Shown here piece by piece: positions 1-64,000 of a DNA stretch of 64,000 bases. The notes under the pieces were generated by a model. It was not told where the DNA came from, searched no databases, and saw only the letters and a program-made list of their open reading frames with translations. The DNA comes from Salinigranum rubrum. Lineage in GTDB: Archaea; Halobacteriota; Halobacteria; Halobacteriales; Haloferacaceae. The stretch spans positions 1,426,001 to 1,490,000 of the forward strand of contig NZ_CP026309.1 in NCBI RefSeq assembly GCF_002906575.1. The letters run 5' to 3'. Made by a program: the position numbers and the translations under genes. Position 1 is the first letter of the stretch, and each line of letters starts with the position of its first letter.

Positions 1-1064
1 GAGAGGTCTCGCTGGAGCCGCGAGGTGGTGACGTAGTCAGCCAGGAACGTCAGGTCCGAGTTGGCCTTCGAGAGGTTCCCCTCGCTGTTCTCGAAGTCGA
101 TGGGGTTGACCTTGTGGGGCATCGTCGACGACCCGGTCTCGCCCTCGACCGTCTCCTGGCCGAGGTACCTGTCTGAAACGTACAGCCACATGTCGCGGTC
201 GAGGTCGAGGAGCGCGTTGTTGGCTCCCCTGAGGGCGTCGAACAGTTCCGCGAGGTCGTCACACGGGTTGACCTGCGTCGAGAGCGACTGGTGTTCGAAG
301 CCGAACCTTTCGACGAACGACTTCGAGAAGGCGCGCCAGTCGACGTCGGGGTACGCCGCGACGTGAGCCGCGTACACGCCCGACGCGCCCGCGAGTTTTC
401 CGGCGAGGCTGTCGGTCGCGCGCCGGATTCGCCCCGTCGCGCGGCCGAGCCGAGCGGCGTAGACGGCCATCTCCTTGCCGAAGGTCGTCGGCGTCGCGGG
501 CTGACCGTGGGTGCGGGCGAGCATCGGGAGGGCGCGGTGCTCGTGGGCCATCTCGACGAGGGCGTCTCTGACTTCCCCGAGCGCGGGGAGCAACACCTCC
601 TCGCTCGCGCCCTTCACGAGCAGGCGCTGGGCGAGGTTGTTGACGTCCTCGCTGGTGAGGCCGAAGTGAATCCACGGGAACAGGTGCTCGGCGTCGGAGA
701 GGCGTTCGGCGAGTCGGACGCGCAGGAAGTACTCGACCGCCTTCACGTCGTGGTTGGTCGCCGCGTACTCGGCCGTCCCGTCGCGCTCGATTTGCTTCAC
801 CAACCGGGCGTCGTCGGCGTCGAACGCCGCGTACAGAGCGCGGAGGACCTCGCGCGTCGACTCGTCGAGCGTGACGTCGGTCGCGTCGAGGTCGGCGAGG
901 GCAATCAGGTACTCGACCTCTACTTCGACGCGCGCGCGCATGAGTGCGGACTCGCTCGCGTACGGGACGAGCGGTTCCGTGCGCGAGGCGTACCGGCCGT
1001 CCAGCGGTGACACCGCTGCCAGCGGGTCCGTTCGCGGCAGTCCGGCGGACTCGGGCTCGGTCAT
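1..1064 (-). CDS. purB: Adenylosuccinate lyase (C-terminus outside window)
   Basis: Catalyses two steps of purine synthesis: release of fumarate from SAICAR and from adenylosuccinate. The minus-strand frame opens at the ATG ending at 1064 and stays open to base 1, giving about 354 residues of an enzyme usually near 460, so the C-terminus is missing only because the window ends. The N-terminal PLDGRY motif and the family signature GSSTMPHKVNP (about bases 105-140) are visible; the Ser of that loop is the catalytic acid/base in the family. It is divergent from purNH, with 168 bp between the two starts. purA, its partner in the AMP branch, lies 40 kb away. Confidence 0.95.
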   Translation of the reverse strand, partial: MTEPESAGLPRTDPLAAVSPLDGRYASRTEPLVPYASESALMRARVEVEVEYLIALADLDATDVTLDESTREVLRALYAAFDADDARLVKQIERDGTAEYAATNHDVKAVEYFLRVRLAERLSDAEHLFPWIHFGLTSEDVNNLAQRLLVKGASEEVLLPALGEVRDALVEMAHEHRALPMLARTHGQPATPTTFGKEMAVYAARLGRATGRIRRATDSLAGKLAGASGVYAAHVAAYPDVDWRAFSKSFVERFGFEHQSLSTQVNPCDDLAELFDALRGANNALLDLDRDMWLYVSDRYLGQETVEGETGSSTMPHKVNPIDFENSEGNLSKANSDLTFLADYVTTSRLQRDL

Positions 1065-1232
1065 GGCGGGAACTGCCCGTGGGGCCGGCAAAAGGGTGTC
1101 GATGCCGAGAAGCAGGTTCGTGCATACTCACGGCCGTATCTCGGGGCGACATCGCAGTCAATATCCATTTTCGTGTACACTCTTCGGACCGGGACCGCAA
1201 TTGTTTTTCCGTCTGCACGAGGTTTCACAGAC

Positions 1233-2807
1233 ATGCTCAAGATCGCTGGCCTGGCGAGCAATCGCGGTCGAAACCTCCTGCACATCGCCGACCGGGCACC
1301 CGGCGGCGCCGAACTCTCTGTCGTCCTGACGAACCGCGAGGGGGCCCCGGTCCTCGAAGAGGCCTCCGAACGCGGCATCCCCACAGAGGTCGTCGAGCGC
1401 GGTGACGATTCCCGGGAGGAACACGAGCGTCGGGTCACCTCGCGGCTGTCGGGGTACGACTTCGACGTCGTCTGTCTCGACGGCTACATGCGCGTCCTCA
1501 CGAGCGAGTTCCTCGACGCGATGCCGACGACGCTGAACGTCCATCCCTCCCTCCTCCCGTCGTTCCCCGGCACGGACGCCCACGAGCAGGTGCTCGATGC
1601 GGGGGTACGCATGACTGGCTGTACGGTCCACGTGGTCACCGAAGAGGTCGACGCCGGCCCCATCGTCACCCAGGAGGCGGTTCCCGTCTACGAGGACGAC
1701 GACGCGACGAGTCTGAAATCGCGCGTCCTCCGCGAGGCGGAGTTCACGGCCTATCCCCGGGCCGTGCGGTGGTTCGCCGAAGGTCGTGTCGAGGTGACCG
1801 CCGACGACGTGGCGGTCGACGGCGACGAGGGTGGTGACTTCCCCGACCGACGACTCGCCTCCGACGACCGCGTGTCGGGACTCAGATACGGCGAGAACCC
1901 CCACCAGGAGGCCGCGGTGTACGCCGACGACTCCTGTTCGGAGGCGAACGTCGTCCACGCGACGCAGTTGAACGAGGGCGCGAAGGCGCTGTCGTACAAC
2001 AACTACAACGACGCCGACGCCGCGCTCTCTCTGGTAAAAGAGTTCGACGAGCCCGCGGCGGCGGTCATCAAACACACCAACCCGGCGGGGTGTGCCACCG
2101 CCGAGTCCCTGGCCGCGGCGTACGACCGCGCCCTGTCGACCGACGCGATGAGTGCCTTCGGCGGCATCGTCGCCCTGAACCGCGAGTGCGACGTCGCCAC
2201 CGCCGAAGCCATCACGGAGTCGTTCAAAGAGGTCGTCGTCGCCCCGGCGTACTCCGACGCCGCGCTGGACGTCCTCACCGAGAAGAAGAACCTCCGCGTC
2301 CTCGACGTCGGTCCCCTCGGGGAGGTGACGGACCACCTCACGGAGAAGCGACTCGTCGGCGGCCGACTCGTCCAGGAGCGCGACACGTGGGCGCCTTACC
2401 GAGAGGACCTGACGGTCGTCACCGAACGCGAACCCATCGACGAGGAAGTCGAGTCGATGCTGTTCGCCTGGCGCGTCCTCAAGCACGTCAAGTCCAACGG
2501 CATCGTCCTGACTTCGGGTACCGAGACGGTCGGGGTCGGGATGGGGCAGGTCTCCCGCGTCGACGCGGTGAGACTCGCGGCGATGAAAGCCGACGAACAC
2601 GCCGAGGGCAAGTCCGCCGACGGTGCCGTGATGGCGAGCGACGCGTTCTTCCCGTTCCCCGACGGCATCGAGGAGGCCGCCGAGTCGGGTATCGAGGCCG
2701 TCATCCAGCCGGGCGGGAGCGTCAACGACGAGGACGTTATCGCCGCCGCCGACGAACACGGGATGGCGATGGCGTTCACCGGGAGGCGGTGTTTCCGCCA
2801 CGACTGA
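1233..2807 (+). CDS. purNH: Fused GAR transformylase / AICAR transformylase
   Basis: A 524-residue fusion of two formyltransferases of purine synthesis. Residues 1-190 are PurN-like: the catalytic Asn-His-Asp set is visible as N102 and H104 in [10 protein letters not shown] and D140 in EEVDAGP. Residues 210-524 match the AICAR transformylase half of PurH, with RYGENPHQ at 218-225 and the KH pair K280/H281 in KHTNPAG. The IMP cyclohydrolase domain of bacterial PurH is absent, so another enzyme (PurO in many archaea) must close the IMP ring. The start [10 protein letters not shown] is chosen because PurN homology begins there; an in-frame start at 1173 would add 20 unrelated residues. The formyl carrier is a folate, fitting the nearby folCP. 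Confidence 0.93.
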
Positions 2808-2869
2808 GCGTTAGCGGAGGCGTGCGTGAAGTTCGTGTCGGCAGAGCCGACACGGTGTTTCCGCCACGA
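2787..2869 (+). repeat. 17-bp direct repeat of the purNH 3' end
   Basis: CGGTGTTTCCGCCACGA covers the last codons of purNH (2787-2803) and recurs exactly at 2853-2869, 66 bp downstream and outside any gene. The second copy sits directly behind a perfect hairpin. It may be a remnant of a local duplication. Confidence 0.75.
2835..2853 (+). terminator. Perfect 8-bp hairpin behind purNH
   Basis: GTGTCGGC and GCCGACAC (2835-2842 and 2846-2853) pair perfectly around a 3-nt AGA loop, 28 bp after the purNH stop. There is no T-run directly behind it, so it is not a classic intrinsic terminator; RNA 3'-end stabilisation or processing is as likely. The next T-rich tract is at 2978-2985. Confidence 0.4.
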
Positions 2870-2955
2870 TTAGTGTCTCCAGATCGTCGAGAGTCGTATC
2901 GAGGCGCGACGCGTGAGGCGAGACCACCCCGATTGGCACGGCGCTCGACCGGGCG

Positions 2956-2989
2956 CCCACGCGTGGGACTCCCTCGCATTTTTATATTA
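2956..2989 (+). promoter_or_regulatory. Palindrome and TATA box upstream of the first usp gene
   Basis: A perfect 12-bp palindrome CCCACGCGTGGG (2956-2967) lies 13 bp before the AT-rich box TTTATATTA (2981-2989). A second T-rich box, TTTTTAT, follows near 3010. A start from the first box would give a leader of roughly 80 nt before the ATG at 3096, unusual here where most genes look leaderless. The palindrome position fits binding of a regulator next to the BRE/TATA. Confidence 0.5.
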
Positions 2990-3095
2990 TGGTATCTTTC
3001 CAAACTGGTTTTTATCGGGCTCCGCGGCTGAATCAAGGCTCGACGGGCGTGAATCCCGTTTTGGGGTTGAAGTACCTGGACGGTAACAACGAGGT

Positions 3096-3641
3096 ATGTA
3101 CGACACTGTCCTCGTGCCCGTCGACGACACCGCGGAGACGACACGACTCACAGAGCGCGCCATCGAACTCGCCGACACGTGGGATGCGAACCTCCGGGTG
3201 CTCGGCATCGTGGACGGTCCGACCGCGTTGTCGGCGGAGGCAACCGATCGAAGCGACCGGGTGAGCGGGGCGCGCGAACGGGCCAAACGGGCGTCGATGC
3301 GCGCCGCCGAGCGAGCGCACCGGGCCGGCGTCGATGCGGACGGGACCGTCCGACGCGGCGTTCCGCACGCTGAGATCGTCGGCGAGGCCCGACGCGTCGG
3401 TGCCGACCTCGTTCTCCTCGGGCCCTCCGGCCGCGAGACGACCGGCGGTGCCGTCTGCGCGGGTCAGGTGACCAGCCGCGTCGTCGACCGGGCGGACTGT
3501 GCGGTCCTCGTTGAGCGATCCAGCGAGGAACTGCCGCCGGACCGGGCGACTGCCGAACCGGTGACCGAGGAGTCGGCGTCGAGTCCGAGCGTATCGACGT
3601 CGGATGGCTCGGCGGACGAACAGCCGCTGGTGGCCGAGTAA
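3096..3641 (+). CDS. UspA-type universal stress protein with acidic Ser-rich tail
   Basis: A 181-residue protein whose first 140 residues are a UspA domain (MYDTVLVPVDDTAETTRLTERA start, conserved middle GVPHAEIV). The glycine motif that binds ATP in the family (GxxGxxxxxxxxxG[ST]) is only partly kept: GPSGRETTGG followed by AGQVTSRVV. Nucleotide binding is therefore doubtful. The last 40 residues are a Ser/Thr/Glu/Asp-rich tail with no fold visible. A second, more canonical Usp gene follows 127 bp downstream in the same direction but has its own TATA box, so they are probably separate transcripts. The partner and function of Usp proteins in haloarchaea are mostly unknown. Confidence 0.85.
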   Translation: MYDTVLVPVDDTAETTRLTERAIELADTWDANLRVLGIVDGPTALSAEATDRSDRVSGARERAKRASMRAAERAHRAGVDADGTVRRGVPHAEIVGEARRVGADLVLLGPSGRETTGGAVCAGQVTSRVVDRADCAVLVERSSEELPPDRATAEPVTEESASSPSVSTSDGSADEQPLVAE

Positions 3642-3734
3642 CGACCCGGATATTCGGTCTCTCCGTTTCTCTTCGGCGTTTCGCTGTCGACCGCCGTGCG
3701 CACGATTTCCCTGGGGGCGTCGGCGACACCTCAG

Positions 3735-3742
3735 CTTATAAC
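3735..3742 (+). promoter_or_regulatory. TATA box of the second usp gene
   Basis: CTTATAAC lies 27-34 bp before the ATG at 3769, the spacing expected for a nearly leaderless haloarchaeal transcript. Confidence 0.6.
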
Positions 3743-3768
3743 CGCCGCGGACGAGAGTCCCGGACGAG

Positions 3769-4206
3769 ATGTACGACGACATCCTCGTTCCGACCGACGG
3801 AAGTGCTGGCACGAACGACACGCTGGCCCACGCGCTCGACATCGCGAAGCACCGAGGAGCGCGCCTGCACGCCCTGTCGGTTGTCGACCGGCGCGTCTAC
3901 CTCTCTGCGGACCACGACCAGCAGGACGACATCCTCGCGACCCTGACCGAGAGCGCCGAAACGGCGGTCGAAACCGTCGAAACGCGGGCCGCCGAGGAGG
4001 ACGTTGAGACGACGACGGTGGTCCGCGACGGCGTCCCACACTCGGAGATCCTTCGGTACGCCGACGAGGAGGGGATCGACCTCATCGTCATCGGCACGCA
4101 CGGACGGACGGGACGGGACAAACTCGTCAACATGGGAAGCGTCACGGAGCGGGTCGTCGAAAACGCCTCCCAGCCCGTCCTCGTCGTCCAAATCGGCGAC
4201 GACTGA
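3769..4206 (+). CDS. UspA-type universal stress protein
   Basis: A single UspA domain of 145 residues, the usual length. The ATP-binding glycine motif is complete: GTHGRTGRDKLVNMGS near residues 110-126, matching GxxGxxxxxxxxxG[ST]. The start MYDDILVPTDGS is the typical Usp N-terminus, and a TATA box at the right distance supports it. It is followed 100 bp later by folCP on the same strand. Related to the gene just upstream, but without that protein's acidic tail. Confidence 0.92.
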   Translation: MYDDILVPTDGSAGTNDTLAHALDIAKHRGARLHALSVVDRRVYLSADHDQQDDILATLTESAETAVETVETRAAEEDVETTTVVRDGVPHSEILRYADEEGIDLIVIGTHGRTGRDKLVNMGSVTERVVENASQPVLVVQIGDD

Positions 4207-4306
4207 CCGGCCCGACAGGAGTCGTCGACCACCCGGCCGCTCCGTGCTCTTCATCGGAACCGACCGAAGGGGAAGCATTAACAGAGGGGCACCGCGTGGC
4301 CGGGAT

Positions 4307-6820
4307 ATGGAGTACCACGAGGCGGTGAACTTCCTCTTCGACCTGCGTCGGTTCCGGATGAAACCCGGAACCGAAGCGGTCCGGGGCCTCCTCGAACATC
4401 TGGGCGACCCTCACGAGGACGTCGCGTTCGTCCAGATCGCCGGGTCGAACGGGAAGGGAAGCACTGCCCGAATGGTCGCGTCTCTGCTCCGGGAGTCTGA
4501 CTGTTCTGTCGGTCTGTACACCTCTCCGCACCTCGATAGTCTCCGCGAGCGCGTCACCGTCGACGGTCGCCGAATCCCGAAACGCGCCGTCCGTGCGTTC
4601 GTCGAGGAGGCGAAGCCGTATCTCGTCGACCGTGCCGCTGCGGGCGAGCCGCTCACGTTCTTCGAGACCGTGACCGCGCTCGCGCTCTGGCAGTTCGGCC
4701 GCGTCGAGGTCGACGTCGCCGTCCTCGAAGTCGGCATGGGTGGGGAACTCGACGCGACGAGCGTCGTCGACCCGGTCGCCTCGGCGGTCACCAACGTGAC
4801 GCTGGAACACACCCAGGTATTGGGAGACACCGTCGAGGAGATTGCGGCGACGAAGGCGGCCGTCGCCCCGGCTGACGGCCCACTCGTGACTGCGGCGACC
4901 GGGACCGCGCTGGCGACTATCCGCGAGCAAGCCCCTAATATCGTCCGTGTCGGCGACGCCAGCGTGGTCGACGGAACGCCCCCGGACGACGCACCTGACG
5001 TGACGACGGCGTATCACGGGCACGGGCAGGGGCAGGGATCGACGCTCGAAGCGCGCGTGACGGTCGAGGGCGACGGCTGGCGTGTCGAGTCGCCGCTCGC
5101 ACTCGTGGGCGCACACCAGGCACAGAACGCCGGCGTCGCCGTCGTTCTCGCGCGGCAGGTGGCCGACCGACTCGACGTCGACCTCACCGAACAGATGGTC
5201 GTTCGCGGCCTCAGAGGGGCGCACTGGCCGGGCCGGTTCGAGGTGATGTCGCGCGAACCGCTCGTCGTACTCGACGGCGCGCACAACCCGGGCGCGTGCG
5301 AGCAGGTCGCGTCGGTCCTCCGGGAGTTCGACTACGACCGCCTGCACCTGGTGTTCGCTGCGATGCACGACAAGGACCACAGGGGAATGGTGACGGCGCT
5401 CCCGACCCCCGACAGCGTCGTCACCTGCCGACCGAACATCGACCGGGCGGAGACGCCGGAGATACTCGCTCGTGTCTTCGAGTCGGTCGGCGTCGACGAC
5501 GTCACCGCCGGTGACACGGTGGCGTCGGCGGTCGAAGTCGCACAGCGCCGCGCGAACCCGGACGACTGCGTCCTCGTCACCGGGTCGCTCTTCTGTGTCG
5601 GTGAGGCCCGGACGACGTGGACGCGGCACGTCGTCGAGAAGCGCGTTCGGGACCTCGAGGACGCGGCCTCGGTGTTCGACCACGCGTCCGTTCCGACCGG
5701 GTCGGCAGCCGAAGCGCGTTCGGATGCGGTTCACCGGGTGGTCGAGACCAGAGTCGAACAGCGCCAAGCAGCGGCCCTCCAGCGCGAGATGATTCGGGTG
5801 GGCGGTAACTGCGTCGTCTCCGGCCACGAGAGCGACGGCGAACTCTCCTCGGTCGTCCTCATGGGGACGTGCTCGCAGTTCACGGCGCTCGTCGACGCAC
5901 TCGACCCGGTACCGTACGGTCTCGACGACGTGAGAAAGCGCCTGCGGACACAGCTCGATCTGTACGTCGACGGACCCTCGGGCGGGCACGCCGCGTCGTC
6001 CGTCGACTACCCCTGGTCGCAGGGGACGGCGGTCATGGGTATCCTCAACGTCACCCCGGACTCGTTCCACGACGGCGGCGAACACCACGACCCAGACGAC
6101 GCGGTCGAACGGGCACGGGAGATGGTCGCCGCCGGCGTCGACATCATCGACGTCGGCGGCGAGTCGACCCGACCGGGGGCGGAGCCGGTGTCGGTCGAGG
6201 AGGAGATCGATCGGATCGTTCCCGTTCTCGAGGCGATCACCTCGCTCGATGCGCTCGTCTCCGTCGACACCCGGAAGGCGGCCGTGGCCGAGGCGGCGCT
6301 CGACGCGGGTGCCGACATCATCAACGACGTGACCGGGCTGGACGACCCCGAGATGCGCTTTCTCGTCGCCGAGCGCGACGTGCCGGTCGTCGTGATGCAC
6401 TCCATCGACGCACCCGTCGACCCGGACAACGTCGTCGAGTACGACGACGTCGTCGGCGACGTCATCGCGGAACTCACCGAGACGGTGCTCCGCGCGGAGT
6501 CGGCCGGCATCCCACGGGAGAACGTCATCGTCGACCCCGGCATCGGCTTCGGGAAGCGCGCCGCGGAGAGCTTCGAACTCCTCGACCGCGTCGACGAGTT
6601 CCACGCGCTCGGCTGCCCGGTCCTCGTCGGGCACTCCCACAAATCGATGTACGGGCTCGTCGACCGGGACAGCGGCGAACGTGGACCCGCGACGGTCGCC
6701 GCGACCGCACTCGCCGCCGACCGTGGCGCCGACATCGTCCGTGTCCACGACGTCCCCGAGAACGTCGCCGCCGTCCGCGTCGCCCACACGATGCGGAACG
6801 CGGGCGACGAGTTGCCGTAG
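4307..6820 (+). CDS. folCP: Fused folylpolyglutamate synthase / dihydropteroate synthase
   Basis: An 837-residue fusion for folate synthesis. Residues 1-430 are FolC (Mur ligase family), which adds glutamate to dihydropteroate or folates using ATP: P-loop AGSNGKGST at 45-53, then SPHL, and DGAHNPG later. Residues from about 573 to the end are FolP (DHPS), which joins pterin to p-aminobenzoate: GILNVTPDSF, GGESTRPGA, NDVTG, DPGIGFGK and GHSHKS, the last replacing the usual SRKS. The 140 residues between them are a linker of unknown role. The start MEYHEAVNFL is set by FolC homology. Such fusions are known in haloarchaea. It supplies the folate used by the nearby purNH. Confidence 0.94.
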   Translation: MEYHEAVNFLFDLRRFRMKPGTEAVRGLLEHLGDPHEDVAFVQIAGSNGKGSTARMVASLLRESDCSVGLYTSPHLDSLRERVTVDGRRIPKRAVRAFVEEAKPYLVDRAAAGEPLTFFETVTALALWQFGRVEVDVAVLEVGMGGELDATSVVDPVASAVTNVTLEHTQVLGDTVEEIAATKAAVAPADGPLVTAATGTALATIREQAPNIVRVGDASVVDGTPPDDAPDVTTAYHGHGQGQGSTLEARVTVEGDGWRVESPLALVGAHQAQNAGVAVVLARQVADRLDVDLTEQMVVRGLRGAHWPGRFEVMSREPLVVLDGAHNPGACEQVASVLREFDYDRLHLVFAAMHDKDHRGMVTALPTPDSVVTCRPNIDRAETPEILARVFESVGVDDVTAGDTVASAVEVAQRRANPDDCVLVTGSLFCVGEARTTWTRHVVEKRVRDLEDAASVFDHASVPTGSAAEARSDAVHRVVETRVEQRQAAALQREMIRVGGNCVVSGHESDGELSSVVLMGTCSQFTALVDALDPVPYGLDDVRKRLRTQLDLYVDGPSGGHAASSVDYPWSQGTAVMGILNVTPDSFHDGGEHHDPDDAVERAREMVAAGVDIIDVGGESTRPGAEPVSVEEEIDRIVPVLEAITSLDALVSVDTRKAAVAEAALDAGADIINDVTGLDDPEMRFLVAERDVPVVVMHSIDAPVDPDNVVEYDDVVGDVIAELTETVLRAESAGIPRENVIVDPGIGFGKRAAESFELLDRVDEFHALGCPVLVGHSHKSMYGLVDRDSGERGPATVAATALAADRGADIVRVHDVPENVAAVRVAHTMRNAGDELP

Positions 6821-7013
6821 CGGCGGCTCATCGGCGAAAGGGGCGAACAGACGACACGACCGCTCGGGTGGGCGGCGTGTCGCCGTTTCGCTGAGCGCCC
6901 ACCCGCTCCTCCTACGTCACCCTCGTCGGTGGCCGCGGCATCGTACTTGAATCCGGGTCCGGCCCTTCGGCTCGGAGCGGAGGCTTATGCGTACCGCCCC
7001 CCTACGCCGTCGC

Positions 7014-7801
7014 GTGTGTACCCTTACCCTCGCGTGGCAGGCGTTCGACGACGCCCCGGTGGTCGTTGCGGCGAACCGTGACGAGGCGCTGGACCGACCG
7101 TCCGAACCGCCGACCCGTCGACACGGCTCGCCGAGCTTCGTCGCCCCGCTCGACGTGGAGGCCGGGGGACGTGGATCGGCGTGAACGACGCCGGCGTCTT
7201 CGTCGGCATCACGAACCGATGGGTCGAGGTCGACGGGGGCGGCGAGCGCTCCCGGGGGCTGCTCGTCCGCGACGCGCTGGGGACGAACTCCGCCGAGGAG
7301 GCAGCCCGACTCGTCGAGCGCGCGGTCCGTGAACACCGGTACGACGGCTTCAACCTCGTCCTCGCCGATTCGAGCGCGGCTATCCTCCTCGAGTGGGACG
7401 GCCGACTCCGCGTTCGGAACCTCTCACCGGGAGTGCACGTCGTCGTCAACGTCGGCGCGGACGGCGAGTTCTTCGAGCCGGAACGCCGTCCCGAGATGGG
7501 TCCCGAACAGGGCGACAACGCCGCGCGGGTCCAAGAAGCACTCTGGCCGGGGCCCGACGAGGGACACGACGACTGGCTCGACCGCGCGAAGGCGGTCCTC
7601 GCCGACCACGACTACGGCGTCTGCGTCCACAGCGAGGGTCCCGAGGGGAACTTCGGGACCCGGTCGTCGTCGCTGGTGACGGTGTTCGACGACGGTCGCG
7701 TCGGCTACCAGTTCGCCCCTGGTCCACCGTGTGAGGCCGCCTACGAGCCGGTCGACACGGACGGGGGCGGAGCCGTCGAGACGGACGAAGGTCAAGTTTA
7801 A
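7014..7801 (+). pseudogene. NRDE/TANGO2 family protein, frameshifted
   Basis: Begins at GTG 7014 with VCTLTLAWQAF, placing Cys at position 2 as in the NRDE family, a presumed N-terminal nucleophile fold linked to haem trafficking in TANGO2 homologues. The AANRDE motif follows. The frame breaks at the GGGGG run 7164-7168: upstream reads ...VEAGG and downstream, in another frame, IGVNDAGVFVGITNRW. The family has AGGTW here, and one extra G restores it. The total length, 788 bp, is 3n+2, fitting a single lost base and an intact protein of 262 residues. Either a sequencing error or a recent inactivation. AGGCTTATGC (6981-6990) could be its TATA box. Confidence 0.85.
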
Positions 7802-7803
7802 AC
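7795..7803 (+). promoter_or_regulatory. TATA box of the winged-helix gene
   Basis: AGTTTAAAC ends 24 bp before the ATG at 7827 and overlaps the stop codon of the preceding gene. Its core GTTTAAAC is a perfect palindrome. Confidence 0.6.
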
Positions 7804-7826
7804 CGTGCGCGAGCCGTCCACTCTGT

Positions 7827-8186
7827 ATGAGCGCGGCCGAAGCCGAGGCGGAACTCGCTGACGACGAGCGTCGGGCACTCGAACTCATCCGCGAGGAGGG
7901 TGGGATCCACCAGAGCGACTTCTGGAAGGCGCTGGACATCTCCTCGCGCAAGGGGAGTCGAATCGCGGAGAAGCTCGAAGGGTTCGGGCTCATTCAGCGA
8001 TCCAGCACCGTCTACGACGGGCACAACACGTACTACCTCGAACCCGCCCCGCGCGACCTCGAGTTCTCCCTCCTGATGGCGGGCGACCTGCTCTCCCCGT
8101 TCATCGGTGAGGAGGAGGTCAACTCGAACAGCGACGCGTTCTCACAGTGGCTGATGAACCTCGCGTACGAGGAGTACGACCTCTGA
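7827..8186 (+). CDS. Winged helix-turn-helix protein (MarR/Lrp-like)
   Basis: A 119-residue protein. Residues 8-70 form a winged HTH: ERRALELIREEGGIHQSDFWKALDISSRKGSRIAEKLEGFGLIQR followed by a YDGHNTYYL wing. The C-terminal half (LEFSLLMAGDLLSPFIGEEE onwards) is not recognised and may serve dimerisation. The start was chosen at the ATG directly behind a TATA box. It is convergent with psmA, separated by about 200 bp. Targets cannot be inferred from the sequence; it is probably a DNA-binding regulator. Confidence 0.82.
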   Translation: MSAAEAEAELADDERRALELIREEGGIHQSDFWKALDISSRKGSRIAEKLEGFGLIQRSSTVYDGHNTYYLEPAPRDLEFSLLMAGDLLSPFIGEEEVNSNSDAFSQWLMNLAYEEYDL

Positions 8187-8389
8187 GGCGGGCCGTCGTG
8201 TCCGTGCCCCGGTCGTCGCTTCCGGGGCGGCGACAGTCGGAATCGACTCGGGACTGACCTCACGAGCGCCGGTCAGAGGCGAGCGGCTACTTCGGACGAC
8301 CGCTGAAGAAGACCGTCGTCGAATCGCCGAATCGACCGGAATCGGAGTTCGGTCGGCTTTTCTGCCCGAGAGAATGTCGGCCCGCCGCG

Positions 8390-9151
8390 TCAGGCGGCCT
8401 CGTCTCCCTCTTCGTCCTCGCTCGGGAGGAGGTCGAGTTCGGCGAGGTGGCTCTCGACGTGGTCGTTCGAGAGCTCCTCGAAGACGGGCTCCTCGACGGG
8501 GACCTTCGCGACGTCGACGCCCTCGGGGGCGAGTTCGTCGTCGTTCGTCGAGGCGATGGCTTTCAGCGCGAGTTCGACGCCCTCGTCGAGCGAGAGTTCG
8601 TCCGTGTACGACTCTTCGAGGTACTCCTGGAGGTCGCCGCGGTTGGCGCCGATGGAGACGGCCTTCCACTCGTACGGCGTCCCCGATGGGTCGGTCTCGT
8701 ACAGCCGGGGCGTGCCGCTCTCGACGCCCGCGATGAGGAGGGCAACCCCGAACGGGCGGGCGCCGCCGACCTGCGTGTACTGCTGGATGTGGTCGGTTAT
8801 CTCCTTGGTGAGCGTCTCGATGCCGATGGGCTCCCCGTACCGGAGCTGGTTTATCTGTGCCTGTCTGCGCGCGAAGTCGATGAGCTGGCGCGCGTCCGCG
8901 ACGTGACCGGCCGATGCGATGCCGATGTGGTCGTCGGCCTTGTGAATCTTCTCGACGCTCGTCGGTTCCATCAGCGGGGAGCGCGAACGCTTGTCGGCGG
9001 CGAGGACGACCCCCTCCGGTGTCCGGATGCCGATGCTCGCTGTCCCCCGCTTGACGGCTTCACGGGCGTACTCGACCTGATACAGACGGCCGTCAGGTGA
9101 GAAGATCGTGATTCCGCGGTCGTACGCCTGCTGTTGGGCTTGTCCCTGCAT
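8390..9151 (-). CDS. psmA: Proteasome alpha subunit
   Basis: A 253-residue alpha subunit of the 20S proteasome, forming the outer rings and gate of the cytosolic protease. The N-terminal gate motif AYDRGITIFSPDGRLYQVEYA is complete, and the body contains the family KxH...GIASAGHVADAR and IGANRGD segments. There is no catalytic N-terminal Thr, as expected for alpha. The last 15 residues are Asp/Glu-rich, typical of haloarchaea. It is the last gene of the rnp3-methyltransferase-rnp2-psmA operon, 27 bp behind rnp2. No beta subunit lies in the window. Confidence 0.97.
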   Translation of the reverse strand: MQGQAQQQAYDRGITIFSPDGRLYQVEYAREAVKRGTASIGIRTPEGVVLAADKRSRSPLMEPTSVEKIHKADDHIGIASAGHVADARQLIDFARRQAQINQLRYGEPIGIETLTKEITDHIQQYTQVGGARPFGVALLIAGVESGTPRLYETDPSGTPYEWKAVSIGANRGDLQEYLEESYTDELSLDEGVELALKAIASTNDDELAPEGVDVAKVPVEEPVFEELSNDHVESHLAELDLLPSEDEEGDEAA

Positions 9152-9178
9152 AGTGTCGTGTTGCGTGTTAGTACCGTG

Positions 9179-9658
9179 TCACTCGAAATCGAGTTCGGTC
9201 GTACCCGTGAAGCCGCCCGGGTCGGCCACGTCGACGACGGGTGGACGGGCCACGGCCGACCGAGCGTCTCCATCGGCTACGACGGTTCTCTCCTCGGGAT
9301 TTCCGGGTCGGCGATTTAAATACCTTTCCTCAGCGGCACGGACCGTCCCCGACACCCCGCGGACGCGAATCCCGAGAGGGTGACCGTCCACCGAATCGAC
9401 GCACGCGAGTACCGCACGCGCGACGCCGACCTCGTCCCGGCGGGCCCGAACCAGCGTCTCGCCCCTTCCCTGGTGGAACTCGAAGCCGAGGACGGTGAGG
9501 TCCGCGTCGGCGCTCGCGACGTCGCCGACGAGGTTCTGCGCGGCGTACCACACCTCGCGCTGGAACGCGCCCCGGGAGAGGGAGGCGTCCGGCCACCCCT
9601 CCAGTTCGACGGCGAGGTACCGCCACCGCGGGCGGAGGTGCTTCGGGAGGTGTTTCAT
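9179..9658 (-). CDS. rnp2: RNase P protein component 2 (Pop5 homologue)
   Basis: A protein subunit of the ribonucleoprotein that trims tRNA 5' leaders. The 159 residues start MKHLPKHLRPRWRYLAVEL, the typical Pop5 opening, with FQREVWYAAQNLVGD and GIRVRGVSGTVRAAEERYL later. The last 40 residues beyond the Pop5 domain are haloarchaeal and not conserved in the wider family. It lies between a methyltransferase and psmA, 21 bp after the former. rnp3, its partner subunit, is in the same operon. Confidence 0.93.
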   Translation of the reverse strand: MKHLPKHLRPRWRYLAVELEGWPDASLSRGAFQREVWYAAQNLVGDVASADADLTVLGFEFHQGRGETLVRARRDEVGVARAVLACVDSVDGHPLGIRVRGVSGTVRAAEERYLNRRPGNPEERTVVADGDARSAVARPPVVDVADPGGFTGTTELDFE

Positions 9659-9679
9659 CGGGTCATCGCTCCCTCTCCC

Positions 9680-10300
9680 TCACTCGTCCGCTCGTTCGCC
9701 GGCCCGTTCGCCGACCAGCACGCCCACCTGGTCGTGGACGCGCTCGACGGCGGTCAGCGCGAAGCCGGAGTCGGTGAAGATGTCGGCCAACGTCCCGACC
9801 GTCGCGGGGTCGTCCACCTCGGGGGAGTAAAAGGGGTCGTCGGGGTCGGCCTCGTCGAAGAACATCACGTCGCCGAGTACCAGTCGACGCGGGCCGAGGC
9901 CGGCGATGACCTCCACCGCCTCGCGTTTCTCCTCGTCCGAGAGGTGGTGCAGCGCGAAGTTCGAGGTGACGACGTCGACGTCTCCTTCGAAGCGCGGGTC
10001 GCGGAACTCGCCGTAGCCGAACTCGACGTTCTCGATACCTCGTTCGCGGGCTTTCTCCCGCGCCTGGTCGAGCATCCCCTCGCTGATGTCGCGTCCGACC
10101 ACGCGCCCGGCCCGCGCGGAGAGCGCGAGCGCGATGGCGCCCGTCCCGGTCCCCAGGTCGAGGACGACGTCGTCGGGCCCGGGCGCGGCGTGTTCGACGA
10201 CGAGGTCACAGCAGGCGAGGTACTCTTCGGACGAGTTGTCGTCGTACTCCGTCGCCAGATCCGAGAAGCGCGCGGCGTGTTCCTCAAGCGTCTTCTTCAT
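9680..10300 (-). CDS. Class I SAM-dependent methyltransferase
   Basis: A 206-residue Rossmann-fold methyltransferase: motif I VLDLGTGTGAIAL near residue 45 binds SAM, and SNFALHHLSDEEK is motif IV. The substrate is not known; the steady position between the two RNase P protein genes suggests an RNA or translation-linked target, but this is inference. The start MKKTLEEHAARF is preferred over an upstream in-frame codon (10327) that adds nine poor residues; even so, its start overlaps the end of rnp3 by 17 bp, indicating translational coupling. Confidence 0.88.
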   Translation of the reverse strand: MKKTLEEHAARFSDLATEYDDNSSEEYLACCDLVVEHAAPGPDDVVLDLGTGTGAIALALSARAGRVVGRDISEGMLDQAREKARERGIENVEFGYGEFRDPRFEGDVDVVTSNFALHHLSDEEKREAVEVIAGLGPRRLVLGDVMFFDEADPDDPFYSPEVDDPATVGTLADIFTDSGFALTAVERVHDQVGVLVGERAGERADE

Positions 10301-11003
10301 ACCGACCACGTTCGACGCCCGGGGCAATGAACGACTCGGACAGTCGGTGACGGTTTCGCTCGGTGAGCCGACCCCACTCGCGGAGCCCCTCTTTCATCGC
10401 TCCGGCTTCGAAGCCGAGAACCTCGCCGAGGGCGTCGAGTTCGCGCGGCGCACGCAACTGGAGGTGTGAGCGAGGCGTCGCGCTGACGACGTACGGAGCG
10501 TCGTACGCCTCGACGAGTTCGCGGAGCTTTCTGAGCTTTCTGAGTGCTTTGACCCGCCGGCCCCCGTCGAGCCGGAGGACCGGCCCCAGGCCGAACTCGA
10601 TTCGGACGCCGTTGTCGCGGGCGGCCTTCACGAGGACGTGGTTCACGTCGCCGTCCCCGTCGTTCCCGTCGAACGGGCGGGTGAGCACGTCGACCCGCGC
10701 TTGCTCCACGGCGAACCGGTTGAGTCTGTTCGTCCCACCCCGAACGAGGAGCAGCGTCCGCGACCCGCGCTGTGAGCCGACGGCCCCCGCCGCCGACTCC
10801 GGGGTGTCGGCGACGACTTCGACGCCGTCGACGACGTCGGTTCCGAACCGTTCGCGGACGCGCCGGTACGCCTCCCGATACCCCTCGTCTGGCGCGCTCG
10901 TGGCGCGGACGACGACGCCGTCGTAGCCGTACCGGGCGGCCGCGTGGGCGTACCGCGCGACGGTCGTCTCACCGCCGGGTGTGGCGTAGACGGCTTCGTA
11001 CAT
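10284..11003 (-). CDS. rnp3: RNase P protein component 3 (Rpp30 homologue)
   Basis: A 239-residue TIM-barrel-like RNase P subunit (Rpp30/Pop4 complex). The start MYEAVYATPGG fits the family; a longer frame to 11072 adds an unrelated N-terminus. Recognisable segments are YGYDGVVVRA, LLLVRGGTNRLNRFAVEQARVD in pieces and HVLVKAARDNGVRIEFGL. It is the first gene of the rnp3-methyltransferase-rnp2-psmA operon, an arrangement widely conserved in archaea that couples RNA processing with the proteasome. Directly upstream (127 bp) lies the end of the lysine operon on the same strand. Confidence 0.93.
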   Translation of the reverse strand: MYEAVYATPGGETTVARYAHAAARYGYDGVVVRATSAPDEGYREAYRRVRERFGTDVVDGVEVVADTPESAAGAVGSQRGSRTLLLVRGGTNRLNRFAVEQARVDVLTRPFDGNDGDGDVNHVLVKAARDNGVRIEFGLGPVLRLDGGRRVKALRKLRKLRELVEAYDAPYVVSATPRSHLQLRAPRELDALGEVLGFEAGAMKEGLREWGRLTERNRHRLSESFIAPGVERGRYEEDA

Positions 11004-11130
11004 GCGGAGAGAGAGACCGCCCGCCGGTATCGGACTTACGCTTTTTCGCTGACGGCTCGGACTCCGACTCACGTCGCGCCGATGGCTCGGATGCGCGCCG
11101 ATGGATCAGACGCGCGACGCCGCGCGTCGG

Positions 11131-12240
11131 TCAGTCCTCGCCCTCGGCGACGAGCGACGAGAGCGCGTCGGTCAGCGCCTCGGCCGCCCGGCGGACGTCT
11201 CTCAGAGAGACGTACTCCCGGTCGGCGTGCGCCACCGCACCCTCGTCGTCCGCCAGCACGCCGGGACCGAAGACGACCGTCGGCGCGGGGGCGAAGTACG
11301 ACGCCTCCGTCGCGGCGGTGAACGGTCGCACCCCTCCGCGCCCCCCGGCATCTCTCGCCGCCGCCGACAGCGTCCGGACGAGTTCGTGGTCGGGGTCGGT
11401 CGCGAACGCCTCCAGGAAGGGTGTCGGGCGGTCCGTGAGCGCGAACGCGACACCGACCTCCGCGGGAACGGCCTCCCGCACCGCCGCCTCGAACGCGCTT
11501 CGGAACCCCTCGGCCGTCTCGGGCGGGACGCTCCGCCGGTCCACGACGAGCGCGCACTCGGCGGGCACCTGGTTCGTCGCCGCGCCGCCGTCGACCACCG
11601 TCGGGGTGAGCGTCGCCGACCCCAACTCGGGATGGGCCTCGCGGTGGGCGTCGAACTCGCGGACGACTTTCAGGACCGATTCGAGCGCGGCGACGGCGTT
11701 CACGCCCGAGTCGGGTTCGGCCGCGTGGGCCGCGCTCCCCGCGAGCGAGAGCGTCCCCTGAAACCGACCCTTCGCCGCGGTGCAGACGTCGAGGTCGGTC
11801 GGTTCGCCGACGACGTACAGGTCGCCGTCGAGGTCGAGCGCGGCCGCGCCCGTCGACAGCACCTCCTCGTCGGGGGTGACCGCGAGGGTGAGGCGGGCGT
11901 CGCCGGGGTCCACGGCCAGAAACGCGGAGAGAAGCGCCGCGAGCGGCCCCTTCGCGTCACACGAACCTCTCCCGCGAACGACGTCGCCGTCGCGCTCGAA
12001 CGGCACGTGCGGGGGGACGGTGTCGATGTGCGTGTTGAGGACGACGTGTCGCGTGCAGTCCTCGGACGGGGACCCCTTCGAGGCGAGGGTGTTGCCGGCG
12101 TCGTCGACGGTCACCTTGACGTCTCTGGATTCGAGCGTCTCCACGAGGAAGGAGCGCATCTCCGCGACGTCCTCGTCGGTGGAGTCGATCCGGACCGCGC
12201 TCGTGAGGAAGTCGACGGGGTCGAACCCGGCCGCGGTCAC
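11131..12240 (-). CDS. dapE: Succinyl-diaminopimelate desuccinylase (M20 peptidase)
   Basis: Removes succinate from N-succinyl-L,L-diaminopimelate. The 369-residue protein has the di-zinc ligands of the M20 family: H71 and D73 in NTHIDTVP, D95 in RGSCDAKG, and E125/E126 in TPDEEVLST. SAAHAAEP marks the dimerisation domain and FTAATEASYF the substrate side. M20 enzymes are hard to separate by sequence, but position at the end of the dap operon makes DapE the best call. Its start overlaps the dapF stop by 4 bp. Confidence 0.9.
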   Translation of the reverse strand: MTAAGFDPVDFLTSAVRIDSTDEDVAEMRSFLVETLESRDVKVTVDDAGNTLASKGSPSEDCTRHVVLNTHIDTVPPHVPFERDGDVVRGRGSCDAKGPLAALLSAFLAVDPGDARLTLAVTPDEEVLSTGAAALDLDGDLYVVGEPTDLDVCTAAKGRFQGTLSLAGSAAHAAEPDSGVNAVAALESVLKVVREFDAHREAHPELGSATLTPTVVDGGAATNQVPAECALVVDRRSVPPETAEGFRSAFEAAVREAVPAEVGVAFALTDRPTPFLEAFATDPDHELVRTLSAAARDAGGRGGVRPFTAATEASYFAPAPTVVFGPGVLADDEGAVAHADREYVSLRDVRRAAEALTDALSSLVAEGED

Positions 12241-13103
12241 GGCTCGGGCGTCGGGACCGTTTCGAGTTCGCCCTCGAAGTCCCGTACCACGGGCCCTCGG
12301 AGCGTCGCCTCCTCCCGGTCCGGAACGCGAATCATCAGGTCGCCGCCGGGCGGTGAGACCCGGACCTCTTCGTCACCCACTAGCCCGAGCCGTTTCGCGA
12401 CGGCGACGACGGCGACCGCACCCGTCCCGCAGGAGCGCGTCTCGCCCTCGACGCCCCGCTCGAACGTCCGCTGGCGGAAGCCGTCCTCGGTCTCCGAGGC
12501 GACGGTGACGTTCGTCCCCCGCGGGAACAGGTCGGCGTGTCTGATCGGCGGCGCGACCGATTCGAGGTCGACGTCGTCGACGCTCTCGACGAACGCGACG
12601 GCGTGGGGGACGCCCGTGTCCACCGCGGTGACGGTGAGGCCCTCGACCCGCTCCTCGACGAGCGGTTCGTCCCGCGCGAGTGGAACGTCGCGCGGTTCGA
12701 ACGAGGGGACGCCCATCTCGACGGTGACCTCGTCGCCGTCGAGGACGGCCCGGCGGGTCCCCGCGGGCGTGTCGATCATGACGACGTCGGCGCCGGTTCG
12801 GTTCCGCGCCCACGCGGCCGCACAGCGGGCGCCGTTGCCGCACATGGCGGCGACGGAGCCGTCCGGCTGGACGAGCGTCATGACCACCCGCGGCGGGTCG
12901 TAGCTCGACTCCAACGCGAGGAAGAGGACGCCGTCGGCGCCGACGGTCTCTGAACTCGAATCGACGACGCCGGTGGTTCGGTCGCAGTACGTGGTCGCGA
13001 AGACCGGTCGGTTCGGAACGGGATAGTCGGCGTCGACGACGACGAAGTCGTTGCCGGTCCCGTGGTACTTCTCGAATGGGACGGTTTGGCGGTGGTGCGT
13101 CAT
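12237..13103 (-). CDS. dapF: Diaminopimelate epimerase
   Basis: Converts L,L- to meso-diaminopimelate without cofactor. The 288 residues contain the two catalytic cysteines: C88 in MCGNGARC and C225 in RSCGTGAVA. KYHGTGNDFVVVD at the N-terminus is the family signature. Both neighbours overlap it by 4 bp (lysA stop/dapF start and dapF stop/dapE start), so translation is coupled through the operon. Length is normal. Confidence 0.96.
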   Translation of the reverse strand: MTHHRQTVPFEKYHGTGNDFVVVDADYPVPNRPVFATTYCDRTTGVVDSSSETVGADGVLFLALESSYDPPRVVMTLVQPDGSVAAMCGNGARCAAAWARNRTGADVVMIDTPAGTRRAVLDGDEVTVEMGVPSFEPRDVPLARDEPLVEERVEGLTVTAVDTGVPHAVAFVESVDDVDLESVAPPIRHADLFPRGTNVTVASETEDGFRQRTFERGVEGETRSCGTGAVAVVAVAKRLGLVGDEEVRVSPPGGDLMIRVPDREEATLRGPVVRDFEGELETVPTPEP

Positions 13104-14380
13104 TGTTCTAGCTCGGTCAGTGCCGCGAGCGATTCGCGTCGGCGGGCGAGACGGGGCTCCGGGTCGAGGACGACCTCTGCGGGCCGCGGCCGGGAGTTGT
13201 ACGTCGACGCCATCTCGTAGCCGTACGCGCCCGCGTTCCCGACCGCGAGGACGTCGCCTCGCGCGGGAGCGGCGAGCGGTCTGTGCTCACATAGCACGTC
13301 GCTCGTCTCGCATATAGGTCCAGCGACCGTGACGGACGTTGCGTTTCTATCCTCGCCTGCTGACAGGTTCCGGATGGCGTGGTACGCGTCGTACATCGCC
13401 GGGCGGAGCAGGGTCGTCATGCCGGCGTCGATGCCGACGACCGTCTCGTACTCTTCGGACTCTTTCACGGTGTTCACCGTCGCCAGCAGCACGCCCGCGT
13501 CGGCGACGACGTACCGTCCCGGTTCGACGGCGAGTTGGGCGTCCACGTCGCCGAGCGCTTCGCGGGTCGCCTCGGCGACGGCGGGGAGGTCCAGGGCGGG
13601 TTCGTCCTCCCGGTAGGGGACGCCGAAGCCCCCGCCGACGTCGACGAACTCCAGGTCGGTTTCCTCCTCGACGGCCCGAGCGAGGTCACCCATCCGTCGG
13701 ACGACTTCTCGGTGCGCCGAGAGGTCGTCGCCCGAGATTCCCGACCCCGCGTGGGCGTGGATGCCGACGACGTCGAAGTCGTCGCGCGCGTCGAGCACCA
13801 CCGACTCGGCCTCGGAGTACGGGACGCCGAACTTGGCGTGGCCGCCGGTCGTCACCTTCGCGTGGTGGCCCGCGCCGACGCCGGGGTTGACGCGGACGCA
13901 GAGCCGTCCGTCGAACCCCCGCTCGCGGAGGCGCTCGACGGTGTCGCGCGCGCCGACCGTGACCGTCAGGTCTGGGTCGTCTTCCCACCGCTGGACGACG
14001 AGGTCGAGGTCCCCGTCCGGCGGGTTGACCGCGGTGTACTGCACCTCCGACCCGCTCGCCCCGGCGGCGAACGCGCGCTCGACCTCGCCCGCGGAGGCGC
14101 ACTCGATGCCGAGGCCTTCCTGGCGGACGGCTTCGAAGACCGCCCGGCCGGTGTGCGCCTTCGCGGCGTACCGGACGTCCGCGTCGGGGAACGCTTCCCG
14201 GAGGCGGCGGCAGTTCTCGCGAACGCGTCCGAGGTCCATCACGTACAGCGGCGTCTCGTAGGTGGCGGCCAGTTCCTCCAGGTCGGCGGCGTCCCACGCC
14301 GACAGCCGTCGGACCGGCGGGTTCTCGCTCTCGCTCTCACCATCGGGGGCCGTTTCTCCCTCGCCCGTCCCCGTGCTCAT
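13100..14380 (-). CDS. lysA: Diaminopimelate decarboxylase
   Basis: Last step of lysine synthesis: PLP-dependent decarboxylation of meso-diaminopimelate. The 426-residue protein has the PLP lysine K74 in RYAAKAHTG, HAHAGSGI, the phosphate-binding VDVGGGFGVPY and EPGRYVVADAG, and the catalytic Cys in GPICETSDVL. The first 25 residues are a Glu/Ser/Gly-rich extension seen in haloarchaea. It overlaps dapD upstream and dapF downstream by 4 bp each. Confidence 0.96.
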   Translation of the reverse strand: MSTGTGEGETAPDGESESENPPVRRLSAWDAADLEELAATYETPLYVMDLGRVRENCRRLREAFPDADVRYAAKAHTGRAVFEAVRQEGLGIECASAGEVERAFAAGASGSEVQYTAVNPPDGDLDLVVQRWEDDPDLTVTVGARDTVERLRERGFDGRLCVRVNPGVGAGHHAKVTTGGHAKFGVPYSEAESVVLDARDDFDVVGIHAHAGSGISGDDLSAHREVVRRMGDLARAVEEETDLEFVDVGGGFGVPYREDEPALDLPAVAEATREALGDVDAQLAVEPGRYVVADAGVLLATVNTVKESEEYETVVGIDAGMTTLLRPAMYDAYHAIRNLSAGEDRNATSVTVAGPICETSDVLCEHRPLAAPARGDVLAVGNAGAYGYEMASTYNSRPRPAEVVLDPEPRLARRRESLAALTELEQ

Positions 14381-15219
14381 TCCCGCAGAGCCTCCTCCCG
14401 TCTCGTGGCGTCGCGCGTGTCGTCCTCGATGTCGAGAGCGACGACGGCGGGTTTGTACGCGCTCCCGGCGAAGAGGTCGTGGTCGCCGATGGAGGACTCG
14501 ACCATCCGGGTGAACGCCCGGCGCTCCGAGGGGAGGTGGCCGTAGATGACCTCCTCATCGACGAGGTCGTACACCGGAATGCGCGGCGTGAGAAGCGTGT
14601 TCTCGCCGACGATGGTGTTCTCTCCCACGCGGAACCCGGAGGTGACTCGACAGCCCGCACCCAGCGAGACGCCGTCTTCGAGGACGACCGGCGCGTCCTC
14701 GACCGGTTCGAGGACGCCGCCGATGAGCGTGTTCGCGCCGAGTTTGACGTCCTCGCCGATCTGCGCGCAGGAGCCGACGGTGTCACAGGAGTCGACGAGC
14801 GTGCCGTCGCCGACGTACGCACCGATGTTGACGAACGAGGGCGACATCATGATGCAGTCCTGGCCTAAAAAGGCCCCGCGCCGGATGACGGTCCCGTCGG
14901 GCGTGTTTCGCGTCCCCTTGTCGGCGAGGTCGTCCGTCTCCCGGAGGGGGAGGACGTCGTGGTACGTCACGTCGCCGTACTCGCGGGGGTGGGTCTCGCG
15001 CAGGCCGAAGTTGAGGAGGATACCCTGCTTGACCCACGCGTTCGCCTCCCAGCTTTCGACGTCGGACCCGGTCTTCTCGGCGGCGCGCGCCTCCCCCGAT
15101 TCGAGGGCAGCGAGGAACGCGTCGAGCGTCTCGATCTCCGACGCGGTGGTCGACTCCGCGTCGACCTCGTCCGCGGCGTACCGTTCCCAGAGGGATTCGA
15201 CCTCGGTCTGGAGTGTCAT
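14377..15219 (-). CDS. dapD: Tetrahydrodipicolinate N-succinyltransferase
   Basis: Uses succinyl-CoA to open and protect tetrahydrodipicolinate, committing the operon to the succinylase branch. The 280-residue protein shows the left-handed beta-helix hexapeptide pattern (GAFLGQDCIMMSPSFVNIGAYVG, VDSCDTVGSCAQIGEDVKLGAN). The start MTLQTEVESLW at 15219 leaves 9 bp to dapB; a start at 15228 (MRRM) would abut dapB and cannot be excluded. Overlaps lysA by 4 bp. Confidence 0.94.
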   Translation of the reverse strand: MTLQTEVESLWERYAADEVDAESTTASEIETLDAFLAALESGEARAAEKTGSDVESWEANAWVKQGILLNFGLRETHPREYGDVTYHDVLPLRETDDLADKGTRNTPDGTVIRRGAFLGQDCIMMSPSFVNIGAYVGDGTLVDSCDTVGSCAQIGEDVKLGANTLIGGVLEPVEDAPVVLEDGVSLGAGCRVTSGFRVGENTIVGENTLLTPRIPVYDLVDEEVIYGHLPSERRAFTRMVESSIGDHDLFAGSAYKPAVVALDIEDDTRDATRREEALRE

Positions 15220-15228
15220 GCGTCTCAC

Positions 15229-16068
15229 TCACTCCTCATCGTTGATTACGGCACCGAAGTCGTACCATCCTGCCTCTCTCCCAGAGAGCCAGACAGCCGC
15301 GTCGAGCGCGCCGTCGGCGAACACGCCCCGGTCGAGCGCCGTATGGGACAGCGAGAGGTACTCGTGGTCCCCGCCCAGGAGCACGTCGTGCTCGCCGGGG
15401 ATGCCACCGGCGCGGCGGGCGTGAACGCCGATTTCGCCCGCTTCGCGGGGCTGGTCGCCCTCGCGGCCGTGGACGCGCGGGTGGTCGCCGCGTCCCTCGT
15501 CGATGTCACCCGACGACGTCTGGTGGACCGACGAACGGAGTTCGTCGATGTCGTCCAGAATCGTGTTCGCCGTCCCCGACGGGGCGTCGCGCTTGCCGTT
15601 GTGGTGCGTCTCGGTGACTTCGACGTCGAAGCCGGGGAGCGCCGCGACGGCCTCGCGGACCGCCCGGCGGAGGGCCGCGATGCCGCGCGAGAAGTTCGAC
15701 GCCTTCAGGACGGGGACCGACTCGCTGGCCCGGTGGAGCGTCGCCTCCTCGTCCTCCGAGAAGCCCGTCGTACCGACGACGGCGGCCACCTCGGCGTCGG
15801 CGCAGGCGGCGACGTACTCGGCGCTGGACCCCGGCGCGGTGAAGTCGACGAGGACGTCGACGTCGTTCTCGACGAGTAGCCGTCCCAGCGCGTCGGCGTC
15901 GCCGATAGGGACGCCCTCGATTTCCTCCGTATCCTCGTTCTCGTCCCCCGCCGAGCGACTCACTGCGAGCACGAGGTCGAGGTCCTCGCGGGCCGACGCG
16001 AGCGCGAGCAGTTCGCCCCCCATCCGACCGGTCGCGCCCGTCACCGCGACTCGAGGGACCTCGCTCAC
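15229..16068 (-). CDS. dapB: 4-hydroxy-tetrahydrodipicolinate reductase
   Basis: NAD(P)H-dependent reductase following DapA. The 279-residue protein has the nucleotide loop VTGATGRMGGEL (residues 8-19), VVGTTGFSE, the catalytic segment VTETHHNGKRDAPSGTA with the His pair and Lys, and GEIGVHARRAGGIPGEH in the C-terminal domain. Overlaps the dapA stop by 4 bp. An extra acidic stretch (DENEDTEEIEG) after strand 2 is a haloarchaeal feature. Confidence 0.96.
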   Translation of the reverse strand: MSEVPRVAVTGATGRMGGELLALASAREDLDLVLAVSRSAGDENEDTEEIEGVPIGDADALGRLLVENDVDVLVDFTAPGSSAEYVAACADAEVAAVVGTTGFSEDEEATLHRASESVPVLKASNFSRGIAALRRAVREAVAALPGFDVEVTETHHNGKRDAPSGTANTILDDIDELRSSVHQTSSGDIDEGRGDHPRVHGREGDQPREAGEIGVHARRAGGIPGEHDVLLGGDHEYLSLSHTALDRGVFADGALDAAVWLSGREAGWYDFGAVINDEE

Positions 16069-16979
16069 TGGTCGGCCTCCGCGGCGACCCGCTCCTGTTC
16101 GAGGTCGTCGAGGACCCGTTCGAGGTCCGCCACGTGCTCCTCCGAGAGCCGCGTCAGCGGCAGACGGAGGTGCGGTTCGCTGTACCCGCGGATGCCCATC
16201 GCCTCCTTCACCGGGATGGGGTTGGTCTCGACGAACAGCTGACGGAACAGCGGCGCGAGGCGGTGGTGGAGTTCACGCGCCCGCTCGTAGTCGCCGTTGA
16301 GCGCGGCGTGGACCATCGCCACCGTCTGCGCGGGCTCGATGTTGGCCGCGACGCTGATGGTGCCCGTCCCGCCGACCGAGATGACGGGGAGGGTGAGACC
16401 GTCGTCGCCCGAGAGGACCTGGAAGTCCTCGTCGCGCGTGCGCTCGACGACCTCGGAGATCTGGTTGAGGTCGCCGCTGGCGGCCTTGTACCCCTGGATG
16501 TTCGGGTGGGACGCGAGTTCGACGGCCGTGTCGGGTAGGATGTTCCGCCCCGTCCGCGAGGGGACGTTGTAGACGATCTGCGGGAGGTCGACCGCGTCCG
16601 CAATCGTCCGGTAGTGCTCGACGAACCCGGCCGGTTCGGGCTTGTTGTAGTACGGCGAGATGAGGAGCAGGCCGTCCGCGCCCGCGTCGGCGGAGCGCTG
16701 CGAGAGGTCGAGCGCCTCGCGGGTGTTGTTCGAACCGGAGCCCGCGATAATCGGCACCTCGTCGCCGACCTCTCCGACGACGCATTCGACGACCTCGATG
16801 TGTTCGTCGTGGCTGAGTGTCGCGGACTCGCCCGTGGAGCCGACCGGGACGAGGCCGTCGACGCCGGCGTCGACGAGTCGTCGGGCGTCCGCGCGAAGGG
16901 TCTCGAAGTCGATGCTGTCGTCCTCGTGGAACGGCGTGCACATCGCCGGGTACACGCCGCGGAATTCGTCTATCGTCAT
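16065..16979 (-). CDS. dapA: 4-hydroxy-tetrahydrodipicolinate synthase
   Basis: Condenses pyruvate with aspartate semialdehyde. The 304-residue TIM barrel has the Schiff-base lysine K165 in GYKAASGD, Y137 in VYNVPSRTG and the GSTGES loop (47-52). It is the first gene of dapA-dapB-dapD-lysA-dapF-dapE, which is unbroken apart from a missing aminotransferase (DapC), so that step must be encoded elsewhere. A non-coding stretch of about 840 bp lies upstream; no clear TATA box is visible within 40 bp of the start. Confidence 0.96.
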   Translation of the reverse strand: MTIDEFRGVYPAMCTPFHEDDSIDFETLRADARRLVDAGVDGLVPVGSTGESATLSHDEHIEVVECVVGEVGDEVPIIAGSGSNNTREALDLSQRSADAGADGLLLISPYYNKPEPAGFVEHYRTIADAVDLPQIVYNVPSRTGRNILPDTAVELASHPNIQGYKAASGDLNQISEVVERTRDEDFQVLSGDDGLTLPVISVGGTGTISVAANIEPAQTVAMVHAALNGDYERARELHHRLAPLFRQLFVETNPIPVKEAMGIRGYSEPHLRLPLTRLSEEHVADLERVLDDLEQERVAAEADQ

Positions 16980-17823
16980 GGTTGTGGATTGGTGGTGGTC
17001 GTGTCGGATGGTCTCGAACCTGTCACTGCTAACCTCTCGAAAATCGCCCGAAACGGGTCGCCACTCCCGCCACGAGCGTCAGAAAACGCGTTTTTTCGGT
17101 TTCGGCGGCGTCGACCCACGCGGGGCTCCCGGCACTACCGAGGGGCCAGTCGCGTCGGACGCAGGTCGGTTCACACTACCATACACGCGCGTTCCCCCTG
17201 TTATAGCTTGCGGGAACGATTGACGAAACTATCGGGTGGACGAGATTGGGACCGGGTGCTGACGGACGCGATGGGCGGAGACTGTACTCATCGAGGGAAG
17301 CGAGAGGGGACAGTATTCGCACAGTACACGGGCGCGATGGACCGCAGCCTCGCCCACCGGAGCAACGGAGTTGCTCCGAGCCGTTCGTTCACTCACTCTG
17401 CTCGTTCACGAAGACCAACCAATTCGGCCGGGACGGAGTCCGGCCGTGACCCTCGCGCGTTCGTTCCGCCCCTTCAGTCGTTCATGCTCACGCACCGGCC
17501 GCCACAGTACGAGTCGGGGCGGTGGCGCGTGACGTCACGCGGGCTTGCCGCGTGACTCACGCGCGAGGGATGAGTGACTGACCGGAGGGAAGGAGCGAAT
17601 CGGCTGGGGAGGGTGAGGCCGCGGCCCACCGCGTTCGTGTACCGTCCCGGTCTTCTCGATTCACCACCCTTCTCGACGGCACTACCTCACGCACCATCGG
17701 CCGAGACACCGATTGCCCCGACCGCTCGCCCTCTCGGAGAACCGCACCCACCCGCATACACCGACCCCTCACGTGCTACTCGGACCGACAACCGTTAGTC
17801 TGTGGGGGCCGCGTCGTTGGGCA
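16980..17823. other. Non-coding stretch of 844 bp between dapA and the NYN gene
   Basis: No convincing gene on either strand. It holds the regulatory region of dapA, a T6 run near 17091-17096, and from 17319 to 17633 a copy of a dispersed, structured intergenic repeat. The reading frames seen here have shadow-type composition and no start signals. Confidence 0.7.
17319..17633 (+). repeat. Dispersed structured intergenic element, copy A
   Basis: Shares ordered blocks with 32434-32696: ACACGGGCGCG, GTTGCTCCGAGCCGTTCGTT, GGTGGCGCGTGACG, TCACGCGCGAGGG and GAGCGAATCGGCTGGGGAGG. Two hairpins are evident. Hairpin 1 (17358-17378): CGGAGCAAC/GTTGCTCCG around GGA. Hairpin 2 (17525-17564): outer stem GCGCGTGA/TCACGCGC, one bulged C, inner stem GTCACGCGG/CCGCGTGAC, loop GCTTG. 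In the other copy the inner stem has a different sequence but is again fully paired. No coding potential is seen. Confidence 0.8.
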
Positions 17824-18321
17824 ATGACCGAGATTCACCCACACCAGCGGGTCGCGGTGCTGGTCGACGCACAGAACCTCTATCACTCCGCTCACAGCCT
17901 CTACTCGCGGAACATCGACTACTCCAGCCTCCTCGACAAGGCCGTCTCCGGACGGGAACTGGTTCGCGCCATCTCCTACGTCATCCGCGCGGACTCGCCC
18001 GACGAGGAGCGATTCTTCGACGCGCTCGTCGACATCGGCTTCGAGACGAAGATCAAGGACATCAAGACGTTCGGCGACGGGTCGAAGAAGGCCGACTGGG
18101 ACGTCGGGATGAGCCTCGACGCGGTCACGCTCGCCTCCCACGTCGACACCATGGTTCTCTGTACCGGCGACGGCGACTTCTCGCGGCTCTGTTCGCACCT
18201 CCGCCACGAGGGCGTCCGCGTCGAGGTGATGGCGTTCAAGGAGTCGACCGCCGACGAACTCGTCGAGGCGACCGACGCGTTCTTGGACCTCTCGGAGCGG
18301 CAGGACACCTTCCTCCTGTAA
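17824..18321 (+). CDS. NYN domain protein (LabA/DUF88 family)
   Basis: A 165-residue protein made of one NYN domain, a PIN-like RNase fold. Acidic residues expected to bind metal are visible: VLVDAQNLY near the N-terminus, SKKADWDVGMSLDA in the middle and CTGDGDFSRL. The family is presumed to cut RNA, but no substrate is known for haloarchaeal members. The start at 17824 is favoured because NYN homology begins nine residues later; the longer frame upstream is unrelated. Stands alone between the repeat-bearing intergenic stretch and a small membrane protein gene. Confidence 0.9.
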   Translation: MTEIHPHQRVAVLVDAQNLYHSAHSLYSRNIDYSSLLDKAVSGRELVRAISYVIRADSPDEERFFDALVDIGFETKIKDIKTFGDGSKKADWDVGMSLDAVTLASHVDTMVLCTGDGDFSRLCSHLRHEGVRVEVMAFKESTADELVEATDAFLDLSERQDTFLL

Positions 18322-18415
18322 CGACGCGTCTCGGTGCGTTCGACGCTCTCGACGCGCACGACTACCTCAGGGACGAGAAGAACGGACCGAACGGGGTGGG
18401 AGCGGAGGTGTCCGA

Positions 18416-18610
18416 CTACCGGGTGGCGTCGCGGCCGATGCCGAACCGCGCGACGGCAGCGGTCGCACCGACGGCGGCGGCGGTGGCGAGGAGAGCGGGG
18501 AGACTTTGGGGAGCACTGCTCGCGGCGAAGAGGCCGCTGCTCGCCAGCAGGAGACAGACGCCGGCGAGGGCGAGTCTGAGGTTCACGTCCGACCAAGGGT
18601 GAGTCGTCAT
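18416..18610 (-). CDS. Small membrane protein, two predicted helices
   Basis: A 64-residue frame starting MTTHPWSDVNLRLALAG, with hydrophobic segments LALAGVCLLLASSGLFAA and LPALLATAAAVGATAAVA, and a short charged C-terminus. No family is recognised. It is divergent from the PUA-domain gene that starts 94 bp away. The clean two-helix pattern argues for a real gene, but there is no other support. Confidence 0.55.
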   Translation of the reverse strand: MTTHPWSDVNLRLALAGVCLLLASSGLFAASSAPQSLPALLATAAAVGATAAVARFGIGRDATR

Positions 18611-18704
18611 ATATGGGTTTCTGTCTCGACCAGGCGTGCCAGCACGGGACAGACGAGCGAACCGAAGCCGAAGGGTTTTGTCCGCACCCCGGCGAGACGG
18701 GGAC

Positions 18705-19187
18705 ATGACAGACGCGGACGAGCGCGACCGCCGCCAACTCCGGACGGTCGCCGACTACCAGTTCGGCCGCGGTGCGGGTGCCGCGCTCTTTCCCGAGGCG
18801 GAGGCGCTCCGCATCGACCGGACGTCGAGCGGACGGCCCAGCCAGGTCCACGCCGACGCCGGACGGGTGGTCACCTACGCCGTCGACGGACGATTCACCC
18901 TCGGCGTCGAGGGTGGGCGACGGCTGCTCGCTGCGCTCGACCCACCCGCGTACCGCGTGGTCGTCGGCGAGGAGTCCGAACCGTTCGTCCGCGACGGCAA
19001 GAACGCCTTCGCGAAGTTCGTCCGCGACGTCGACCCGAGGATTCGACCCGGCGACGAGGTCGTCGTCGTGGACGAGTCGGACGCGCTGCTCGCTGTCGGC
19101 CGTGCCGAACTCTCCGCCGACGCGATGGCGGACTTCGGGACGGGTATGGCGGTAAAGGTCCGGTCGGGTCACGCTGGCCCGGCCTGA
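18705..19187 (+). CDS. PUA domain protein
   Basis: A 160-residue protein. The second half (KNAFAKFVRDVDPRIRPGDEVVVVDESDALLAVGRAELSADAM) is a PUA RNA-binding domain as found in archaeosine transglycosylase and pseudouridine synthases. The first half (YQFGRGAGAALFPEAEALRIDRTSSGRPSQ in part) resembles the N-terminal module that accompanies PUA in stand-alone haloarchaeal proteins. No catalytic domain is present, so it is likely an RNA-binding factor. The start MTDADERDRRQL is the first ATG compatible with the family. Confidence 0.85.
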   Translation: MTDADERDRRQLRTVADYQFGRGAGAALFPEAEALRIDRTSSGRPSQVHADAGRVVTYAVDGRFTLGVEGGRRLLAALDPPAYRVVVGEESEPFVRDGKNAFAKFVRDVDPRIRPGDEVVVVDESDALLAVGRAELSADAMADFGTGMAVKVRSGHAGPA

Positions 19188-19347
19188 CGGGGGCGGCCTC
19201 CGAGGTTCGACCGTCCGAGAGTTTTTATCCCAGGCCGCGGCCATCCGCGTCCGTGACGCTGTAACCACAGCGACGGGGCGTCAGCGGGTGTACGGCACGC
19301 CGTCCCGTTCTTTCGCCGAGCGTGCCGTCTGTTCGCCACGCCGACTC

Positions 19348-20376
19348 TTACAGATACGGGGCGAGCCCGAGCGCCTCCACGAGCGGGACGCCCGCGACGA
19401 GCGAGCCGAGCAGGTAGCCGCCGACAGCGCCGCCGTTGAGGAGCGGGAGCCCCGCGTGTGCCCGGCCCTTCATCACCGCCCACATGAGGACGAAGAAGCC
19501 GATGAACGTCCCGACCATCGCCGTCAACGCGGGGACGTTCAGCGACGGGAGTGCCGACACACCGAGCGAGGCGGCCGGCGAGAAGAACGCCGCGCTGGCG
19601 ACCATCACCGTCGGCATGACGGCGTCGCCCAGACCGATGAAGAAGGCGTCCCGGACCGACTCCTCTCCGGTCTCGTCTCCACGGTCGTTCGTACTCTCCT
19701 CCGTGACTTCTGACGTCCCCTCGGCGTCGGCTACGTCTCCCCCGTCCGCAGTCACTTCGCCCTCGTCTCCCTCGTGTACGTCGTTCGCGCCCGCGAAATC
19801 GGTGTCGAGGAGCGAGTACGACAGCGTGGTCGGGACCACGAGCACCACGGGGATGCGGAGGTCCATCACGCCCTCGGCGAGATCAAGCATGTGTTCCGTG
19901 CCGTAGACGGAGATGGCGTCGTAGACGGCGAGGACGAGGAGGAGCACCACGGCGGGGAGGACGCCGAAGCTGATGCCGAAGAGCGCGGCCGCACCCGCGC
20001 CCATCAGAACGCCCGCGGCGTCGATGACGTACCACTCGGGGTACGCGAGGAGCGCGAGAGCTACCGCGGCCGCGAGGACGACGGGGAGCACACCGGTGAG
20101 GACGGCGCCGAAGACGTACCACGAGAGGAGGCCGGACGTGAGGACGACCACGCCCCGCACGGCCCAGTCGAAGTCGTACTTGAACGCGGCGAGCATCAGC
20201 GCCGTGGCGACGAGGATGGCGCCGATGTACAGGAGGCTGTTCGTCGGATCGGTGGGGTCTTCGACCTGCTGATACCCCTCGGCGTAGAAGGTAGGAACGA
20301 GCGCCAGCGCTCCCAACTGGACGAGGAGAAAGAGGAGGGCAGCGAACGCGACGCCGCCGTAGACGCGTGGCTTCAT
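19348..20376 (-). CDS. Presenilin-like intramembrane aspartyl protease (A22 family)
   Basis: A 342-residue polytopic protein with about nine transmembrane segments. Both catalytic aspartates are in place: D153 in the YD motif (AVYDAISVYGTEH) and D251 in GLGD (FIGLGDAVMPT). The third motif, PAL in eukaryotic presenilin, appears as PLL at 311-313 (GLPLLNGG). Residues 193-243 form an acidic, Ser/Thr/Glu-rich loop between the two catalytic helices, the place where presenilin is cut to mature. It probably cleaves transmembrane helices in the cytoplasmic membrane; substrates are unknown. It lies behind srp19 and gar1 on the same strand, 55 bp after gar1. Confidence 0.93.
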   Translation of the reverse strand: MKPRVYGGVAFAALLFLLVQLGALALVPTFYAEGYQQVEDPTDPTNSLLYIGAILVATALMLAAFKYDFDWAVRGVVVLTSGLLSWYVFGAVLTGVLPVVLAAAVALALLAYPEWYVIDAAGVLMGAGAAALFGISFGVLPAVVLLLVLAVYDAISVYGTEHMLDLAEGVMDLRIPVVLVVPTTLSYSLLDTDFAGANDVHEGDEGEVTADGGDVADAEGTSEVTEESTNDRGDETGEESVRDAFFIGLGDAVMPTVMVASAAFFSPAASLGVSALPSLNVPALTAMVGTFIGFFVLMWAVMKGRAHAGLPLLNGGAVGGYLLGSLVAGVPLVEALGLAPYL

Positions 20377-20431
20377 GCTCCGACGTTTCGACGGGGAGGG
20401 CTTGGGCCTTTTCGTTCCCGACTCGATACCG

Positions 20432-20656
20432 CTACCGCGCGTACAGTTTCGATCCCACGAGCGACGCCGGCGACGTTCCTTCCGTGGGCGAGACCGCGAC
20501 GTACGGGCGGTCGACCGGACCGAAGACGTCGACGATACGACCGACCTTCGACAGCGAGTCGTCGACGACGACGGTGCCGATTTCCGGCGGGTCGTCGTCG
20601 AGACGAACGATAGCGACTCCCTGGGCGGTTCGTGAGACGGTTCCGACGCGCTTCAT
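20432..20656 (-). CDS. gar1: H/ACA RNA-protein complex component Gar1
   Basis: A 74-residue beta-barrel protein of the H/ACA ribonucleoprotein that guides pseudouridylation of rRNA. Recognised from MKRVGTVSRTAQGVAIVRL, IGTVVVDDSLSKVGRIVDVFGPVDRPYVAV, the standard Gar1 core. Normal archaeal length without the eukaryotic Gly/Arg tails. It follows srp19 by 19 bp, a pairing found in many archaea. Confidence 0.93.
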   Translation of the reverse strand: MKRVGTVSRTAQGVAIVRLDDDPPEIGTVVVDDSLSKVGRIVDVFGPVDRPYVAVSPTEGTSPASLVGSKLYAR

Positions 20657-20675
20657 CCGTTTCTCCTGCTCACCA

Positions 20676-20954
20676 TCAGTCGCGGAGGATGTTGACGTAG
20701 GCGGCGACGGCCTGAACGAGGTCGTTCTTCGAGGCGTCGTCGGCTCCCTGCACCAGGACCCGTCCGCGCTGTTCGTACTCCCGGGCGTACGTCTTGTCCC
20801 GCTCGATGACCGCGTCGTAGCCGACCTGCTGGACGGCCTTCGCGAGTTCGTCGACGGTCGGTTCGGTGACCGCCTGGTCCAGCGGGACCCGCCGTCCCTC
20901 CGACCGGGTGCGGTCCGCGTCGAAGTACGCGGGCCAGATGACGTTCTCGACCAT
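20676..20954 (-). CDS. srp19: Signal recognition particle protein Srp19
   Basis: A 92-residue RNA-binding protein that prepares 7S RNA for SRP54 binding. The N-terminus [22 protein letters not shown] is diagnostic, followed by [20 protein letters not shown] longer in-frame start at 21080 would add 42 residues foreign to the family. It begins the srp19-gar1-presenilin-like gene row on the minus strand and is divergent from btuC. Confidence 0.93.
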
Positions 20955-21063
20955 ACCGGAGTGAGAGAGACCCCGCCGTAATACGGTTGTGGTCCGCGCG
21001 TCCCATCGCACCGGTCGCCGTCTGTCTCTCGGTTCCGGAGTCGGCCGTCCCGTAGTACAACAC

Positions 21064-21073
21064 GTATTTATGT
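21064..21073 (+). promoter_or_regulatory. TATA box of btuC
   Basis: GTATTTATGT lies 28-37 bp before the ATG at 21101. A GTG at 21089 (MFTN extension) would then sit upstream of the expected transcript start, which supports the ATG. Confidence 0.6.
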
Positions 21074-21100
21074 ACTGCAACTCCGGTTGTGTTCACGAAC

Positions 21101-22120
21101 ATGGCGCGAGACGTGCGTGTCCGGGCAGTAGGCTGGTCAGCCAGCCTCGCGGCGGTCTGTGCCGTCGTGATGGTTCTCAGCGCCGGTATCGGTCCCGTCC
21201 GCATCGCCCCGATGACCGTCGCGCAGATCGTCCTCGACGCGCTCCCGTGGCTCGCCTTCGAGGTGCCGCACCAGGCGACAGTCATCGTCCAGCAGGTCCG
21301 AATGCCGCGCATCGCGCTCGCCGCCGTCGTCGGGTTCGCGCTCGCAACCGCCGGCGTGGTCATGCAGGGGTTTTTCAGGAATCCGATGGCCGACCCCTCT
21401 ATCGTCGGCGTCTCCTCGGGGGCAGCGGTCGGTGCCGTCGCCTCCATCGCGCTCCCGGCGCTCCCCTTCGGAATCGGCCTGCAGGCCGCCGCGTTCGTCG
21501 GCGCGGTCATCGCCGCCTTCGGCGTCTACCTCATCGCGACCGAAGGCGGACGGACGCCCGTCGCGACCCTCCTGCTCGCGGGCGTGGCGGTCCAGACGTT
21601 CCTCGGCGCGATCATCTCGTTTCTCCTCCTCCAGACCGACGAGAGCCTCAACCGCGCGGTGTTCTGGCTCATGGGCCACCTCCACGACGCTTCCTGGGGT
21701 GACGTACGGGCGACGCTCCTCGTCTTACCGCCGACGTTCCTCGTCCTGCTCGTGTACGCGCAGGACCTCAACGTCCTCCTCCTGGGAGAGGAGGACGCCC
21801 ACTCGCTCGGCATCGAGGTAGAGCGGACGAAACGCGTCCTCCTCGCCCTGGCGAGCCTCGTCACGGCCGCGGCCGTCGCTGTCTCGGGCGTCATCGGCTT
21901 CGTCGGTCTGGTCGTCCCCCACATGATGCGGCTCGTGGTCGGTCCGGATCACCGCGTCCTCCTGCCGGCCTCGGCGTTCGGCGGCGCAGCCTTTCTCGTC
22001 CTCACCGACACCGTCGCCCGTTCGGGCTCCGCCGAACTCCCCGTGGGTATCGTCACCGCGGCCGTCGGCGCACCCTTCTTCATCTACCTGCTTCGCACAC
22101 GGGAGGTGCGCCGGCTGTGA
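21101..22120 (+). CDS. btuC: Cobalamin (FecCD/BtuC-type) ABC transporter permease
   Basis: A 339-residue permease of the BtuC/FecCD family with about ten membrane helices. Family segments: [44 protein letters not shown] (in pieces) and [20 protein letters not shown], the coupling helix region. Cobalamin rather than iron is the better substrate guess because the next gene is a BtuD with the haloarchaeal C-terminal domain; ferric siderophore cannot be excluded. Its stop overlaps the GTG start of btuD. No substrate-binding protein (BtuF) gene lies beside it. Confidence 0.9.
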
Positions 22121-23463
22121 TCACCGTCGAGGACCTCGTGGTCGCCCTCGGGGACGAGCGGGTGCTCGACGGCGTCTCGCTCTCGGTCGAGGCGGGCGAC
22201 TTCGTCGGCCTCATCGGGCCGAACGGCGCCGGCAAGACGACGCTCCTACGGGCGATAAACGGGGCGCTCTCCCCACGAGAGGGACTCGTCGAAATCGACG
22301 GCGAGAACGTCCACCGGCTCTCTTCGCGGGCGGCGAGCAGGCTCGTATCGACGGTGCCGCAGACGACGCAGCTCTCCTTCGAGTTCACCGTCCGGGAGGC
22401 CGTCGAGATGGGGCGGACGCCGCACCGGTCGCGGTTCGGCACCTGGACCGAGGACGACACGGAGGCGGTCGACAGCGCGCTGGCGCGAACCGCCGTGGCG
22501 GACCTCGCGGACCGGCCGGTGACGGACATCTCCGGCGGCGAACGCCAGCGCGTCCTCATCGCGCGGGCGCTCGCACAGACCACTCCGGTGATGCTACTCG
22601 ACGAACCGACGGCGAGCCTCGACATCAACCACCAGGTCCGGACGCTCGAACTCGTCCGCGACCTCGTCGAGGAGGGGAAGACGGCGCTCGCGGCGATCCA
22701 CGACCTCAACCTCGCGGCGCACTACTGCGACCGACTGGTGCTGCTCTCGAACCGCCGGGTGCTCGCCGCCGGTCCCCCGGAGGCCGTGCTGACCGAGGCA
22801 CACCTCCGCGAGGCGTTCGACACCAACGCCGTCGTCTCCAGACACCCGGTGACCGGTTCGGTGTACGTGACGGCGCTCCCCGACGTGGGCGTCGGTCCCG
22901 GCGGAGAGGCGGCCGGACGAGTTCACGTCGTCGGGGGCGGCGGCAGCGCCGCGCGCGTCCTCTACCTGCTCTCGGCGGCCGGCTACACCGTGACGGCCGG
23001 CGCACTCAACGAGGGTGACACCGACGCTGAGACGGCCCGTCACCTCGGCGTCGACCTCGTCACCGTCCCTCCCTATTCGAGCGTCGACGAGGCCGCGCGC
23101 GAGGCGGTCGAGGAGCGGGTCGCGGCCGCGGACGTCGTCGTCGTCACCGACGTCGAGGTCGGCGAGGGGAACCTCCCGAACCTCGAAGTTGCGATGGGGG
23201 CCGACCGGGTCGTCCTCGTCGAGGAGCGTCCGTTTCCCGAGCGCAACTTCGCGGGCGAGGCGGGGACGACGGCGTACGAACGGCTCAGACGGGAGGCGAC
23301 TGTCGTCGGGGCACGCGACGTAGTCAGCGCGGTGGGGGCGGCGCTCGACGGGCGCGAGCCACGCGACGTGGCCGAACGACCGGACGACCACGACGGGCGT
23401 GACACCCACTCCGTCCCGTCGTTCCCTCACTCCTCGTCGCCGTCACCGTCGAGCGAGTCGTAG
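22117..23463 (+). CDS. btuD: Cobalamin ABC transporter ATPase with extra C-terminal domain
   Basis: A 448-residue protein starting at GTG 22117. Residues 1-255 are an ABC ATPase: Walker [10 protein letters not shown] (34-42), signature ISGGERQRV (138-146), Walker [13 protein letters not shown] (158-169) and switch His in AIHDLN. Residues about 265-425 form a second domain ([44 protein letters not shown]) that looks Rossmann-like and binds an unknown ligand. The tail is Ser/Pro/Asp/His-rich. It overlaps btuC by 4 bp. Its last 37 bp are antisense to the end of the next gene. Confidence 0.9.
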
Positions 23464-23708
23464 AGGCGGTCGCCGACGAGCGTCCCGACGACCCCGGGGA
23501 GGACGAGAAAGGAGACGAGGAGCACCGTCACGAGCCCGAACCACCGCGAGAACGGCGTGGTCGGCGGCCACAGGAGCGGGAGCGCGTCGGTCACGACGTC
23601 GCGGAAGACGACCACCGACAGGAGCGCCGCGACCGCCGTACAGCCGAGGCGGACGACGAGGCGGTCGCGGGAGGGTCCGGGCCGTGGCCGCGGAAACGAG
23701 TCGGTCAC
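23427..23708 (-). CDS. Small membrane protein, two helices
   Basis: A 93-residue protein with a Pro/Arg-rich N-terminus (MTDSFPRPRPGPSRDR), membrane segments LVVRLGCTAVAALLSVVVF and FGLVTVLLVSFLVLPGVVGTL, and an acidic end. No family with a function is recognised. It converges on btuD and the two genes share 37 bp at their 3' ends. The hydrophobicity pattern and charged ends support a real gene. Confidence 0.7.
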   Translation of the reverse strand: MTDSFPRPRPGPSRDRLVVRLGCTAVAALLSVVVFRDVVTDALPLLWPPTTPFSRWFGLVTVLLVSFLVLPGVVGTLVGDRLYDSLDGDGDEE

Positions 23709-23750
23709 GGCGTACTGTTCGGCGCGGAGGGGCTAAACGACCCCGTTCTC

Positions 23751-23821
23751 GGTACCGCTGCGTTCAGTAACGGTGCCGTGTTCGGTGGCACCGCTGCGTT
23801 CATTACGGTGCGAACCGTAAT
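23751..23821 (+). promoter_or_regulatory. Direct repeats and perfect palindrome before cetZ
   Basis: ACCGCTGCGTTCA occurs at 23754-23766 and again at 23790-23802, each followed by TAACGGTG or TTACGGTG. The second copy runs into the perfect inverted repeat ATTACGGT-GCGA-ACCGTAAT (23802-23821), ending 16 bp before the cetZ start. This is a strong operator candidate at the transcription start region. Confidence 0.65.
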
Positions 23822-23837
23822 CCGTACGACATATTTC

Positions 23838-24998
23838 ATGAAACTCGCACTCATCGGAATCGGCCAGGCCGGCGGCAAAGTGGTCGATGCCCTCCTCCGA
23901 TACGACCGCTCGGCCCGGTCGAGCTTCGTCACCGCGGCCCTCGCCGTGAACACCGCCCGGGCTGACCTCGCCGGGCTCGAACTGATCCCACCGGACAAGC
24001 GCGTCCTCGTCGGCCAGGCGCGGGTCAAGGGCCACGGCGTCGGCGCCGACAACGAACTCGGTGCCGAGGTGATGGCCGAGGACGTCGACGAGGTGCTGGC
24101 CGCCCTCGACGACGTCTCCTCGACAGAGGTCGACGCGTTCCTCGTCGTCGCCGGCCTCGGCGGCGGAACCGGCTCCGGTGGCGCGCCCGTCCTCGCCCAC
24201 GAACTGAAGCGGCTCTACACCGAACCGGTCTACGGCATCGGCATCCTCCCCGGCCGCGACGAGGGGGGAATCTACACCCTCAACGCCGCACGGTCGTTCC
24301 AGACCTTCGTCCGAGAGGTGGACAACCTCATCGTCTTCGACAACGACGCCTGGCGACACACGGGCGAGTCGGTCAAGCAGGGCTACGCCAGTCTCAACGA
24401 GGAACTCGCCCGACGGCTCGGGGTTCTCTTCTCCGCCGGCGAGGTGACCGACGGACAGGTCGCAGAGAGCGTCGTCGACTCCTCGGAGATCATCAACACG
24501 CTCGCCAGCGGCGGCGTCTCCACCGTTGGCTACGCGTCCGCACGACTGGAGCGTAGAGGCGGCGGTTTCCTCTCTCGGTTCCGCTCTTCGTCGTCCGACG
24601 TCGACGACGGCGGTGCGATGAACCGCGTGTCGAGTCTGATTCGGAGAGCGACGCTCGGCCGACTCACCCTCCCCTGTGACGTCTCGGGAACCGAACGCGC
24701 GCTGGTGGTCGTCAGCGGGCCCCCCGAGACGCTCTCGCGCCGCGGCATCGAGCGCGGGAGGACGTGGCTCGAAGAGGAGACCGGGACGATGGAGATCCGC
24801 GGCGGCGACGCCCCGGTCGACTCCGACTTCGTCGCCGTCGTCGTCCTCCTCTCGGGCGTGACGTCGGTCCCGCGAATCAAGGAACTGCAGGCCGTCGCTA
24901 TCGAGGCCCAGCGCGAGGGACAGGAACGCGACGCGACGAGCGCCGACAACCTCGCCTCCCTCCTCGACACCGACGACGAACTCGACGCGTTGTTCTGA
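23838..24998 (+). CDS. cetZ: CetZ family tubulin/FtsZ-like GTPase
   Basis: A 386-residue cytoskeletal GTPase. MKLALIGIGQAGGKV is the CetZ opening and GLGGGTGSGG (106-115) is the tubulin/FtsZ signature that binds GTP phosphates; NEELARRLG lies in the T7-loop region that contacts the next subunit. An insertion rich in Ser/Arg/Asp (residues about 240-265) splits the C-terminal domain. The acidic tail ends DDELDALF. CetZ proteins shape haloarchaeal cells and help motility; which paralogue this is cannot be told here. The gene has its own upstream palindrome and is followed by a ZIP transporter. Confidence 0.92.
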   Translation: MKLALIGIGQAGGKVVDALLRYDRSARSSFVTAALAVNTARADLAGLELIPPDKRVLVGQARVKGHGVGADNELGAEVMAEDVDEVLAALDDVSSTEVDAFLVVAGLGGGTGSGGAPVLAHELKRLYTEPVYGIGILPGRDEGGIYTLNAARSFQTFVREVDNLIVFDNDAWRHTGESVKQGYASLNEELARRLGVLFSAGEVTDGQVAESVVDSSEIINTLASGGVSTVGYASARLERRGGGFLSRFRSSSSDVDDGGAMNRVSSLIRRATLGRLTLPCDVSGTERALVVVSGPPETLSRRGIERGRTWLEEETGTMEIRGGDAPVDSDFVAVVVLLSGVTSVPRIKELQAVAIEAQREGQERDATSADNLASLLDTDDELDALF

Positions 24999-25055
24999 CC
25001 GTTTCGACTCGAACGCCGGCCGTGGTTTAGGCCCCCCAAAACCTATCGGGGAAAT

Positions 25056-25068
25056 GATAATACTTATC
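25056..25068 (+). promoter_or_regulatory. GATAA-TAC-TTATC palindrome at the zip promoter
   Basis: GATAATACTTATC has perfect 5-bp arms and covers the probable TATA element, 26-38 bp before the ATG at 25094. A repressor bound here would block TBP/TFB. Metal control is a guess from the gene behind it. Confidence 0.55.
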
Positions 25069-25093
25069 GACGCCCTGGGAGTAGCCCCCTCCG

Positions 25094-25936
25094 ATGGTCG
25101 AACTCGCGAACCTCACGTTCGTCTTCCTCGCGGGGCTCGTCACCGCGCTCGCGACGGGCGTGGGCGCGTTCCCGTTCTTCTTCGTCGACGACGTCGGTGA
25201 CCGCTGGAACGTGGCGCTGTGGGGCGTCGCCTCCGGCATCATGCTCTCGGCGTCGGTGTTCGGGCTCGTCCTCGAAGCGTTCGGGCCGGCCGTGACGCTC
25301 TCGCTCGACGGGCTCTCCGTCGGGCGGGTCCCGCCCCGCCTCGTCGGCCTCCTCGCGGTGGGTCTCCTGACGGGTATCGTCCTCGTCGTCGTCGCCCACC
25401 GGGTGATCGACGACTACGAAGTATCACCGAAACGATACGAAGAGGCGGACTTCAAGAAACTACTGCTCATCCTCGGCATCCTCACCGTCCACTCCTTCCC
25501 CGAGGGCGTCGCCGTCGGCGTCGCGTTCGCGGACCTCGGCTTCTCGGGTCCGACCCTGTTCGGGTTCGTCGTTCCGGTGTTGGGAATCTTCATGACGGTC
25601 GCCATCTCCATCCACAACGTCCCCGAGGGCCTCGCCATCTCCATCCCGCTGCGGGCGATGGGCGTCTCCGAACTCCGGATGGTCTGGTGGGCCGTCTTCT
25701 CGTCGCTTCCCCAGCCCGTGGGCGCGGTCATCGCCTTCTACTTCGTCCGCATCGCCCGCGAGTTCCTCCCGTTCGGCTTCGGCTTCGCCGCGGGGGCGAT
25801 GATCTACCTCGTCCTCACCGAGTTCATCCCCGAGGCGCTCGAACTCGGCCGCGGACTGCCCGGCGGGGGAAGGCGCGAACTCCTCGCCGGTCTCGTCGCC
25901 GGCTTCGCGGTGATGGTGCCGCTGGCGTTCGTCTGA
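25094..25936 (+). CDS. ZIP family metal transporter
   Basis: A 280-residue membrane protein of the ZIP family, which moves Zn2+, Fe2+ or Mn2+ into the cytoplasm. About eight helices. Metal-site motifs are intact: HSFPEGVAVGVA in helix IV, HNVPEGLAISIPL in helix V and EFIPEALELG later. The loop DYEVSPKRYEEADF is charged and short, without the His-rich metal buffer seen in some ZIPs. A palindromic promoter element precedes it, hinting at metal-dependent repression. Confidence 0.92.
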   Translation: MVELANLTFVFLAGLVTALATGVGAFPFFFVDDVGDRWNVALWGVASGIMLSASVFGLVLEAFGPAVTLSLDGLSVGRVPPRLVGLLAVGLLTGIVLVVVAHRVIDDYEVSPKRYEEADFKKLLLILGILTVHSFPEGVAVGVAFADLGFSGPTLFGFVVPVLGIFMTVAISIHNVPEGLAISIPLRAMGVSELRMVWWAVFSSLPQPVGAVIAFYFVRIAREFLPFGFGFAAGAMIYLVLTEFIPEALELGRGLPGGGRRELLAGLVAGFAVMVPLAFV

Positions 25937-25967
25937 CTCGCTTCGTGGGAGACGGACCGACCCGGCG

Positions 25968-26957
25968 TCAGTCGTCGGCTTCGACCGTCTCTGCCCGTGG
26001 AACCGTCACGTCGGCGAGGTTGGCCTCGATCTGTTCGCGTCGGGACTCGAACTGTCCGGGGAGGACGAGGCGTTCGCCGAGTTCGTCGAGCGGTTCGTCG
26101 CTGTCGTAGCCCGGGCCGTTCGTGGCGAGTTCGAAGAGCACGCCGCCGAACTCGCGGAAGTACACCGAGCGGAACCAGTGGCGGTTGATCTGGTTCGTGG
26201 GGTTCAGTCCCTTCGCTCTGACCGCAGCGCGCATCGACTCCTGGTCCTCGTCGGTCGGCGTCTGGAAGGCGACGTGGTGGACCGTGCCGTGACCCTGCCG
26301 GCCGCCCTCGATGGTAGGGAGGACGTCGACGTACTTTCCAACGGGACCGTTGGCGGCGAAGCGCGTCCTCTCGTCGCCGGGGGTGTCGCCCTGTGCCTCC
26401 TCCGTCCCGACTTCCTCGAAGCCCATCGTCCGCAGCAGGTCCTTCGTGGGCTCGGGGTCGGCCTCCCACAGCGTCACCGAGTGGAAGCCGCGGATGGCGA
26501 CGGATTCGGGGACGAACTCGGTCCACGGGACGGTTGGGTCGTCGTCAGGGACCTCGACTTCGACCAGTTCGACCGGGAGGCCGTCGGGGTCCGAGAGGGG
26601 CAGAACGGTCTCGCCGAACCGTTCGATTCGTTCCTGGTACTCGACGCCGTACTCGTCGAACCGCTCCTCCCAGTAGTCGAGGCTTCCCTCCGGGACCCGG
26701 AAGGCGGTCCGGGAGACCTGTCCGGAGCCGACCTTTCCTCGGGGCAGGTCCTCCCACGGGAAGAACGTCATGCTCGTCCCGGGCGTCCCCTCCGCGTCGG
26801 CGAAGAAGAAGTGGTACGTGCCCGGGTCGTCCTGGTTGATAGAGCGCTTGACGAGTCGGAGCCCCAGCGTCTCGACCCAGAAGTCGAGGTTGCGCTGGGG
26901 GTCGCCCGCGATACACGTGACGTGGTGAATGCCGGGTGTCGGCGTGGGTTCGGCCAT
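25968..26957 (-). CDS. VOC superfamily ring-cleaving dioxygenase (MhqO-like)
   Basis: A 329-residue protein of two vicinal-oxygen-chelate halves. The first starts PGIHHVTCIAGDPQRNLDFW and ends at DPDGLPVELVEV; the second starts IRGFHSVTLWEADPEPT and ends at FGGVLFELATNGPGY. The metal ligands in the family come from His in HHVT, His in HHVAFQ and Glu in FELAT, all visible. Members are annotated as hydroquinone-type ring-cleaving dioxygenases. Converges with zip. Natural substrate unknown. Confidence 0.88.
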   Translation of the reverse strand: MAEPTPTPGIHHVTCIAGDPQRNLDFWVETLGLRLVKRSINQDDPGTYHFFFADAEGTPGTSMTFFPWEDLPRGKVGSGQVSRTAFRVPEGSLDYWEERFDEYGVEYQERIERFGETVLPLSDPDGLPVELVEVEVPDDDPTVPWTEFVPESVAIRGFHSVTLWEADPEPTKDLLRTMGFEEVGTEEAQGDTPGDERTRFAANGPVGKYVDVLPTIEGGRQGHGTVHHVAFQTPTDEDQESMRAAVRAKGLNPTNQINRHWFRSVYFREFGGVLFELATNGPGYDSDEPLDELGERLVLPGQFESRREQIEANLADVTVPRAETVEADD

Positions 26958-27118
26958 GTCTCGGAGTAGGGGCCGGAGGGACTTGAGTTCACGCTGACGC
27001 GAGTGTTACCGGGTCACGACGGGGATATCGGTGACGTCGCGGGAGACACGCCCGGTCGCCGGTGACGTCGTCCTGCCGAAAGGTTGTCGTGCGTCGAGTC
27101 CGTGTGTGCTAGTGTACC

Positions 27119-27277
27119 ATGTGCCACCATTTCGACCCGCGACCGTGGGACGAACGGACCGCCGAGGCCGAAGAAGTGGACGAGGGGGAGCGCGAAGAGG
27201 CGGAGCAGCCGACGTTCCTCGACGAGGAACCGGCGACGGACGTCGACCTCCTGACCGACGGCGGCGACGAGGAGTGA
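27119..27277 (+). CDS. Small acidic protein with CHH N-terminus
   Basis: A 52-residue frame, MCHHFDPRPWDERT then a run of Glu/Asp (about 40 percent acidic), ending DGGDEE. Codon use is typical for the genome, and the Cys-His-His start is reminiscent of a family of tiny haloarchaeal proteins recalled from other genomes; no function is known. Cys2/His3/His4 could hold a metal. It is followed 10 bp later by a strongly folded region with a T7 run that would make a good 3' end. Confidence 0.6.
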   Translation: MCHHFDPRPWDERTAEAEEVDEGEREEAEQPTFLDEEPATDVDLLTDGGDEE

Positions 27278-27286
27278 GGCGGGACT

Positions 27287-27410
27287 GACGGGGGGTTCAC
27301 TCCCGACGCGCGTGGACCGCGGCGGTCAGTGCACGCTCCTCGTCGATCGAACCCCCCGTCAAAACGCCGCGAAGCCGCGCGTCTACCGCGGTTTTCCGTC
27401 TTGTTTTTTT
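27287..27410 (+). ncRNA. Strongly structured RNA candidate with T7 end
   Basis: A perfect 12-bp stem GACGGGGGGTTC/GAACCCCCCGTC (27287-27298 with 27349-27360) encloses a second hairpin: GCGTG/CACGC (27310-27314, 27332-27336) stacked on GACCG/CGGTC (27315-27319, 27323-27327) with a CGG loop and a 4-nt bulge. Directly behind follows another stem, AAAA..CCGCG/CGCGGTTTT (27361-27371 with 27387-27395), and TTGTTTTTTT (27401-27410). It could be a separate sRNA or the 3' UTR and terminator of the 52-residue gene. Confidence 0.5.
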
Positions 27411-27497
27411 GGCTGAGAGCGCGATGAAACCGCGTGTCCACCGCACTGTTTGGTCCAGCTTTCTCGGGTACGACCGCGGCGAAGCCGCGTGTCGCAC
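27369..27497 (+). repeat. Three degenerate direct repeats, about 54-bp spacing
   Basis: GCGAAGCCGCGCGTCTACCGC (27369-27389), GCGATGAAACCGCGTGTCCACCGC (27420-27443) and GCGGCGAAGCCGCGTGTCGC (27476-27495) are related. They lie between the small acidic gene and the next gene, and the first overlaps the terminator-like stem. No coding role is evident. Confidence 0.45.
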
Positions 27498-27513
27498 TAC
27501 ACGAAACGGTGGT

Positions 27514-27798
27514 TCAGTGCGAGTGGCCCATCGCGTCGGCGAGCGAGACGCCGAAGCGCTCCTCGAAGATGCGCTCCATCTCGTCGTTCAGTGCTTCGAG
27601 ATCGCCGGGGACCTCCCCCTCGGCGTGGTGGACGACGACGTGTGCCTGCTGTGCGAACGCCTGGACGACGATGTCGCCGACGACGTCGGTCGGTTCCTCG
27701 CCCTGCTCGGCGAAGACGTCGACGAGGCCGCTCGGCAGTTCGACCTCTTCGACGTCGCCGCCGGGCCCTTCGATGGTGTACGTCTCGGTTTCGACCAT
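27514..27798 (-). CDS. Conserved haloarchaeal protein (DUF7545-like)
   Basis: A 94-residue soluble acidic protein: MVETETYTIEGPGGDVEEVELP, then helical DVFAEQGEEPTDVVGDIVVQAFAQQAHVVVHHA and a C-terminal helix ending DAMGHSH. The domain name is recalled, not searched. No catalytic motif is seen. A CCATTAGGCG element on the minus strand about 25 bp before the start could serve as TATA box. Confidence 0.75.
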   Translation of the reverse strand: MVETETYTIEGPGGDVEEVELPSGLVDVFAEQGEEPTDVVGDIVVQAFAQQAHVVVHHAEGEVPGDLEALNDEMERIFEERFGVSLADAMGHSH

Positions 27799-28422
27799 AC
27801 CCCCTCTGGGGGGTCACGCCTAATGGGTCTGTGGGATTCGGACGTTCGCGGACCGACACGACACCGCGCCTCGCTGGAGCGGGGCCGAGAGACCGACGCT
27901 CCACGAACCGACGGCTGTGAACCCGGCGTCGCTGTCGCTTCGGTGAACGTGACCACGACCGACGGCACGTGGGCACGGCGGTGACCTCCGATCCGGACTC
28001 CTCTCGGTCGTACGCTGCTGTCTTCCCCCGCACCGACTGCAACAGGGTGAGGCGGTGGCGCGCGGTCAGCGCGGCCTCCGTGTCGTTCCCGCGAACCGCG
28101 CGGAACCGGCGGTTCCGCTGGAAGCCGGTGCTACGCACCGGCGACGGACGTGAGCGGGAAGCAGCGAGGCCTGCGGTTCTCGTTCGGCCGCGGACACTCG
28201 CGCGAGGGATGCGGACACTCACTCCGCTCGTGTCCGAGTCGGTCGGGGAGGGCCGTGGCCTCGTTATGCCCGGCAACTGCTCGCTTGCTGTCCGCCGTCG
28301 CTCGGTCGGCACCTTCTTCTCGGTTCGGCGAGCGGCAGAAACTGATATTCGAAAAACACACCGTCGAACGACCCGACACCCGAGTCGGGAGATTGGAGAT
28401 GTAGCCCGCTGGTGAACCGCGC
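27799..28422. other. Non-coding stretch of 624 bp between two minus-strand genes
   Basis: No gene can be supported. The promoter of the DUF7545-like gene is at the left edge. From about 28095 the DNA carries consecutive perfect hairpins and blocks related to the intergenic repeats seen at 17.3, 32.4 and 55.7 kb. The remainder shows nothing recognisable. Confidence 0.65.
28095..28270 (+). repeat. Hairpin-rich intergenic repeat, copy C
   Basis: Tandem perfect hairpins: GGAACC-GGC-GGTTCC (28102-28116), CCGGTGC-TAC-GCACCGG (28125-28141) and CGGACAC...GTGTCCG (28212-28218 with 28230-28236). GGTTCCGCTGGAAGCCGG (28111-28128) recurs exactly at 55.77 kb. The right part, GCGCGAGGGATG ... GGGGAGGG ... 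GTGGCCTC, matches the order of blocks at the right end of copies A and B. Confidence 0.6.
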
Positions 28423-29502
28423 TCAGTCGTCGGACTCGGCCGCGGCGGGTTCGGCTTGCTTCGCCGTCTTCCGTTCGAGTTCTTCGAGGTAGTCGTCGGC
28501 GTCGATGGCGGCCTTGCTACCCATCCCACCGGCCGTGACCGCCTGCTGGTAGTGGTAGTCGACGACGTCGCCGGCGCCGAACAGTCCCTCGACGTCCGTC
28601 GCGGTCTGACCGCCGCCGGAACCGCCCTCGGTCCGGATGTACCCCTCGTCGTCCATCCGAACGCCCGTGCCTTCGAGGTACGCCGTGTTCGGCGTGTGTC
28701 CGATGGCGTAAAAGACCGCGCCGACGTCGAAGTCGAACTCCTCGACCTCCCCCGCGAACTCGGGGTCTGCGAGTTTCTCCGTCGGGTGGCCCTCGGGGTG
28801 GCGCACGAGCGTGACGTGGTCGACGCCCTCCTCGGGGGTGCCGTGGAGTTCGGTCACCTCGGTGTTGCGCATAATCTCGATTTTCCCCTCGTCGACCTTC
28901 TCCATCGTCCGGTCGATCCAGTAGTCCTCGGCGCGGAACTCCTCGCGGCGGTGGACGAGGTACACCTTCGAGGCGAACTTGGTGAGGAAGTTCGCCTCCT
29001 CCATCGCGGCGTCGCCGCCGCCGACGACCATGATCTTCTCGTCGCGGAAGAACGCCCCGTCACAGGTCGCACACGTCGAGAGTCCGTACCCCATCAGGTC
29101 GTCTTCGCCCGGGATGCCGAGAGTCCGTGCCGACGCGCCCGAGGCGGCGATGAACGCGTCCGCGGTGTAGACGTCGCCGTTCTTCAGTTCGATTCTGAAG
29201 GGGCGGTCCGAGTCGTCCACCGAGGTGATGATGCCGTGTTTCACCTCGGCGCCGAAGCGCTTCGCCTGCTCTTTCATGTTGGTCACCAGTTCGGGGCCGG
29301 AGATGCCCTCGGCGAACCCGGGGTAGTTGTCCACCTCGGTCGTGAGCGTCAACTGTCCTCCCGGCTCGTCGCCCTCGAAGACGAGCGGGTCGTTGTTCGA
29401 CCGTGCGGCGTAGATGGCCGCGGTGAGCCCGGCGATACCGGAGCCGGCGATGACGAGCCGACGGTGCTCGACCACGTCGGTGTCCTGCGACGTCTCTGTC
29501 AT
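28423..29502 (-). CDS. trxB: Thioredoxin-disulfide reductase
   Basis: A 359-residue FAD/NADPH enzyme that reduces thioredoxin in the cytoplasm. FAD loop GSGIAGLTAA (20-29), redox pair C144/C147 in STCATCDGA, NADPH loop GGGDAAMEE and the second FAD motif GAGDV are all present. The extra 40 residues over bacterial TrxB are an N-terminal acidic lead and a Lys/Ala/Glu C-terminal tail after the usual end (AIDADDYLEEL). GGCTATTACG (29524-29533, read on the minus strand) is a likely TATA element. Single gene unit. Confidence 0.93.
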   Translation of the reverse strand: MTETSQDTDVVEHRRLVIAGSGIAGLTAAIYAARSNNDPLVFEGDEPGGQLTLTTEVDNYPGFAEGISGPELVTNMKEQAKRFGAEVKHGIITSVDDSDRPFRIELKNGDVYTADAFIAASGASARTLGIPGEDDLMGYGLSTCATCDGAFFRDEKIMVVGGGDAAMEEANFLTKFASKVYLVHRREEFRAEDYWIDRTMEKVDEGKIEIMRNTEVTELHGTPEEGVDHVTLVRHPEGHPTEKLADPEFAGEVEEFDFDVGAVFYAIGHTPNTAYLEGTGVRMDDEGYIRTEGGSGGGQTATDVEGLFGAGDVVDYHYQQAVTAGGMGSKAAIDADDYLEELERKTAKQAEPAAAESDD

Positions 29503-29709
29503 GACTTCAGGTTACTCGTGACGGGCTATTACGCTTGTGCTGTCGTGCGGCGAGTTGTGTCCGCCCGCCTCGTGATACCACCGGACGTGGATGGTGTGGC
29601 GTCCCCGTTCCCGTCTTCGCTGGTGTCCCCGCTCCTGCCCTCGCTCCGCCGCGCCGACGCGCTTCCCGCGCGCCGAAGCGCTCTTTGACCCACACGAGAT
29701 GTGTCGCAC

Positions 29710-29991
29710 ATGGCCGACATACAGGAGAAAACCGACCGGTACGAGCGGATGCTCGCCGACGCGCTCTCGGAGGCGACAGTGACCGTTCCGGCCGAGACGC
29801 CGCTCGGCGCGGCCGCCACGGAGTGTGAGGAGATGGCCCGCTCGTATCTCGAAGACGGCCGTCACTTCCGCGAGAACGGTGACCTCGTGAACGCCCTCTC
29901 CTCGTTCTCGTACGGCTACGGCTGGCTCGACGCGGGCGTCCGCATGGGACTGTTCGCGGTCCCCGACGACTCACACCTGTTCACGGTGTGA
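29710..29991 (+). CDS. DUF357 family protein
   Basis: A 93-residue helical protein: MADIQEKTDRYERMLADAL, then AATECEEMARSYLEDGRHFRENGDLVNALSSFSYGYGWLDAGVRMGLF, the DUF357 signature, which forms a compact helical bundle. The family is archaeal and of unknown function. An alternative GTG start at 29701 would add MSH; the ATG is chosen because the family begins there. Stands alone. Confidence 0.88.
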   Translation: MADIQEKTDRYERMLADALSEATVTVPAETPLGAAATECEEMARSYLEDGRHFRENGDLVNALSSFSYGYGWLDAGVRMGLFAVPDDSHLFTV

Positions 29992-30075
29992 GGGTCGACA
30001 CCCCCTCTGTCGGCGCTCGGTCCTGACCGTCCTCTGTCGATGACCTTACGTATCGGGGGTGTGTCGGGAGGGGTG

Positions 30076-30351
30076 ATGGAGGCGGTCCTCTGGTACGTGT
30101 TCACCGGGACGCGAGGTGGGAAGAACCGCCTCCGTATCCTCAAGACGGTCGATGAGCGACCGCGGAACGCCAACCAGTTGGCCGAGGCACTCGACCTGGA
30201 CTACAAGACGGTGCGGCATCACCTCGACGTCCTCACCGAAAACGACGTCGTCCAGAAGAGCGGCGACGGCTACGGGGCGGTGTATCTCCCTTCCGACCGT
30301 GCCCGCCACCACTGGGAGACAATCGAGCAGATTATGGAGCAGGTGACGTAA
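30076..30351 (+). CDS. Winged-helix regulator (ArsR-like), partner of a membrane protein
   Basis: A 91-residue wHTH: MEAVLWYVFTGTRGGKNRLRIL, recognition part NQLAEALDLDYKTVRHHLDVLTENDVVQKSG and wing YGAVYLPS. This is the compact haloarchaeal ArsR-like type. CTTACGTATC (30045-30054) gives a TATA box 22-31 bp before the ATG, supporting the start over an upstream ATG at 30040. The next gene, 100 bp downstream, codes for a three-helix membrane protein, and a perfect GGGAAA/TTTCCC repeat lies between them. A similar pair occurs at 36.2-36.8 kb. Confidence 0.85.
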   Translation: MEAVLWYVFTGTRGGKNRLRILKTVDERPRNANQLAEALDLDYKTVRHHLDVLTENDVVQKSGDGYGAVYLPSDRARHHWETIEQIMEQVT

Positions 30352-30410
30352 CCGTGAGCGCAACCGTGCGTCCGTCCGCGTCGAGTCGTCCCCCGACTAT
30401 GGAGAGATTT

Positions 30411-30427
30411 GGGAAAGTGTATTTCCC
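30411..30427 (+). promoter_or_regulatory. GGGAAA-GTGTA-TTTCCC operator candidate
   Basis: A perfect 6-bp inverted repeat with a 5-nt centre, 25 bp before the membrane protein ATG (30452), just downstream of the wHTH gene. The position at the transcription start and the neighbouring regulator make it a likely binding site. GGAGGAG (30431-30438 region) close behind can act as ribosome binding site. Confidence 0.55.
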
Positions 30428-30451
30428 TTCCCGATTGCTAGGAGGAGTCAG

Positions 30452-30763
30452 ATGAGTCTCTGGTTCGACGTGGTGCGAGTGGCGGCAGGCATCAACGTCC
30501 TGCTGCTCGCCGTCCTCCTGTTCGTCTGGGGGCGGAACTACCTCGACTTCCGCTCGAAGCACGCGCTGGGACTCATGGTGTTCGCCGTCTTCCTCCTCCT
30601 GGAGAACCTCTCCGGCCTCTACATCTTCATGATCGACCCGCAGCTCTCGGTGTGGTTCTCCAACCCCAACAACGTCCCCGACATCGCCTGGCGCGGCATG
30701 ATGTTCCTGCACGTCCTCGAGACGGTCGGCATCGGCTTCCTCGTGTGGATCACGATGGACTGA
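30452..30763 (+). CDS. Three-helix membrane protein of a wHTH-linked pair
   Basis: A 103-residue protein with segments VAAGINVLLLAVLLFVWG, ALGLMVFAVFLLLENLSGLYIFMI and GMMFLHVLETVGIGFLVWITM. It has no recognised function, and the charged loops are short. The strong purine-rich GGAGGAG before the ATG is unusual in a genome where most starts look leaderless, and suggests translation from a longer mRNA, perhaps shared with the wHTH gene. Architecture and context resemble the DUF7521 protein at 36.2 kb. Confidence 0.75.
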   Translation: MSLWFDVVRVAAGINVLLLAVLLFVWGRNYLDFRSKHALGLMVFAVFLLLENLSGLYIFMIDPQLSVWFSNPNNVPDIAWRGMMFLHVLETVGIGFLVWITMD

Positions 30764-30830
30764 GCGAGAGCGGGGCCGAGTCCGGGTCCAGGTCGACGCG
30801 ACCCGCTCCACACGTCCTCCGTTCGAACGC

Positions 30831-32309
30831 TTACGGCAATCGGTAGGTCGGACCCTCGGGGGAGTCTCCGACCTCGACACCGAGCGCTTCGAGTTCGTCG
30901 CGGAGGGCGTCCGCGCGGTCGTAGTTGCCCGCCTCCCGCTCCTCCTCGCGCACCTCCAACACGAGTTCGACGAGGTCCTCGGCGACCCCGACGTCGCTCG
31001 CTTCGCTCGCTCCGAGTCGCAGGCCGAACACGTCCCCGCCCAGTGCTTCGAGCGTCTCGACGGCGGCTTTCAGCCCCCGGTAGTCGTACTCGTCACCCGA
31101 GAGGTGGTTGTTCACGACGCGGGTGAGTTCGAGCAGCGCCGCCATCGCCTCGCGGACGTTGAAATCGTCGTTCATCGCCGCGCGGAACTCTTCGTGCGTG
31201 TCCTCGACCGCCTCCCGGAGCGCGCTGTCCTCGACCTTCGTCCGCGCGTCGACGCTATCGCAGGCGGCGACGGCGTCCTCGTAGGTACGTTCGAGACGCT
31301 CCCAGCGCTCCTCGGCCTCGCGCATGGCGGCCTCCGAGAACGTCTGTTTCGTCCCGTACTGCGTGCCGAGATAGAACGTTCGGAGGACGTTCACACCCCA
31401 GCGGTCGAGCGCGTCGCTCACGTAAAAGTAGTTGCCGAGCGACGACGACATCTTCTCGCCCTCCGTTTCCAGCAAGCCGGTGTGGAGCCAGTACTTCGCG
31501 AACTGTTCTCCCGTGGCGGCTTCGGACTGGGCGATTTCGTTCTCGTGGTGCGGGAAGACGAGGTCGTGCCCGCCGATGTGGATGTCGATGGTCGAATCGA
31601 GGTGCGTCATCGACATCGCCGAGCACTCGATGTGCCACCCGGGCCGCCCTTGGCCCCACGGCGACTCCCAGGTCTGTCCCTGCTCGCCTTCGAGGGGCGG
31701 GAGGTCCTCGTCGCGGTGTTCGGCCACCTCGTCGGGCGTGACGCCGCCGGCCTTCCAGAGCGCGAAGTCGGCCGGGTGTCGCTTTTCTCCCTCCTCTTCG
31801 ACGCCCTGCGCTTCCAACTCGTCGACCCGCTGGTTCGAGAGTTTCCCGTAGTCGTCGAAGGTGGTGACGTCGAAGTACACCGAACCGTTCGCCTCGTAGG
31901 CGTACCCCTTCTCGACGAGCGTCTCGACGAGGTCGATGATCTCGGGGACGTGCTCGGAGACGCGGGGGTACACCGCCGCCCGTCGGAGGTTGAGCCCGCG
32001 CATGTCGTCGATGACCCCGGCGGTGAAGCCCCGCGCCACCTCCGATTCGGAGTCGCCGAGGTCGTCCTCGCCCACTCTGGCGACGATTTTCTCGTTGACG
32101 TCGGTGAAGTTCTCGACGTGCTCGACCGAGTAGCCCTCGTGTTCCAGCCAGCGGTGGATGACGTCCGCGTGGGTCCACACGCGGGCGTGGCCGAGGTGGG
32201 CGTCGTCCGAGACCGTCAGCCCACAGACGTACAGGAGGACCTCGTCGCCGACTGGTTCGAACGGTTCCTGTGCCCCTGTGAGGGTGTTGGTCACGGAGAG
32301 GTCGGACAT
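30831..32309 (-). CDS. cysS: Cysteinyl-tRNA synthetase
   Basis: A 492-residue class I aminoacyl-tRNA synthetase. The HIGH motif appears as HLGH in SDDAHLGHARVW, KMSKS as KMSSS in EGEKMSSSLGN, and ECSAMS and HHENEIAQSEAATG are the zinc-site and catalytic core segments of CysRS. CTTTTTTGAA (32331-32340) forms a TATA-type box on the minus strand 22-31 bp before the start. Normal length. Single gene unit followed by a membrane protein gene in convergent orientation. Confidence 0.96.
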   Translation of the reverse strand: MSDLSVTNTLTGAQEPFEPVGDEVLLYVCGLTVSDDAHLGHARVWTHADVIHRWLEHEGYSVEHVENFTDVNEKIVARVGEDDLGDSESEVARGFTAGVIDDMRGLNLRRAAVYPRVSEHVPEIIDLVETLVEKGYAYEANGSVYFDVTTFDDYGKLSNQRVDELEAQGVEEEGEKRHPADFALWKAGGVTPDEVAEHRDEDLPPLEGEQGQTWESPWGQGRPGWHIECSAMSMTHLDSTIDIHIGGHDLVFPHHENEIAQSEAATGEQFAKYWLHTGLLETEGEKMSSSLGNYFYVSDALDRWGVNVLRTFYLGTQYGTKQTFSEAAMREAEERWERLERTYEDAVAACDSVDARTKVEDSALREAVEDTHEEFRAAMNDDFNVREAMAALLELTRVVNNHLSGDEYDYRGLKAAVETLEALGGDVFGLRLGASEASDVGVAEDLVELVLEVREEEREAGNYDRADALRDELEALGVEVGDSPEGPTYRLP

Positions 32310-32800
32310 CGGACGGGGATTGACGCGCGGCTTTTTTGAACTCGTCGGAACGCGTGTGGCCGTTCAGTCGGGTGAGCCGCGTATCGAAGCGTGTCGGAGG
32401 GGATGTTGTCGAGTCAGCGAGGAGCAGACGGGCCGCGCGACACACGGGCGCGGCGGACCGCACCCTCACCCGCCGGAGCGACCTCGTTGCTCCGAGCCGT
32501 TCGTTCGGTTCCCTCACGAAAACCTCGCGCGTCCACTCGATTCGCTCGTTCTCACGTGCCGACCGCCCGCAGTAGCCGGAGCGGTGGCGCGTGACGGCGC
32601 GCGCTCTGGAGCGCGCCTCACGCGCGAGGGTTGAGCGAGTGAGCGGAGCGAACGAGCGAATCGGCTGGGGAGGACTGTGGCCTCACCGCGCCCGTGTGCC
32701 ACGCGGTCGCTCTCTCCGCCCGCTCGATCAGCCTTCGCGCACCTGTTTCTCACCACCGACTACACCGTCGCACCGAAACGGTCTGCCCGAAGTCTCCGAC
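32310..32800. other. Non-coding stretch of 491 bp between cysS and the transducer gene
   Basis: Holds the cysS promoter at its left edge and, from 32434 to 32696, copy B of the structured repeat. The last 100 bp before the transducer stop codon show nothing recognisable. Confidence 0.65.
32434..32696 (+). repeat. Dispersed structured intergenic element, copy B
   Basis: Aligns in order with 17319-17633. Hairpin 1 (32474-32494): CGGAGCGAC/GTTGCTCCG, with one A-T of copy A changed to a G-T wobble. Hairpin 2 (32587-32625): the same outer stem GCGCGTGA/TCACGCGC and the same bulged C, but the inner stem is GGCGCGC/GCGCGCC instead of GTCACGCGG/CCGCGTGAC. The right end GAGCGAATCGGCTGGGGAGG is identical in both copies. 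Intergenic, no coding potential. Confidence 0.8.
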
Positions 32801-34542
32801 TTAGAGACCGTCGGGCCTGTCGAGTTCCCCGCGACGGATCTTCGCCTTCGTCTCCTCGTCGAGCATCTCCTTCACAAAGTCGGGCATCCCCTCCGGGAGG
32901 CCGTCGGGCGTGTCGTACCGCGACCCGGTTTCGGTTTCGGCGCGGGGCTCTCGTTCGGTGGGTGCGGAAACGTCGACACCGCCGTCGGAACGCGGACGAG
33001 TTCGCCCCCCGTTTGCGGCCGCGTCGCGCGTCCGGTCCAGCGAGTCGAGGTCGGCCTCGGTCTGGATGTTCTCGACCGCGTCGTCCATCTCGACGGCGCG
33101 TTCGGCCTGCTCGGCGACGCTGTCGTTCATCTCGTCGAGCCGACTCGACACCTCCTCGGCCTGCTCGGCCGCGGTGTCGACGTACCGGGCGATTTCCGAG
33201 GACATCTCCGCCTGTTCCTCGGTGGCGCGGGCGACCTCCTCGATGCCGTCTGTCACCTCCGTGACCGAGGTGGTGATGTCGTCGAGGCGCTCCGTGACCT
33301 CCTCGACGCGGTTGACGCCGGTGTCGATGTGCTCGTCGGCGTCTTCGAGGTTCACGGCCGTCCCCTCGATCTGTTCTGTCACGTCGCCGATCATCCCCTC
33401 GACGCGGCTGGCCTGCTCTTTCGACTCGTTCGCCAGCGCCTTCACCTCGTCGGCGACGACCGCGAAGCCCGACCCCGCATCGCCCGCGCGGGCGGCCTCG
33501 ATACTCGCGTTGAGCGCGAGCAGGTTCGTCTGCTCGGCGATGCTGTTTATCATCTCGACGATACCGTCGATCTCGTCGATGGTGGCGACGAGCGTATCCA
33601 CCTTGTCCGTGATCTCGTCGCGCGAGTCCGAGAGCGCGTCCATCGCGTCGATGGCCTCCTCGGCGAACTCGCGGCCGTTCGCCGCCTGCTTCCGCGCGTC
33701 GTCGGTCTGTCGGGCGACCTCGTCGGCCGTCGCCGCGACCTCTTCGACGGTTGCACTGAGTTGGGAGACCTCGCTGGCGATCTGATCGGTGTTCGACGCC
33801 TGCTTCGCGGCGAGTTTCTCGACCTCGGCGATGCCCTTCGCCGTCTGGTTCGTCTCCGACTGGAGGGTCTCGACGGTCTCGTCGACGTTCGAGCGCAGTT
33901 CCCGGGACTCCTCGATTTCGGCTTTCATCTCCTCGGCGAAGGAGTTGAGGTAGGTGTCGTTGATGACCTGCATGTCGAGGTTCAGCCCCCGCACGACGGC
34001 CATCGCGTTCGCGAACGCCTCGTCGAACGCCGCGTCGACCTGCGCGGCCGCCTCGGGTTGAGCCCCTCCGTCGCCGCGTCCGTCCCCGCCTGGTTCAGCG
34101 CGTCGAAGACGATGCCGGTCGTGTTGGCGAACATCCCGCCGAAGAAGTGCAGCGGCATGCCGACCGTGTCGTGGAGGCGACCGATGCGCGTCCGGGCGGC
34201 GTAGTAGTCGAGGTCGTACGTCCCGCCGGCGAACGATTTGAAGTAGCCGCCGACGACCCGGTTCATGTACTCGCGGTCGTCGAGCGCCGCGTTGTCGGAC
34301 CGGTCGAGGATCGCCCGCGTCTCGTCGTAGCCGTACAGGTAGTCGTTGAACGCCCCGACCAGCGCGTCGAGGTTCTCGTCGACGACGGGAGACAGCGAGG
34401 CCAGCCGTCGCTCGTCTTCGGCGTCGAAGTCGATGAACTCCTTTCGCCACTGGAGTTCCGTCCGATCGATACCGAGTTCGTCGAGGAGGTCCCTGCCGGA
34501 GACGCCGAGGTCGCCGTCCCCGATCGCGTTTCGCGATGCCAT
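32801..34542 (-). pseudogene. hemAT: Globin-coupled methyl-accepting transducer (HemAT), frameshifted
   Basis: A soluble oxygen sensor for chemotaxis. The N-terminal part (MASRNAIGDGDLGVSGRDLLDELGID) is a sensor globin; the proximal His lies in RIGRLHDTVGMPLHFF. The C-terminal part is a long helical signalling domain with the hairpin tip EQTNLLALNASIEAARAG. Between them the frame breaks: one frame ends in DAATEGLNP and the next begins PEAAAQVDAAFDEAF. Adding one base to the GGG at 34055-34057 (CCC on the coding strand) joins them. The gene length of 1742 bp is 3n+2, giving 580 residues when repaired. A sequencing error is the simplest reading. Confidence 0.88.
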
Positions 34543-34564
34543 AGGATTCGGTGCGACAGTTGAT

Positions 34565-34596
34565 GCATAAAGATACGTTCCGTAGTATCAATACGG
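34565..34596 (-). promoter_or_regulatory. TATA box and inverted repeat before the transducer
   Basis: On the minus strand CTTTATGC (34565-34572) lies 23-30 bp before the start. Just upstream of it, CCGTA...TACGG (34580-34584, 34592-34596) is an inverted repeat with GTATCAATAC inside, possibly a regulator site. Confidence 0.5.
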
Positions 34597-34619
34597 ATAA
34601 CCCAGGCGTCGCCGGCGGG

Positions 34620-35126
34620 TCACTCGGCGGTCGGGACCGACGAGAGCGCGTCCTCGACGACGCGGAGCGCCGTCGCCCCCTGTCGACGCGGGACCACGAC
34701 GACGAGGTCGCCGGCGACGGCACCGACAGAGTCGACGACGACCGACGCCGTCTCCAAGCACGCGAGGACGTGCCTGCAGGCGCTCGCGTCGACGCCGCCG
34801 GACGCGCGGATGGCGGTCATCTCACCGCCGCGGACCACGCGTTTCCCCCCGACGGCCACCACGAGGTCGTCCGGGTCGATGTCGACCGCTTCTTCCTCGA
34901 CGAGGCTGACGCCGCTCTGCATCCGGACCGGCGTCTCGACCGACCGGGTCGTTAGCGGGTCGAGTTCCGCCGCGAAGCGTCGGAGCGCCGTCGCCACCGC
35001 CTCGGGGTCGCCGTCGAGGTCGAGGCGGTCGGCGGCGGCGCGGTAGTTGACGACGCCGGTGCGGAGCGCGTCGTAGAGGATCGGTCGCTTGCGGACGGCG
35101 TCGCGGGCCTCGCTTGCGAGGGACAT
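34620..35126 (-). CDS. Conserved haloarchaeal protein next to cbiX (DUF7523-like)
   Basis: A 168-residue soluble protein. Residues 1-55 (SLASEARDAVRKRPILYDALRTGVVNYRAAADRLDLDGDPEAV) resemble a helical HTH-like or regulatory module; the C-terminal half (VVVDSVGAVAGDLVVVVPRRQGATALRVVEDAL) has an ACT-like alternation of strands and helices. No catalytic motif. It is divergent from cbiX with 121 bp between starts; the link to cobalamin is by position and recalled neighbourhood only. The start is the ATG at 35126; the longer upstream frame runs into the cbiX promoter. Confidence 0.75.
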   Translation of the reverse strand: MSLASEARDAVRKRPILYDALRTGVVNYRAAADRLDLDGDPEAVATALRRFAAELDPLTTRSVETPVRMQSGVSLVEEEAVDIDPDDLVVAVGGKRVVRGGEMTAIRASGGVDASACRHVLACLETASVVVDSVGAVAGDLVVVVPRRQGATALRVVEDALSSVPTAE

Positions 35127-35247
35127 GCCCGGACCTCGCCGTCGAGCGGCAAAAGCCCGCCGACGGCACCCTCTTCGTCGACCCGGCACGCCCCGCGACG
35201 AACCGGGAGCCGAAGTCCATAAGGACGCGCCGTCCCCTCTCTCGAAC

Positions 35248-36125
35248 ATGAGCGCGCTGGTCATCGTCGCACACGGGTCGCACCTGAACCCCGACTCCTC
35301 GACGCCCACGTACGACCACGCGGACACCATCCGCGCCGCGGGGGCGTTCGACGAGGTCCGAACCGGCTTCTGGAAGGAGGAACCGTCCTTCCGGGAGGTC
35401 CTCCGAACCGTGGACGCCGAGGAGGTGTACGTCGTCCCGCTGTTCGTCTCCGAGGGGTACTTCACCGAGCAGGTCATCCCCCGCGAACTGCGGTTGAAAG
35501 AGTGGGACCCCGAGTCGTGGGACTCCGACGGGACGAGCGCCACGCACGTGACGCTCACGGCCGAGGACACGGGACAGGCCGTCCACTACTGCGGCCCCGT
35601 GGGGACCCACGACTCGATGACGGACGTCATCGTCCGCCGGGCCGAGTCCGTCACCGGCGACTCGAACGTCGGGGAGGGGTTCGGCCTCTGCGTCGTCGGT
35701 CACGGCACCAAGCGCAACGAGAACTCCGCGAAGGCCATCGAGTACCACGCCCGGCGAGTCGAGGAGATGGACCGATTCGACGAGGTCCGGGCGCTGTTCA
35801 TGGACGAGGAGCCCGAAATCGACGACGTCACGGAGTACTTCGAGGCCGACGACGTCGTCGTCGTCCCGCTGTTCGTCGCCGACGGCTTCCACACCCAGGA
35901 GGACATCCCCGAGGACATGGGCCTCACCGACGACTACCGGACGGGGTGGGACACCCTGCCGAGGTCGACGGCCACCGCATCTGGTACGCCGGAGCAGTCG
36001 GTACCGAGCCCCTGATGGCCGACGTCGTTCTCGAACGCGCCGCCGACGCGGGTGCGGACGTGCGAGACGCCATCGAGCGGGTTCGAGAAGAGACGCGGCA
36101 GGCGGGCGTCGTAGCGGACGACTGA
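35248..36125 (+). pseudogene. cbiX: Sirohydrochlorin cobaltochelatase CbiX, frameshifted near its end
   Basis: Inserts cobalt into sirohydrochlorin for cobalamin synthesis. Two CbiX repeats are seen, starting ALVIVAHGSHLNPD and CVVGHGTKRNE, each carrying a metal-site His, as in the long archaeal form. The frame is intact for about 235 codons up to TDDYRTGWDT, then changes: the expected PAEVDGHRIWYAGAVGTEPL continues in the next frame. One extra C in the CCC at 35954-35956 repairs it. The length of 878 bp is 3n+2, giving 292 residues. A CCATAAGGA box lies about 30 bp before the ATG. Confidence 0.87.
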
Positions 36126-36153
36126 GGGCAGAGCGACCGCGCTTTCGATCCGG

Positions 36154-36464
36154 CTACGACCGGACGTGCAACGAGTACGCGATGAGGAGGACGCCGACGA
36201 ACTGGAACCCGCGAGTGACGAGCGTCAGCGGTTGCTGGAACGAGAGCGGCAACAGCCCCTGTCTGAGCAGGACCGACCCCACGAACGCGACGACGAAGGC
36301 GACGGCGGTGAGACAGAATAGGCCGACGGAGAGCGCCCGCATGCTTCGATTGTCGTGGCGTCGGTAGCCCGGTACGCCTGGTAGCCGACGTAGCTCCCCA
36401 CGACGGTCGACCCGAACGCCAGCGCGAGGATGAGCCACTCGACGACGAGGGTGAGCGCCACCAT
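36154..36464 (-). pseudogene. DUF7521-like three-helix membrane protein, frameshifted
   Basis: The N-terminal frame reads MVALTLVVEWLILALAFGSTVVGSYVGYQAYR and the C-terminal frame continues GYRRHDNRSMRALSVGLFC...LIAYSLHVRS with two more helices. One extra G in the run that reads CCC at 36368-36370 on the plus strand joins them into AYRGYRRHDN, a 103-residue protein; 311 bp is 3n+2. It starts 1 bp after the stop of the wHTH gene, so the two are co-transcribed. Function unknown. Topology and wHTH partner resemble the pair at 30.1-30.8 kb. Confidence 0.78.
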
Positions 36465-36465
36465 C

Positions 36466-36836
36466 TCAGAGTTCCTCCCACATCTTCAGGAACCGGTCGG
36501 CGGCGTCCGCCTCGTCCGCCCCGGGAACGACTCCGCCGACGTCCGCTCGACGACCGCCTCGAACGCCCCCTCGTCGAGTGAGACGGACACCTCCTCGAAC
36601 GTCGCGGTGAACTCGCTGTAGTCGTTTCCGCCCGGTTCGACGCGAGTCTGTTCTTCGATCAGGTCGAACTCCTTCAGCCGGCCGACCCGTCGGTAGACCG
36701 TGGGGAGGGACATCCCGCACTGGTCGGCGATCTGGTTTGCGGACATGGGTTTCACGCTCGTTGCCGCGAGGATTTCCCGGGCGTACTCGTCGCTGAGCAA
36801 CTCCAGTAGGTCGCCCAGCACCGGGTCTTCGCTCAC
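36466..36836 (-). pseudogene. Winged-helix regulator (ArsR-like), frameshifted
   Basis: Begins at GTG 36836 (SEDPVLGDLLELLSDEYAREIL), with recognition segment NQIADQCGMSLPTVYRRVGRL. After VVERTSAESFPG the frame changes; the natural end ADEADAADRFLKMWEEL is in the next frame. One extra base in the CCCC (plus strand 36519-36522) restores it to 123 residues; 371 bp is 3n+2. Its own TATA box (36860-36868) separates it from the lipoprotein gene upstream. Together with the DUF7521-like gene it forms a two-gene regulator/membrane-protein unit. Confidence 0.82.
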
Positions 36837-36859
36837 GACTCGGTTGCCGGGCGGGGCGA

Positions 36860-36868
36860 CAATAAATG
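36860..36868 (-). promoter_or_regulatory. TATA box of the wHTH/DUF7521 pair
   Basis: CATTTATTG on the minus strand, 24-32 bp before the GTG start at 36836, the spacing of a leaderless transcript. It supports GTG as the true start. Confidence 0.6.
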
Positions 36869-36899
36869 GCGTCTCCGAGTTTCCCGGCCAGAAGCCACC

Positions 36900-38099
36900 C
36901 TAACTCGTCGCCGCGACCGAACGGGCGATGCGGACGAGCGTCTCGTTGTCGACCGGTCCCTGGACCGCGTAGGCGTACCCGTCCGCCCGCCAGTCGATCC
37001 GGTTGATGCCGTCGTGGCGGTTCAGCCGCGCCGTGTGGGGTCCGACCTCGACGGCCTCCCCGTCGGTCGAGACGAACCGCTCGTCGTCGTCGACCGAGAC
37101 TCGGAGCGACCGTTCGTCCCCCTCCCGCTCGTACACCAGCGAGACCGCGGTGGGCTCGTCGCCGGACCGATGGCTCGTACGGTCGAGTTCGTATCCCTCG
37201 GGCACGAACGGGTCGGGCACCGGCATCGAGACGTTCTCGGCCAGGGCGTCCCGCGTGGCATACGACCGGAACCACGTCTCTTCGACGTCCGCCGGGAGGC
37301 GGTCACGGTCGAGTCGGAACGTCCCCGGGGAGAACTCGGCGTTGAACGTCACGTTTCGGTACGTCGTGTGGTACTCGTACCGGTCGCCGTACGCGACGAA
37401 CTCGACGTGGCGCTTGAGCGGGTAGAGGTGCTCCACGTCGAGCCACAGCGTCTGGTCCTTGAGCGACGCGTTCTGCGAGACGGGGTCGACCTCCAGCCGG
37501 TAGGTCCGGCGACCGTCGACCGTCTCGGTTCCGTTGTACCGGACCCGGACCAGCTGGTCGCGGTACGACGTCGACCCGTTCCCTTCCGCGTCGTCCCCCT
37601 GCGGAGCCCGCGGAAGCGCCGGGATGCCCGGCGTCGGCTGCGGAATCGTCTCGTTTTCGCGGGCCGCAGCGAGCATGTCGAGGGACGGTGACTCCGTCTC
37701 TCTGTCGGGGTCGACGATGTACGAGACGGTCTCCTCGTCGGGCCGATACAGGATCGACGTCGTCGCGTTCGATATCGTCAGGTGTCCTTCCGTGGCGAAC
37801 ACTCGGTCGCTCGTGTTCGACGTCACCGAGCGGGTTCGGCTGCGGTATCCCGGCGGGTCGACACGGTGTTTCACCCTGCTGACGGTCGTGACCGTCCCCT
37901 CGTCGGTGTACTGGACCGTCCGCACGGTCGCGCTGATCGTTTCGAGCGACGCCGCGCGCTCCTCGGCCGCGTCGGGTCCCGGAAGCGCCGGCTGTGGCTC
38001 CGCGGGACCGGTCAGTCCCGCACAGCCGGACAGCGAGACGACGAGCACCAGTGCGAGGCAGACGGTCGCCCGCTGCGTCGCCGAACCTGACTGAGTCAT
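36900..38099 (-). CDS. LolA-like lipoprotein
   Basis: A 399-residue secreted lipoprotein. The signal peptide ends in a lipobox LSGC (VCLALVLVVSLSGCAG), so it is anchored to the outside of the membrane. The following 370 residues show the half-barrel pattern of LolA/outer-membrane-lipoprotein-sorting proteins as haloarchaea have them (VRTVQYTDEGTVTTVSRVKHRVDPPGYR, TLWLDVEHLYPLKRHVEF), with a C-terminal extra domain (DPFVPEGYELDRTSHRS). There is no outer membrane here, so transport of lipids or sensing of cell-surface stress are guesses. The start MTQSGSATQ is chosen for the signal peptide; an earlier codon adds 38 residues. Confidence 0.82.
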   Translation of the reverse strand: MTQSGSATQRATVCLALVLVVSLSGCAGLTGPAEPQPALPGPDAAEERAASLETISATVRTVQYTDEGTVTTVSRVKHRVDPPGYRSRTRSVTSNTSDRVFATEGHLTISNATTSILYRPDEETVSYIVDPDRETESPSLDMLAAARENETIPQPTPGIPALPRAPQGDDAEGNGSTSYRDQLVRVRYNGTETVDGRRTYRLEVDPVSQNASLKDQTLWLDVEHLYPLKRHVEFVAYGDRYEYHTTYRNVTFNAEFSPGTFRLDRDRLPADVEETWFRSYATRDALAENVSMPVPDPFVPEGYELDRTSHRSGDEPTAVSLVYEREGDERSLRVSVDDDERFVSTDGEAVEVGPHTARLNRHDGINRIDWRADGYAYAVQGPVDNETLVRIARSVAATS

Positions 38100-38607
38100 G
38101 GCGTCTGTGTTCCACCGTCGGCGGGCCGGGTGGACCCGTCTCGACACGTGGTGGGGATGCAACGCACATAAGCGCGACGCACGCTCGGGGGTGTCCAGTC
38201 GCGGGACTGACATCGGGACCGGTCACAGGACGTGACACCGGGGCGGGTCTCGTGTGACGAACCGCCGATGCTCCCGGCGTGGGTGACGAACGAGGAGGGC
38301 TGAGGTGGGGTGGGGGTGCAGCGAAGCGCCAGCGGGGATCGATGCGGTCCGTCGTGAGTCAGGACCGACCGTCACTGTCGCCGACGTGCGACGACGGCCG
38401 GCCCACGGCCACACCAGACCGTACGGCTCGCTGCGGTTCATCGGACGGACGCCGACCGTATATATCCCGGAACCGAGTTTCCGGCTCAGAAAACGGGGGG
38501 CGGCGTCGGTGTTCGCCGCGTCGACGGCGGCGGCCTTCGGGCGGGTGCAACGCGTTCGACAGGGGCGAACCGGCCGACTTTTTCCGTTCGACCCCCTGCC
38601 CTCGAAC
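38100..38607. other. Non-coding stretch of 508 bp between the lipoprotein and DR2241-type genes
   Basis: Carries the divergent regulatory regions. A clear TATA box and inverted repeat lie at 38457-38484, which predicts an mRNA leader of about 120 nt before the DR2241-type gene. I looked for a cobalamin riboswitch core in this leader and did not find one. Nothing else is recognised. Confidence 0.6.
38457..38484 (+). promoter_or_regulatory. TATA box followed by CCGGAA/TTCCGG repeat
   Basis: CGTATATATC (38457-38466) is the best TATA box of the region. Directly behind, CCGGAA-CCGAGT-TTCCGG (38467-38484) is a perfect 6-bp inverted repeat located where transcription would begin, a good repressor position. 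Confidence 0.55.
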
Positions 38608-39705
38608 ATGAGCGCCGAACACGTGGACGCGCTGGTGGCCACCGCTCCCGACGGCATCTCGTTCGACGGCCTCCGCGTCGAGTCGACCGCCGACGGCTAC
38701 ACCTTCGAGACTCCCGACGAGGCACGCGCCGGACTCGACGAGGCCGGCCTCCGCGAGGTCGCCCTGGGCTCGAACCACGTGTCGAACTGGTACGTCTGGC
38801 ACGCGGTCGCCCCGCAGAAGGCGTCCCGGTGGACGTTCCTCCGATGGCTCGAAGGCGCCGACGCCGAGGGGTCGTCGGCCGGCGTCAATGAGCGGTACGA
38901 CGCGCTCTCGGACGGGGTGACGACCGAGTGGGGCCAACTGTCGATCACGACGGCTCTCGAAGACGACGGGGAGCGCGCGTACGAGGTCCGCCACGTCGAC
39001 GACACCTCGAAGGACGACCTAACTCTCGACGCCTACGACGACCCGCTCGACGCGCGCGACCTCGCCACCCACGACGACCGCGGCCGGTACCGCCCGCTGA
39101 AGGCCGCTCCCACGCTGCAGACCGGGTGGCGGTTCGCCGGCCTGGACCCGAGGGCACTCGTCGAGACGGTCGAGGCGTTCTACCCCGCGTCGGTCCCGAA
39201 CTGGCACCGCGAGCGCGAGGGCGACCTGGACGTCACCCACTGGCGCGAGACGATGGAGCGCCAGACCGGAATGTACGGCGTCGTCAAGACGTGGGACCGC
39301 GGCGAGGGACACGAGCACGTCGACTGGGTCGCGGAGGCGACCTGCGACGACTCGCAGTGTCTCAAGCGGCGGGAGTGGCAGTACGATTCTACGACTGATC
39401 TCGACGTCGACGGCGGCGACGGCCACTTCCCCTGCCGCGAGCCCTGTTCGGTCGTCGTGAGCGCGGCGCGGAAGTGGACCAAACTCGAATCCGAGGAGCC
39501 GCGGACGTACGAGTTCGAACTCACCCCGTCGGAGAAGCAGCAGGTCGAAGAGATAATCGACGCGGTGGCCGACGGCCGGGTCGACGAGATTCGCGAGGCG
39601 GACGTCTCCGACGGGGCGAACCGCTTCCGGGCGCGGTTCCTCCGCGCGAAACTGTTCGACGAGGAGGGGAACCTCGCGGGGACGCCGACCGAGCGTGAGG
39701 AGTAG
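38608..39705 (+). CDS. DR2241-type Fe-S protein linked to cobalamin synthesis
   Basis: A 365-residue protein of the DR2241 family, which in Deinococcus is joined to a CbiX domain and elsewhere sits next to cbiX. The C-terminal half contains four cysteines in CDDSQC and CREPC (about residues 250-276), a likely Fe-S site, followed by helix SAARKW. The N-terminal part (LRVESTADGYTF, NHVSNWYVWHAVA) is the family-specific domain. cbiX itself is 2.5 kb upstream on the same strand. The start codon context CTCGAACATGAGCGC is identical to that of cbiX. Exact role not known; electron transfer or chelatase partner are possibilities. Confidence 0.8.
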   Translation: MSAEHVDALVATAPDGISFDGLRVESTADGYTFETPDEARAGLDEAGLREVALGSNHVSNWYVWHAVAPQKASRWTFLRWLEGADAEGSSAGVNERYDALSDGVTTEWGQLSITTALEDDGERAYEVRHVDDTSKDDLTLDAYDDPLDARDLATHDDRGRYRPLKAAPTLQTGWRFAGLDPRALVETVEAFYPASVPNWHREREGDLDVTHWRETMERQTGMYGVVKTWDRGEGHEHVDWVAEATCDDSQCLKRREWQYDSTTDLDVDGGDGHFPCREPCSVVVSAARKWTKLESEEPRTYEFELTPSEKQQVEEIIDAVADGRVDEIREADVSDGANRFRARFLRAKLFDEEGNLAGTPTEREE

Positions 39706-39711
39706 AGCCGG

Positions 39712-40293
39712 TCACCTGATGCTGTAGACGAGCGCCGCGACCGCTCCGCCGAGGACGACGCCGAGGCCGATGAGCACCGCGGGGCTGTCCCCGCCGACGA
39801 AGACGACGGCAGCGACCGCGATGGCGACGGCGAGCAGGACGAAGACGAGGAAGGGGAGCGCGTCCGGGCCGGGAAGCGACGAGAGCGTCCTCGCGACTCC
39901 CGACTGCTGTGGTTCCTTCGGCTTCGGTTTCGAGAGCGACTCGTCGACCGCGACCGTCCGCGTCTGCTCTTCTGTCGGTTCGACGGTCACGTCGACGTTC
40001 GTGGTTTCGGCGCCGTACCCGGTCGACATCTGCAGCCGTCCCGTGACGGGTGCCGAGGGCCGGTCGTCGACGACGATGTCGACCCGCGAGGTGGTGTCGC
40101 CGGCGACGAAGACGTTGCTCTCTTCGAGCCGCGCGACACGCGAGAGCGCGTCGTCCAGGTGGAGGTGGACGTGGACGCCCTCGCCGTGGTTCGACAGGTC
40201 GACGTAGAAGGAGCCGTCGCTCGTGAACTCGACGGGTGCCTCGATGGCGTGGAGACGGCCGCGGTTGAGTTCGACGGGTAACGACGCTGGCAC
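39712..40293 (-). CDS. Membrane-anchored haloarchaeal protein (DUF7524-like)
   Basis: A 193-residue protein. Residues 1-130 form a beta-rich acidic domain (LPVELNRGRLHAIEAPVEFTSDGSFYVDLSNHGEG in part, VHVHLHLDD) without signal peptide; two C-terminal helices, LPFLVFVLLAVAIAVAAVVFV and AVLIGLGVVLGGAVAALVYSI, anchor it. The beta part is likely cytoplasmic. No function is known. It converges on the DR2241-type gene with 6 bp between stops. A GCCTTTTTG-like AT element lies near -27. Confidence 0.72.
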   Translation of the reverse strand: MPASLPVELNRGRLHAIEAPVEFTSDGSFYVDLSNHGEGVHVHLHLDDALSRVARLEESNVFVAGDTTSRVDIVVDDRPSAPVTGRLQMSTGYGAETTNVDVTVEPTEEQTRTVAVDESLSKPKPKEPQQSGVARTLSSLPGPDALPFLVFVLLAVAIAVAAVVFVGGDSPAVLIGLGVVLGGAVAALVYSIR

Positions 40294-40428
40294 ACCTGTG
40301 TCTCTGCTCGGGGGGGCAAAAAGGTTCAGGCTCGGGACTCCCCCCGGACCGCCCGTGCCGTCGCCGGTTCTCGGCCCCGCCTCCCCGCTCGAACCCGCCG
40401 ATTCGGCTCGTTCCGGTCCGAGGTCGGC

Positions 40429-40614
40429 TCACTCGTCGCGCATGTCCGGCGGTCGGAGGTCCGGAATGCCGTCTTCGATGGGGTACTCCTCGCCCGTGAC
40501 GGTGCCGACGAACTTCCCCTCGATGATCTCGTCTCCCTCCCGCTTCGTGACGTGGAGTTCGAGGTCGCTCTTGTCGAGCGGGTCGCAGAGGATGTCCACG
40601 AGTGACTCTTTCAT
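40429..40614 (-). CDS. Trm112-like methyltransferase activator
   Basis: A 61-residue Trm112 family protein: MKESLVDILCDPLDKSDLELHV, GEEYPIEDGIPDLRPPDMRDE. Such proteins bind and activate several RNA and protein methyltransferases. The zinc cysteines of the eukaryotic form are reduced to one Cys here, as in other haloarchaea. The start MKES is preferred over a codon 27 bp upstream (MSTPANGET). GCTTTTTGTC on the minus strand about 27 bp before the ATG acts as TATA box. Confidence 0.88.
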   Translation of the reverse strand: MKESLVDILCDPLDKSDLELHVTKREGDEIIEGKFVGTVTGEEYPIEDGIPDLRPPDMRDE

Positions 40615-40714
40615 CGTTTCCCCGTTGGCGGGTGTCGACAAAAAGCGTGCGGCTTCGGTTCACTCACGAGCGCTCGGGACAAGCTACTTGTCGCCGGCCT
40701 CGCGTCATCCGACG

Positions 40715-41104
40715 ATGGGTTCGGACGAACCGACGCGCGACGACGAGACGGAGCCGCTGTACGACCGACTCGGTGGACGCGACGGCATCGCGGCCGTCGT
40801 CGAGACGTTCTACGACCGCGTGCTCGCGGACGAACGGTTGCACGACTACTTCGAGGGGATGGAGATGGACGACCTCCGAGCGCACCAGACCGCGTTCCTC
40901 TCCGCCGTCGCCGGCGGTCCCGAGGACTACAGCGGGCGAGAGATGCGCGCGGCGCACGCCACCCTCAACCTCGACGAATCGGACTTCGATGCGGTCGCCG
41001 GCCACCTCGACGAGGCGCTCGCGGCCCACGGCGTGAGCGACGCGGACCGCGCGGCCGTTCTCCGGGAGGTAACGTCGCTCAAGCCGGCGGTGCTGAACCG
41101 GTAA
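40715..41104 (+). CDS. Group I truncated haemoglobin
   Basis: A 129-residue 2-over-2 globin: LYDRLGGRDGIAAVVETFYDRVLADERLHDYFEG, the proximal His in LRAHQTAFLSAVAGGPEDYSGREM and a C-terminal helix DADRAAVLREVTSL. Binds haem and may handle O2 or NO. The first 14 residues are an acidic lead typical of haloarchaea. Convergent with purA, 12 bp between stops. Confidence 0.92.
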   Translation: MGSDEPTRDDETEPLYDRLGGRDGIAAVVETFYDRVLADERLHDYFEGMEMDDLRAHQTAFLSAVAGGPEDYSGREMRAAHATLNLDESDFDAVAGHLDEALAAHGVSDADRAAVLREVTSLKPAVLNR

Positions 41105-41116
41105 GCGGCCGGCTCT

Positions 41117-42448
41117 CTACTGTTCGAAGGGATCGGCGCGTTCGATAGTCTCCGCGCGGTCCGGGCCGACACCGACCGCGTAGACCGGCGCACCGACCTC
41201 CCGTGAGACGTAGTCGAGGTACTCGCGCGCGCCGTCGGGGAGAGCCTCGTACCCCTCCTCGGCGACGGCCGTCCAGTCGACCTCGGGCCACGGCTCGAAC
41301 TCCTTCAGGACGGGTTCACACCGCGCCCACTGCTCGGTCGTCGTCGGCACGGTCTCTCTCTCCTCGCCGTCGAGTTCGTACGCGTGGCCGACCCGCACCT
41401 CGTCGAGGCCGGCGAGCACGTCGACGTGATTGACGGCGATGCCGGTGAAACCGTTCACCCGCGAGGCGTGTCTGAGCATCGGGATGTCGAGCCACCCGAT
41501 GCGCCGGGGGCGTCCGGTGACGGTCCCGAACTCGCCGCCCTTCTCGCGGATGTGGTCGGCGAGCGACTCCTCGTGTTCGTCGCCGTCGAGTTCCGTCGGC
41601 ATCGGTCCCTTGCCGACCCGCGAGAGGTACGCCTTGACGATGCCGACGACCTCGCCGCGCCCGGTGACGGTCGGGCCGACACCCGACCCGGTGGCGGCGC
41701 CGCCGGCGGTCGGGTTCGACGAGGTGACGTACGGGTAGCCCCCGTGGTCGATGTCGATGAGGGTTCCCTGTGCCCCCTCGAACATGACCGCGTCGCCGGC
41801 CTGCTGGCGTTCGTAGAGGAACCTCGAACAGTTCACCGTCATCCCCTCCCGGGCGAGACGCTCGCCGACCTCGCGGTACTCCTCGTACAGCGCCTCCACG
41901 TCGAACTCCTCGTCGGCGTCGAGGCCGAACACCCCTTCGACCAGCGCGCGCTTCTGCGGGACGACGTATTCGAGGCGTCGTCGGAGCACGTCCGGGTCGA
42001 GCAGGTCACCGATACGAATCCCGCGGCGACCGGCCTTGTCCTCGTACGTCGGGCCGATGCCTCTCCCGGTGGTGCCGACTTCGTCGCCCGACTCGGACTT
42101 CACTTCCTCCTCGATGCCGTCCAGTCGGCGGTGATACGGCATGATCACGTGTGCGCGCTCGGCGACCCGAACGTCCGGGTCGAGGCCGCGCTCGCGGAGG
42201 GTGTCTATCTCGTCGAACAGGGTGCGGGGGTTGACGACACAGCCGTTGCCGAGGACGCCGATCTTGTCGCGGACGGCGCCGCTCGGGACGAGCGAGAGTT
42301 TGTACTCGTCGCCCCCCTCGACGACGGTGTGGCCGGCGTTGTCGCCGCCCTGGTATCGGACGACGACGTCCGCTGCGCCGCCCCACAGGTCGACGAGGGC
42401 GCCTTTGCCCTCGTCGCCCAACTGAGAGCCGACAATCGTGACGGTCAT
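41117..42448 (-). CDS. purA: Adenylosuccinate synthetase
   Basis: First step from IMP to AMP: GTP-dependent ligation of aspartate. The 443-residue protein begins MTVTIVGSQLGDEGKGALVDL with the catalytic Asp in GDEGKG, then GGDNAGHTV with the catalytic His, GRGIGPTYEDKAGRRGIR, and the base-specificity segment TGIAVNHVDVL (usual TKLDVL). purB, acting next, is at the left edge of the window. The start is set by family homology; a much longer frame upstream is not supported. Confidence 0.96.
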   Translation of the reverse strand: MTVTIVGSQLGDEGKGALVDLWGGAADVVVRYQGGDNAGHTVVEGGDEYKLSLVPSGAVRDKIGVLGNGCVVNPRTLFDEIDTLRERGLDPDVRVAERAHVIMPYHRRLDGIEEEVKSESGDEVGTTGRGIGPTYEDKAGRRGIRIGDLLDPDVLRRRLEYVVPQKRALVEGVFGLDADEEFDVEALYEEYREVGERLAREGMTVNCSRFLYERQQAGDAVMFEGAQGTLIDIDHGGYPYVTSSNPTAGGAATGSGVGPTVTGRGEVVGIVKAYLSRVGKGPMPTELDGDEHEESLADHIREKGGEFGTVTGRPRRIGWLDIPMLRHASRVNGFTGIAVNHVDVLAGLDEVRVGHAYELDGEERETVPTTTEQWARCEPVLKEFEPWPEVDWTAVAEEGYEALPDGAREYLDYVSREVGAPVYAVGVGPDRAETIERADPFEQ

Positions 42449-42644
42449 AGACGCGGCTTTACCTCGATGGGTCAAACCGGTTACGGTCCGTTCACGTGAC
42501 CGGGGTGGCGGCCGGGCGCGCTCGCCCGGCCTCCCTGTTCGGCTGAGAAGGCGGCCGTCTGACGTGTTACCACACGTCGGAAGTGTTAACATGGTGTGCC
42601 GTGTGAGTGCAACTGACCTGTTTTCCTCCGGGGACGAGGGCAAC

Positions 42645-42653
42645 GTTTAAAAC
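42645..42653 (+). promoter_or_regulatory. TATA box of the wHTH gene at 42.7 kb
   Basis: GTTTAAAAC, 26-34 bp before the ATG at 42679. GTTAACAAATGG (42666-42677) near the start and GTTAACATGG (42586-42595) upstream form a near direct repeat that could be a binding site. Confidence 0.55.
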
Positions 42654-42678
42654 CTCGAAAGACAAGTTAACAAATGGC

Positions 42679-42984
42679 ATGATAGATCGACTCGAGAAGG
42701 AAGTGGACATGTTGGAGCGGCATCTGCAGGTGTTGAAGATGGTCATCGACAACGAACCCATCGGCATCGTCAAGATGTCCAACGAGACCGGCTATCCGCA
42801 CCACAAGGTCCGGTACTCCCTGCGTGTCCTCGAAGAGGAGAACCTCATCGAGCCCTCCAGTCAGGGTGCCATCACGACAGAACGCACCGAAGAGTTCGTC
42901 GACGAACTCGACGAGAAGCTCGACGACATCGTCCAGAAACTCCAGTCGATGAAGATCGAGGACGCCGCCGAAATCGAGTCCTAA
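42679..42984 (+). CDS. Winged-helix protein with coiled-coil ends
   Basis: A 101-residue protein: helix MIDRLEKEVDMLERHLQVLKMVIDNE, wHTH NETGYPHHKVRYSLRVLEEENLIEPSSQGA and a C-terminal helix DELDEKLDDIVQKLQSMK. The helices at both ends suggest a dimer. This is a recurrent haloarchaeal regulator type without known targets. The ATG 25 bp behind the TATA box is chosen; a GTG at 42607 upstream would lie before the predicted transcript start. Confidence 0.82.
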   Translation: MIDRLEKEVDMLERHLQVLKMVIDNEPIGIVKMSNETGYPHHKVRYSLRVLEEENLIEPSSQGAITTERTEEFVDELDEKLDDIVQKLQSMKIEDAAEIES

Positions 42985-43045
42985 CGCACCTTCGACACTG
43001 GTTCTCTGGTTCGCTCGATGTCCGCTCAGCGGAGCCACCGCTCCG

Positions 43046-45658
43046 TCATAGCTCCGGGACGGTCAGGTGGAACTCGCCGTCGCGAGCCTCGACTAAGCAG
43101 AGGTGATAGCCCTGCTTCCGCGAGAGCTTCACGAAGCTCTTCTTCGAACTCCGGCTCAGGAGGCCGCTCTTCGTCGCCTCCCCGACCGCGTCGAGCGCGC
43201 CGGGCTCGAAAAATGACGTCGAGACGTAGAAGGCGCCGCCGAGGGTGTCCTTCGTTCCGCCGACCGCCCGCGCCCCCTCGATGAGCGATCCGACCATCCC
43301 CTGCGTGGTCGCGTCCCGGGTCGTGTCGACATCGACGACGAACAGCGGGTCGCCCATCGAGTCCCGGAAGACGAGGTCGAACGCCCGGCTCTCGTGGCTC
43401 TCTCCGCCCTCCTCGTCGTCGACCGTCACCGGGACGGTGCCGTCGAACTCGATGCGGTCGATCTCGGGGATCGCATCGAACAGCGGCGCGAGGTCGACGC
43501 GGTGTCCCGACCGACCGATCTCGTAGAGGAGTTCCTCGACGACCCACTCCGTGAACCCCCACTCCGTCGTGCCGCGGAGGAACGTCTCGTACGGCTCGCC
43601 GTCGACGGTCGCGCGCTCGCTGTCGAACGTCGTGTGGTACTCGAGTCGGAGGTTCTCGACCACTTCCTTCTGCTTGGCCTCGCCGGCCTGCGCCTTCTTC
43701 AACGTCGGCTTCCCCTTACTCCGGTAGCGGACGAAGAGGTTCGTCCCCTCGCGTGCCGCGGCGGGCGACAGCCGCTGCGCGTCGCGTTCCTCCTGCTCGG
43801 CCGCCTCGCGGAGGCTCGCCAGCTCCGATTCGAGGTCGGCCACCTGCGCTCTGAGACGGTCGCGCTCGCGTGTGACGGATTCGAGCTCCGACTCCAGCCC
43901 CGTCACCTCCGATTCGAGCGACTCGACCGCCGACGCGAGTTCGTCCCGCTCGGCCCGAACCCGTTCGATTCGTGCCTGCTGGTCGGTCACCTCCTCCGTT
44001 CGGGCAGTCGTTTCGGCCGTCGTGTCCTCGTCGGGGGTGTCCGCGGCCGGACCGTCGCCGTCGGCCGACGTCGACGCCTCGCTCGGCTCCGCACGTTCCG
44101 CGGCCTGCCGGTCGTGTGTCTCGACGTCGACCCCGCCGACCGTCGCCGTCCCCTCCTCGCGCCCGAGGGAGTCCTCCGGGGAGAGCGCCGGGATGCGCTT
44201 CGTCTGCTGCCACTGCCGCTCCGCGGAGAAGACGCCGCCCTCGCCCCGACCGACGACCGACCAGGAGTCGCCGGTGTCGCTGTCGCCGACGCTGTCGGTG
44301 TCGGCACCGTCGTCCGTGTCGGCACCGTCGTCGCCGCTCCCGCCCACTTCGTCCGCCTCCGACTCGCTCGTCGCCGCGGGGGTCGTCTCCGCGTCGGCTG
44401 CCGACGCTTCCTCCCCGGGTCCGTCGGGTGACTCCCCGTTCGTCGCGGGGGTACGCTCGGGTCCTTCCGGCTCGATGTTCGGCTCGTCCCCGTCCTGGAC
44501 GTCCGTGCGGTCCTCGTCCAGTGCTCCGTCGCGGTGGTCTTCCGGCGGTGATTCAGCGCCGGCCTCCGTCGAGGTCGGTGCGCCGACCGCCGTCGGCTCG
44601 CTGTCCGCTCCGACGCCGTCGTCCTCATCGGCCTCGACGTCGGCATCGACCGCTCCGGGCTCTTCGTCCGCGTCGATGCCGCTCGCGTCAGTGCCGCTCG
44701 TGTCGGTGTCCTCGTTCTCGTCGACGTCGGCTGCATCGACGTCGACCTCGACGCCACCCGCGTCCGTTCCGTCGTCTTCCGCGACGACGCTCTCTCTCTC
44801 GACGGCGCTCGCCGACTCGACGTCGGCGTCGTCAACGTCGGCGTCGGCGGTCGATTCCTTCGTGTCGTCCGAACCGCTGCCGAGCCCGATTCCCATGTCC
44901 CCCGTGAGCCCGTCGTAGCGGTCGGAGTCGGGGTCGGGCGCGTCGGGGTCGGACGCGCCGGCGGCGGCTTCCGGAGAGCCGTCCGCCGCATCGCTCGCGC
45001 CGAACGTCACGCTCTCCTGTCCGGTATCCGACGGTCCCGCGTCCTCGTCGGTGTCGGCGTCCGCGTCCTCGTTCTCGTCACCGTCGTCAGCGACGCTTCC
45101 CGCCGCGACAGCGTCCGATTCGGCCTCTGGGAGGTCGGTGACGGTGACCTCGACCGCGTTGACGGCGAAGATACCCACCTCGTCGTCGGCGAGGTCGAAC
45201 GCCTCGTCACCGGTGACGAGCCGTCCGCTCGTGCCGACGAAGGCGACGCTCATCGACCGCCCGCCGTGGTAGACGACGTAGTAGTCGCCCGAGAGCACGT
45301 TCTCCGAGAGTTCGACGTAACCGGTGAACTTGCCCGACGAGAGCGTCCGGTCGACCTCGCGGAGCGACGTCTCCTCGGAGTAGTACTTCCCGCGCGTCTC
45401 GCCGCCGGTCTCCTGCATCGCGAAGAGCAGCGGGAGCGCGGGGTCGGGCGCTCTGTAGGCGGTGAGGTCGCCCCCCTCGAAGTCGTCGAGGCCGCCGTCG
45501 AAGAGTCCGACGACACGGCCGTTGAGGAGGAACGCCCACGCGAGACCCGCGGTCGCCGCACCGGAGAACCCGCCGCGGGCGAGCGACTGGAGGTCGGCGG
45601 CCGCCGCCCCCGTGACCGGCTCCCACCCGGTCACTCTGTCGACGATTTCTTCGTCCAT
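43046..45658 (-). CDS. Large haloarchaeal protein: sensor-like N-domain, acidic linker, coiled coil, C-domain (DUF7527-like)
   Basis: An 870-residue protein. Residues 1-185 are a globular domain (MDEEIVDRVTGWEPVTGAAA, AWAFLLNGRVVGLFDG, ENVLSGDYYVVYHGG). Residues about 190-510 are a very acidic Asp/Glu/Ser/Thr/Ala linker without visible fold. Residues 560-660 form a coiled coil (ERDELASAVESLESEVTGLESELESV in pieces). The rest, from TNLFVRYRSKGKPTLKKAQ, is a conserved globular domain with acidic pairs (FDLVFRDSMGDPLFVVDVD) somewhat like a nuclease core, which is unproven. No membrane segment. Starts at the ATG 45658. Confidence 0.8.
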   Translation of the reverse strand: MDEEIVDRVTGWEPVTGAAAADLQSLARGGFSGAATAGLAWAFLLNGRVVGLFDGGLDDFEGGDLTAYRAPDPALPLLFAMQETGGETRGKYYSEETSLREVDRTLSSGKFTGYVELSENVLSGDYYVVYHGGRSMSVAFVGTSGRLVTGDEAFDLADDEVGIFAVNAVEVTVTDLPEAESDAVAAGSVADDGDENEDADADTDEDAGPSDTGQESVTFGASDAADGSPEAAAGASDPDAPDPDSDRYDGLTGDMGIGLGSGSDDTKESTADADVDDADVESASAVERESVVAEDDGTDAGGVEVDVDAADVDENEDTDTSGTDASGIDADEEPGAVDADVEADEDDGVGADSEPTAVGAPTSTEAGAESPPEDHRDGALDEDRTDVQDGDEPNIEPEGPERTPATNGESPDGPGEEASAADAETTPAATSESEADEVGGSGDDGADTDDGADTDSVGDSDTGDSWSVVGRGEGGVFSAERQWQQTKRIPALSPEDSLGREEGTATVGGVDVETHDRQAAERAEPSEASTSADGDGPAADTPDEDTTAETTARTEEVTDQQARIERVRAERDELASAVESLESEVTGLESELESVTRERDRLRAQVADLESELASLREAAEQEERDAQRLSPAAAREGTNLFVRYRSKGKPTLKKAQAGEAKQKEVVENLRLEYHTTFDSERATVDGEPYETFLRGTTEWGFTEWVVEELLYEIGRSGHRVDLAPLFDAIPEIDRIEFDGTVPVTVDDEEGGESHESRAFDLVFRDSMGDPLFVVDVDTTRDATTQGMVGSLIEGARAVGGTKDTLGGAFYVSTSFFEPGALDAVGEATKSGLLSRSSKKSFVKLSRKQGYHLCLVEARDGEFHLTVPEL

Positions 45659-45785
45659 TTGGCACAGTATCGCGGTAAACGCGTGAAATACTTTCCCCCG
45701 GCCTCTCGACCGTGATAACCACACCCACCGTTGTGGCTCGCCCCGCGTCTGTGTGGTGCGGTCGGACTCGTCGTTCTCGTCGGAC

Positions 45786-46034
45786 TCACCCCTCGCCGGA
45801 GTCGTCGTTCTCGTCGTCGACGTAGGTCAGTTCGACCACGCGTCGCTCCCCGTCGACGTACTTGTACCGGACGCCCTCTTCTTCGCCTTCGACTCTGTTG
45901 TGCGAGCCGTCACAGAACGGGCGGGTCTCGCTGAGCCCACACTGACAGACGGCGACGTCGCCGTACTTCTCGTCGATGTCCTCGGGGGTGAGCCGGTACG
46001 GTCCGTCAGCGTCGTGGGTGACCTCTCGTGACAC
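45786..46034 (-). CDS. CDGSH iron-sulfur domain protein
   Basis: An 82-residue protein with one complete CDGSH motif, CQCGLSETRPFCDGSH, giving three Cys and one His for a 2Fe-2S cluster (MitoNEET type). The C-terminal 35 residues are acidic. Role in electron or cluster transfer is inferred from the family. It follows, on the same strand, a small membrane protein gene with 24 bp between them. Confidence 0.92.
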   Translation of the reverse strand: MSREVTHDADGPYRLTPEDIDEKYGDVAVCQCGLSETRPFCDGSHNRVEGEEEGVRYKYVDGERRVVELTYVDDENDDSGEG

Positions 46035-46058
46035 AGACGCACGTGGACCACCAGCGGG

Positions 46059-46418
46059 TTAGTCGTTTCCGCCCTTCGCCGTCGACCACGCCGCGCTCGC
46101 GGCGAGGAACCCGAGGTAGGTGAGCAGCGCGGCGACGAGCGCCGCGAGCACCCACGAGCCGACGAGAAGCGCGAGTCCGACCCCGCCGGCGATGGCGACG
46201 AGGACCGCCGCCGCCTGCACCTCTCGCCGACGCCAGACGGCGCGGACCCACTCCGCACGAAGCGACAGGAGGAGTTCGGCGAGGACCGTCGCGCCGGCCC
46301 CGACCACGAGCGCCGCCGGCGTGACCGGTGCCTCGACGGCCCACGCCGCGCCCGCGACGACGACGAGGACGACGCCCGTCAGCGCGGCGTCCCGCTTCGC
46401 ACTCCCGCTGTCGGTCAT
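46059..46418 (-). CDS. Membrane protein, four helices
   Basis: A 119-residue protein: MTDSGSAKRD, then AALTGVVLVVVAGAAWAVEA, TPAALVVGAGATVLAELLLSL, VQAAAVLVAIAGGVGLALLVGSW and VLAALVAALLTYLGFLAASAAW, ending in KGGND. An Arg/Trp-rich loop (RAEWVRAVWRRREV) separates the two pairs. No known family. May be co-transcribed with the CDGSH gene downstream. Confidence 0.75.
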   Translation of the reverse strand: MTDSGSAKRDAALTGVVLVVVAGAAWAVEAPVTPAALVVGAGATVLAELLLSLRAEWVRAVWRRREVQAAAVLVAIAGGVGLALLVGSWVLAALVAALLTYLGFLAASAAWSTAKGGND

Positions 46419-46499
46419 GCTCCCCGATGGGACGGTGCGCTTTTATTCTCCTGGGGTCGAAGGCCGGGACACGTCGCAGGCCGCGCCGACGGAGCCCTC

Positions 46500-46832
46500 A
46501 CCGAGGCGCGTCGGCGCGTCCTCGTCTATCTCGGCGTCGTCGTCGAGCCGTTCACCACCACCGGCTACGGCGGGGGCGCCTCTCGCTGGTCGACGGACGG
46601 CCTGTTCGTCCTGATGATGATGGTCATGCAGTGCACCGGCGTGGCGCTCATCTTCACGACGCTCCCGCTCTTTCTGATCCCGCTCGTCGAGGAGTCGCTT
46701 CGCACCGCGCCGCCCACGTCGACGGCGCTCACGGACCACGTCGTCATCTGCGAGTTCACGCCCCGCGGCGACACGCTCGTCGTCGCGGTTCCCGACCGCG
46801 ACGTCAACCGGTTCAACGAACGCGTCGGGTGA
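46500..46832 (+). pseudogene. Remnant of a potassium channel with RCK domain
   Basis: In one frame the DNA reads RRVLVYLGVVVEPFTTTGYGGGASRW, the selectivity filter TTTGYG with its pore helix, then the second pore helix LMMMVMQCTGVALIFTTLPLFLIPLVEE and the start of an RCK domain DHVVICEFTPRGD. It then jumps to TLVVAVPDRDVNRFNERVG and stops, which looks like the last strand of a TrkA-C domain. The first membrane helix and most of the RCK domain (about 350 residues in intact relatives) are gone. The join at RGDTLV suggests deletion across a short repeat. No start codon in a suitable place. Confidence 0.7.
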
Positions 46833-46978
46833 GAGCGCGCGCGGTCGGACTCCACGCGACGGGCGAGTCGAGCGCACACCCCGGCGTCTCGCACACGAGT
46901 CGACGCGGCCGTGACGCTGTGCACCTCCAGAATTATTACCTCTCGAACATGTTATCGTCCCAGTGAGGACTGCACATC

Positions 46979-48133
46979 ATGACACATCCGGTCACCGAGG
47001 GAGGGGCCACCGACAGCTTCGACTACGTCCACGAGCTGTGGACACGGTGTCTGGATCCGTCCGTCGAGTTCGAGCGGAAGCTCGATCGACTGCTGACGTC
47101 CGAGAGCGACCGATTCGACCTTCCCTACGGGTTCTTCACCCACGTCGACGCGGCGGAGGACACACAGGAGATCGTCAGGGCACACGGGAGCCACGAACTG
47201 CTCCAGCCCGGCCAGACGTGCCCCCTCTCGAAGTCCTACTGCCGGAAGACCATCGCGCAGGCCGACGGGAGGCTCCGTGTGAACGAGGCACTCTCGGACG
47301 GATGGGGGGACGACCCGGCGTACGAGGTGTTCGAACTCGGCAGTTACGTCGGTTCGACCGTCGAAACGACCGACGGGATCTACGGCACCCTCTGTTTCGC
47401 GAGTTCGAATCCCCGTGACGAGCCGATCGCCGACCGGGAGGCGCTGCTCGTCGACATGTTCGCACAGTGGGTGAGTTACGAACTCGTCACACGGGAGCGA
47501 CCGACCCGGTCGGCAGACCGACCCGAACAGCTCCGCAACGTGGCCGAACTGGCCGCCCACGACCTCCGGAACCCACTGAGCGTCGCCAGTAGCCAACTCG
47601 CCTTGCTGCAGGAGGGAGTCCAAGACGCGGTCGACCGCATCGACGCGGCTCACGCGCGAATGGAGCACATCATCGACGATCTGAACCTCCTCGCCCGCCT
47701 CGACGAACCGGTCACCGCCCCCGAGTGTGTCGACCTCCGGACGTGCGTGTCGGCGGCATGGGAGATGGTACAGACCGAAGAGGCGACGCTGGCGGTCGAA
47801 CTGGACGGAGCCACGGTCAGCGGCGACCCGAGCCGTCTCACTCGCCTGTTCGAGAACCTGTTCCACAACGCTATCCACCACGGTAGTTCCGCGGCGACGG
47901 TCCGCGTCGGCACACTCGCCGACGGGTTCTACGTCGAAGACGACGGTCCGGGGATTCCCCCCGACGAGCGCGAGTTGGTGCTCTCCCCCGGATACTCGAC
48001 GACCCCGGACGGCACCGGGTTCGGTCTCAGCATCGTTCGTCAGATCGTCGACGCCCACGACTGGACGCTCACGATCACGGCGGGGGACAGCGGTGGCGCC
48101 CGGTTCGAGGTGACGGGCGCGAGTACGGGATAG
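46979..48133 (+). CDS. Sensor histidine kinase with GAF domain
   Basis: A 384-residue soluble kinase. Residues 20-165 form a GAF sensor domain (RFDLPYGFFTHVDAAEDTQEI, LGSYVGSTVETTDGIYGTLCF). The phosphorylated His is H194 in ELAAHDLRNPLSVA; the ATPase domain has the N box ENLFHNAIHHGS, G1 EDDGPGIP and G2 GTGFGLSIV. No membrane segment and no receiver domain, so a response regulator must be elsewhere. AATTATTACC (46931-46940) is its TATA box, leaving a leader of about 20 nt with a GAGG element. Confidence 0.93.
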   Translation: MTHPVTEGGATDSFDYVHELWTRCLDPSVEFERKLDRLLTSESDRFDLPYGFFTHVDAAEDTQEIVRAHGSHELLQPGQTCPLSKSYCRKTIAQADGRLRVNEALSDGWGDDPAYEVFELGSYVGSTVETTDGIYGTLCFASSNPRDEPIADREALLVDMFAQWVSYELVTRERPTRSADRPEQLRNVAELAAHDLRNPLSVASSQLALLQEGVQDAVDRIDAAHARMEHIIDDLNLLARLDEPVTAPECVDLRTCVSAAWEMVQTEEATLAVELDGATVSGDPSRLTRLFENLFHNAIHHGSSAATVRVGTLADGFYVEDDGPGIPPDERELVLSPGYSTTPDGTGFGLSIVRQIVDAHDWTLTITAGDSGGARFEVTGASTG

Positions 48134-48284
48134 GGTTCGCCCTGTCGAGACGGGTCGCGCGTCACCCACCGCTTGCCGAGTTCCCGATGCGGATACCAAC
48201 GAGATCACGTCGGGGACCCCACGCTCCGTTCGGCGCGGCTTCCCGAGTCCGTCACTGGTCGAGGCGGTCGAGTGTTCGGCGAGT

Positions 48285-48330
48285 GAACCGAATCGAACCG
48301 AATCGAACTGAATCGAACCGAATCGAACCG
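48285..48330 (+). repeat. Tandem 10-bp repeat AATCGAACCG
   Basis: Four complete copies (48291-48330; the second reads AATCGAACTG) preceded by a partial GAACCG. Lies just behind the end of coxC, in the spacer to the histidine kinase. The 10-bp period would place each copy on the same face of the helix. Confidence 0.75.
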
Positions 48331-48341
48331 ACGAGGACTCG

Positions 48342-49199
48342 TTATGCGACTTCCGCGCCGACGTAGAGCACGACGACGAGGAAGATCCAGACGACGTCGA
48401 CGAAGTGCCAGTACATCGAGGCGGTCGACACGGAGACGTGCCGGTCCGCCGAGTACTGCCCGAAGAGGGCACGAACGAAGACGATACCGAGGATGACCGC
48501 GCCGAGCGAGACGTGGAGACCGTGCAGGCCCGTCAGGCCGAAGAAGGCCGACGAGTAGATGCCCGAGGTAATCGTGAACCCCTCGCGCACGATGAACTCG
48601 TAGTACTCCAGCACCTGCCCGCCGATGAAGACGATTCCGAGGAGCAGCGTCACGGCGAGGCCGAGGATGAAGTTGCGGCGGTTCTCGTTGCGGATGGCGA
48701 CGTGCGCCCAGTGGAGCGTGAACGAAGACGCCACCAGCAGCGCGGTGTTGGCGATGACGAGCGAACTCGTCAGGTGTGGCAACTCCTGGGGCGGCCACGT
48801 CCCCGCACGGATGAAGAAGTAGTACGTGAACACGGCGCCGAACGTAGCGAGTTCGGAGCCCAAGAAGGCGATCATGCCCCACCGCAGTTTGGTCTCGGAG
48901 TGGTGGTCGATGCCGCGGTCCCAGAAGTGGACGACGAAGGCGTGGTAGAGCCAGCCGTAGATGCCGACGAGGAACAGGCCGATGGAGCCGACGGCGACGC
49001 CGGGGCCGACCATCGGGCCGACGATGGCGCTCTCTCCCTGTGCCATGATGTACAGCGCGGCACCGATGTAGATGCCCGCGCCGCCGAGCGCGGTGACGAA
49101 GGGCCACCAGCTAGCCTCACCGAACCCCCGCGGCCAGTCCTCGACCGCCGGGAGGTGGTGGCCACCGTGGCCGTGGTCGTCGTGTTCTTCCAGACTCAT
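48342..49199 (-). CDS. coxC: Haem-copper oxidase subunit III
   Basis: A 285-residue membrane protein with seven helices, part of the terminal oxidase of the respiratory chain. Family segments: PFVTALGGAGIYIGAALYI, WGMIAFLGSELATFGAVFTYYFFIRAG with the conserved Glu, TGLHGLHVSLGAVILG and YWHFVDVVWIFLV. The His-rich N-terminus (EEHDDHGHGGHHLP) is unusual and may bind metal. GGATTTTTACC on the minus strand (49222-49232) is a good TATA box. Subunits I and II are not in the window. Confidence 0.95.
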   Translation of the reverse strand: MSLEEHDDHGHGGHHLPAVEDWPRGFGEASWWPFVTALGGAGIYIGAALYIMAQGESAIVGPMVGPGVAVGSIGLFLVGIYGWLYHAFVVHFWDRGIDHHSETKLRWGMIAFLGSELATFGAVFTYYFFIRAGTWPPQELPHLTSSLVIANTALLVASSFTLHWAHVAIRNENRRNFILGLAVTLLLGIVFIGGQVLEYYEFIVREGFTITSGIYSSAFFGLTGLHGLHVSLGAVILGIVFVRALFGQYSADRHVSVSTASMYWHFVDVVWIFLVVVLYVGAEVA

Positions 49200-49287
49200 A
49201 GCCGGCAGTTACGATTCGACTGGTAAAAATCCACCCAAACGCCCGCCGAGTCGCAACCTACTCTTGCCCCCACCCCCAACCGCGCGT

Positions 49288-50709
49288 ATGGAGCGTCCCT
49301 CGCGCGTCGCGTCCGGCGGTTCGCCCCCACGTCGGCTCGTCGCGTCCGCGCTCGTCGCATGCGTCTCGCTCGTCGCCTTCGTCGCGGCGATGGGCGTCGC
49401 GGCCGCCCACGGCGGTGCGGTCCGCGGGGCCGCCCGCGAGTCGCTCGCCGTCCCGACCTGGCTCTTTCTGCTCACCGGCGGCGGCGTCGTCGGCGCGTCC
49501 TTCCTGCTGGCGAGTTTCGTCACCGACCGGGTGTTCATCGCCGGCATCCACGCGTGGCGCCGCGCGCTGCCGGCACCCTCTCGTCTCCTCGCTCGCGTCG
49601 GTCAGGTCGTCGGCGTCGCCGCCCTCGTCGCGGTGGTCGTCCTCGGCTTCGTCGGCCCGGACACGCCCACCCGCAACCTCGCCATCCTCGTCGTCTGGGT
49701 CGGCTGGTGGGGCGCGTACCTCGCCTCGACGTATCTCGTCGGGAACTCCTGGCCGAGCGTCAACCCGTTTCGGACGCTCGCCTCCCTCCTCCCGTCGCTC
49801 GATCGTTCGTACCCCGAGCACCTCGGCGCGTGGCCGAGCGTTCTCGGTCTCCTGGGGCTGGTGTGGCTCGAAGTCACCTCCCCGCTCGCGGAGGACCCCC
49901 GGTTGCTGGCATGGGTGATCGTCGCCTACACGGTCGTCACCCTCGCGGGCTGTGTCGTCTTCACCCCCGAGCGGTGGTTCTCGACGGTCGACCCCGTCTC
50001 GCGGGCGCTCGCGTACTACGGGCGCGTCGCGCCCGTCGAACGGACCGAGAACGGGTTCCGGCTTCGGCTTCCGGGGTCGGCGCTCTCGGAGACGCGACTC
50101 GTCACCGGCCCCGACGAGGTGGCGTTCGTCGTCGCCGTCCTGTTCGTGACGACCTACGACGGCTTCGTCAGCACCGGCCTCTGGGCGGGGCTGGCCCGAA
50201 CGGTCGTCGGCGTCGGCGTCCCTCCCACCGGCGTCTACCTCGGCGCGTACCTCGGCGGGTTCGGCCTGTTCCTTCTCGCGTACCGCCTCGCGACGGCCGT
50301 CGCACGGCGGACCTGCGACACCTACCTCACCCCGACGGAACTCGCCCGGCGGTTCGCGCCGGCGCTCTTGCCCATCGCCGCCGGCTACCACCTCGCGCAC
50401 AACCTCGGCACCGTCCTCACGCTCGCGCCGACGTTCCTACAGGTGCTCGCCGCGCCGCTGTCGCCGCCGGTGAACCCGACCGTGCTGGTCGTCCCCGGCT
50501 GGTTCACCGCGCTCGACCTCGCGTTCGTCCTCTTGGGACACCTGGTCGCCGTCTGGGTCGCCCACGCGACCGCGTACGACCTCTTCCCGAGTCGGCTCCA
50601 GGCCGTCCGTAGCCAGTACGGCGTCACGGCGGTCATGATCGCGTACACGATGGTGAGCCTCTGGGTCGTCGCCGAACCGTTCGTCACCCCGCCGTTCCTG
50701 TCGTCCTGA
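49288..50709 (+). CDS. Polytopic membrane protein, about 12 helices
   Basis: A 473-residue protein almost entirely of membrane segments (for instance LVASALVACVSLVAFVAAMGVAAAHGG, WLFLLTGGGVVGASFLLASF, AILVVWVGWWGAYLAS). Motifs SWPSVNPFRTL, TPERWFSTVDPVSR and AAGYHLAHNLG recur in a family found in actinobacteria and haloarchaea, sometimes labelled fenitrothion hydrolase without good reason. A role tied to the respiratory chain is suggested only by divergence from coxC, 88 bp away. Confidence 0.78.
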   Translation: MERPSRVASGGSPPRRLVASALVACVSLVAFVAAMGVAAAHGGAVRGAARESLAVPTWLFLLTGGGVVGASFLLASFVTDRVFIAGIHAWRRALPAPSRLLARVGQVVGVAALVAVVVLGFVGPDTPTRNLAILVVWVGWWGAYLASTYLVGNSWPSVNPFRTLASLLPSLDRSYPEHLGAWPSVLGLLGLVWLEVTSPLAEDPRLLAWVIVAYTVVTLAGCVVFTPERWFSTVDPVSRALAYYGRVAPVERTENGFRLRLPGSALSETRLVTGPDEVAFVVAVLFVTTYDGFVSTGLWAGLARTVVGVGVPPTGVYLGAYLGGFGLFLLAYRLATAVARRTCDTYLTPTELARRFAPALLPIAAGYHLAHNLGTVLTLAPTFLQVLAAPLSPPVNPTVLVVPGWFTALDLAFVLLGHLVAVWVAHATAYDLFPSRLQAVRSQYGVTAVMIAYTMVSLWVVAEPFVTPPFLSS

Positions 50710-50726
50710 TCGACACACCGAGACAC

Positions 50727-51068
50727 ATGTCCACGAACACGCCATCCCCTTCGACCGAACCGGACTCGCCCGCCGACCCGAGCGACGCGATCAGCGTCGC
50801 CCAGCGAACCGACGTCGAGACGGCCGTGCCTGCGGAGGCTCCCGTCTATCGGTGTGACTACTGCGGCCGGCCGTTCGCCACCGAGTCGTACCGCACGCTC
50901 CACCACGGACTCGCCCACGAGGGCGTTCTGACCGACGAAGGGCGCGAGGCGTTCGAGGCGGCCTACGAGGACGAGAACGCGTCGCTCCGACGGTTTCGGA
51001 TCATCGCGCTCGGCCTCCTCGTGCTCCTGTACTTCGGCTTCCTGTTCGTCTTCGCCGTGGTGACGTGA
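50727..51068 (+). CDS. C2H2 zinc-finger membrane protein (DUF7410-like)
   Basis: A 113-residue protein: Ser/Pro/Asp-rich N-terminus, one C2H2 finger YRCDYCGRPFATESYRTLHHGLAH, an acidic helix and one C-terminal membrane helix IIALGLLVLLYFGFLFVFAVV. It starts 17 bp after the polytopic membrane protein and is probably co-transcribed; the pairing near oxidase genes is common in haloarchaea as far as recalled. Finger-bearing end is predicted to be cytoplasmic. Confidence 0.82.
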   Translation: MSTNTPSPSTEPDSPADPSDAISVAQRTDVETAVPAEAPVYRCDYCGRPFATESYRTLHHGLAHEGVLTDEGREAFEAAYEDENASLRRFRIIALGLLVLLYFGFLFVFAVVT

Positions 51069-51165
51069 GCGGGACGCGGGACAGCACGTTCGAGACGCGA
51101 CTCCGGCCGTAACGAGTTCCAGCCACGCCTCGAGTATTCGGCGAGCGACGCCGCGTGCTCGACGA

Positions 51166-51519
51166 CTATCCCGGCGCCCGGAACGCCTTGCGCTGGAACC
51201 GCCGAACGAGCGGGTCGACGACCGCCTCCTCGCCGGTCCACGTCACGGTCACTTCCGTGAGCCTGTACGACGGTCCGACGGCGGCCTTGCTCGTGGTGAG
51301 GCGTGCCCGCCACCCCGCTCCCTCGACGGTCCGTTCGTCGCGTCGCTCACCGCCGAGGTGTTCGAGATACCGGACGGCCTGTTCGAGCGTCAGCCCGTGG
51401 AACCGCCGTGTGATACGGAGACGCCCATCTGAAACGACCCGTTCGATCGGTGGAATCGCGTCGAGGGCCGCGTCTCGCCTGTCTTCTCCGCCCGCCGGAC
51501 CGCTGTCGGCGTGTGTCAT
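51166..51519 (-). CDS. Conserved haloarchaeal protein of unknown function
   Basis: A 117-residue soluble protein. The middle reads ITRRFHGLTLEQAVRYLEHLGGERR, then two strand-rich stretches WRARLTTSKAAVGPSYRLTEVTVTWTGEE and VVDPLVRRFQRKAFRAPG. No family with a known role is recognised. The start MTHADSG is preferred over an upstream codon at 51534 because a GGAGAGAAG purine tract precedes it. Confidence 0.68.
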   Translation of the reverse strand: MTHADSGPAGGEDRRDAALDAIPPIERVVSDGRLRITRRFHGLTLEQAVRYLEHLGGERRDERTVEGAGWRARLTTSKAAVGPSYRLTEVTVTWTGEEAVVDPLVRRFQRKAFRAPG

Positions 51520-51643
51520 CTTCTCTCCTCCCATCTAGTACCGTCGTTGCCCGGAGGGATAACCCCCGTTCGTGGCTCCCACGACGAGAGAACCCACCTG
51601 GTCGAGGAGAGGCTCGACCCGTGGTCGATACGACGTTCGGATT

Positions 51644-52720
51644 TCAGTCCGCGCTCGTCCGCGCGACGTGGTACGGCTGGCGGTAGATGAGTTCTTTCAG
51701 CTCCGCGAGCGACTCCCGGCCGGCGTTGCTCGTCATCGCGCCGACGACGGCGAACACCTCCTGTCGGGATATCTTCACGCCCTTCGACGAGACGGCGTCC
51801 TCGGGACGGGCGAGCAGTTCCCGGAGGGTGCCGACGGCGAGGAGGAACGGGATGGCCCACGCGGCGAGCGTGTTGCCGTCGGTGAGCGGGACCGTCTCGA
51901 GGTACGTCTGGGCGTCGTCGAGGTAGCCCGTGGCGTGGTCGGCGGTGCGCTCGACGACAGCAGCGGTGCCCGACGCGTTGTCCGGTTCGAGGACGTCGTC
52001 TTGGGTGATACCCTCCTCGGCGAGCCACTCCGCCGGGAGGTAGACGTTGTTCTCCTCCTCGTAGTCGTCGCGGACGTCCTTCGCGATGTTCACCAACTGG
52101 AGGAGGAGGCCGAACTCCTCCGCGGTCTCGTACAGTTTCGCGCGGCGCTCGGAGGCGACGTCGCCGCGGGTGAGGAGGTTCGTGATGAGGTTGCCCACGG
52201 TGCCGGCGGCGTAGTAGCAGTACTCCTCCAGTTCCTCGCGGGACTGAATGCGGAGTCCACCCTTCTCGGCGTAGCGCTCGACGAACATCGCCATGCCCTG
52301 GACCAGTTCACGCGCGGGCGGCGTGACCGCCTCGCGGACGTCGTGGGGAAGGCCCTCGAAGGTGCGGACCACGCGCGGGGAGTGGGCGACGACGCTCCAG
52401 TCGTCCGAGCGCTCCTCCTCGGGAGGGAGGTACGGCTCGACGTTCTCGACGAACGCCTCGATGGTGGTCTCGTCCTCGGGGTCGAGCGCCGCGTCGTAGA
52501 GACGGAGGAGGCGCGCCTGTTCTTCGGGTGGGATGTCGTCGGCGTCCTCCACGGTATCGGCGATGCGGCAGACGAGATAGCCGACACAGATGTACGACGA
52601 CATGGGCTCTTCGAGCACGTCCACGGTCAGGGCAAAGGTGCGTGAGACGCCCTGTACCGCTTCGTGACACCACTCCAAGTCGGCGTCGACTCCCGGCGGA
52701 CGGTCTACGTGTCTAGACAT
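51644..52720 (-). CDS. Squalene/phytoene synthase family protein
   Basis: A 358-residue prenyl head-to-head condensing enzyme. The two Asp-rich motifs that bind diphosphate through Mg2+ are complete: DTVED at 55-59 (CRIADTVEDADD) and KDVRDD in QLVNIAKDVRDDYEEEN. SRTFAL near the N-terminus binds substrate. Whether it makes squalene or phytoene is not decided by these motifs; no carotenoid gene lies beside it. A TATA box on the minus strand (52749-52757, CTTTTTATG) lies about 30 bp before the start MSRHVDRPPG. Confidence 0.9.
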   Translation of the reverse strand: MSRHVDRPPGVDADLEWCHEAVQGVSRTFALTVDVLEEPMSSYICVGYLVCRIADTVEDADDIPPEEQARLLRLYDAALDPEDETTIEAFVENVEPYLPPEEERSDDWSVVAHSPRVVRTFEGLPHDVREAVTPPARELVQGMAMFVERYAEKGGLRIQSREELEEYCYYAAGTVGNLITNLLTRGDVASERRAKLYETAEEFGLLLQLVNIAKDVRDDYEEENNVYLPAEWLAEEGITQDDVLEPDNASGTAAVVERTADHATGYLDDAQTYLETVPLTDGNTLAAWAIPFLLAVGTLRELLARPEDAVSSKGVKISRQEVFAVVGAMTSNAGRESLAELKELIYRQPYHVARTSAD

Positions 52721-52748
52721 TCGAGATAGCGGGATGTAGGGACAGGAG

Positions 52749-52757
52749 CATAAAAAG
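52749..52757 (-). promoter_or_regulatory. TATA box of the squalene/phytoene synthase gene
   Basis: CTTTTTATG on the minus strand, 29-37 bp before the ATG at 52720. Confidence 0.55.
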
Positions 52758-52895
52758 CTCGTGGGACCTCGGCCAGTTTTCGCGTTCCGGTGTTTCAGCG
52801 GCTGAGTCGCTAGAAGACGGCGTCGACACGGCGTCACCGTCGGGTTCGGCTCGCTCCGCGCCAACATTCAAGCCACAGAGCTTCGAAGCGCGGGT

Positions 52896-54041
52896 ATGGA
52901 CTTCGCTCTCACCACGGAGCAGCGACAGATCAGGGACATGGTCGCGGAGTTCGTCGACGAGGAGATCGTGCCGCGCGCCGCGGAGATCGACGAGACCGAC
53001 GAGTTCCCCCACGACCTCATCGACGAGATGGCCGACCTCGGTCTGATGGGGATGCCCTTCCCGGAGGAGTACGGCGGAGCGGGCCTCGACTACCACTCGT
53101 ACGCCATCGGCCTCGAAGAGATATCGCGGGGGAGCGGCGGCCTCGGCACTATCGTCGCCGCTCACACCTCGCTCGCGGGGAACATGCTCTACGAGTTCGG
53201 GAGCGAGGCCCAGAAGACCGAGTACCTCGAACCGCTGAACATCGGCACCGACATCGGCGCGTTCGCGCTCTCGGAGGCCGGTGCCGGCTCGGACGTGCCC
53301 GCGATGGAGACGGTCGCGAAGCGCGAGGGCGACGAGTACGTCGTCGACGGGTCGAAGCTGTGGATATCCAACGGATCGGTCGCCGACACGGTCACGCTGT
53401 TCGCCAAGACCGACGAGGAGGCCGGCAACAGGGGCATCTCCTCGTTCGTCGTCCGCCCCGACGAGGACGACGGCTTCCACGTCGAGGGCACCGAACACAA
53501 ACTCGGCGACAAGGGCTGTCCCACCGCAGAGTTGCGGTTCGACGAGATGCGCCTCCCCGCGGACCGCCTCATCGGCGAGGAGGGACGAGGGTTCGTCCAG
53601 GCGCTGAAGACGCTCAACGGCGGCCGCATCACCATCGCCGCACGCGGTGTCGGCATCGCCCGCGCGGCACTGGACGAGGCGAAACGGTACGCGAACGACC
53701 GCGAGCAGTTCGGGCAGCCCATCGGCGAGTTCCAGTCCATCAAACACAAGCTGGCGGACATGGACACGAAGGTGCAGGCGGCGAAGCTCCTGATGCACAA
53801 GGCCGCGGACCGGAAGATACGCGGCGAATCCTACATCAAGGAGGCCGCCCAGGCGAAGCTCTACTCCTCAGAGGTTTCGAGAGAGGTGGCGAACGAGGCC
53901 ATCCAGATACACGGCGGCTACGGCTACACGAAGGACTTCCCGGTCGAGCGTTTTTACCGCGACGCGAAGCTCAACGAAATCTACGAGGGGACGTCCGAAA
54001 TCCTCCGGAACACGATCGGCGACCAGGTGCTGGACTCCTGA
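52896..54041 (+). CDS. Acyl-CoA dehydrogenase
   Basis: A 381-residue FAD enzyme that makes the first double bond in acyl-CoA breakdown. Segments: MDFALTTEQRQIRDMVAEF, ALSEAGAGSDVPAMET, the FAD-binding AAQ-like QAKLYSSEVSREVANEAIQIHGGYGYTKDFPVERFYRDAK (in pieces) and the catalytic base E364 in EIYEGTSEI. Short- or branched-chain type by length. No other beta-oxidation gene is adjacent. The start is the only ATG near the family N-terminus. Confidence 0.95.
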   Translation: MDFALTTEQRQIRDMVAEFVDEEIVPRAAEIDETDEFPHDLIDEMADLGLMGMPFPEEYGGAGLDYHSYAIGLEEISRGSGGLGTIVAAHTSLAGNMLYEFGSEAQKTEYLEPLNIGTDIGAFALSEAGAGSDVPAMETVAKREGDEYVVDGSKLWISNGSVADTVTLFAKTDEEAGNRGISSFVVRPDEDDGFHVEGTEHKLGDKGCPTAELRFDEMRLPADRLIGEEGRGFVQALKTLNGGRITIAARGVGIARAALDEAKRYANDREQFGQPIGEFQSIKHKLADMDTKVQAAKLLMHKAADRKIRGESYIKEAAQAKLYSSEVSREVANEAIQIHGGYGYTKDFPVERFYRDAKLNEIYEGTSEILRNTIGDQVLDS

Positions 54042-54098
54042 GTCGTCCCGCTCCCGGTGAACCGACAGGCTTGGGTGCAGCGAGGCCAAGCCACGGGC

Positions 54099-54374
54099 AT
54101 GAGTAGCGCCCGTGCGGAGGAAAACGGCGTGACCGCCCGGTACTACGAGACGAACACCGAGCGCGTGCTGGAGTTCGACCGCGACGGCCGAACGGCCGCT
54201 ATCGCGCAGAACCGCGAGGGCTACGCGATGTTGAAGGTACGTCCGACCGCCGACGGCGACGAACTCGAACGCTACTACGGCTTCGACATGGCGCTGGACC
54301 ACGCCGGCGAACTCCTGGGCGTGGACCCCCGTTCGCTCCCGGTGCCCGACGACGCCGCGGACATGGGAATGTGA
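54099..54374 (+). CDS. Small conserved haloarchaeal protein (DUF7111-like)
   Basis: A 91-residue protein: ARYYETNTERVLEFDRDGRTAAIAQNREGYAMLKVRPTA, ELERYYGFDMALDHAGELLGVDPRSLPVPDDAADMGM. Compact alpha/beta composition with no catalytic motif. It follows the acyl-CoA dehydrogenase by 57 bp in the same direction. Function unknown. Confidence 0.75.
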   Translation: MSSARAEENGVTARYYETNTERVLEFDRDGRTAAIAQNREGYAMLKVRPTADGDELERYYGFDMALDHAGELLGVDPRSLPVPDDAADMGM

Positions 54375-54389
54375 GGGTTCACGACGTCA

Positions 54390-55070
54390 TCAGAGCCCGT
54401 CGCGCCAGTACAGGACCGGTCCCAAGAGGAGATAGCTGAGCGCCAAGAAGAGCAGGGCGTAGGCGAACCCCCGGCCGTACCACCCCGGGGCGACGATGGC
54501 GGCGAACTGGACGACTCCCATCACGAGCGCGTCCTGTGCGTGGAGGTCGGGGTAGGTGACGGTAGTGACCATCAGCGCGGCCAGCACGAACGTGAGCGGG
54601 ACCAGCGTCGTCGGGGAGGCGAACCCCGCGAGCACGCTCGCGGCGATGAGGGTCGCCGCGAGCGTGGTCTGGACGCCCTGGGTTTCGCTCACGTCGGTGT
54701 CGTACGCCGTGTAGAGGCCGAGCCGAACGACAGCCATCACGACGAACCCGGCGGTCGCCGCGAGGCCGACGCCGACCCGGAGCGGCGTCCCGCTCCACGC
54801 CCCCCGGACGACGAGGGCGACGAGGAGCGCCGGGGCGACGCCGAACGAGGCGACGTCGGCCAGCGAGTCGAGGTACGGACCGGCGGGCGTCGATCCGACC
54901 TTGCGGGCGACGACGCCGTCGAGCGCGTCGGCGATGGCCGCGAGCAGGATGAGCCGTGCCGCGATGGTCACGTCGACCGTCGCCGCGACCGCCGCGAGGA
55001 AGCCCAGCCCGGCGTTCCCGACGGTCACGGCGTCCGCGAGGCCGAGTCGACCGACGAACCGCGGCTTCAT
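54390..55070 (-). CDS. pssA: Archaetidylserine synthase (CDP-alcohol phosphatidyltransferase)
   Basis: A 226-residue membrane enzyme that joins serine to CDP-archaeol. The family motif DxxDGxxARxxxxxxxxGxxxDxxxD is complete from D48 (ADALDGVVARKVGSTPAGPYLDSLAD). About seven helices. By recall, the Haloferax homologue is needed for lipid anchoring of surface proteins by archaeosortase. The gene is convergent with the small gene before it (15 bp between stops) and divergent from halocyanin. Confidence 0.9.
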   Translation of the reverse strand: MKPRFVGRLGLADAVTVGNAGLGFLAAVAATVDVTIAARLILLAAIADALDGVVARKVGSTPAGPYLDSLADVASFGVAPALLVALVVRGAWSGTPLRVGVGLAATAGFVVMAVVRLGLYTAYDTDVSETQGVQTTLAATLIAASVLAGFASPTTLVPLTFVLAALMVTTVTYPDLHAQDALVMGVVQFAAIVAPGWYGRGFAYALLFLALSYLLLGPVLYWRDGL

Positions 55071-55191
55071 ACCTCTCGCGTGAACGAGGGCGGTTTTACG
55101 TCTTTACATCCGCTCTCGCTGCGCCGTCGCTGTTTTTCGCCGTCTGAGACGAACCACGCGACATTTACGCGCGCGGTCCTCACTCTCGGGT

Positions 55192-55632
55192 ATGAGCCGT
55201 TTCACCGACGCGACGTCGCGGCGACGGCTGCTCGGCGCTCTCGGCGCCGTTGGCGTCTCTTCGCTCGCCGGCTGTACCGCACTCGTCACCGGCGGGGGCG
55301 GCGGGGACTTCGACGTCGGCATGACCGCGGCCGCGTTCAACCCACCCCAGATCACGGTACAGGTGGGCGAGGAGGTCGTCTGGCACAACACCAGCGCCCG
55401 CGGCCACACGGTCACGGCGTACGAGAACGCCATCCCCGAGGCGGCCGACTACTTCGCCAGCGGCGGGTTCGAGAGCGAGTCGGCGGCTCGCGAGGCGTGG
55501 CAGGACCGGTTGGGCGGCAAAATCGACTCGGGTGAGTCGTTCCGCCACACGTTCGAGGTCCCGGGGAGATACGACTACGTCTGCCTCCCGCACGAACCGG
55601 GCGGGATGATCGGCGCGGTCATCGTCGAGTAG
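55192..55632 (+). CDS. hcp: Halocyanin-type blue copper protein
   Basis: A 146-residue exported electron carrier. The N-terminus RRRLLGALGAVGVSSLAGC combines a twin-arginine signal and a lipobox ending at C28, so the protein is folded in the cytoplasm, exported by TAT and anchored by lipid. Copper ligands are H72, C131, H134 and M139 in GHTVTAY and YVCLPHEPGGM. A short helical insertion (residues 80-110) between the second and last ligands is typical. ACATTTACG about 27 bp before the ATG is the TATA box. Confidence 0.93.
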   Translation: MSRFTDATSRRRLLGALGAVGVSSLAGCTALVTGGGGGDFDVGMTAAAFNPPQITVQVGEEVVWHNTSARGHTVTAYENAIPEAADYFASGGFESESAAREAWQDRLGGKIDSGESFRHTFEVPGRYDYVCLPHEPGGMIGAVIVE

Positions 55633-56052
55633 TCGGTTCTGCGGTAGGCTGCGGGCGCCCCCTGAATCGTCGCCGGTCTCACGAGGTGCGGTACTCGTTG
55701 CTGGCTGTGAACCCGCGGAGCGCGTCGACCGAGCAGGGACGGAACGCGAGACTGCGCGGCACCTCCGGTTCCGCTGGAAGCCGGCGCACAGCCCCGGCGA
55801 CGATGCGAGCGAACGCGCGAGGGGCCGCTCGGGGCTCCGTCCGCGAGCACCCGGGTGGGGCGGCCCACCGCCCTGGCGCTCGCGCGGTCTTCGCGCTCTC
55901 GGGCGTCACACCGGAACTGCGCGACACACGCCTCACGGGTACGCGGCCCCTGCTGTACTCGTCACCGGCCCTCTCCGGCCGTCGCTGTTGCTCTCCGACG
56001 TGGTCCACCGAAAAACGCGGAAGTCGTGTCCGTGTCGACCGAAACGGCGTCT
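55633..56052. other. Non-coding stretch of 420 bp between halocyanin and rps3ae
   Basis: No gene is supported. The left part contains a block related to the 28.1 kb intergenic repeat. The right part (55900-56052) shows nothing recognisable. Confidence 0.6.
55740..55806 (+). repeat. Intergenic repeat, copy D
   Basis: GGTTCCGCTGGAAGCCGG (about 55767-55784) is identical to 28111-28128, and both are followed by GC, a short spacer and CCGGCGACG. Flanks differ. A two-copy intergenic family in this window. Confidence 0.6.
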
Positions 56053-56703
56053 TCAGGCCTCGTCGGCGTCGACGGCCACCTCGTCGGCGTCGACGTCGAC
56101 GGCGGCCTCCTCTTCGGCCTCGACCTCTTCGGGTCGGGCTTCGAGGGTGAGCTTCTGGACCTCCACCCGCCGAAGCGGGTAGATGGTCTTCGCCTCGCCG
56201 TAGATGGCCGAGGAGAGACGGCCCTCGACGACGCTGTCGACGAGTTGCTCGTAGGTCCGCTCGCGGGCGGCCTCCTCGACGATGTCGATCATGACGCGGC
56301 GGATGGCCTTCTCCTGGCTGCGGTCGGCCTTCTTCGTCGTGAAGGCGGCCGGCTGTAGCTGGACGCGGTAGTCGTCCGTCGTCAGGACCGTGATGCTGGC
56401 GTCGACCTTCGACGCGCCGCGGCGCACGAGGCTCCGCAGGTAGTCACGGGTGAGTTCGTGCTTGATGAACTCGGTGTAGGCCGTATCGGAGGCCACCTCC
56501 GTGATCTTGAACGTGAGCTTGGTGTTGTTGGCACCGGCGTCGCCGGTGATCTCGCCGAGCGTCACGTCGATGGTTCGGCCCTCTACTTTCTCCGGTTCGT
56601 CGGCGAACGTGGTCCCCAGTTCCTCGCGGTCGAACTGCTCGGGGGCGAGGATGGTGTACCAGCGCTTGCCGCGCTTCTGTCTCGAAACTGATCGTTCACT
56701 CAT
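56053..56703 (-). CDS. rps3ae: 30S ribosomal protein S3Ae (eS1)
   Basis: A 216-residue small-subunit protein: MSERSVSRQKRGKRWYTILAPEQFDREELGTTF at the start, FKITEVASDTAYTEFIKHELTRDYLRSLVRRG and VMIDIVEEAARERTYEQLVDSVVEG later. The last 25 residues are Glu/Asp/Ala-only, a haloarchaeal tail. Last gene of rps15-recJ-like-pcc1-rps3ae; its start overlaps the pcc1 stop by 8 bp. Confidence 0.96.
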   Translation of the reverse strand: MSERSVSRQKRGKRWYTILAPEQFDREELGTTFADEPEKVEGRTIDVTLGEITGDAGANNTKLTFKITEVASDTAYTEFIKHELTRDYLRSLVRRGASKVDASITVLTTDDYRVQLQPAAFTTKKADRSQEKAIRRVMIDIVEEAARERTYEQLVDSVVEGRLSSAIYGEAKTIYPLRRVEVQKLTLEARPEEVEAEEEAAVDVDADEVAVDADEA

Positions 56704-57058
56704 GGTTGTGGTGTGTCGTGTCCGTGTGGTCCGCTGTCTGTTCGGTCGGTTCGTCCGTCTCCGTCGTCGTGTCCGCTGTCGTCGTGTCCGTCTCCGCCGT
56801 CGTCGTCGCTGCCGTCGTCTCCGTCCCCGTCGCGTCCCGGTCGGCGCCGACGAGTCGGTCCGCCACCGTGAGGTTCACCACGTAGTCGTCGACCGACGAG
56901 TGGAGACCGCCGGTGGTCCCGCGCTCGATGGTCGTCTCGACGACGCGGCCGTCGACTCGGGTCGCCATCGAGTCGGTGTTGTCCGGTTCGACGGCGCCGG
57001 CGACGAGTGCGGCACTCTCGGGAGTGGCGTGCGTCGTCCGGACGGTCGCTCGTCTCAC
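56696..57058 (-). CDS. pcc1: KEOPS complex subunit Pcc1 with Thr/Asp-rich tail
   Basis: Pcc1 is the dimer module of KEOPS, which makes t6A37 on tRNAs. Residues 1-78 match the family (TVRTTHATPESAALVAGAVEPDNTDSMATRV, VDDYVVNLTVADRLV). The last 40 residues, about half Thr with Asp, Glu, Ala and His and ending DTTHHNHE, are far beyond the usual Pcc1 end and come from a near-repetitive DNA stretch. It overlaps the recJ-like stop by 4 bp and the rps3ae start by 8 bp. Confidence 0.88.
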   Translation of the reverse strand: MRRATVRTTHATPESAALVAGAVEPDNTDSMATRVDGRVVETTIERGTTGGLHSSVDDYVVNLTVADRLVGADRDATGTETTAATTTAETDTTTADTTTETDEPTEQTADHTDTTHHNHE

Positions 57059-58248
57059 GACAGCGACCCCCTGGCTGCGGTTTCGAACGTCTCCCGCTCG
57101 CCGTCGAACGCGACGTCGGCCTCGCGGGCCGTCCCGTCGGCACTGCCAGTCTCGACGGCGGTCGAGAGCGCGCGCGCCACGTCGACTCCGTCGTCGTGGG
57201 TCGCCGCCGCGGCGACCCCCTCGGAGACGACGAGCACTGTCGGCTCGGGCGAGCGGAAATCGCGCGCCAACCGGGCGACGGTCCGGAGGCGACCGGCCGC
57301 GCGTCGCCGCGCGGCGTCGTCCGCGTTCGCCGTGTCGTCTCCGGGGTCAGCCGCGGCGAGCACCCGGACGACGAAGACGCCGCCGTACCGTGCCGTCTCC
57401 GCGTCCCGAAGGGTCGCGTGGGCGTGCTTCGCGTGCGTGCGCCACGCTCCCAGCGCGGCCGTCCGCGCGTCGTACCCCAGCGCGAGAGCGACACCCGTTC
57501 CGGGCTCCTCACGGGCGACCGCCGAGAGCACGTCACCGTAGCCCTCGACCGTCGCGAACGGCGCGCCGTCGCCGAGTCGGAGCGGGTTGAGCGCGCGGGA
57601 GACGACCTCGGCCGCGCGCGGCGTCGCCCCCGACGCGGTCGTCGTGTCGACCGCGACGAGCGAGGCGACTCTTCGCCACGCGTCCGCGTCGAGTTCGGCG
57701 GGGAGGTCCCACTCCGCGAGCGTCGCACCCGCGGCGTCGGCATCGCCGGAGACGGGTCCGTGCAGGAGCGTCGTGTGTCCGAGGCCGTCTGCGAGGTCCG
57801 AAACCGGGAGGCCGACGCCGGGCGAGCGGTCGAGGCCCGCCCTGTCGGCGAGCGTCGACGTCGCCGGGTCCGCCTCCCCGGCCGCGATGCCGGCGAGCGC
57901 CAGGGTCGGATCGGGTCCGGTTTCTAAGGCCCGAGCGACCTCGAACGCCATCGCCGGTGCTCGCTCCGGGTCGCCGAGCGTCAGGTCCGCCGGACCGGCC
58001 GAACCGACCCGGAGGGTGAGCGCGTCGTCGGCCACCGCGTACGCGGAGGCGCGGCGGACGCGCACTTGGAACGGGACGCCACGCTCGCGCAGGGCGCGAG
58101 CGATGACGCCGCTGGCCGCGAGCGCACTCCCGGTCGGCGCGACGACGACCCGGACGAACGGGGCGTCGGCGAGCCGAGCGGCGAGTTCTTCGGGGCTCGG
58201 CGTCGGCGCGTCGGCGGATGGCGATTCCATGACGGCGGTGGTGGACAT
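57055..58248 (-). CDS. RecJ-like DHH-family protein lacking catalytic motifs
   Basis: A 397-residue protein in the place where archaea have a recJ/GAN-type gene beside rps15. The fold seems kept: N-terminal VRVVVAPTGSALAASGVIARALRERGVPF corresponds to the motif I region, and the C-terminal half has a DHHA1-like pattern. But the metal-binding DxD, DHH and the GGH of DHHA1 are not present. It may act as an inactive partner in the replisome (GINS/Cdc45-like), as known for some RecJ paralogues of haloarchaea. Its ATG follows the rps15 stop directly. Confidence 0.78.
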   Translation of the reverse strand: MSTTAVMESPSADAPTPSPEELAARLADAPFVRVVVAPTGSALAASGVIARALRERGVPFQVRVRRASAYAVADDALTLRVGSAGPADLTLGDPERAPAMAFEVARALETGPDPTLALAGIAAGEADPATSTLADRAGLDRSPGVGLPVSDLADGLGHTTLLHGPVSGDADAAGATLAEWDLPAELDADAWRRVASLVAVDTTTASGATPRAAEVVSRALNPLRLGDGAPFATVEGYGDVLSAVAREEPGTGVALALGYDARTAALGAWRTHAKHAHATLRDAETARYGGVFVVRVLAAADPGDDTANADDAARRRAAGRLRTVARLARDFRSPEPTVLVVSEGVAAAATHDDGVDVARALSTAVETGSADGTAREADVAFDGERETFETAARGSLS

Positions 58249-58713
58249 CTACTCCAGCAGTTCGACGGCGACGTCGTAGCTGTAGGTGAACTCCTCGTCG
58301 AGCTTTCCGCCGCGGTAGTACTTCACCAGGCGGCGGATCTTCGACTCGGTGTTCTGCAGGGCGCGCTTGTTCTGGGCGTCCTGGGGGTTCTCCTCCATGT
58401 GCTCGCGCAGGCGGATGGCCCGCTCCATCAGGCTCCGGAGGTCCTCGGGGAGTTCCGACTCGGCGTCGTTCTCTTCGAGGATGGTGGTGACCTTCTTCCC
58501 CGTCGCGAGTTTGACGTTCGGGACCGGCGTCCCCTTGACGCCCTCGTCGCGGAGCTTCATCCCGATCTGGGAGGGCTCGTACCCCTGTTCTGCGAGTTCG
58601 ACGATGCGTGCTTCGACGTCGTCGGCGTCGACGTCGCTCCACTCCGGCGGTTCGTCTGCCACCGGCTTGTCCGAACTGGACGAGCCTCGGCGGCGGGTGT
58701 GCATTCGTGCCAT
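58249..58713 (-). CDS. rps15: 30S ribosomal protein S15
   Basis: A 154-residue archaeal S15: MARMHTRRRGSSSSDKPV, then ELAEQGYEPSQIGMKLRDEGVKGTPVPNVKLATGKKV and the conserved KYYRGGKLDEEFTYSYDVAVELLE end. First gene of rps15-recJ-like-pcc1-rps3ae, all tightly joined. Normal length for haloarchaea. Confidence 0.97.
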   Translation of the reverse strand: MARMHTRRRGSSSSDKPVADEPPEWSDVDADDVEARIVELAEQGYEPSQIGMKLRDEGVKGTPVPNVKLATGKKVTTILEENDAESELPEDLRSLMERAIRLREHMEENPQDAQNKRALQNTESKIRRLVKYYRGGKLDEEFTYSYDVAVELLE

Positions 58714-58932
58714 TGGTTTGGTTGGAACCCACAGACCGCAGGAGAGCGTCGAATCTACCGACGCACTTCCGCAATCTCGAAGCCCGAAAACCCTCGGGCG
58801 AGTCAGATTTGCGGCCGTGCTGGTTCCCTACCTCTACTCCCCGCCGCGCCGAACTAAACGGTTACGACATCGTCGCCCCGACGTACTGTCACTCGACCAA
58901 GGTTTATGCCGCCCGAGCGAGACGACGAACGT

Positions 58933-59217
58933 ATGGCTTCGTTCCGAGACGAACTCATGGCCGCGTACGACGACCTGTTGAAATCCCTCGACAGCGCCGG
59001 GGAAGACGTCCAGTCCGGGGTCGAGGACGTCTCGCGACGGCTCGACGAACTCATCGGTGACCTGGAGGAGGAAACCGAGGAGATGAGCGCGGAGACCCGA
59101 GCCACCGTCGACGGCCTCCTCGACGACATCGACCGACTCGTCGACGAGGCTGGCGAGGAGACCACCGCACACCTGGAGTCAGTTCGCGAGCGACTCCGGT
59201 CCGCGAAGAAGGATTGA
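58933..59217 (+). CDS. Small acidic helical protein
   Basis: A 94-residue, almost wholly helical protein (MASFRDELMAAYDDLLKSLDSAGEDVQSGVEDVSRRL and LDDIDRLVDEAGEETTAHLESVRERLRSAKKD in parts) with heptad-like spacing of Leu/Ile, so probably a coiled coil. GGTTTATG (58901-58908) is a TATA box 25-32 bp before the ATG, favouring this start over an ATG at 58906. No function known. Lies directly before tRNA-Ala. Confidence 0.75.
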   Translation: MASFRDELMAAYDDLLKSLDSAGEDVQSGVEDVSRRLDELIGDLEEETEEMSAETRATVDGLLDDIDRLVDEAGEETTAHLESVRERLRSAKKD

Positions 59218-59301
59218 CGACTGCGCGTGCGAGCGACTGTCGCTATCTCGCCGAGTCGAAGCCCTTAATACCGCCACCCGGATACGGTTGGATGCGTTCG
59301 A

Positions 59302-59373
59302 GGGCTCGTAGATCAGGGGTAGATCACTCCCTTGGCATGGGAGAGGCCCCGGGTTCAAATCCCGGCGAGTCCA
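59302..59373 (+). tRNA. tRNA-Ala (GGC)
   Basis: A 72-nt tRNA without intron and without encoded CCA. Acceptor stem GGGCTCG/CGAGTCC contains the G3-U70 wobble that defines alanine tRNAs. Anticodon arm CTCCC-TTGGCAT-GGGAG gives anticodon GGC, reading GCC/GCU. The T arm has GGTTCAAAT. The discriminator base is A. Confidence 0.96.
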
Positions 59374-59438
59374 CTCACATCCGTTCGTTCCCTCGCCGTA
59401 GCCCCACTCGCTTCGCTCGCGGGACTCCCGGCGAGTCC
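59360..59438 (+). repeat. 13-bp repeat of the tRNA-Ala 3' end
   Basis: TCCCGGCGAGTCC, the 3' end of the tRNA (59360-59372), recurs at 59426-59438. A duplicated tRNA 3' end is what a tyrosine-integrase element leaves behind, but only 66 bp separate the copies and no integrase is near, so at most a scar remains. Confidence 0.6.
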
Positions 59439-59560
59439 TTGATATTCGACTGATGTTACTGGTGAGCGAAGCGAGCACGTCTGACTCCGGTTCAAGTCCT
59501 TGCCCCTCGACTGGTCCGGGGTTCACGTGGGCTCGGTTCGATACCCTCTTCGAGAGGCGA

Positions 59561-59956
59561 CTATCCCGTCGAGTCGACCATCGCGTCCCAACCCTGGAAC
59601 GGTGGATTTCCGTCCTCCTTTTCCCAGTACATGGATATCGGTGCCTGTGTTTTCGCATCCACGGTCACCGAATCGGTCCCCTCGTGCAACCGATTGCCGG
59701 ACGCGTCGTACGCGATAAAACGGACCGTTACGGTCCCGCTCTCGGAGTTTCCGTTGTACACGACCGCAGTGATGCCGACGTACGACTCCAACTGTTGGGG
59801 CTGCACGTCGGCCAGTTCGAATCCGCCCCGTTCGAGCGGGTCCGACGTTTGGACCGAACGCTGTTCGGAGCCGTTTTCGGCGCTGCTCGTGCAGCCCGCG
59901 GTTATCGCTGTGCCGACCACTGCCAAAAATTGACGACGGTCGATGGGTCCGGTCAT
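59561..59956 (-). CDS. Secreted lipoprotein
   Basis: A 131-residue exported protein with TAT signal and lipobox (DRRQFLAVVGTAITAGC). The mature part, FELADVQPQQLESYVGITAVVYNGNSESGTVTVRFIAYDASGNRLHEGTDSVTVDA in pieces, reads as an Ig-like or FxLYD-type beta sandwich. No partner is known. Belongs to the accessory patch right of the tRNA. The start is the ATG ahead of the twin arginines. Confidence 0.82.
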   Translation of the reverse strand: MTGPIDRRQFLAVVGTAITAGCTSSAENGSEQRSVQTSDPLERGGFELADVQPQQLESYVGITAVVYNGNSESGTVTVRFIAYDASGNRLHEGTDSVTVDAKTQAPISMYWEKEDGNPPFQGWDAMVDSTG

Positions 59957-60120
59957 GGCGAGGTTCACCACTCGGGACACATCAGTGCTCGGCCTGCGTC
60001 CCGTGTCGCCAGTAGTCTCACCGGGTCCACTTCGTTCGTCGTCTCGATACACGATGTCGCTCGACCCGCCCTCGACGTCGATTCGCCCGTTTCGCACACT
60101 CGGCCGAGCGGACTCGGGAA

Positions 60121-60453
60121 TCAGTCCTCGTCCATCCACTTCAGCCCCCACTCGTGAATCTCGTCGAACGCCGCGTGGAGTTCCGCGCCCTTCTGCGTCA
60201 GCGAGTAGTAGACCGCGACCGGACTCTCTTCTTCCACCCGCCGGCGGACGTACCCCTTCTCTTCGAGGTCGTCGAGCACCCGCGACAGCGTCTGGGAGTT
60301 CGCGTCCGCCGCGCGCTTCAGTTCGTTGAACCGGAGTTCGCCCTCCCGGAGCACGCGGATGACGGTCATCCGCCACCGCGACCCGATCTGTTCGAGCGTC
60401 CTGACGACCGGGCACTCTCGGCACGTCCCGTCGAGGTCGGCGTCCGATGACAC
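60121..60453 (-). CDS. HxlR family transcriptional regulator
   Basis: A 110-residue winged helix of the HxlR type, starting at GTG 60453: CRECPVVRTLEQIGSRWRMTVIRVLREGELRFNELKRAADANSQTLSRVLDDLEEKGYVRR in pieces. The cysteine pair C11/C14 in TCRECPV is like redox- or ligand-sensing HxlR members. A perfect 9-1-9 palindrome begins 2 bp before the start codon, so autoregulation is likely. It is divergent from an NAD(P)-binding oxidoreductase gene, the common HxlR arrangement. Confidence 0.9.
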   Translation of the reverse strand: MSSDADLDGTCRECPVVRTLEQIGSRWRMTVIRVLREGELRFNELKRAADANSQTLSRVLDDLEEKGYVRRRVEEESPVAVYYSLTQKGAELHAAFDEIHEWGLKWMDED

Positions 60454-60454
60454 G

Positions 60455-60473
60455 GGTGTGACCTGGTCACACC
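60455..60473. promoter_or_regulatory. HxlR operator candidate
   Basis: GGTGTGACCTGGTCACACC is a perfect inverted repeat with 9-bp arms and one central base, 2 bp from the hxlR start. The half site GGTGTGA recurs near 60513 on the side of the divergent oxidoreductase, as expected for a regulator acting on both genes. Confidence 0.7.
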
Positions 60474-60574
60474 GCCGTCCGCTGAACTATATTTCGGTTA
60501 CCTTCTAACATCTGGTGTGATCGTGTGACTGGCTCGGACGTCCCAGTTCACCACGAGACCGAACCTCACACACC

Positions 60575-61213
60575 ATGGACGTACTCCTGCTCGGCGCAAG
60601 CGGACGAATCGGACGACGAGTGGTAACGGAACTCCTCGACCGCGGGCACGACGTGACCGGCGTGTCCCGGAGCGGGGAAATCGACGGGTTCGACGACGCG
60701 GCGTTCACTGCCGTCGCGGGCGACGCGACCGACCCCGACGACGTCGCACGGCTCGCGACAGGCCACGACGCGGTCGGGTCCGCGCTCGGCCCGGCCGCCG
60801 ACGCCTCGCCGGACGTCCTCGTGGCGATGATGGAGGCCGTCGTCGAGGGGATGCGTCGCGCGTCGGTCGACCGCCTCGTCTGGACCGGCGGGGCCGGCAT
60901 CCTGAGCGTCGGACCCGACACGCGGCTCATCGAGACCGAGGAGTTTCCCGACGAGTGGGTCCCCGTCGCCAGCGCGGCCATCGACGCGTACGACCGACTC
61001 GAAGCGGCCGACGACCTCCGGTGGACGTATCTCGCCCCCGCGGCGCTCATCGAACCCGGCGAGCGGACCGGCGAGTACCGGACCGCGCGGGGCGAACTCG
61101 TGACCGACGACGCGGGGGACAGCTACATCTCGATGGAGGACTTCGCCGTCGCGTTCGTCGACGAACTCGAACAGGGCGACGCGGTTCACGCCGCACTCGG
61201 CGTCGGCTACTGA
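60575..61213 (+). CDS. NAD(P)H-binding oxidoreductase (atypical SDR)
   Basis: A 212-residue Rossmann protein of the NAD(P)-binding type: GASGRIGRRV (7-16) is the dinucleotide loop. VWTGGAGIL and YDRLEAADDLRWTYLAPAALI follow the pattern of the YwnB/HTATIP2-like atypical SDRs. The usual YxxxK is absent. Divergent from hxlR, so probably induced by the signal that HxlR senses; substrate unknown. Confidence 0.88.
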   Translation: MDVLLLGASGRIGRRVVTELLDRGHDVTGVSRSGEIDGFDDAAFTAVAGDATDPDDVARLATGHDAVGSALGPAADASPDVLVAMMEAVVEGMRRASVDRLVWTGGAGILSVGPDTRLIETEEFPDEWVPVASAAIDAYDRLEAADDLRWTYLAPAALIEPGERTGEYRTARGELVTDDAGDSYISMEDFAVAFVDELEQGDAVHAALGVGY

Positions 61214-61302
61214 CTCGCAGAGCGGGCCGCCCGTCTCGACCCCGCTCACGGCGACTCCGGGCGGGCGGTGGAGAGACGGAGTGACGACGTCGACCCCGAC
61301 CC

Positions 61303-62286
61303 TCAGTCACACTCGGTGTACCGCTGTTCGGCCTGAGTCCGCCGCCGCTCGGCCCGGTCGGGGTTGTCGTCGAGTTGCTCGCGGCAGGCGGCGCGATACT
61401 CGACACACGCCAGCCGACCCGCCCTCGCCTCACACCGGTACGTCTCCAGCGGGGAGGCCAGCGGTCCCGACAGCCCCTCGGCGTCCTCGAACCGGTCGCG
61501 GACCTCGGTGAACGCGTTGAGGAGGTCGGCGAACGCGCTCTGTGCGTCGCGGTACGACTCGTTCTCGTAGCTCGCGACGGCCTCCTGGTACCGCGCGCGG
61601 GCCGAAATCGCGCGTTCGAGGCCGCGGGCGAAGGGGGTGAGCGCGTTGGCCGTGTCGCTGACCCGGAACACATGGTCTTCGAACGCCTCGTAGGAGACGT
61701 CGAGCGCAGGGTCGAACGCGTCCATCGAGTCGTACCGCGAGGTGGCGGTCCCCGCGGAACTGGCCGCCTCCGTCGCGAGAGTCTTTAACCGTTCGAGCGC
61801 GGCCGTCGTCTCCTCGCTCGTCTCGCTCGCCGCGTACGCCTCCCGGAGCCGGTCGTGCACGGTGTACGCCTCGTCGAACCGGACGAACGTCCGGACGATG
61901 CGGTCGAATATCCAGCGCGTGTCCGACAGCGACCCGAGCCGGTCTTCGTCTTCTCCGGCCTCGCGCGCGCTCTCGATGTCCGCTCGGATCCGCGTGAGGC
62001 GCTCGGCGAGCGCGTCCGTGTCGAGGTCGCTTACTTCGAGCGTCTCCAGCGCCGGTTCCAGCGCCGCGTACACCTCGTTCAGGGAGGCCGCGATGGCGTC
62101 GGCACTCACCGCCGTCTCCGTCGGTTCCGCGGAGTCCGTTCCCGCTGCGGTGGCGGTGGCTGTGGCCGTCTCGGTCGCCGTCTCGGAGGGTGGTGTCTGC
62201 TCCGGCGTCGTCGTCGGCTCCGACGACTGGGACGAACAGCCGGCGACGACACCGACCAGGAGCGTGAGGGCGTATCGTCGATTCAC
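61303..62286 (-). CDS. Lipoprotein with Thr-rich linker and helical body
   Basis: A 327-residue protein starting at GTG 62286 (NRRYALTLLVGVVAGCSS), with a lipobox ending at Cys. A Thr/Ala/Pro/Glu linker of about 40 residues, typical of proteins standing off the S-layer, is followed by a helical domain (LNEVYAALEPALETLEVSDLDTDALAERL) and a C-terminal part with four Cys (YRCEARAGRLACVEYRAACREQ ... TECD), probably two disulfides outside the cell. No known family. The long frame reaching further upstream is not supported. Confidence 0.78.
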   Translation of the reverse strand: MNRRYALTLLVGVVAGCSSQSSEPTTTPEQTPPSETATETATATATAAGTDSAEPTETAVSADAIAASLNEVYAALEPALETLEVSDLDTDALAERLTRIRADIESAREAGEDEDRLGSLSDTRWIFDRIVRTFVRFDEAYTVHDRLREAYAASETSEETTAALERLKTLATEAASSAGTATSRYDSMDAFDPALDVSYEAFEDHVFRVSDTANALTPFARGLERAISARARYQEAVASYENESYRDAQSAFADLLNAFTEVRDRFEDAEGLSGPLASPLETYRCEARAGRLACVEYRAACREQLDDNPDRAERRRTQAEQRYTECD

Positions 62287-62377
62287 ACTGTGCGATATCG
62301 TGTCGTCGGAATAACTGTTGGGAAGTACGGGCCACGAGACCAACAACCCTTTCGGGCGTGACGGCGAACCGGCGCGT

Positions 62378-62872
62378 ATGGCAGACGACGACGCGGCAGA
62401 CGAGACCGAGGACGTGCAAGGAGCGAGCGACGCGGACGCCCCGACTCCGGGTGAGGCGCGGGAAACCGACGCCGAGGCGGCCGCGAGCGCCGACGAGGAC
62501 GCCGGCGAGGGCGAGGAGAAGTCGTTCCGCGAGCGAGTCGAAGAGATCCGCGAGCGACGCGAGAAGGAGCGCGAGGAGGGTGAACGCCCCGGCCCCGAGG
62601 GGATGATGGGCGGCGAGGGTGGTCCCGGCGGCCCCGGCGGTATGGGCGGCGGCAACCCGTTCGCGCAGATGATGTCCGGCATGATGGGCGGCGGTGGCGG
62701 CGGCCCCGGCGGCATGGGTGGCGGCCCGCCGGGCATGGGCGGCCGCGAGCGCGGCGGCGAGGAGAGCGTCGGTAACGAGGAACTCGTCCGCGAGGTCCGC
62801 CAACTCCGCGACGAGGTCCGCGACATCACGCGCCAACTCCAGCGCATCGGCGACGCGCTCGAAGACGACTGA
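62378..62872 (+). CDS. Acidic protein with Gly/Met-rich centre and coiled-coil end
   Basis: A 164-residue protein in three parts: an acidic disordered start (MADDDAADETEDVQGASDAD) leading into a charged helix (FRERVEEIRERREKEREEG), a 50-residue segment made nearly only of Gly, Met and Pro (GMMGGEGGPGGPGGMGGG, MMSGMMGGGGGGPGGMG), and a C-terminal helix NEELVREVRQLRDEVRDITRQLQRIGDAL. No known domain. The centre is a low-complexity sequence of a kind that may promote self-association. Confidence 0.78.
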   Translation: MADDDAADETEDVQGASDADAPTPGEARETDAEAAASADEDAGEGEEKSFRERVEEIRERREKEREEGERPGPEGMMGGEGGPGGPGGMGGGNPFAQMMSGMMGGGGGGPGGMGGGPPGMGGRERGGEESVGNEELVREVRQLRDEVRDITRQLQRIGDALEDD

Positions 62873-62932
62873 GCCGCGAACCGCGCGTCAGGAGTCTCCG
62901 TCAGCCAGGGCGAACCGATAGCGGCCCGCCGC

Positions 62933-64000
62933 TCAGACGCGGCGTGGTGTGGCCTGCCGAACGCGGTCGTAGACGGCGGTGAGGTCGTCGACGGCCCGCT
63001 CGACGCTGATCGGTTCGCGGCGGGCGAGGCAGTTCTCTCTGAGCGAGTCGTACTCGTCGAGCGCCCGCCGGATGCCGTCGCGGAACCCGTCGATGTCGCC
63101 CGGTTCGTAGTGATAGCCGGTGACGCCGTCGTCGATGGTGTCCCGGAGCGCCCCCTCGCGGACGCCGACGACGGGTGTCCCGCAGGCGATGGCCTCCAGC
63201 GCGACCAGTCCCTGCGTCTCGACGGGGCTGGGGAACGCGAACGCGTCGAGCGCGCTGTAGAACGCCGGCAGTTCCTCGCGCGGGAGGAAGCCGAAGAAGC
63301 GGGCGTCGACGCCACGTTCTTTCACCAGGCGTTCGACCGACTCCCGCGCGGGGCCGTCGCCGCCGAAGACGACGGTGACGTCGTCGAGTCCGTCGGCGGC
63401 GCGGACGATGTCGGTGAGTCGCTTCTCGAAGCCGTGCCGACCGGTGTAGCCGACGAGCGTCTCGCCGTCCAACCCGTGGCGCTCGCGGAACGCCGTCGCG
63501 TCGACGGGGGCGAACCGGTCGATGTCGACGCCGTTCTGCACGACGCGGAGGTCGGCCTCGACGCCGAGCGCCGCGAGTCGGTCGCGGGTCTCCGCGCTCG
63601 GGACGACGACGGCGTCGGCGTGCGAGAGGAACCACCGCTCGTAGCGGGTGCTCATCGACTCGATGCCGCGTTCCACCCGCGCGTTCGACGTCAGGTAGTC
63701 GGCGTACTCCGCCGTCGGGGTGTGGTAGGAGGCGACGAACGGGAGTTCCCGACGCGAGGCGAGTCTGAGCCCCGCGAGGCCGAGGCTGAAGGGCGTGTGT
63801 GAGTGGACGACGTCGACGTCGCCGCGGCGGACCCGGCGGGGAACGCGCGGAGCGGCGACGCGGAAGCCGTCGTAGAAGGGAAAGGCCACCGACCGGACCG
63901 GGTACTCGCCGGACTCTGGCTCGTGGCCGGTCGCCTCGGGGTACACCACGTCCATCCGGCCGCCGCGGCGCTCCCAGCGCTCGCGCCACGTCTTGATGGT
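62933..64000 (-). CDS. Glycosyltransferase family 4 (N-terminus outside window)
   Basis: A GT-B glycosyltransferase; 355 codons up to the window edge, with the frame open at 64000 (reading TIKTWRERWERRGGRM before the internal MDVVYPE), so the real start lies beyond it. VHSHTPFSLGLAGL and the nucleotide-sugar EX7E motif in SPVETQGLVALEAIACGTPVVG are visible, along with QNGVDIDRFAPV. Likely transfers a sugar from a nucleotide donor to a lipid or glycan at the membrane. Neighbours give no pathway. Confidence 0.92.
   Translation of the reverse strand, partial: TIKTWRERWERRGGRMDVVYPEATGHEPESGEYPVRSVAFPFYDGFRVAAPRVPRRVRRGDVDVVHSHTPFSLGLAGLRLASRRELPFVASYHTPTAEYADYLTSNARVERGIESMSTRYERWFLSHADAVVVPSAETRDRLAALGVEADLRVVQNGVDIDRFAPVDATAFRERHGLDGETLVGYTGRHGFEKRLTDIVRAADGLDDVTVVFGGDGPARESVERLVKERGVDARFFGFLPREELPAFYSALDAFAFPSPVETQGLVALEAIACGTPVVGVREGALRDTIDDGVTGYHYEPGDIDGFRDGIRRALDEYDSLRENCLARREPISVERAVDDLTAVYDRVRQATPRRV

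Follow-up and report, generated by a model that had tools for sequence, protein, structure and literature searches.

A dispersed intergenic element with paired stems

Two intergenic stretches in the 64-kb piece of the Salinigranum rubrum chromosome analysed here (the window) share ordered blocks and hairpins whose stems differ in sequence and still pair. This raises the question of whether the fold is under selection and, if so, in which molecule and on which strand. We found that the two stretches, copies A and B, are two of more than 65 intergenic copies on this chromosome, and that each copy contains a unit of about 110 nt that we call U. Its parts are, in order, an outer stem and a variable one (P2), then GCGAGGGATGAG, then another hairpin (P3), and last a near-invariant block that stays unpaired, GARTCGGYTGGGGAGGNNGWGG.

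The earlier note, made from the sequence alone, had claimed that A and B share covarying hairpins, and both hairpins are exactly as it described. Hairpin 2 keeps its outer stem and a bulged C while the inner stem differs and still pairs, reading GCGCGTGA-C-GTCACGCGG..CCGCGTGAC-TCACGCGC in A (17525-17564) and GCGCGTGA-C-GGCGCGC..GCGCGCC-TCACGCGC in B (32587-32625). The claim that hairpin 1 keeps pairing despite an A-T to G-T change holds for the stem sequences of A and B (GGAGCAAC/GTTGCTCC versus GGAGCGAC/GTTGCTCC), and so does the claim that the 5' block partly complements the 3' block. What had to be corrected is the placing of hairpin 1 in one element with hairpin 2: hairpin 1 belongs to a separate module of about 55-60 nt whose position varies among copies. 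A search of this and related genomes returned many more copies with paired stems, so that the observation reaches further than had been stated.

The conserved core of the element is its 3' half, that is U (17519-17620 in A and 32581-32680 in B, both on the plus strand). A typical copy in this genus has two facing U units, which often gives a long inverted mosaic, and is bounded by imperfect terminal inverted repeats of about 33 bp. Optional hairpin modules sit at CCTC/GAGG sites, and hairpin 1 is part of one such module, M1.

In copy A, the left end (CACAGTACACGGGCGCGATGGACCGCAGCCTC, 17319-17351) is followed on the minus strand by an inserted M1 (17352-17416), which holds hairpin 1 as GGAGCAAC GGA GTTGCTCC, and by a degenerate left U unit (17417-17512) lying head-to-head with the plus-strand unit. 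Within the latter, all on the plus strand, are P1/P2 (outer stem GCGCGTGA/TCACGCGC, bulged C, inner stem GTCACGCGG/CCGCGTGAC; 17525-17564), the P3 hairpin ATGAGTGACTGACCGGAGGGAAGGAGCGAAT (17570-17600) and the conserved unpaired block GAATCGGCTGGGGAGG (17597-17612); the right end lies at 17615-17652. Copy B runs in the same order, from its left end (32432-32467) through M1 (32468-32524, minus) and a truncated left U unit (32525-32578, minus) to the plus-strand P1/P2 with inner stem GGCGCGC/GCGCGCC (32587-32625), P3 TTGAGCGAGTGAGCGGAGCGAACGAGCGAAT (32631-32661), block GAATCGGCTGGGGAGG (32658-32673) and the right end (32677-32708). The ends of both copies are imperfect terminal inverted repeats and carry no strand. 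A third, decayed copy on the minus strand (55801-55878) is a left-half remnant; at the orthologous position the congener G166 has an intact copy (L321).

Copy number and distribution

BLAST searches of the host genome gave at least 69 matches with copy A and at least 65 with copy B, these counts being lower bounds since only 40 candidate places were scored per search. With up to three mismatches, the 20-mer GAGCGAATCGGCTGGGGAGG from the 3' half has 65 sites in the host genome compared to 1 for the reversed control. All 65 are found on the main chromosome C1 (4.25 Mb) and none on the other contigs (0.72 Mb), a placement with P about 4e-5 if sites were spread evenly. By profile matching the sites fall into 82 clusters, of which some are very short.

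Beyond this genus only U is conserved, and the ends differ. The form common to genera consists of GGTGGCGCG, the variable stem P2, GCGCGAGGG, P3 inside ATGA...GAAT, and CGGCTGGGGAGG-NN-GTGG. The 22-base block is present in 135 of 392 Halobacteria genomes and in 41 of 86 genera (0 for the reversed-pattern control), while none of the 312 genomes of the phylum outside the class Halobacteria has it. A single genome can hold up to 120 exact matches. Among 43 congener copies found by BLAST, the block is kept at nearly every position. The presence of U is patchy between genera (named ones with U include Natrinema, Halosimplex, Halococcus, Halogranum, Halobium, Halolamina and Halorussus), and copy number ranges from 0 to 120 among relatives. 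Related stretches are found on a few plasmids, and phage records gave no match related to U. In a viral scan, 24 contigs carry a 15-mer of the block.

The flanking genes of the copies are divergent in 27 cases, convergent in 25 and tandem in 30 in this genome, and divergent in 28, convergent in 33 and tandem in 50 in other genera. Genes were called by a simple codon-usage script and distances are approximate. The copies thus lie between genes without preference for gene orientation, which disfavours a role as terminator, untranslated region or part of an operon; an mRNA 3'UTR or terminator role was rejected because neither genome set shows such a preference.

In two genomes with a single exact block match, from two species (L342/G439 and L343/G382), the block lies just 3' of the proteasome beta-subunit gene. 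It is possible that the block has been retained for a long time at this one site.

Runs of copies on one strand were observed in G399, G193 and G237. In G399, all nine plus-strand copies lie within 0.31-2.55 Mb and all ten minus-strand copies outside it; no copy-strand polarity was found in the complete chromosome of G174. A replication-strand bias may therefore exist in some lineages, being suggestive in G399 and G193 and absent in G174.

One explanation for the distribution is that it is itself the function, with U serving as a site for chromosome organisation or segregation (gyrase, SMC or KOPS-like). The restriction of all 65 motif hits to the main chromosome and the strand runs in some genomes speak for this explanation. 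Against it stand the range of copy number among relatives, the lack of polarity in G174 and the existence of plasmid copies, if few, and we consider it very unlikely.

Covariation in P2 and P3

P3 follows the pattern AT-GA-nn-GA-nn-(GNA)-n'n'-GA-n'n'-GA-AT, in which Watson-Crick steps of 2 bp alternate with tandem G·A pairs over one to four zipper steps. A GNA triloop usually closes the hairpin (35 of 49 loops), and the closing pair is C-G in 40 of 49. In 28 distinct 31-mers, chosen by length and not by pairing, 93.8% of cells are paired compared to 74.6±1.7% after shuffling (0 of 500 shuffles), and the covariation score is 0.573 against 0.194 for shuffled sequences and at most 0.12 for slid registers. 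A joint shuffle of whole 3' strands reached the observed value in 0 of 10,000 cases. Between the G·A steps the dinucleotides covary, whereas the steps themselves are retained in 160 of 168 cells. The P3 zipper would offer a natural example in which covariation surrounds conserved non-canonical pairs, and it may reflect a cytoplasm at molar KCl.

Pairing in P2 is likewise above expectation. In 19 copies from other genera 94.4% of cells are paired (84.9±0.9% shuffled), with 11 pairs changed on both sides, and in 12 copies of the type-1 hairpin with bulged C from this genome the fraction is 88.7% (80.5±1.5% shuffled). Related sequences can beat shuffles; yet the slid controls and the double-change counts are large here. 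At one orthologous pair (L328 versus C1:2060.9k), P2 changes from GGAC/GTCC to GCTC/GAGC and dinucleotide pairs in P3 change with pairing kept.

The proposal in the earlier note that structure is under selection thus draws support from three independent alignments of many further copies, whose stems pair more often than in shuffled sequence, and from the compensatory stem changes at one orthologous locus. Of the two molecules it had offered, RNA or cruciform DNA, the two-stranded cruciform is disfavoured and the choice between RNA and single-stranded DNA remains undecided, as set out below.

Alternatively, intrastrand template switching could keep the arms complementary without selection, as a mutational maintenance of palindromes, and the wholesale change of stems between copies is in line with this idea. 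However, template switching rewrites one arm as the reverse complement of the other, so that G·A/G·A steps would end up as G·C and A·T. It therefore cannot explain P3, where the G·A steps are kept while their neighbours covary. The better folding of the U strand in 119 of 120 copies is a further point against it. We reject template switching for P3 and regard it as all but excluded.

One strand, as RNA or as DNA

Of 120 copies, 119 give a more stable fold for the U strand than for its complement when RNA parameters are used, and 118 do so with DNA parameters, the mean asymmetry being 11 kcal/mol with RNA parameters and 4 with DNA parameters. For P3 alone with DNA parameters the asymmetry is seen in only 25 of 44. 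Departures within stems are more often G·T (35) than A·C (11; P=0.0005). We conclude from the better fold of the U strand and the retained G·A steps that the target of selection is this one strand in its folded form, comprising P1/P2, the GA-zipper P3 and the conserved unpaired block. This is shown by the sequences, without experimental data on function. That the conserved fold points to a function for that strand is our inference from conservation. The evidence for selection on the strand-specific fold is strong, and experiments are feasible in culturable strains.

Tandem G·A steps and G·T wobbles add stability to one strand only, which speaks against a cruciform. We rejected a two-stranded cruciform acting on both strands: T·C mismatches would arise in the complement, whose fold is the weaker one in 119 of 120 copies.

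U may instead be a structured non-coding RNA present in many dispersed copies, or form an RNA domain within transcripts that run in from its neighbours; the conserved purine block would then bind a protein or another RNA. This possible reading is supported by the multi-helix fold with a conserved unpaired block, by the strand-specific G·T and tandem G·A pairs and by the 11 kcal/mol mean asymmetry with RNA parameters. It is weakened by the absence of an Rfam match, the absence of a gene-orientation preference and the use of GNA triloops rather than GNRA tetraloops. Upstream of U we found no consistent promoter-like or TATA-like signal at a fixed distance, though 48 of 111 copies in other genera have no co-directional gene upstream; a promoter of its own was rejected for lack of a clear TATA signal, in what is a weak test.

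PMC6479982 and PMC11101458 are among the papers in which the term "GNA trinucleotide loop" occurs together with "extraordinarily stable DNA". The GNA triloops and the lack of a promoter signal favour single-stranded DNA, while RNA would be in keeping with the G·T wobbles and with the energy asymmetry, and we leave the question undecided.

Gain, loss and remodelling between relatives

The three congeners lack these copies at sites A and B, apart from a remnant of different build that G167 has at A. Of 14 sampled G166 copies, 8 are at positions where S. rubrum has or had a copy, including the decayed one near 55.8 kb. Natrinema mahii and N. thermotolerans share an orthologous U, and only one of the two species has an 87-bp repeat next to it. 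Copies are thus gained, remodelled and lost between congeners, and some persist. At the empty sites the intergenic flanks have diverged too far for an exact insertion boundary or a target duplication to be read.

These empty sites, together with the imperfect inverted repeats of about 33 bp that end copies in this genus, would fit a MITE of the usual sort, a DNA transposon that is non-autonomous and bounded by terminal inverted repeats, with hairpins that are incidental. Other genera, however, conserve only U and have different ends, no target duplication was read at the diverged junctions, and a burst predicts similar copies decaying independently and not stems swapped for other paired stems. 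We find this explanation unlikely.

Two further observations concern extra DNA near these sites. The 87-bp Natrinema repeat (L132:4500-7300:-, query bases 1478-1564) is separate from U, has dozens of matches at 90-100% in N. mahii and relatives, and is missing at the orthologous N. thermotolerans site. The site A gap in G168 (G168:C1:1112811-1117599) contains about 4.8 kb of extra DNA, and the gap is therefore a recurrent insertion place.

Comparison with known systems

Rfam has no family for copy A at E<=5 and none for 8 other loci at gathering score; its only matches in the window are an S15 leader (S15-Halobacteria) and tRNA. In the literature searched we found no paper with the four motif strings in a haloarchaeal context. 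Within these searches the U family is likely undescribed.

The closest likeness is to the REP, BIME and REPIN sequences of bacteria (GTAG and CGTC super-families, PMC3733652; RAYT partners, PMC2817692; REPINs, PMC3116915). Like them, U is intergenic, has many copies, imperfect hairpins, inverted pairs and mosaics, is patchy between species, and has stems with alternative complementary residues. It differs in size (about 110 nt versus 20-40 bp for REP) and in lacking a GTAG or CGTC tag in its consensus, its unpaired blocks being GCGAGGGATGAG and GARTCGGYTGGGGAGGNNGWGG. Two further features set it apart from REP, namely the zipper hairpin of tandem G·A pairs and the conserved block of 22 nt. In the samples searched U occurs only in Halobacteria, and no Y1 transposase accompanies it consistently. 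By analogy, U may resemble REP/BIME functionally in its strand-specific imperfect hairpins, inverted pairs and mosaics, while membership fails on tag and partner. The REP survey (PMC3733652) contains no word beginning with "halo". We found no well-defined archaeal counterpart of bacterial REP/BIME, and the U family is large (41 genera).

The MITEs, PATEs and SMRs of Haloquadratum walsbyi (PMC3119063) are, like U, haloarchaeal, non-coding, mobile and sometimes palindrome-bearing. These families are described as mobile elements grouped by sequence similarity, and the relevant sections of PMC3119063 describe no covarying fold; U spans 41 genera. PATEs are defined by palindromes near their termini, no inverted terminal repeats and no target duplication (PMC3119063); U copies in this genus do have terminal inverted repeats, a MITE-type feature that other genera do not share.

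In integrons, the attC sites are selected for the way one strand folds, and they have extrahelical bases and a terminal stem that varies. U may be likened to them by analogy in all three respects; attC sites occur in cassette arrays and U is dispersed singly or in inverted pairs. TnpB omega-RNAs and IS605 right ends are, like U, structured non-coding sequences in haloarchaea. An omega-RNA would be expected at the 3' end of tnpB; identity of U with one is not supported, as none of the 9 tnpB (PF07282) matches in this genome has U within 1.5 kb.

A proposed REP/BIME-like single-stranded DNA element

The explanation that we put forward, and that could as readily prove wrong as right, is that U is a class-wide haloarchaeal dispersed intergenic element of REP/BIME-like character that works through the fold of one strand as single-stranded DNA. 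We hypothesize that the U strand would be exposed, e.g. at replication forks, and would then fold. The fold and the block GARTCGGYTGGGGAGGNNGWGG would be recognised by an unidentified haloarchaeal protein; this is an inference, and the analysis turned up no such partner. What marks the correct strand would be the bulge together with the tandem G·A steps, like the extrahelical base and strand-specific hairpins of REP and IS200/IS605, and recognition may spread or retain copies. The head-to-head U pairs in this genus would then form BIME-like mosaics with captured hairpin modules.

A Y1 transposase is not supported as partner: Y1_Tnp (PF01797) has no match in the U-rich genomes G021 (18 motif hits) and G168 (10 hits), and in g22 genomes, where U is almost missing, Y1 genes are often present. 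We also rejected a RAYT-like gene between close copies, as the five intervals inspected by eye held housekeeping-like genes, including HMG-CoA reductase, thioredoxin and an ABC transporter.

A bolder reading, against which we lean slightly, is that U is an undescribed class-wide module acting as a folded single strand through its GA-zipper hairpin and an unknown dedicated binding or mobilising protein. If this holds, archaea would possess a novel type of genetic element based on single-stranded DNA (or RNA).

Block spacing and shared modules

The spacing of GG runs in the block GGCTGGGGAGGNNGTGG would permit a two-tetrad G-quadruplex, plausible at molar KCl. Such a quadruplex is possible, and would not be sufficient alone because the C and T between the GG runs are also conserved.

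Module M1 (about 55-60 nt; a hairpin plus GAGCCGTTCGTTCGGTTCCCTCACGAAGACC) occurs in the window at 17352-17416 and 32468-32524 and elsewhere on the chromosome, for example at G000:C1:1616840-1616900. It is present or absent between copies and found in either arm, at CCTC/GAGG sites, and may behave as a small mobile hairpin that inserts site-specifically into larger elements. A second shared module, GGACTGAAAGGGGC...GCAAGCACCGCAG...GGAGCGCAGCGAG, is found just 3' of U in several genera (L140, L156, L172, L173 and L195).
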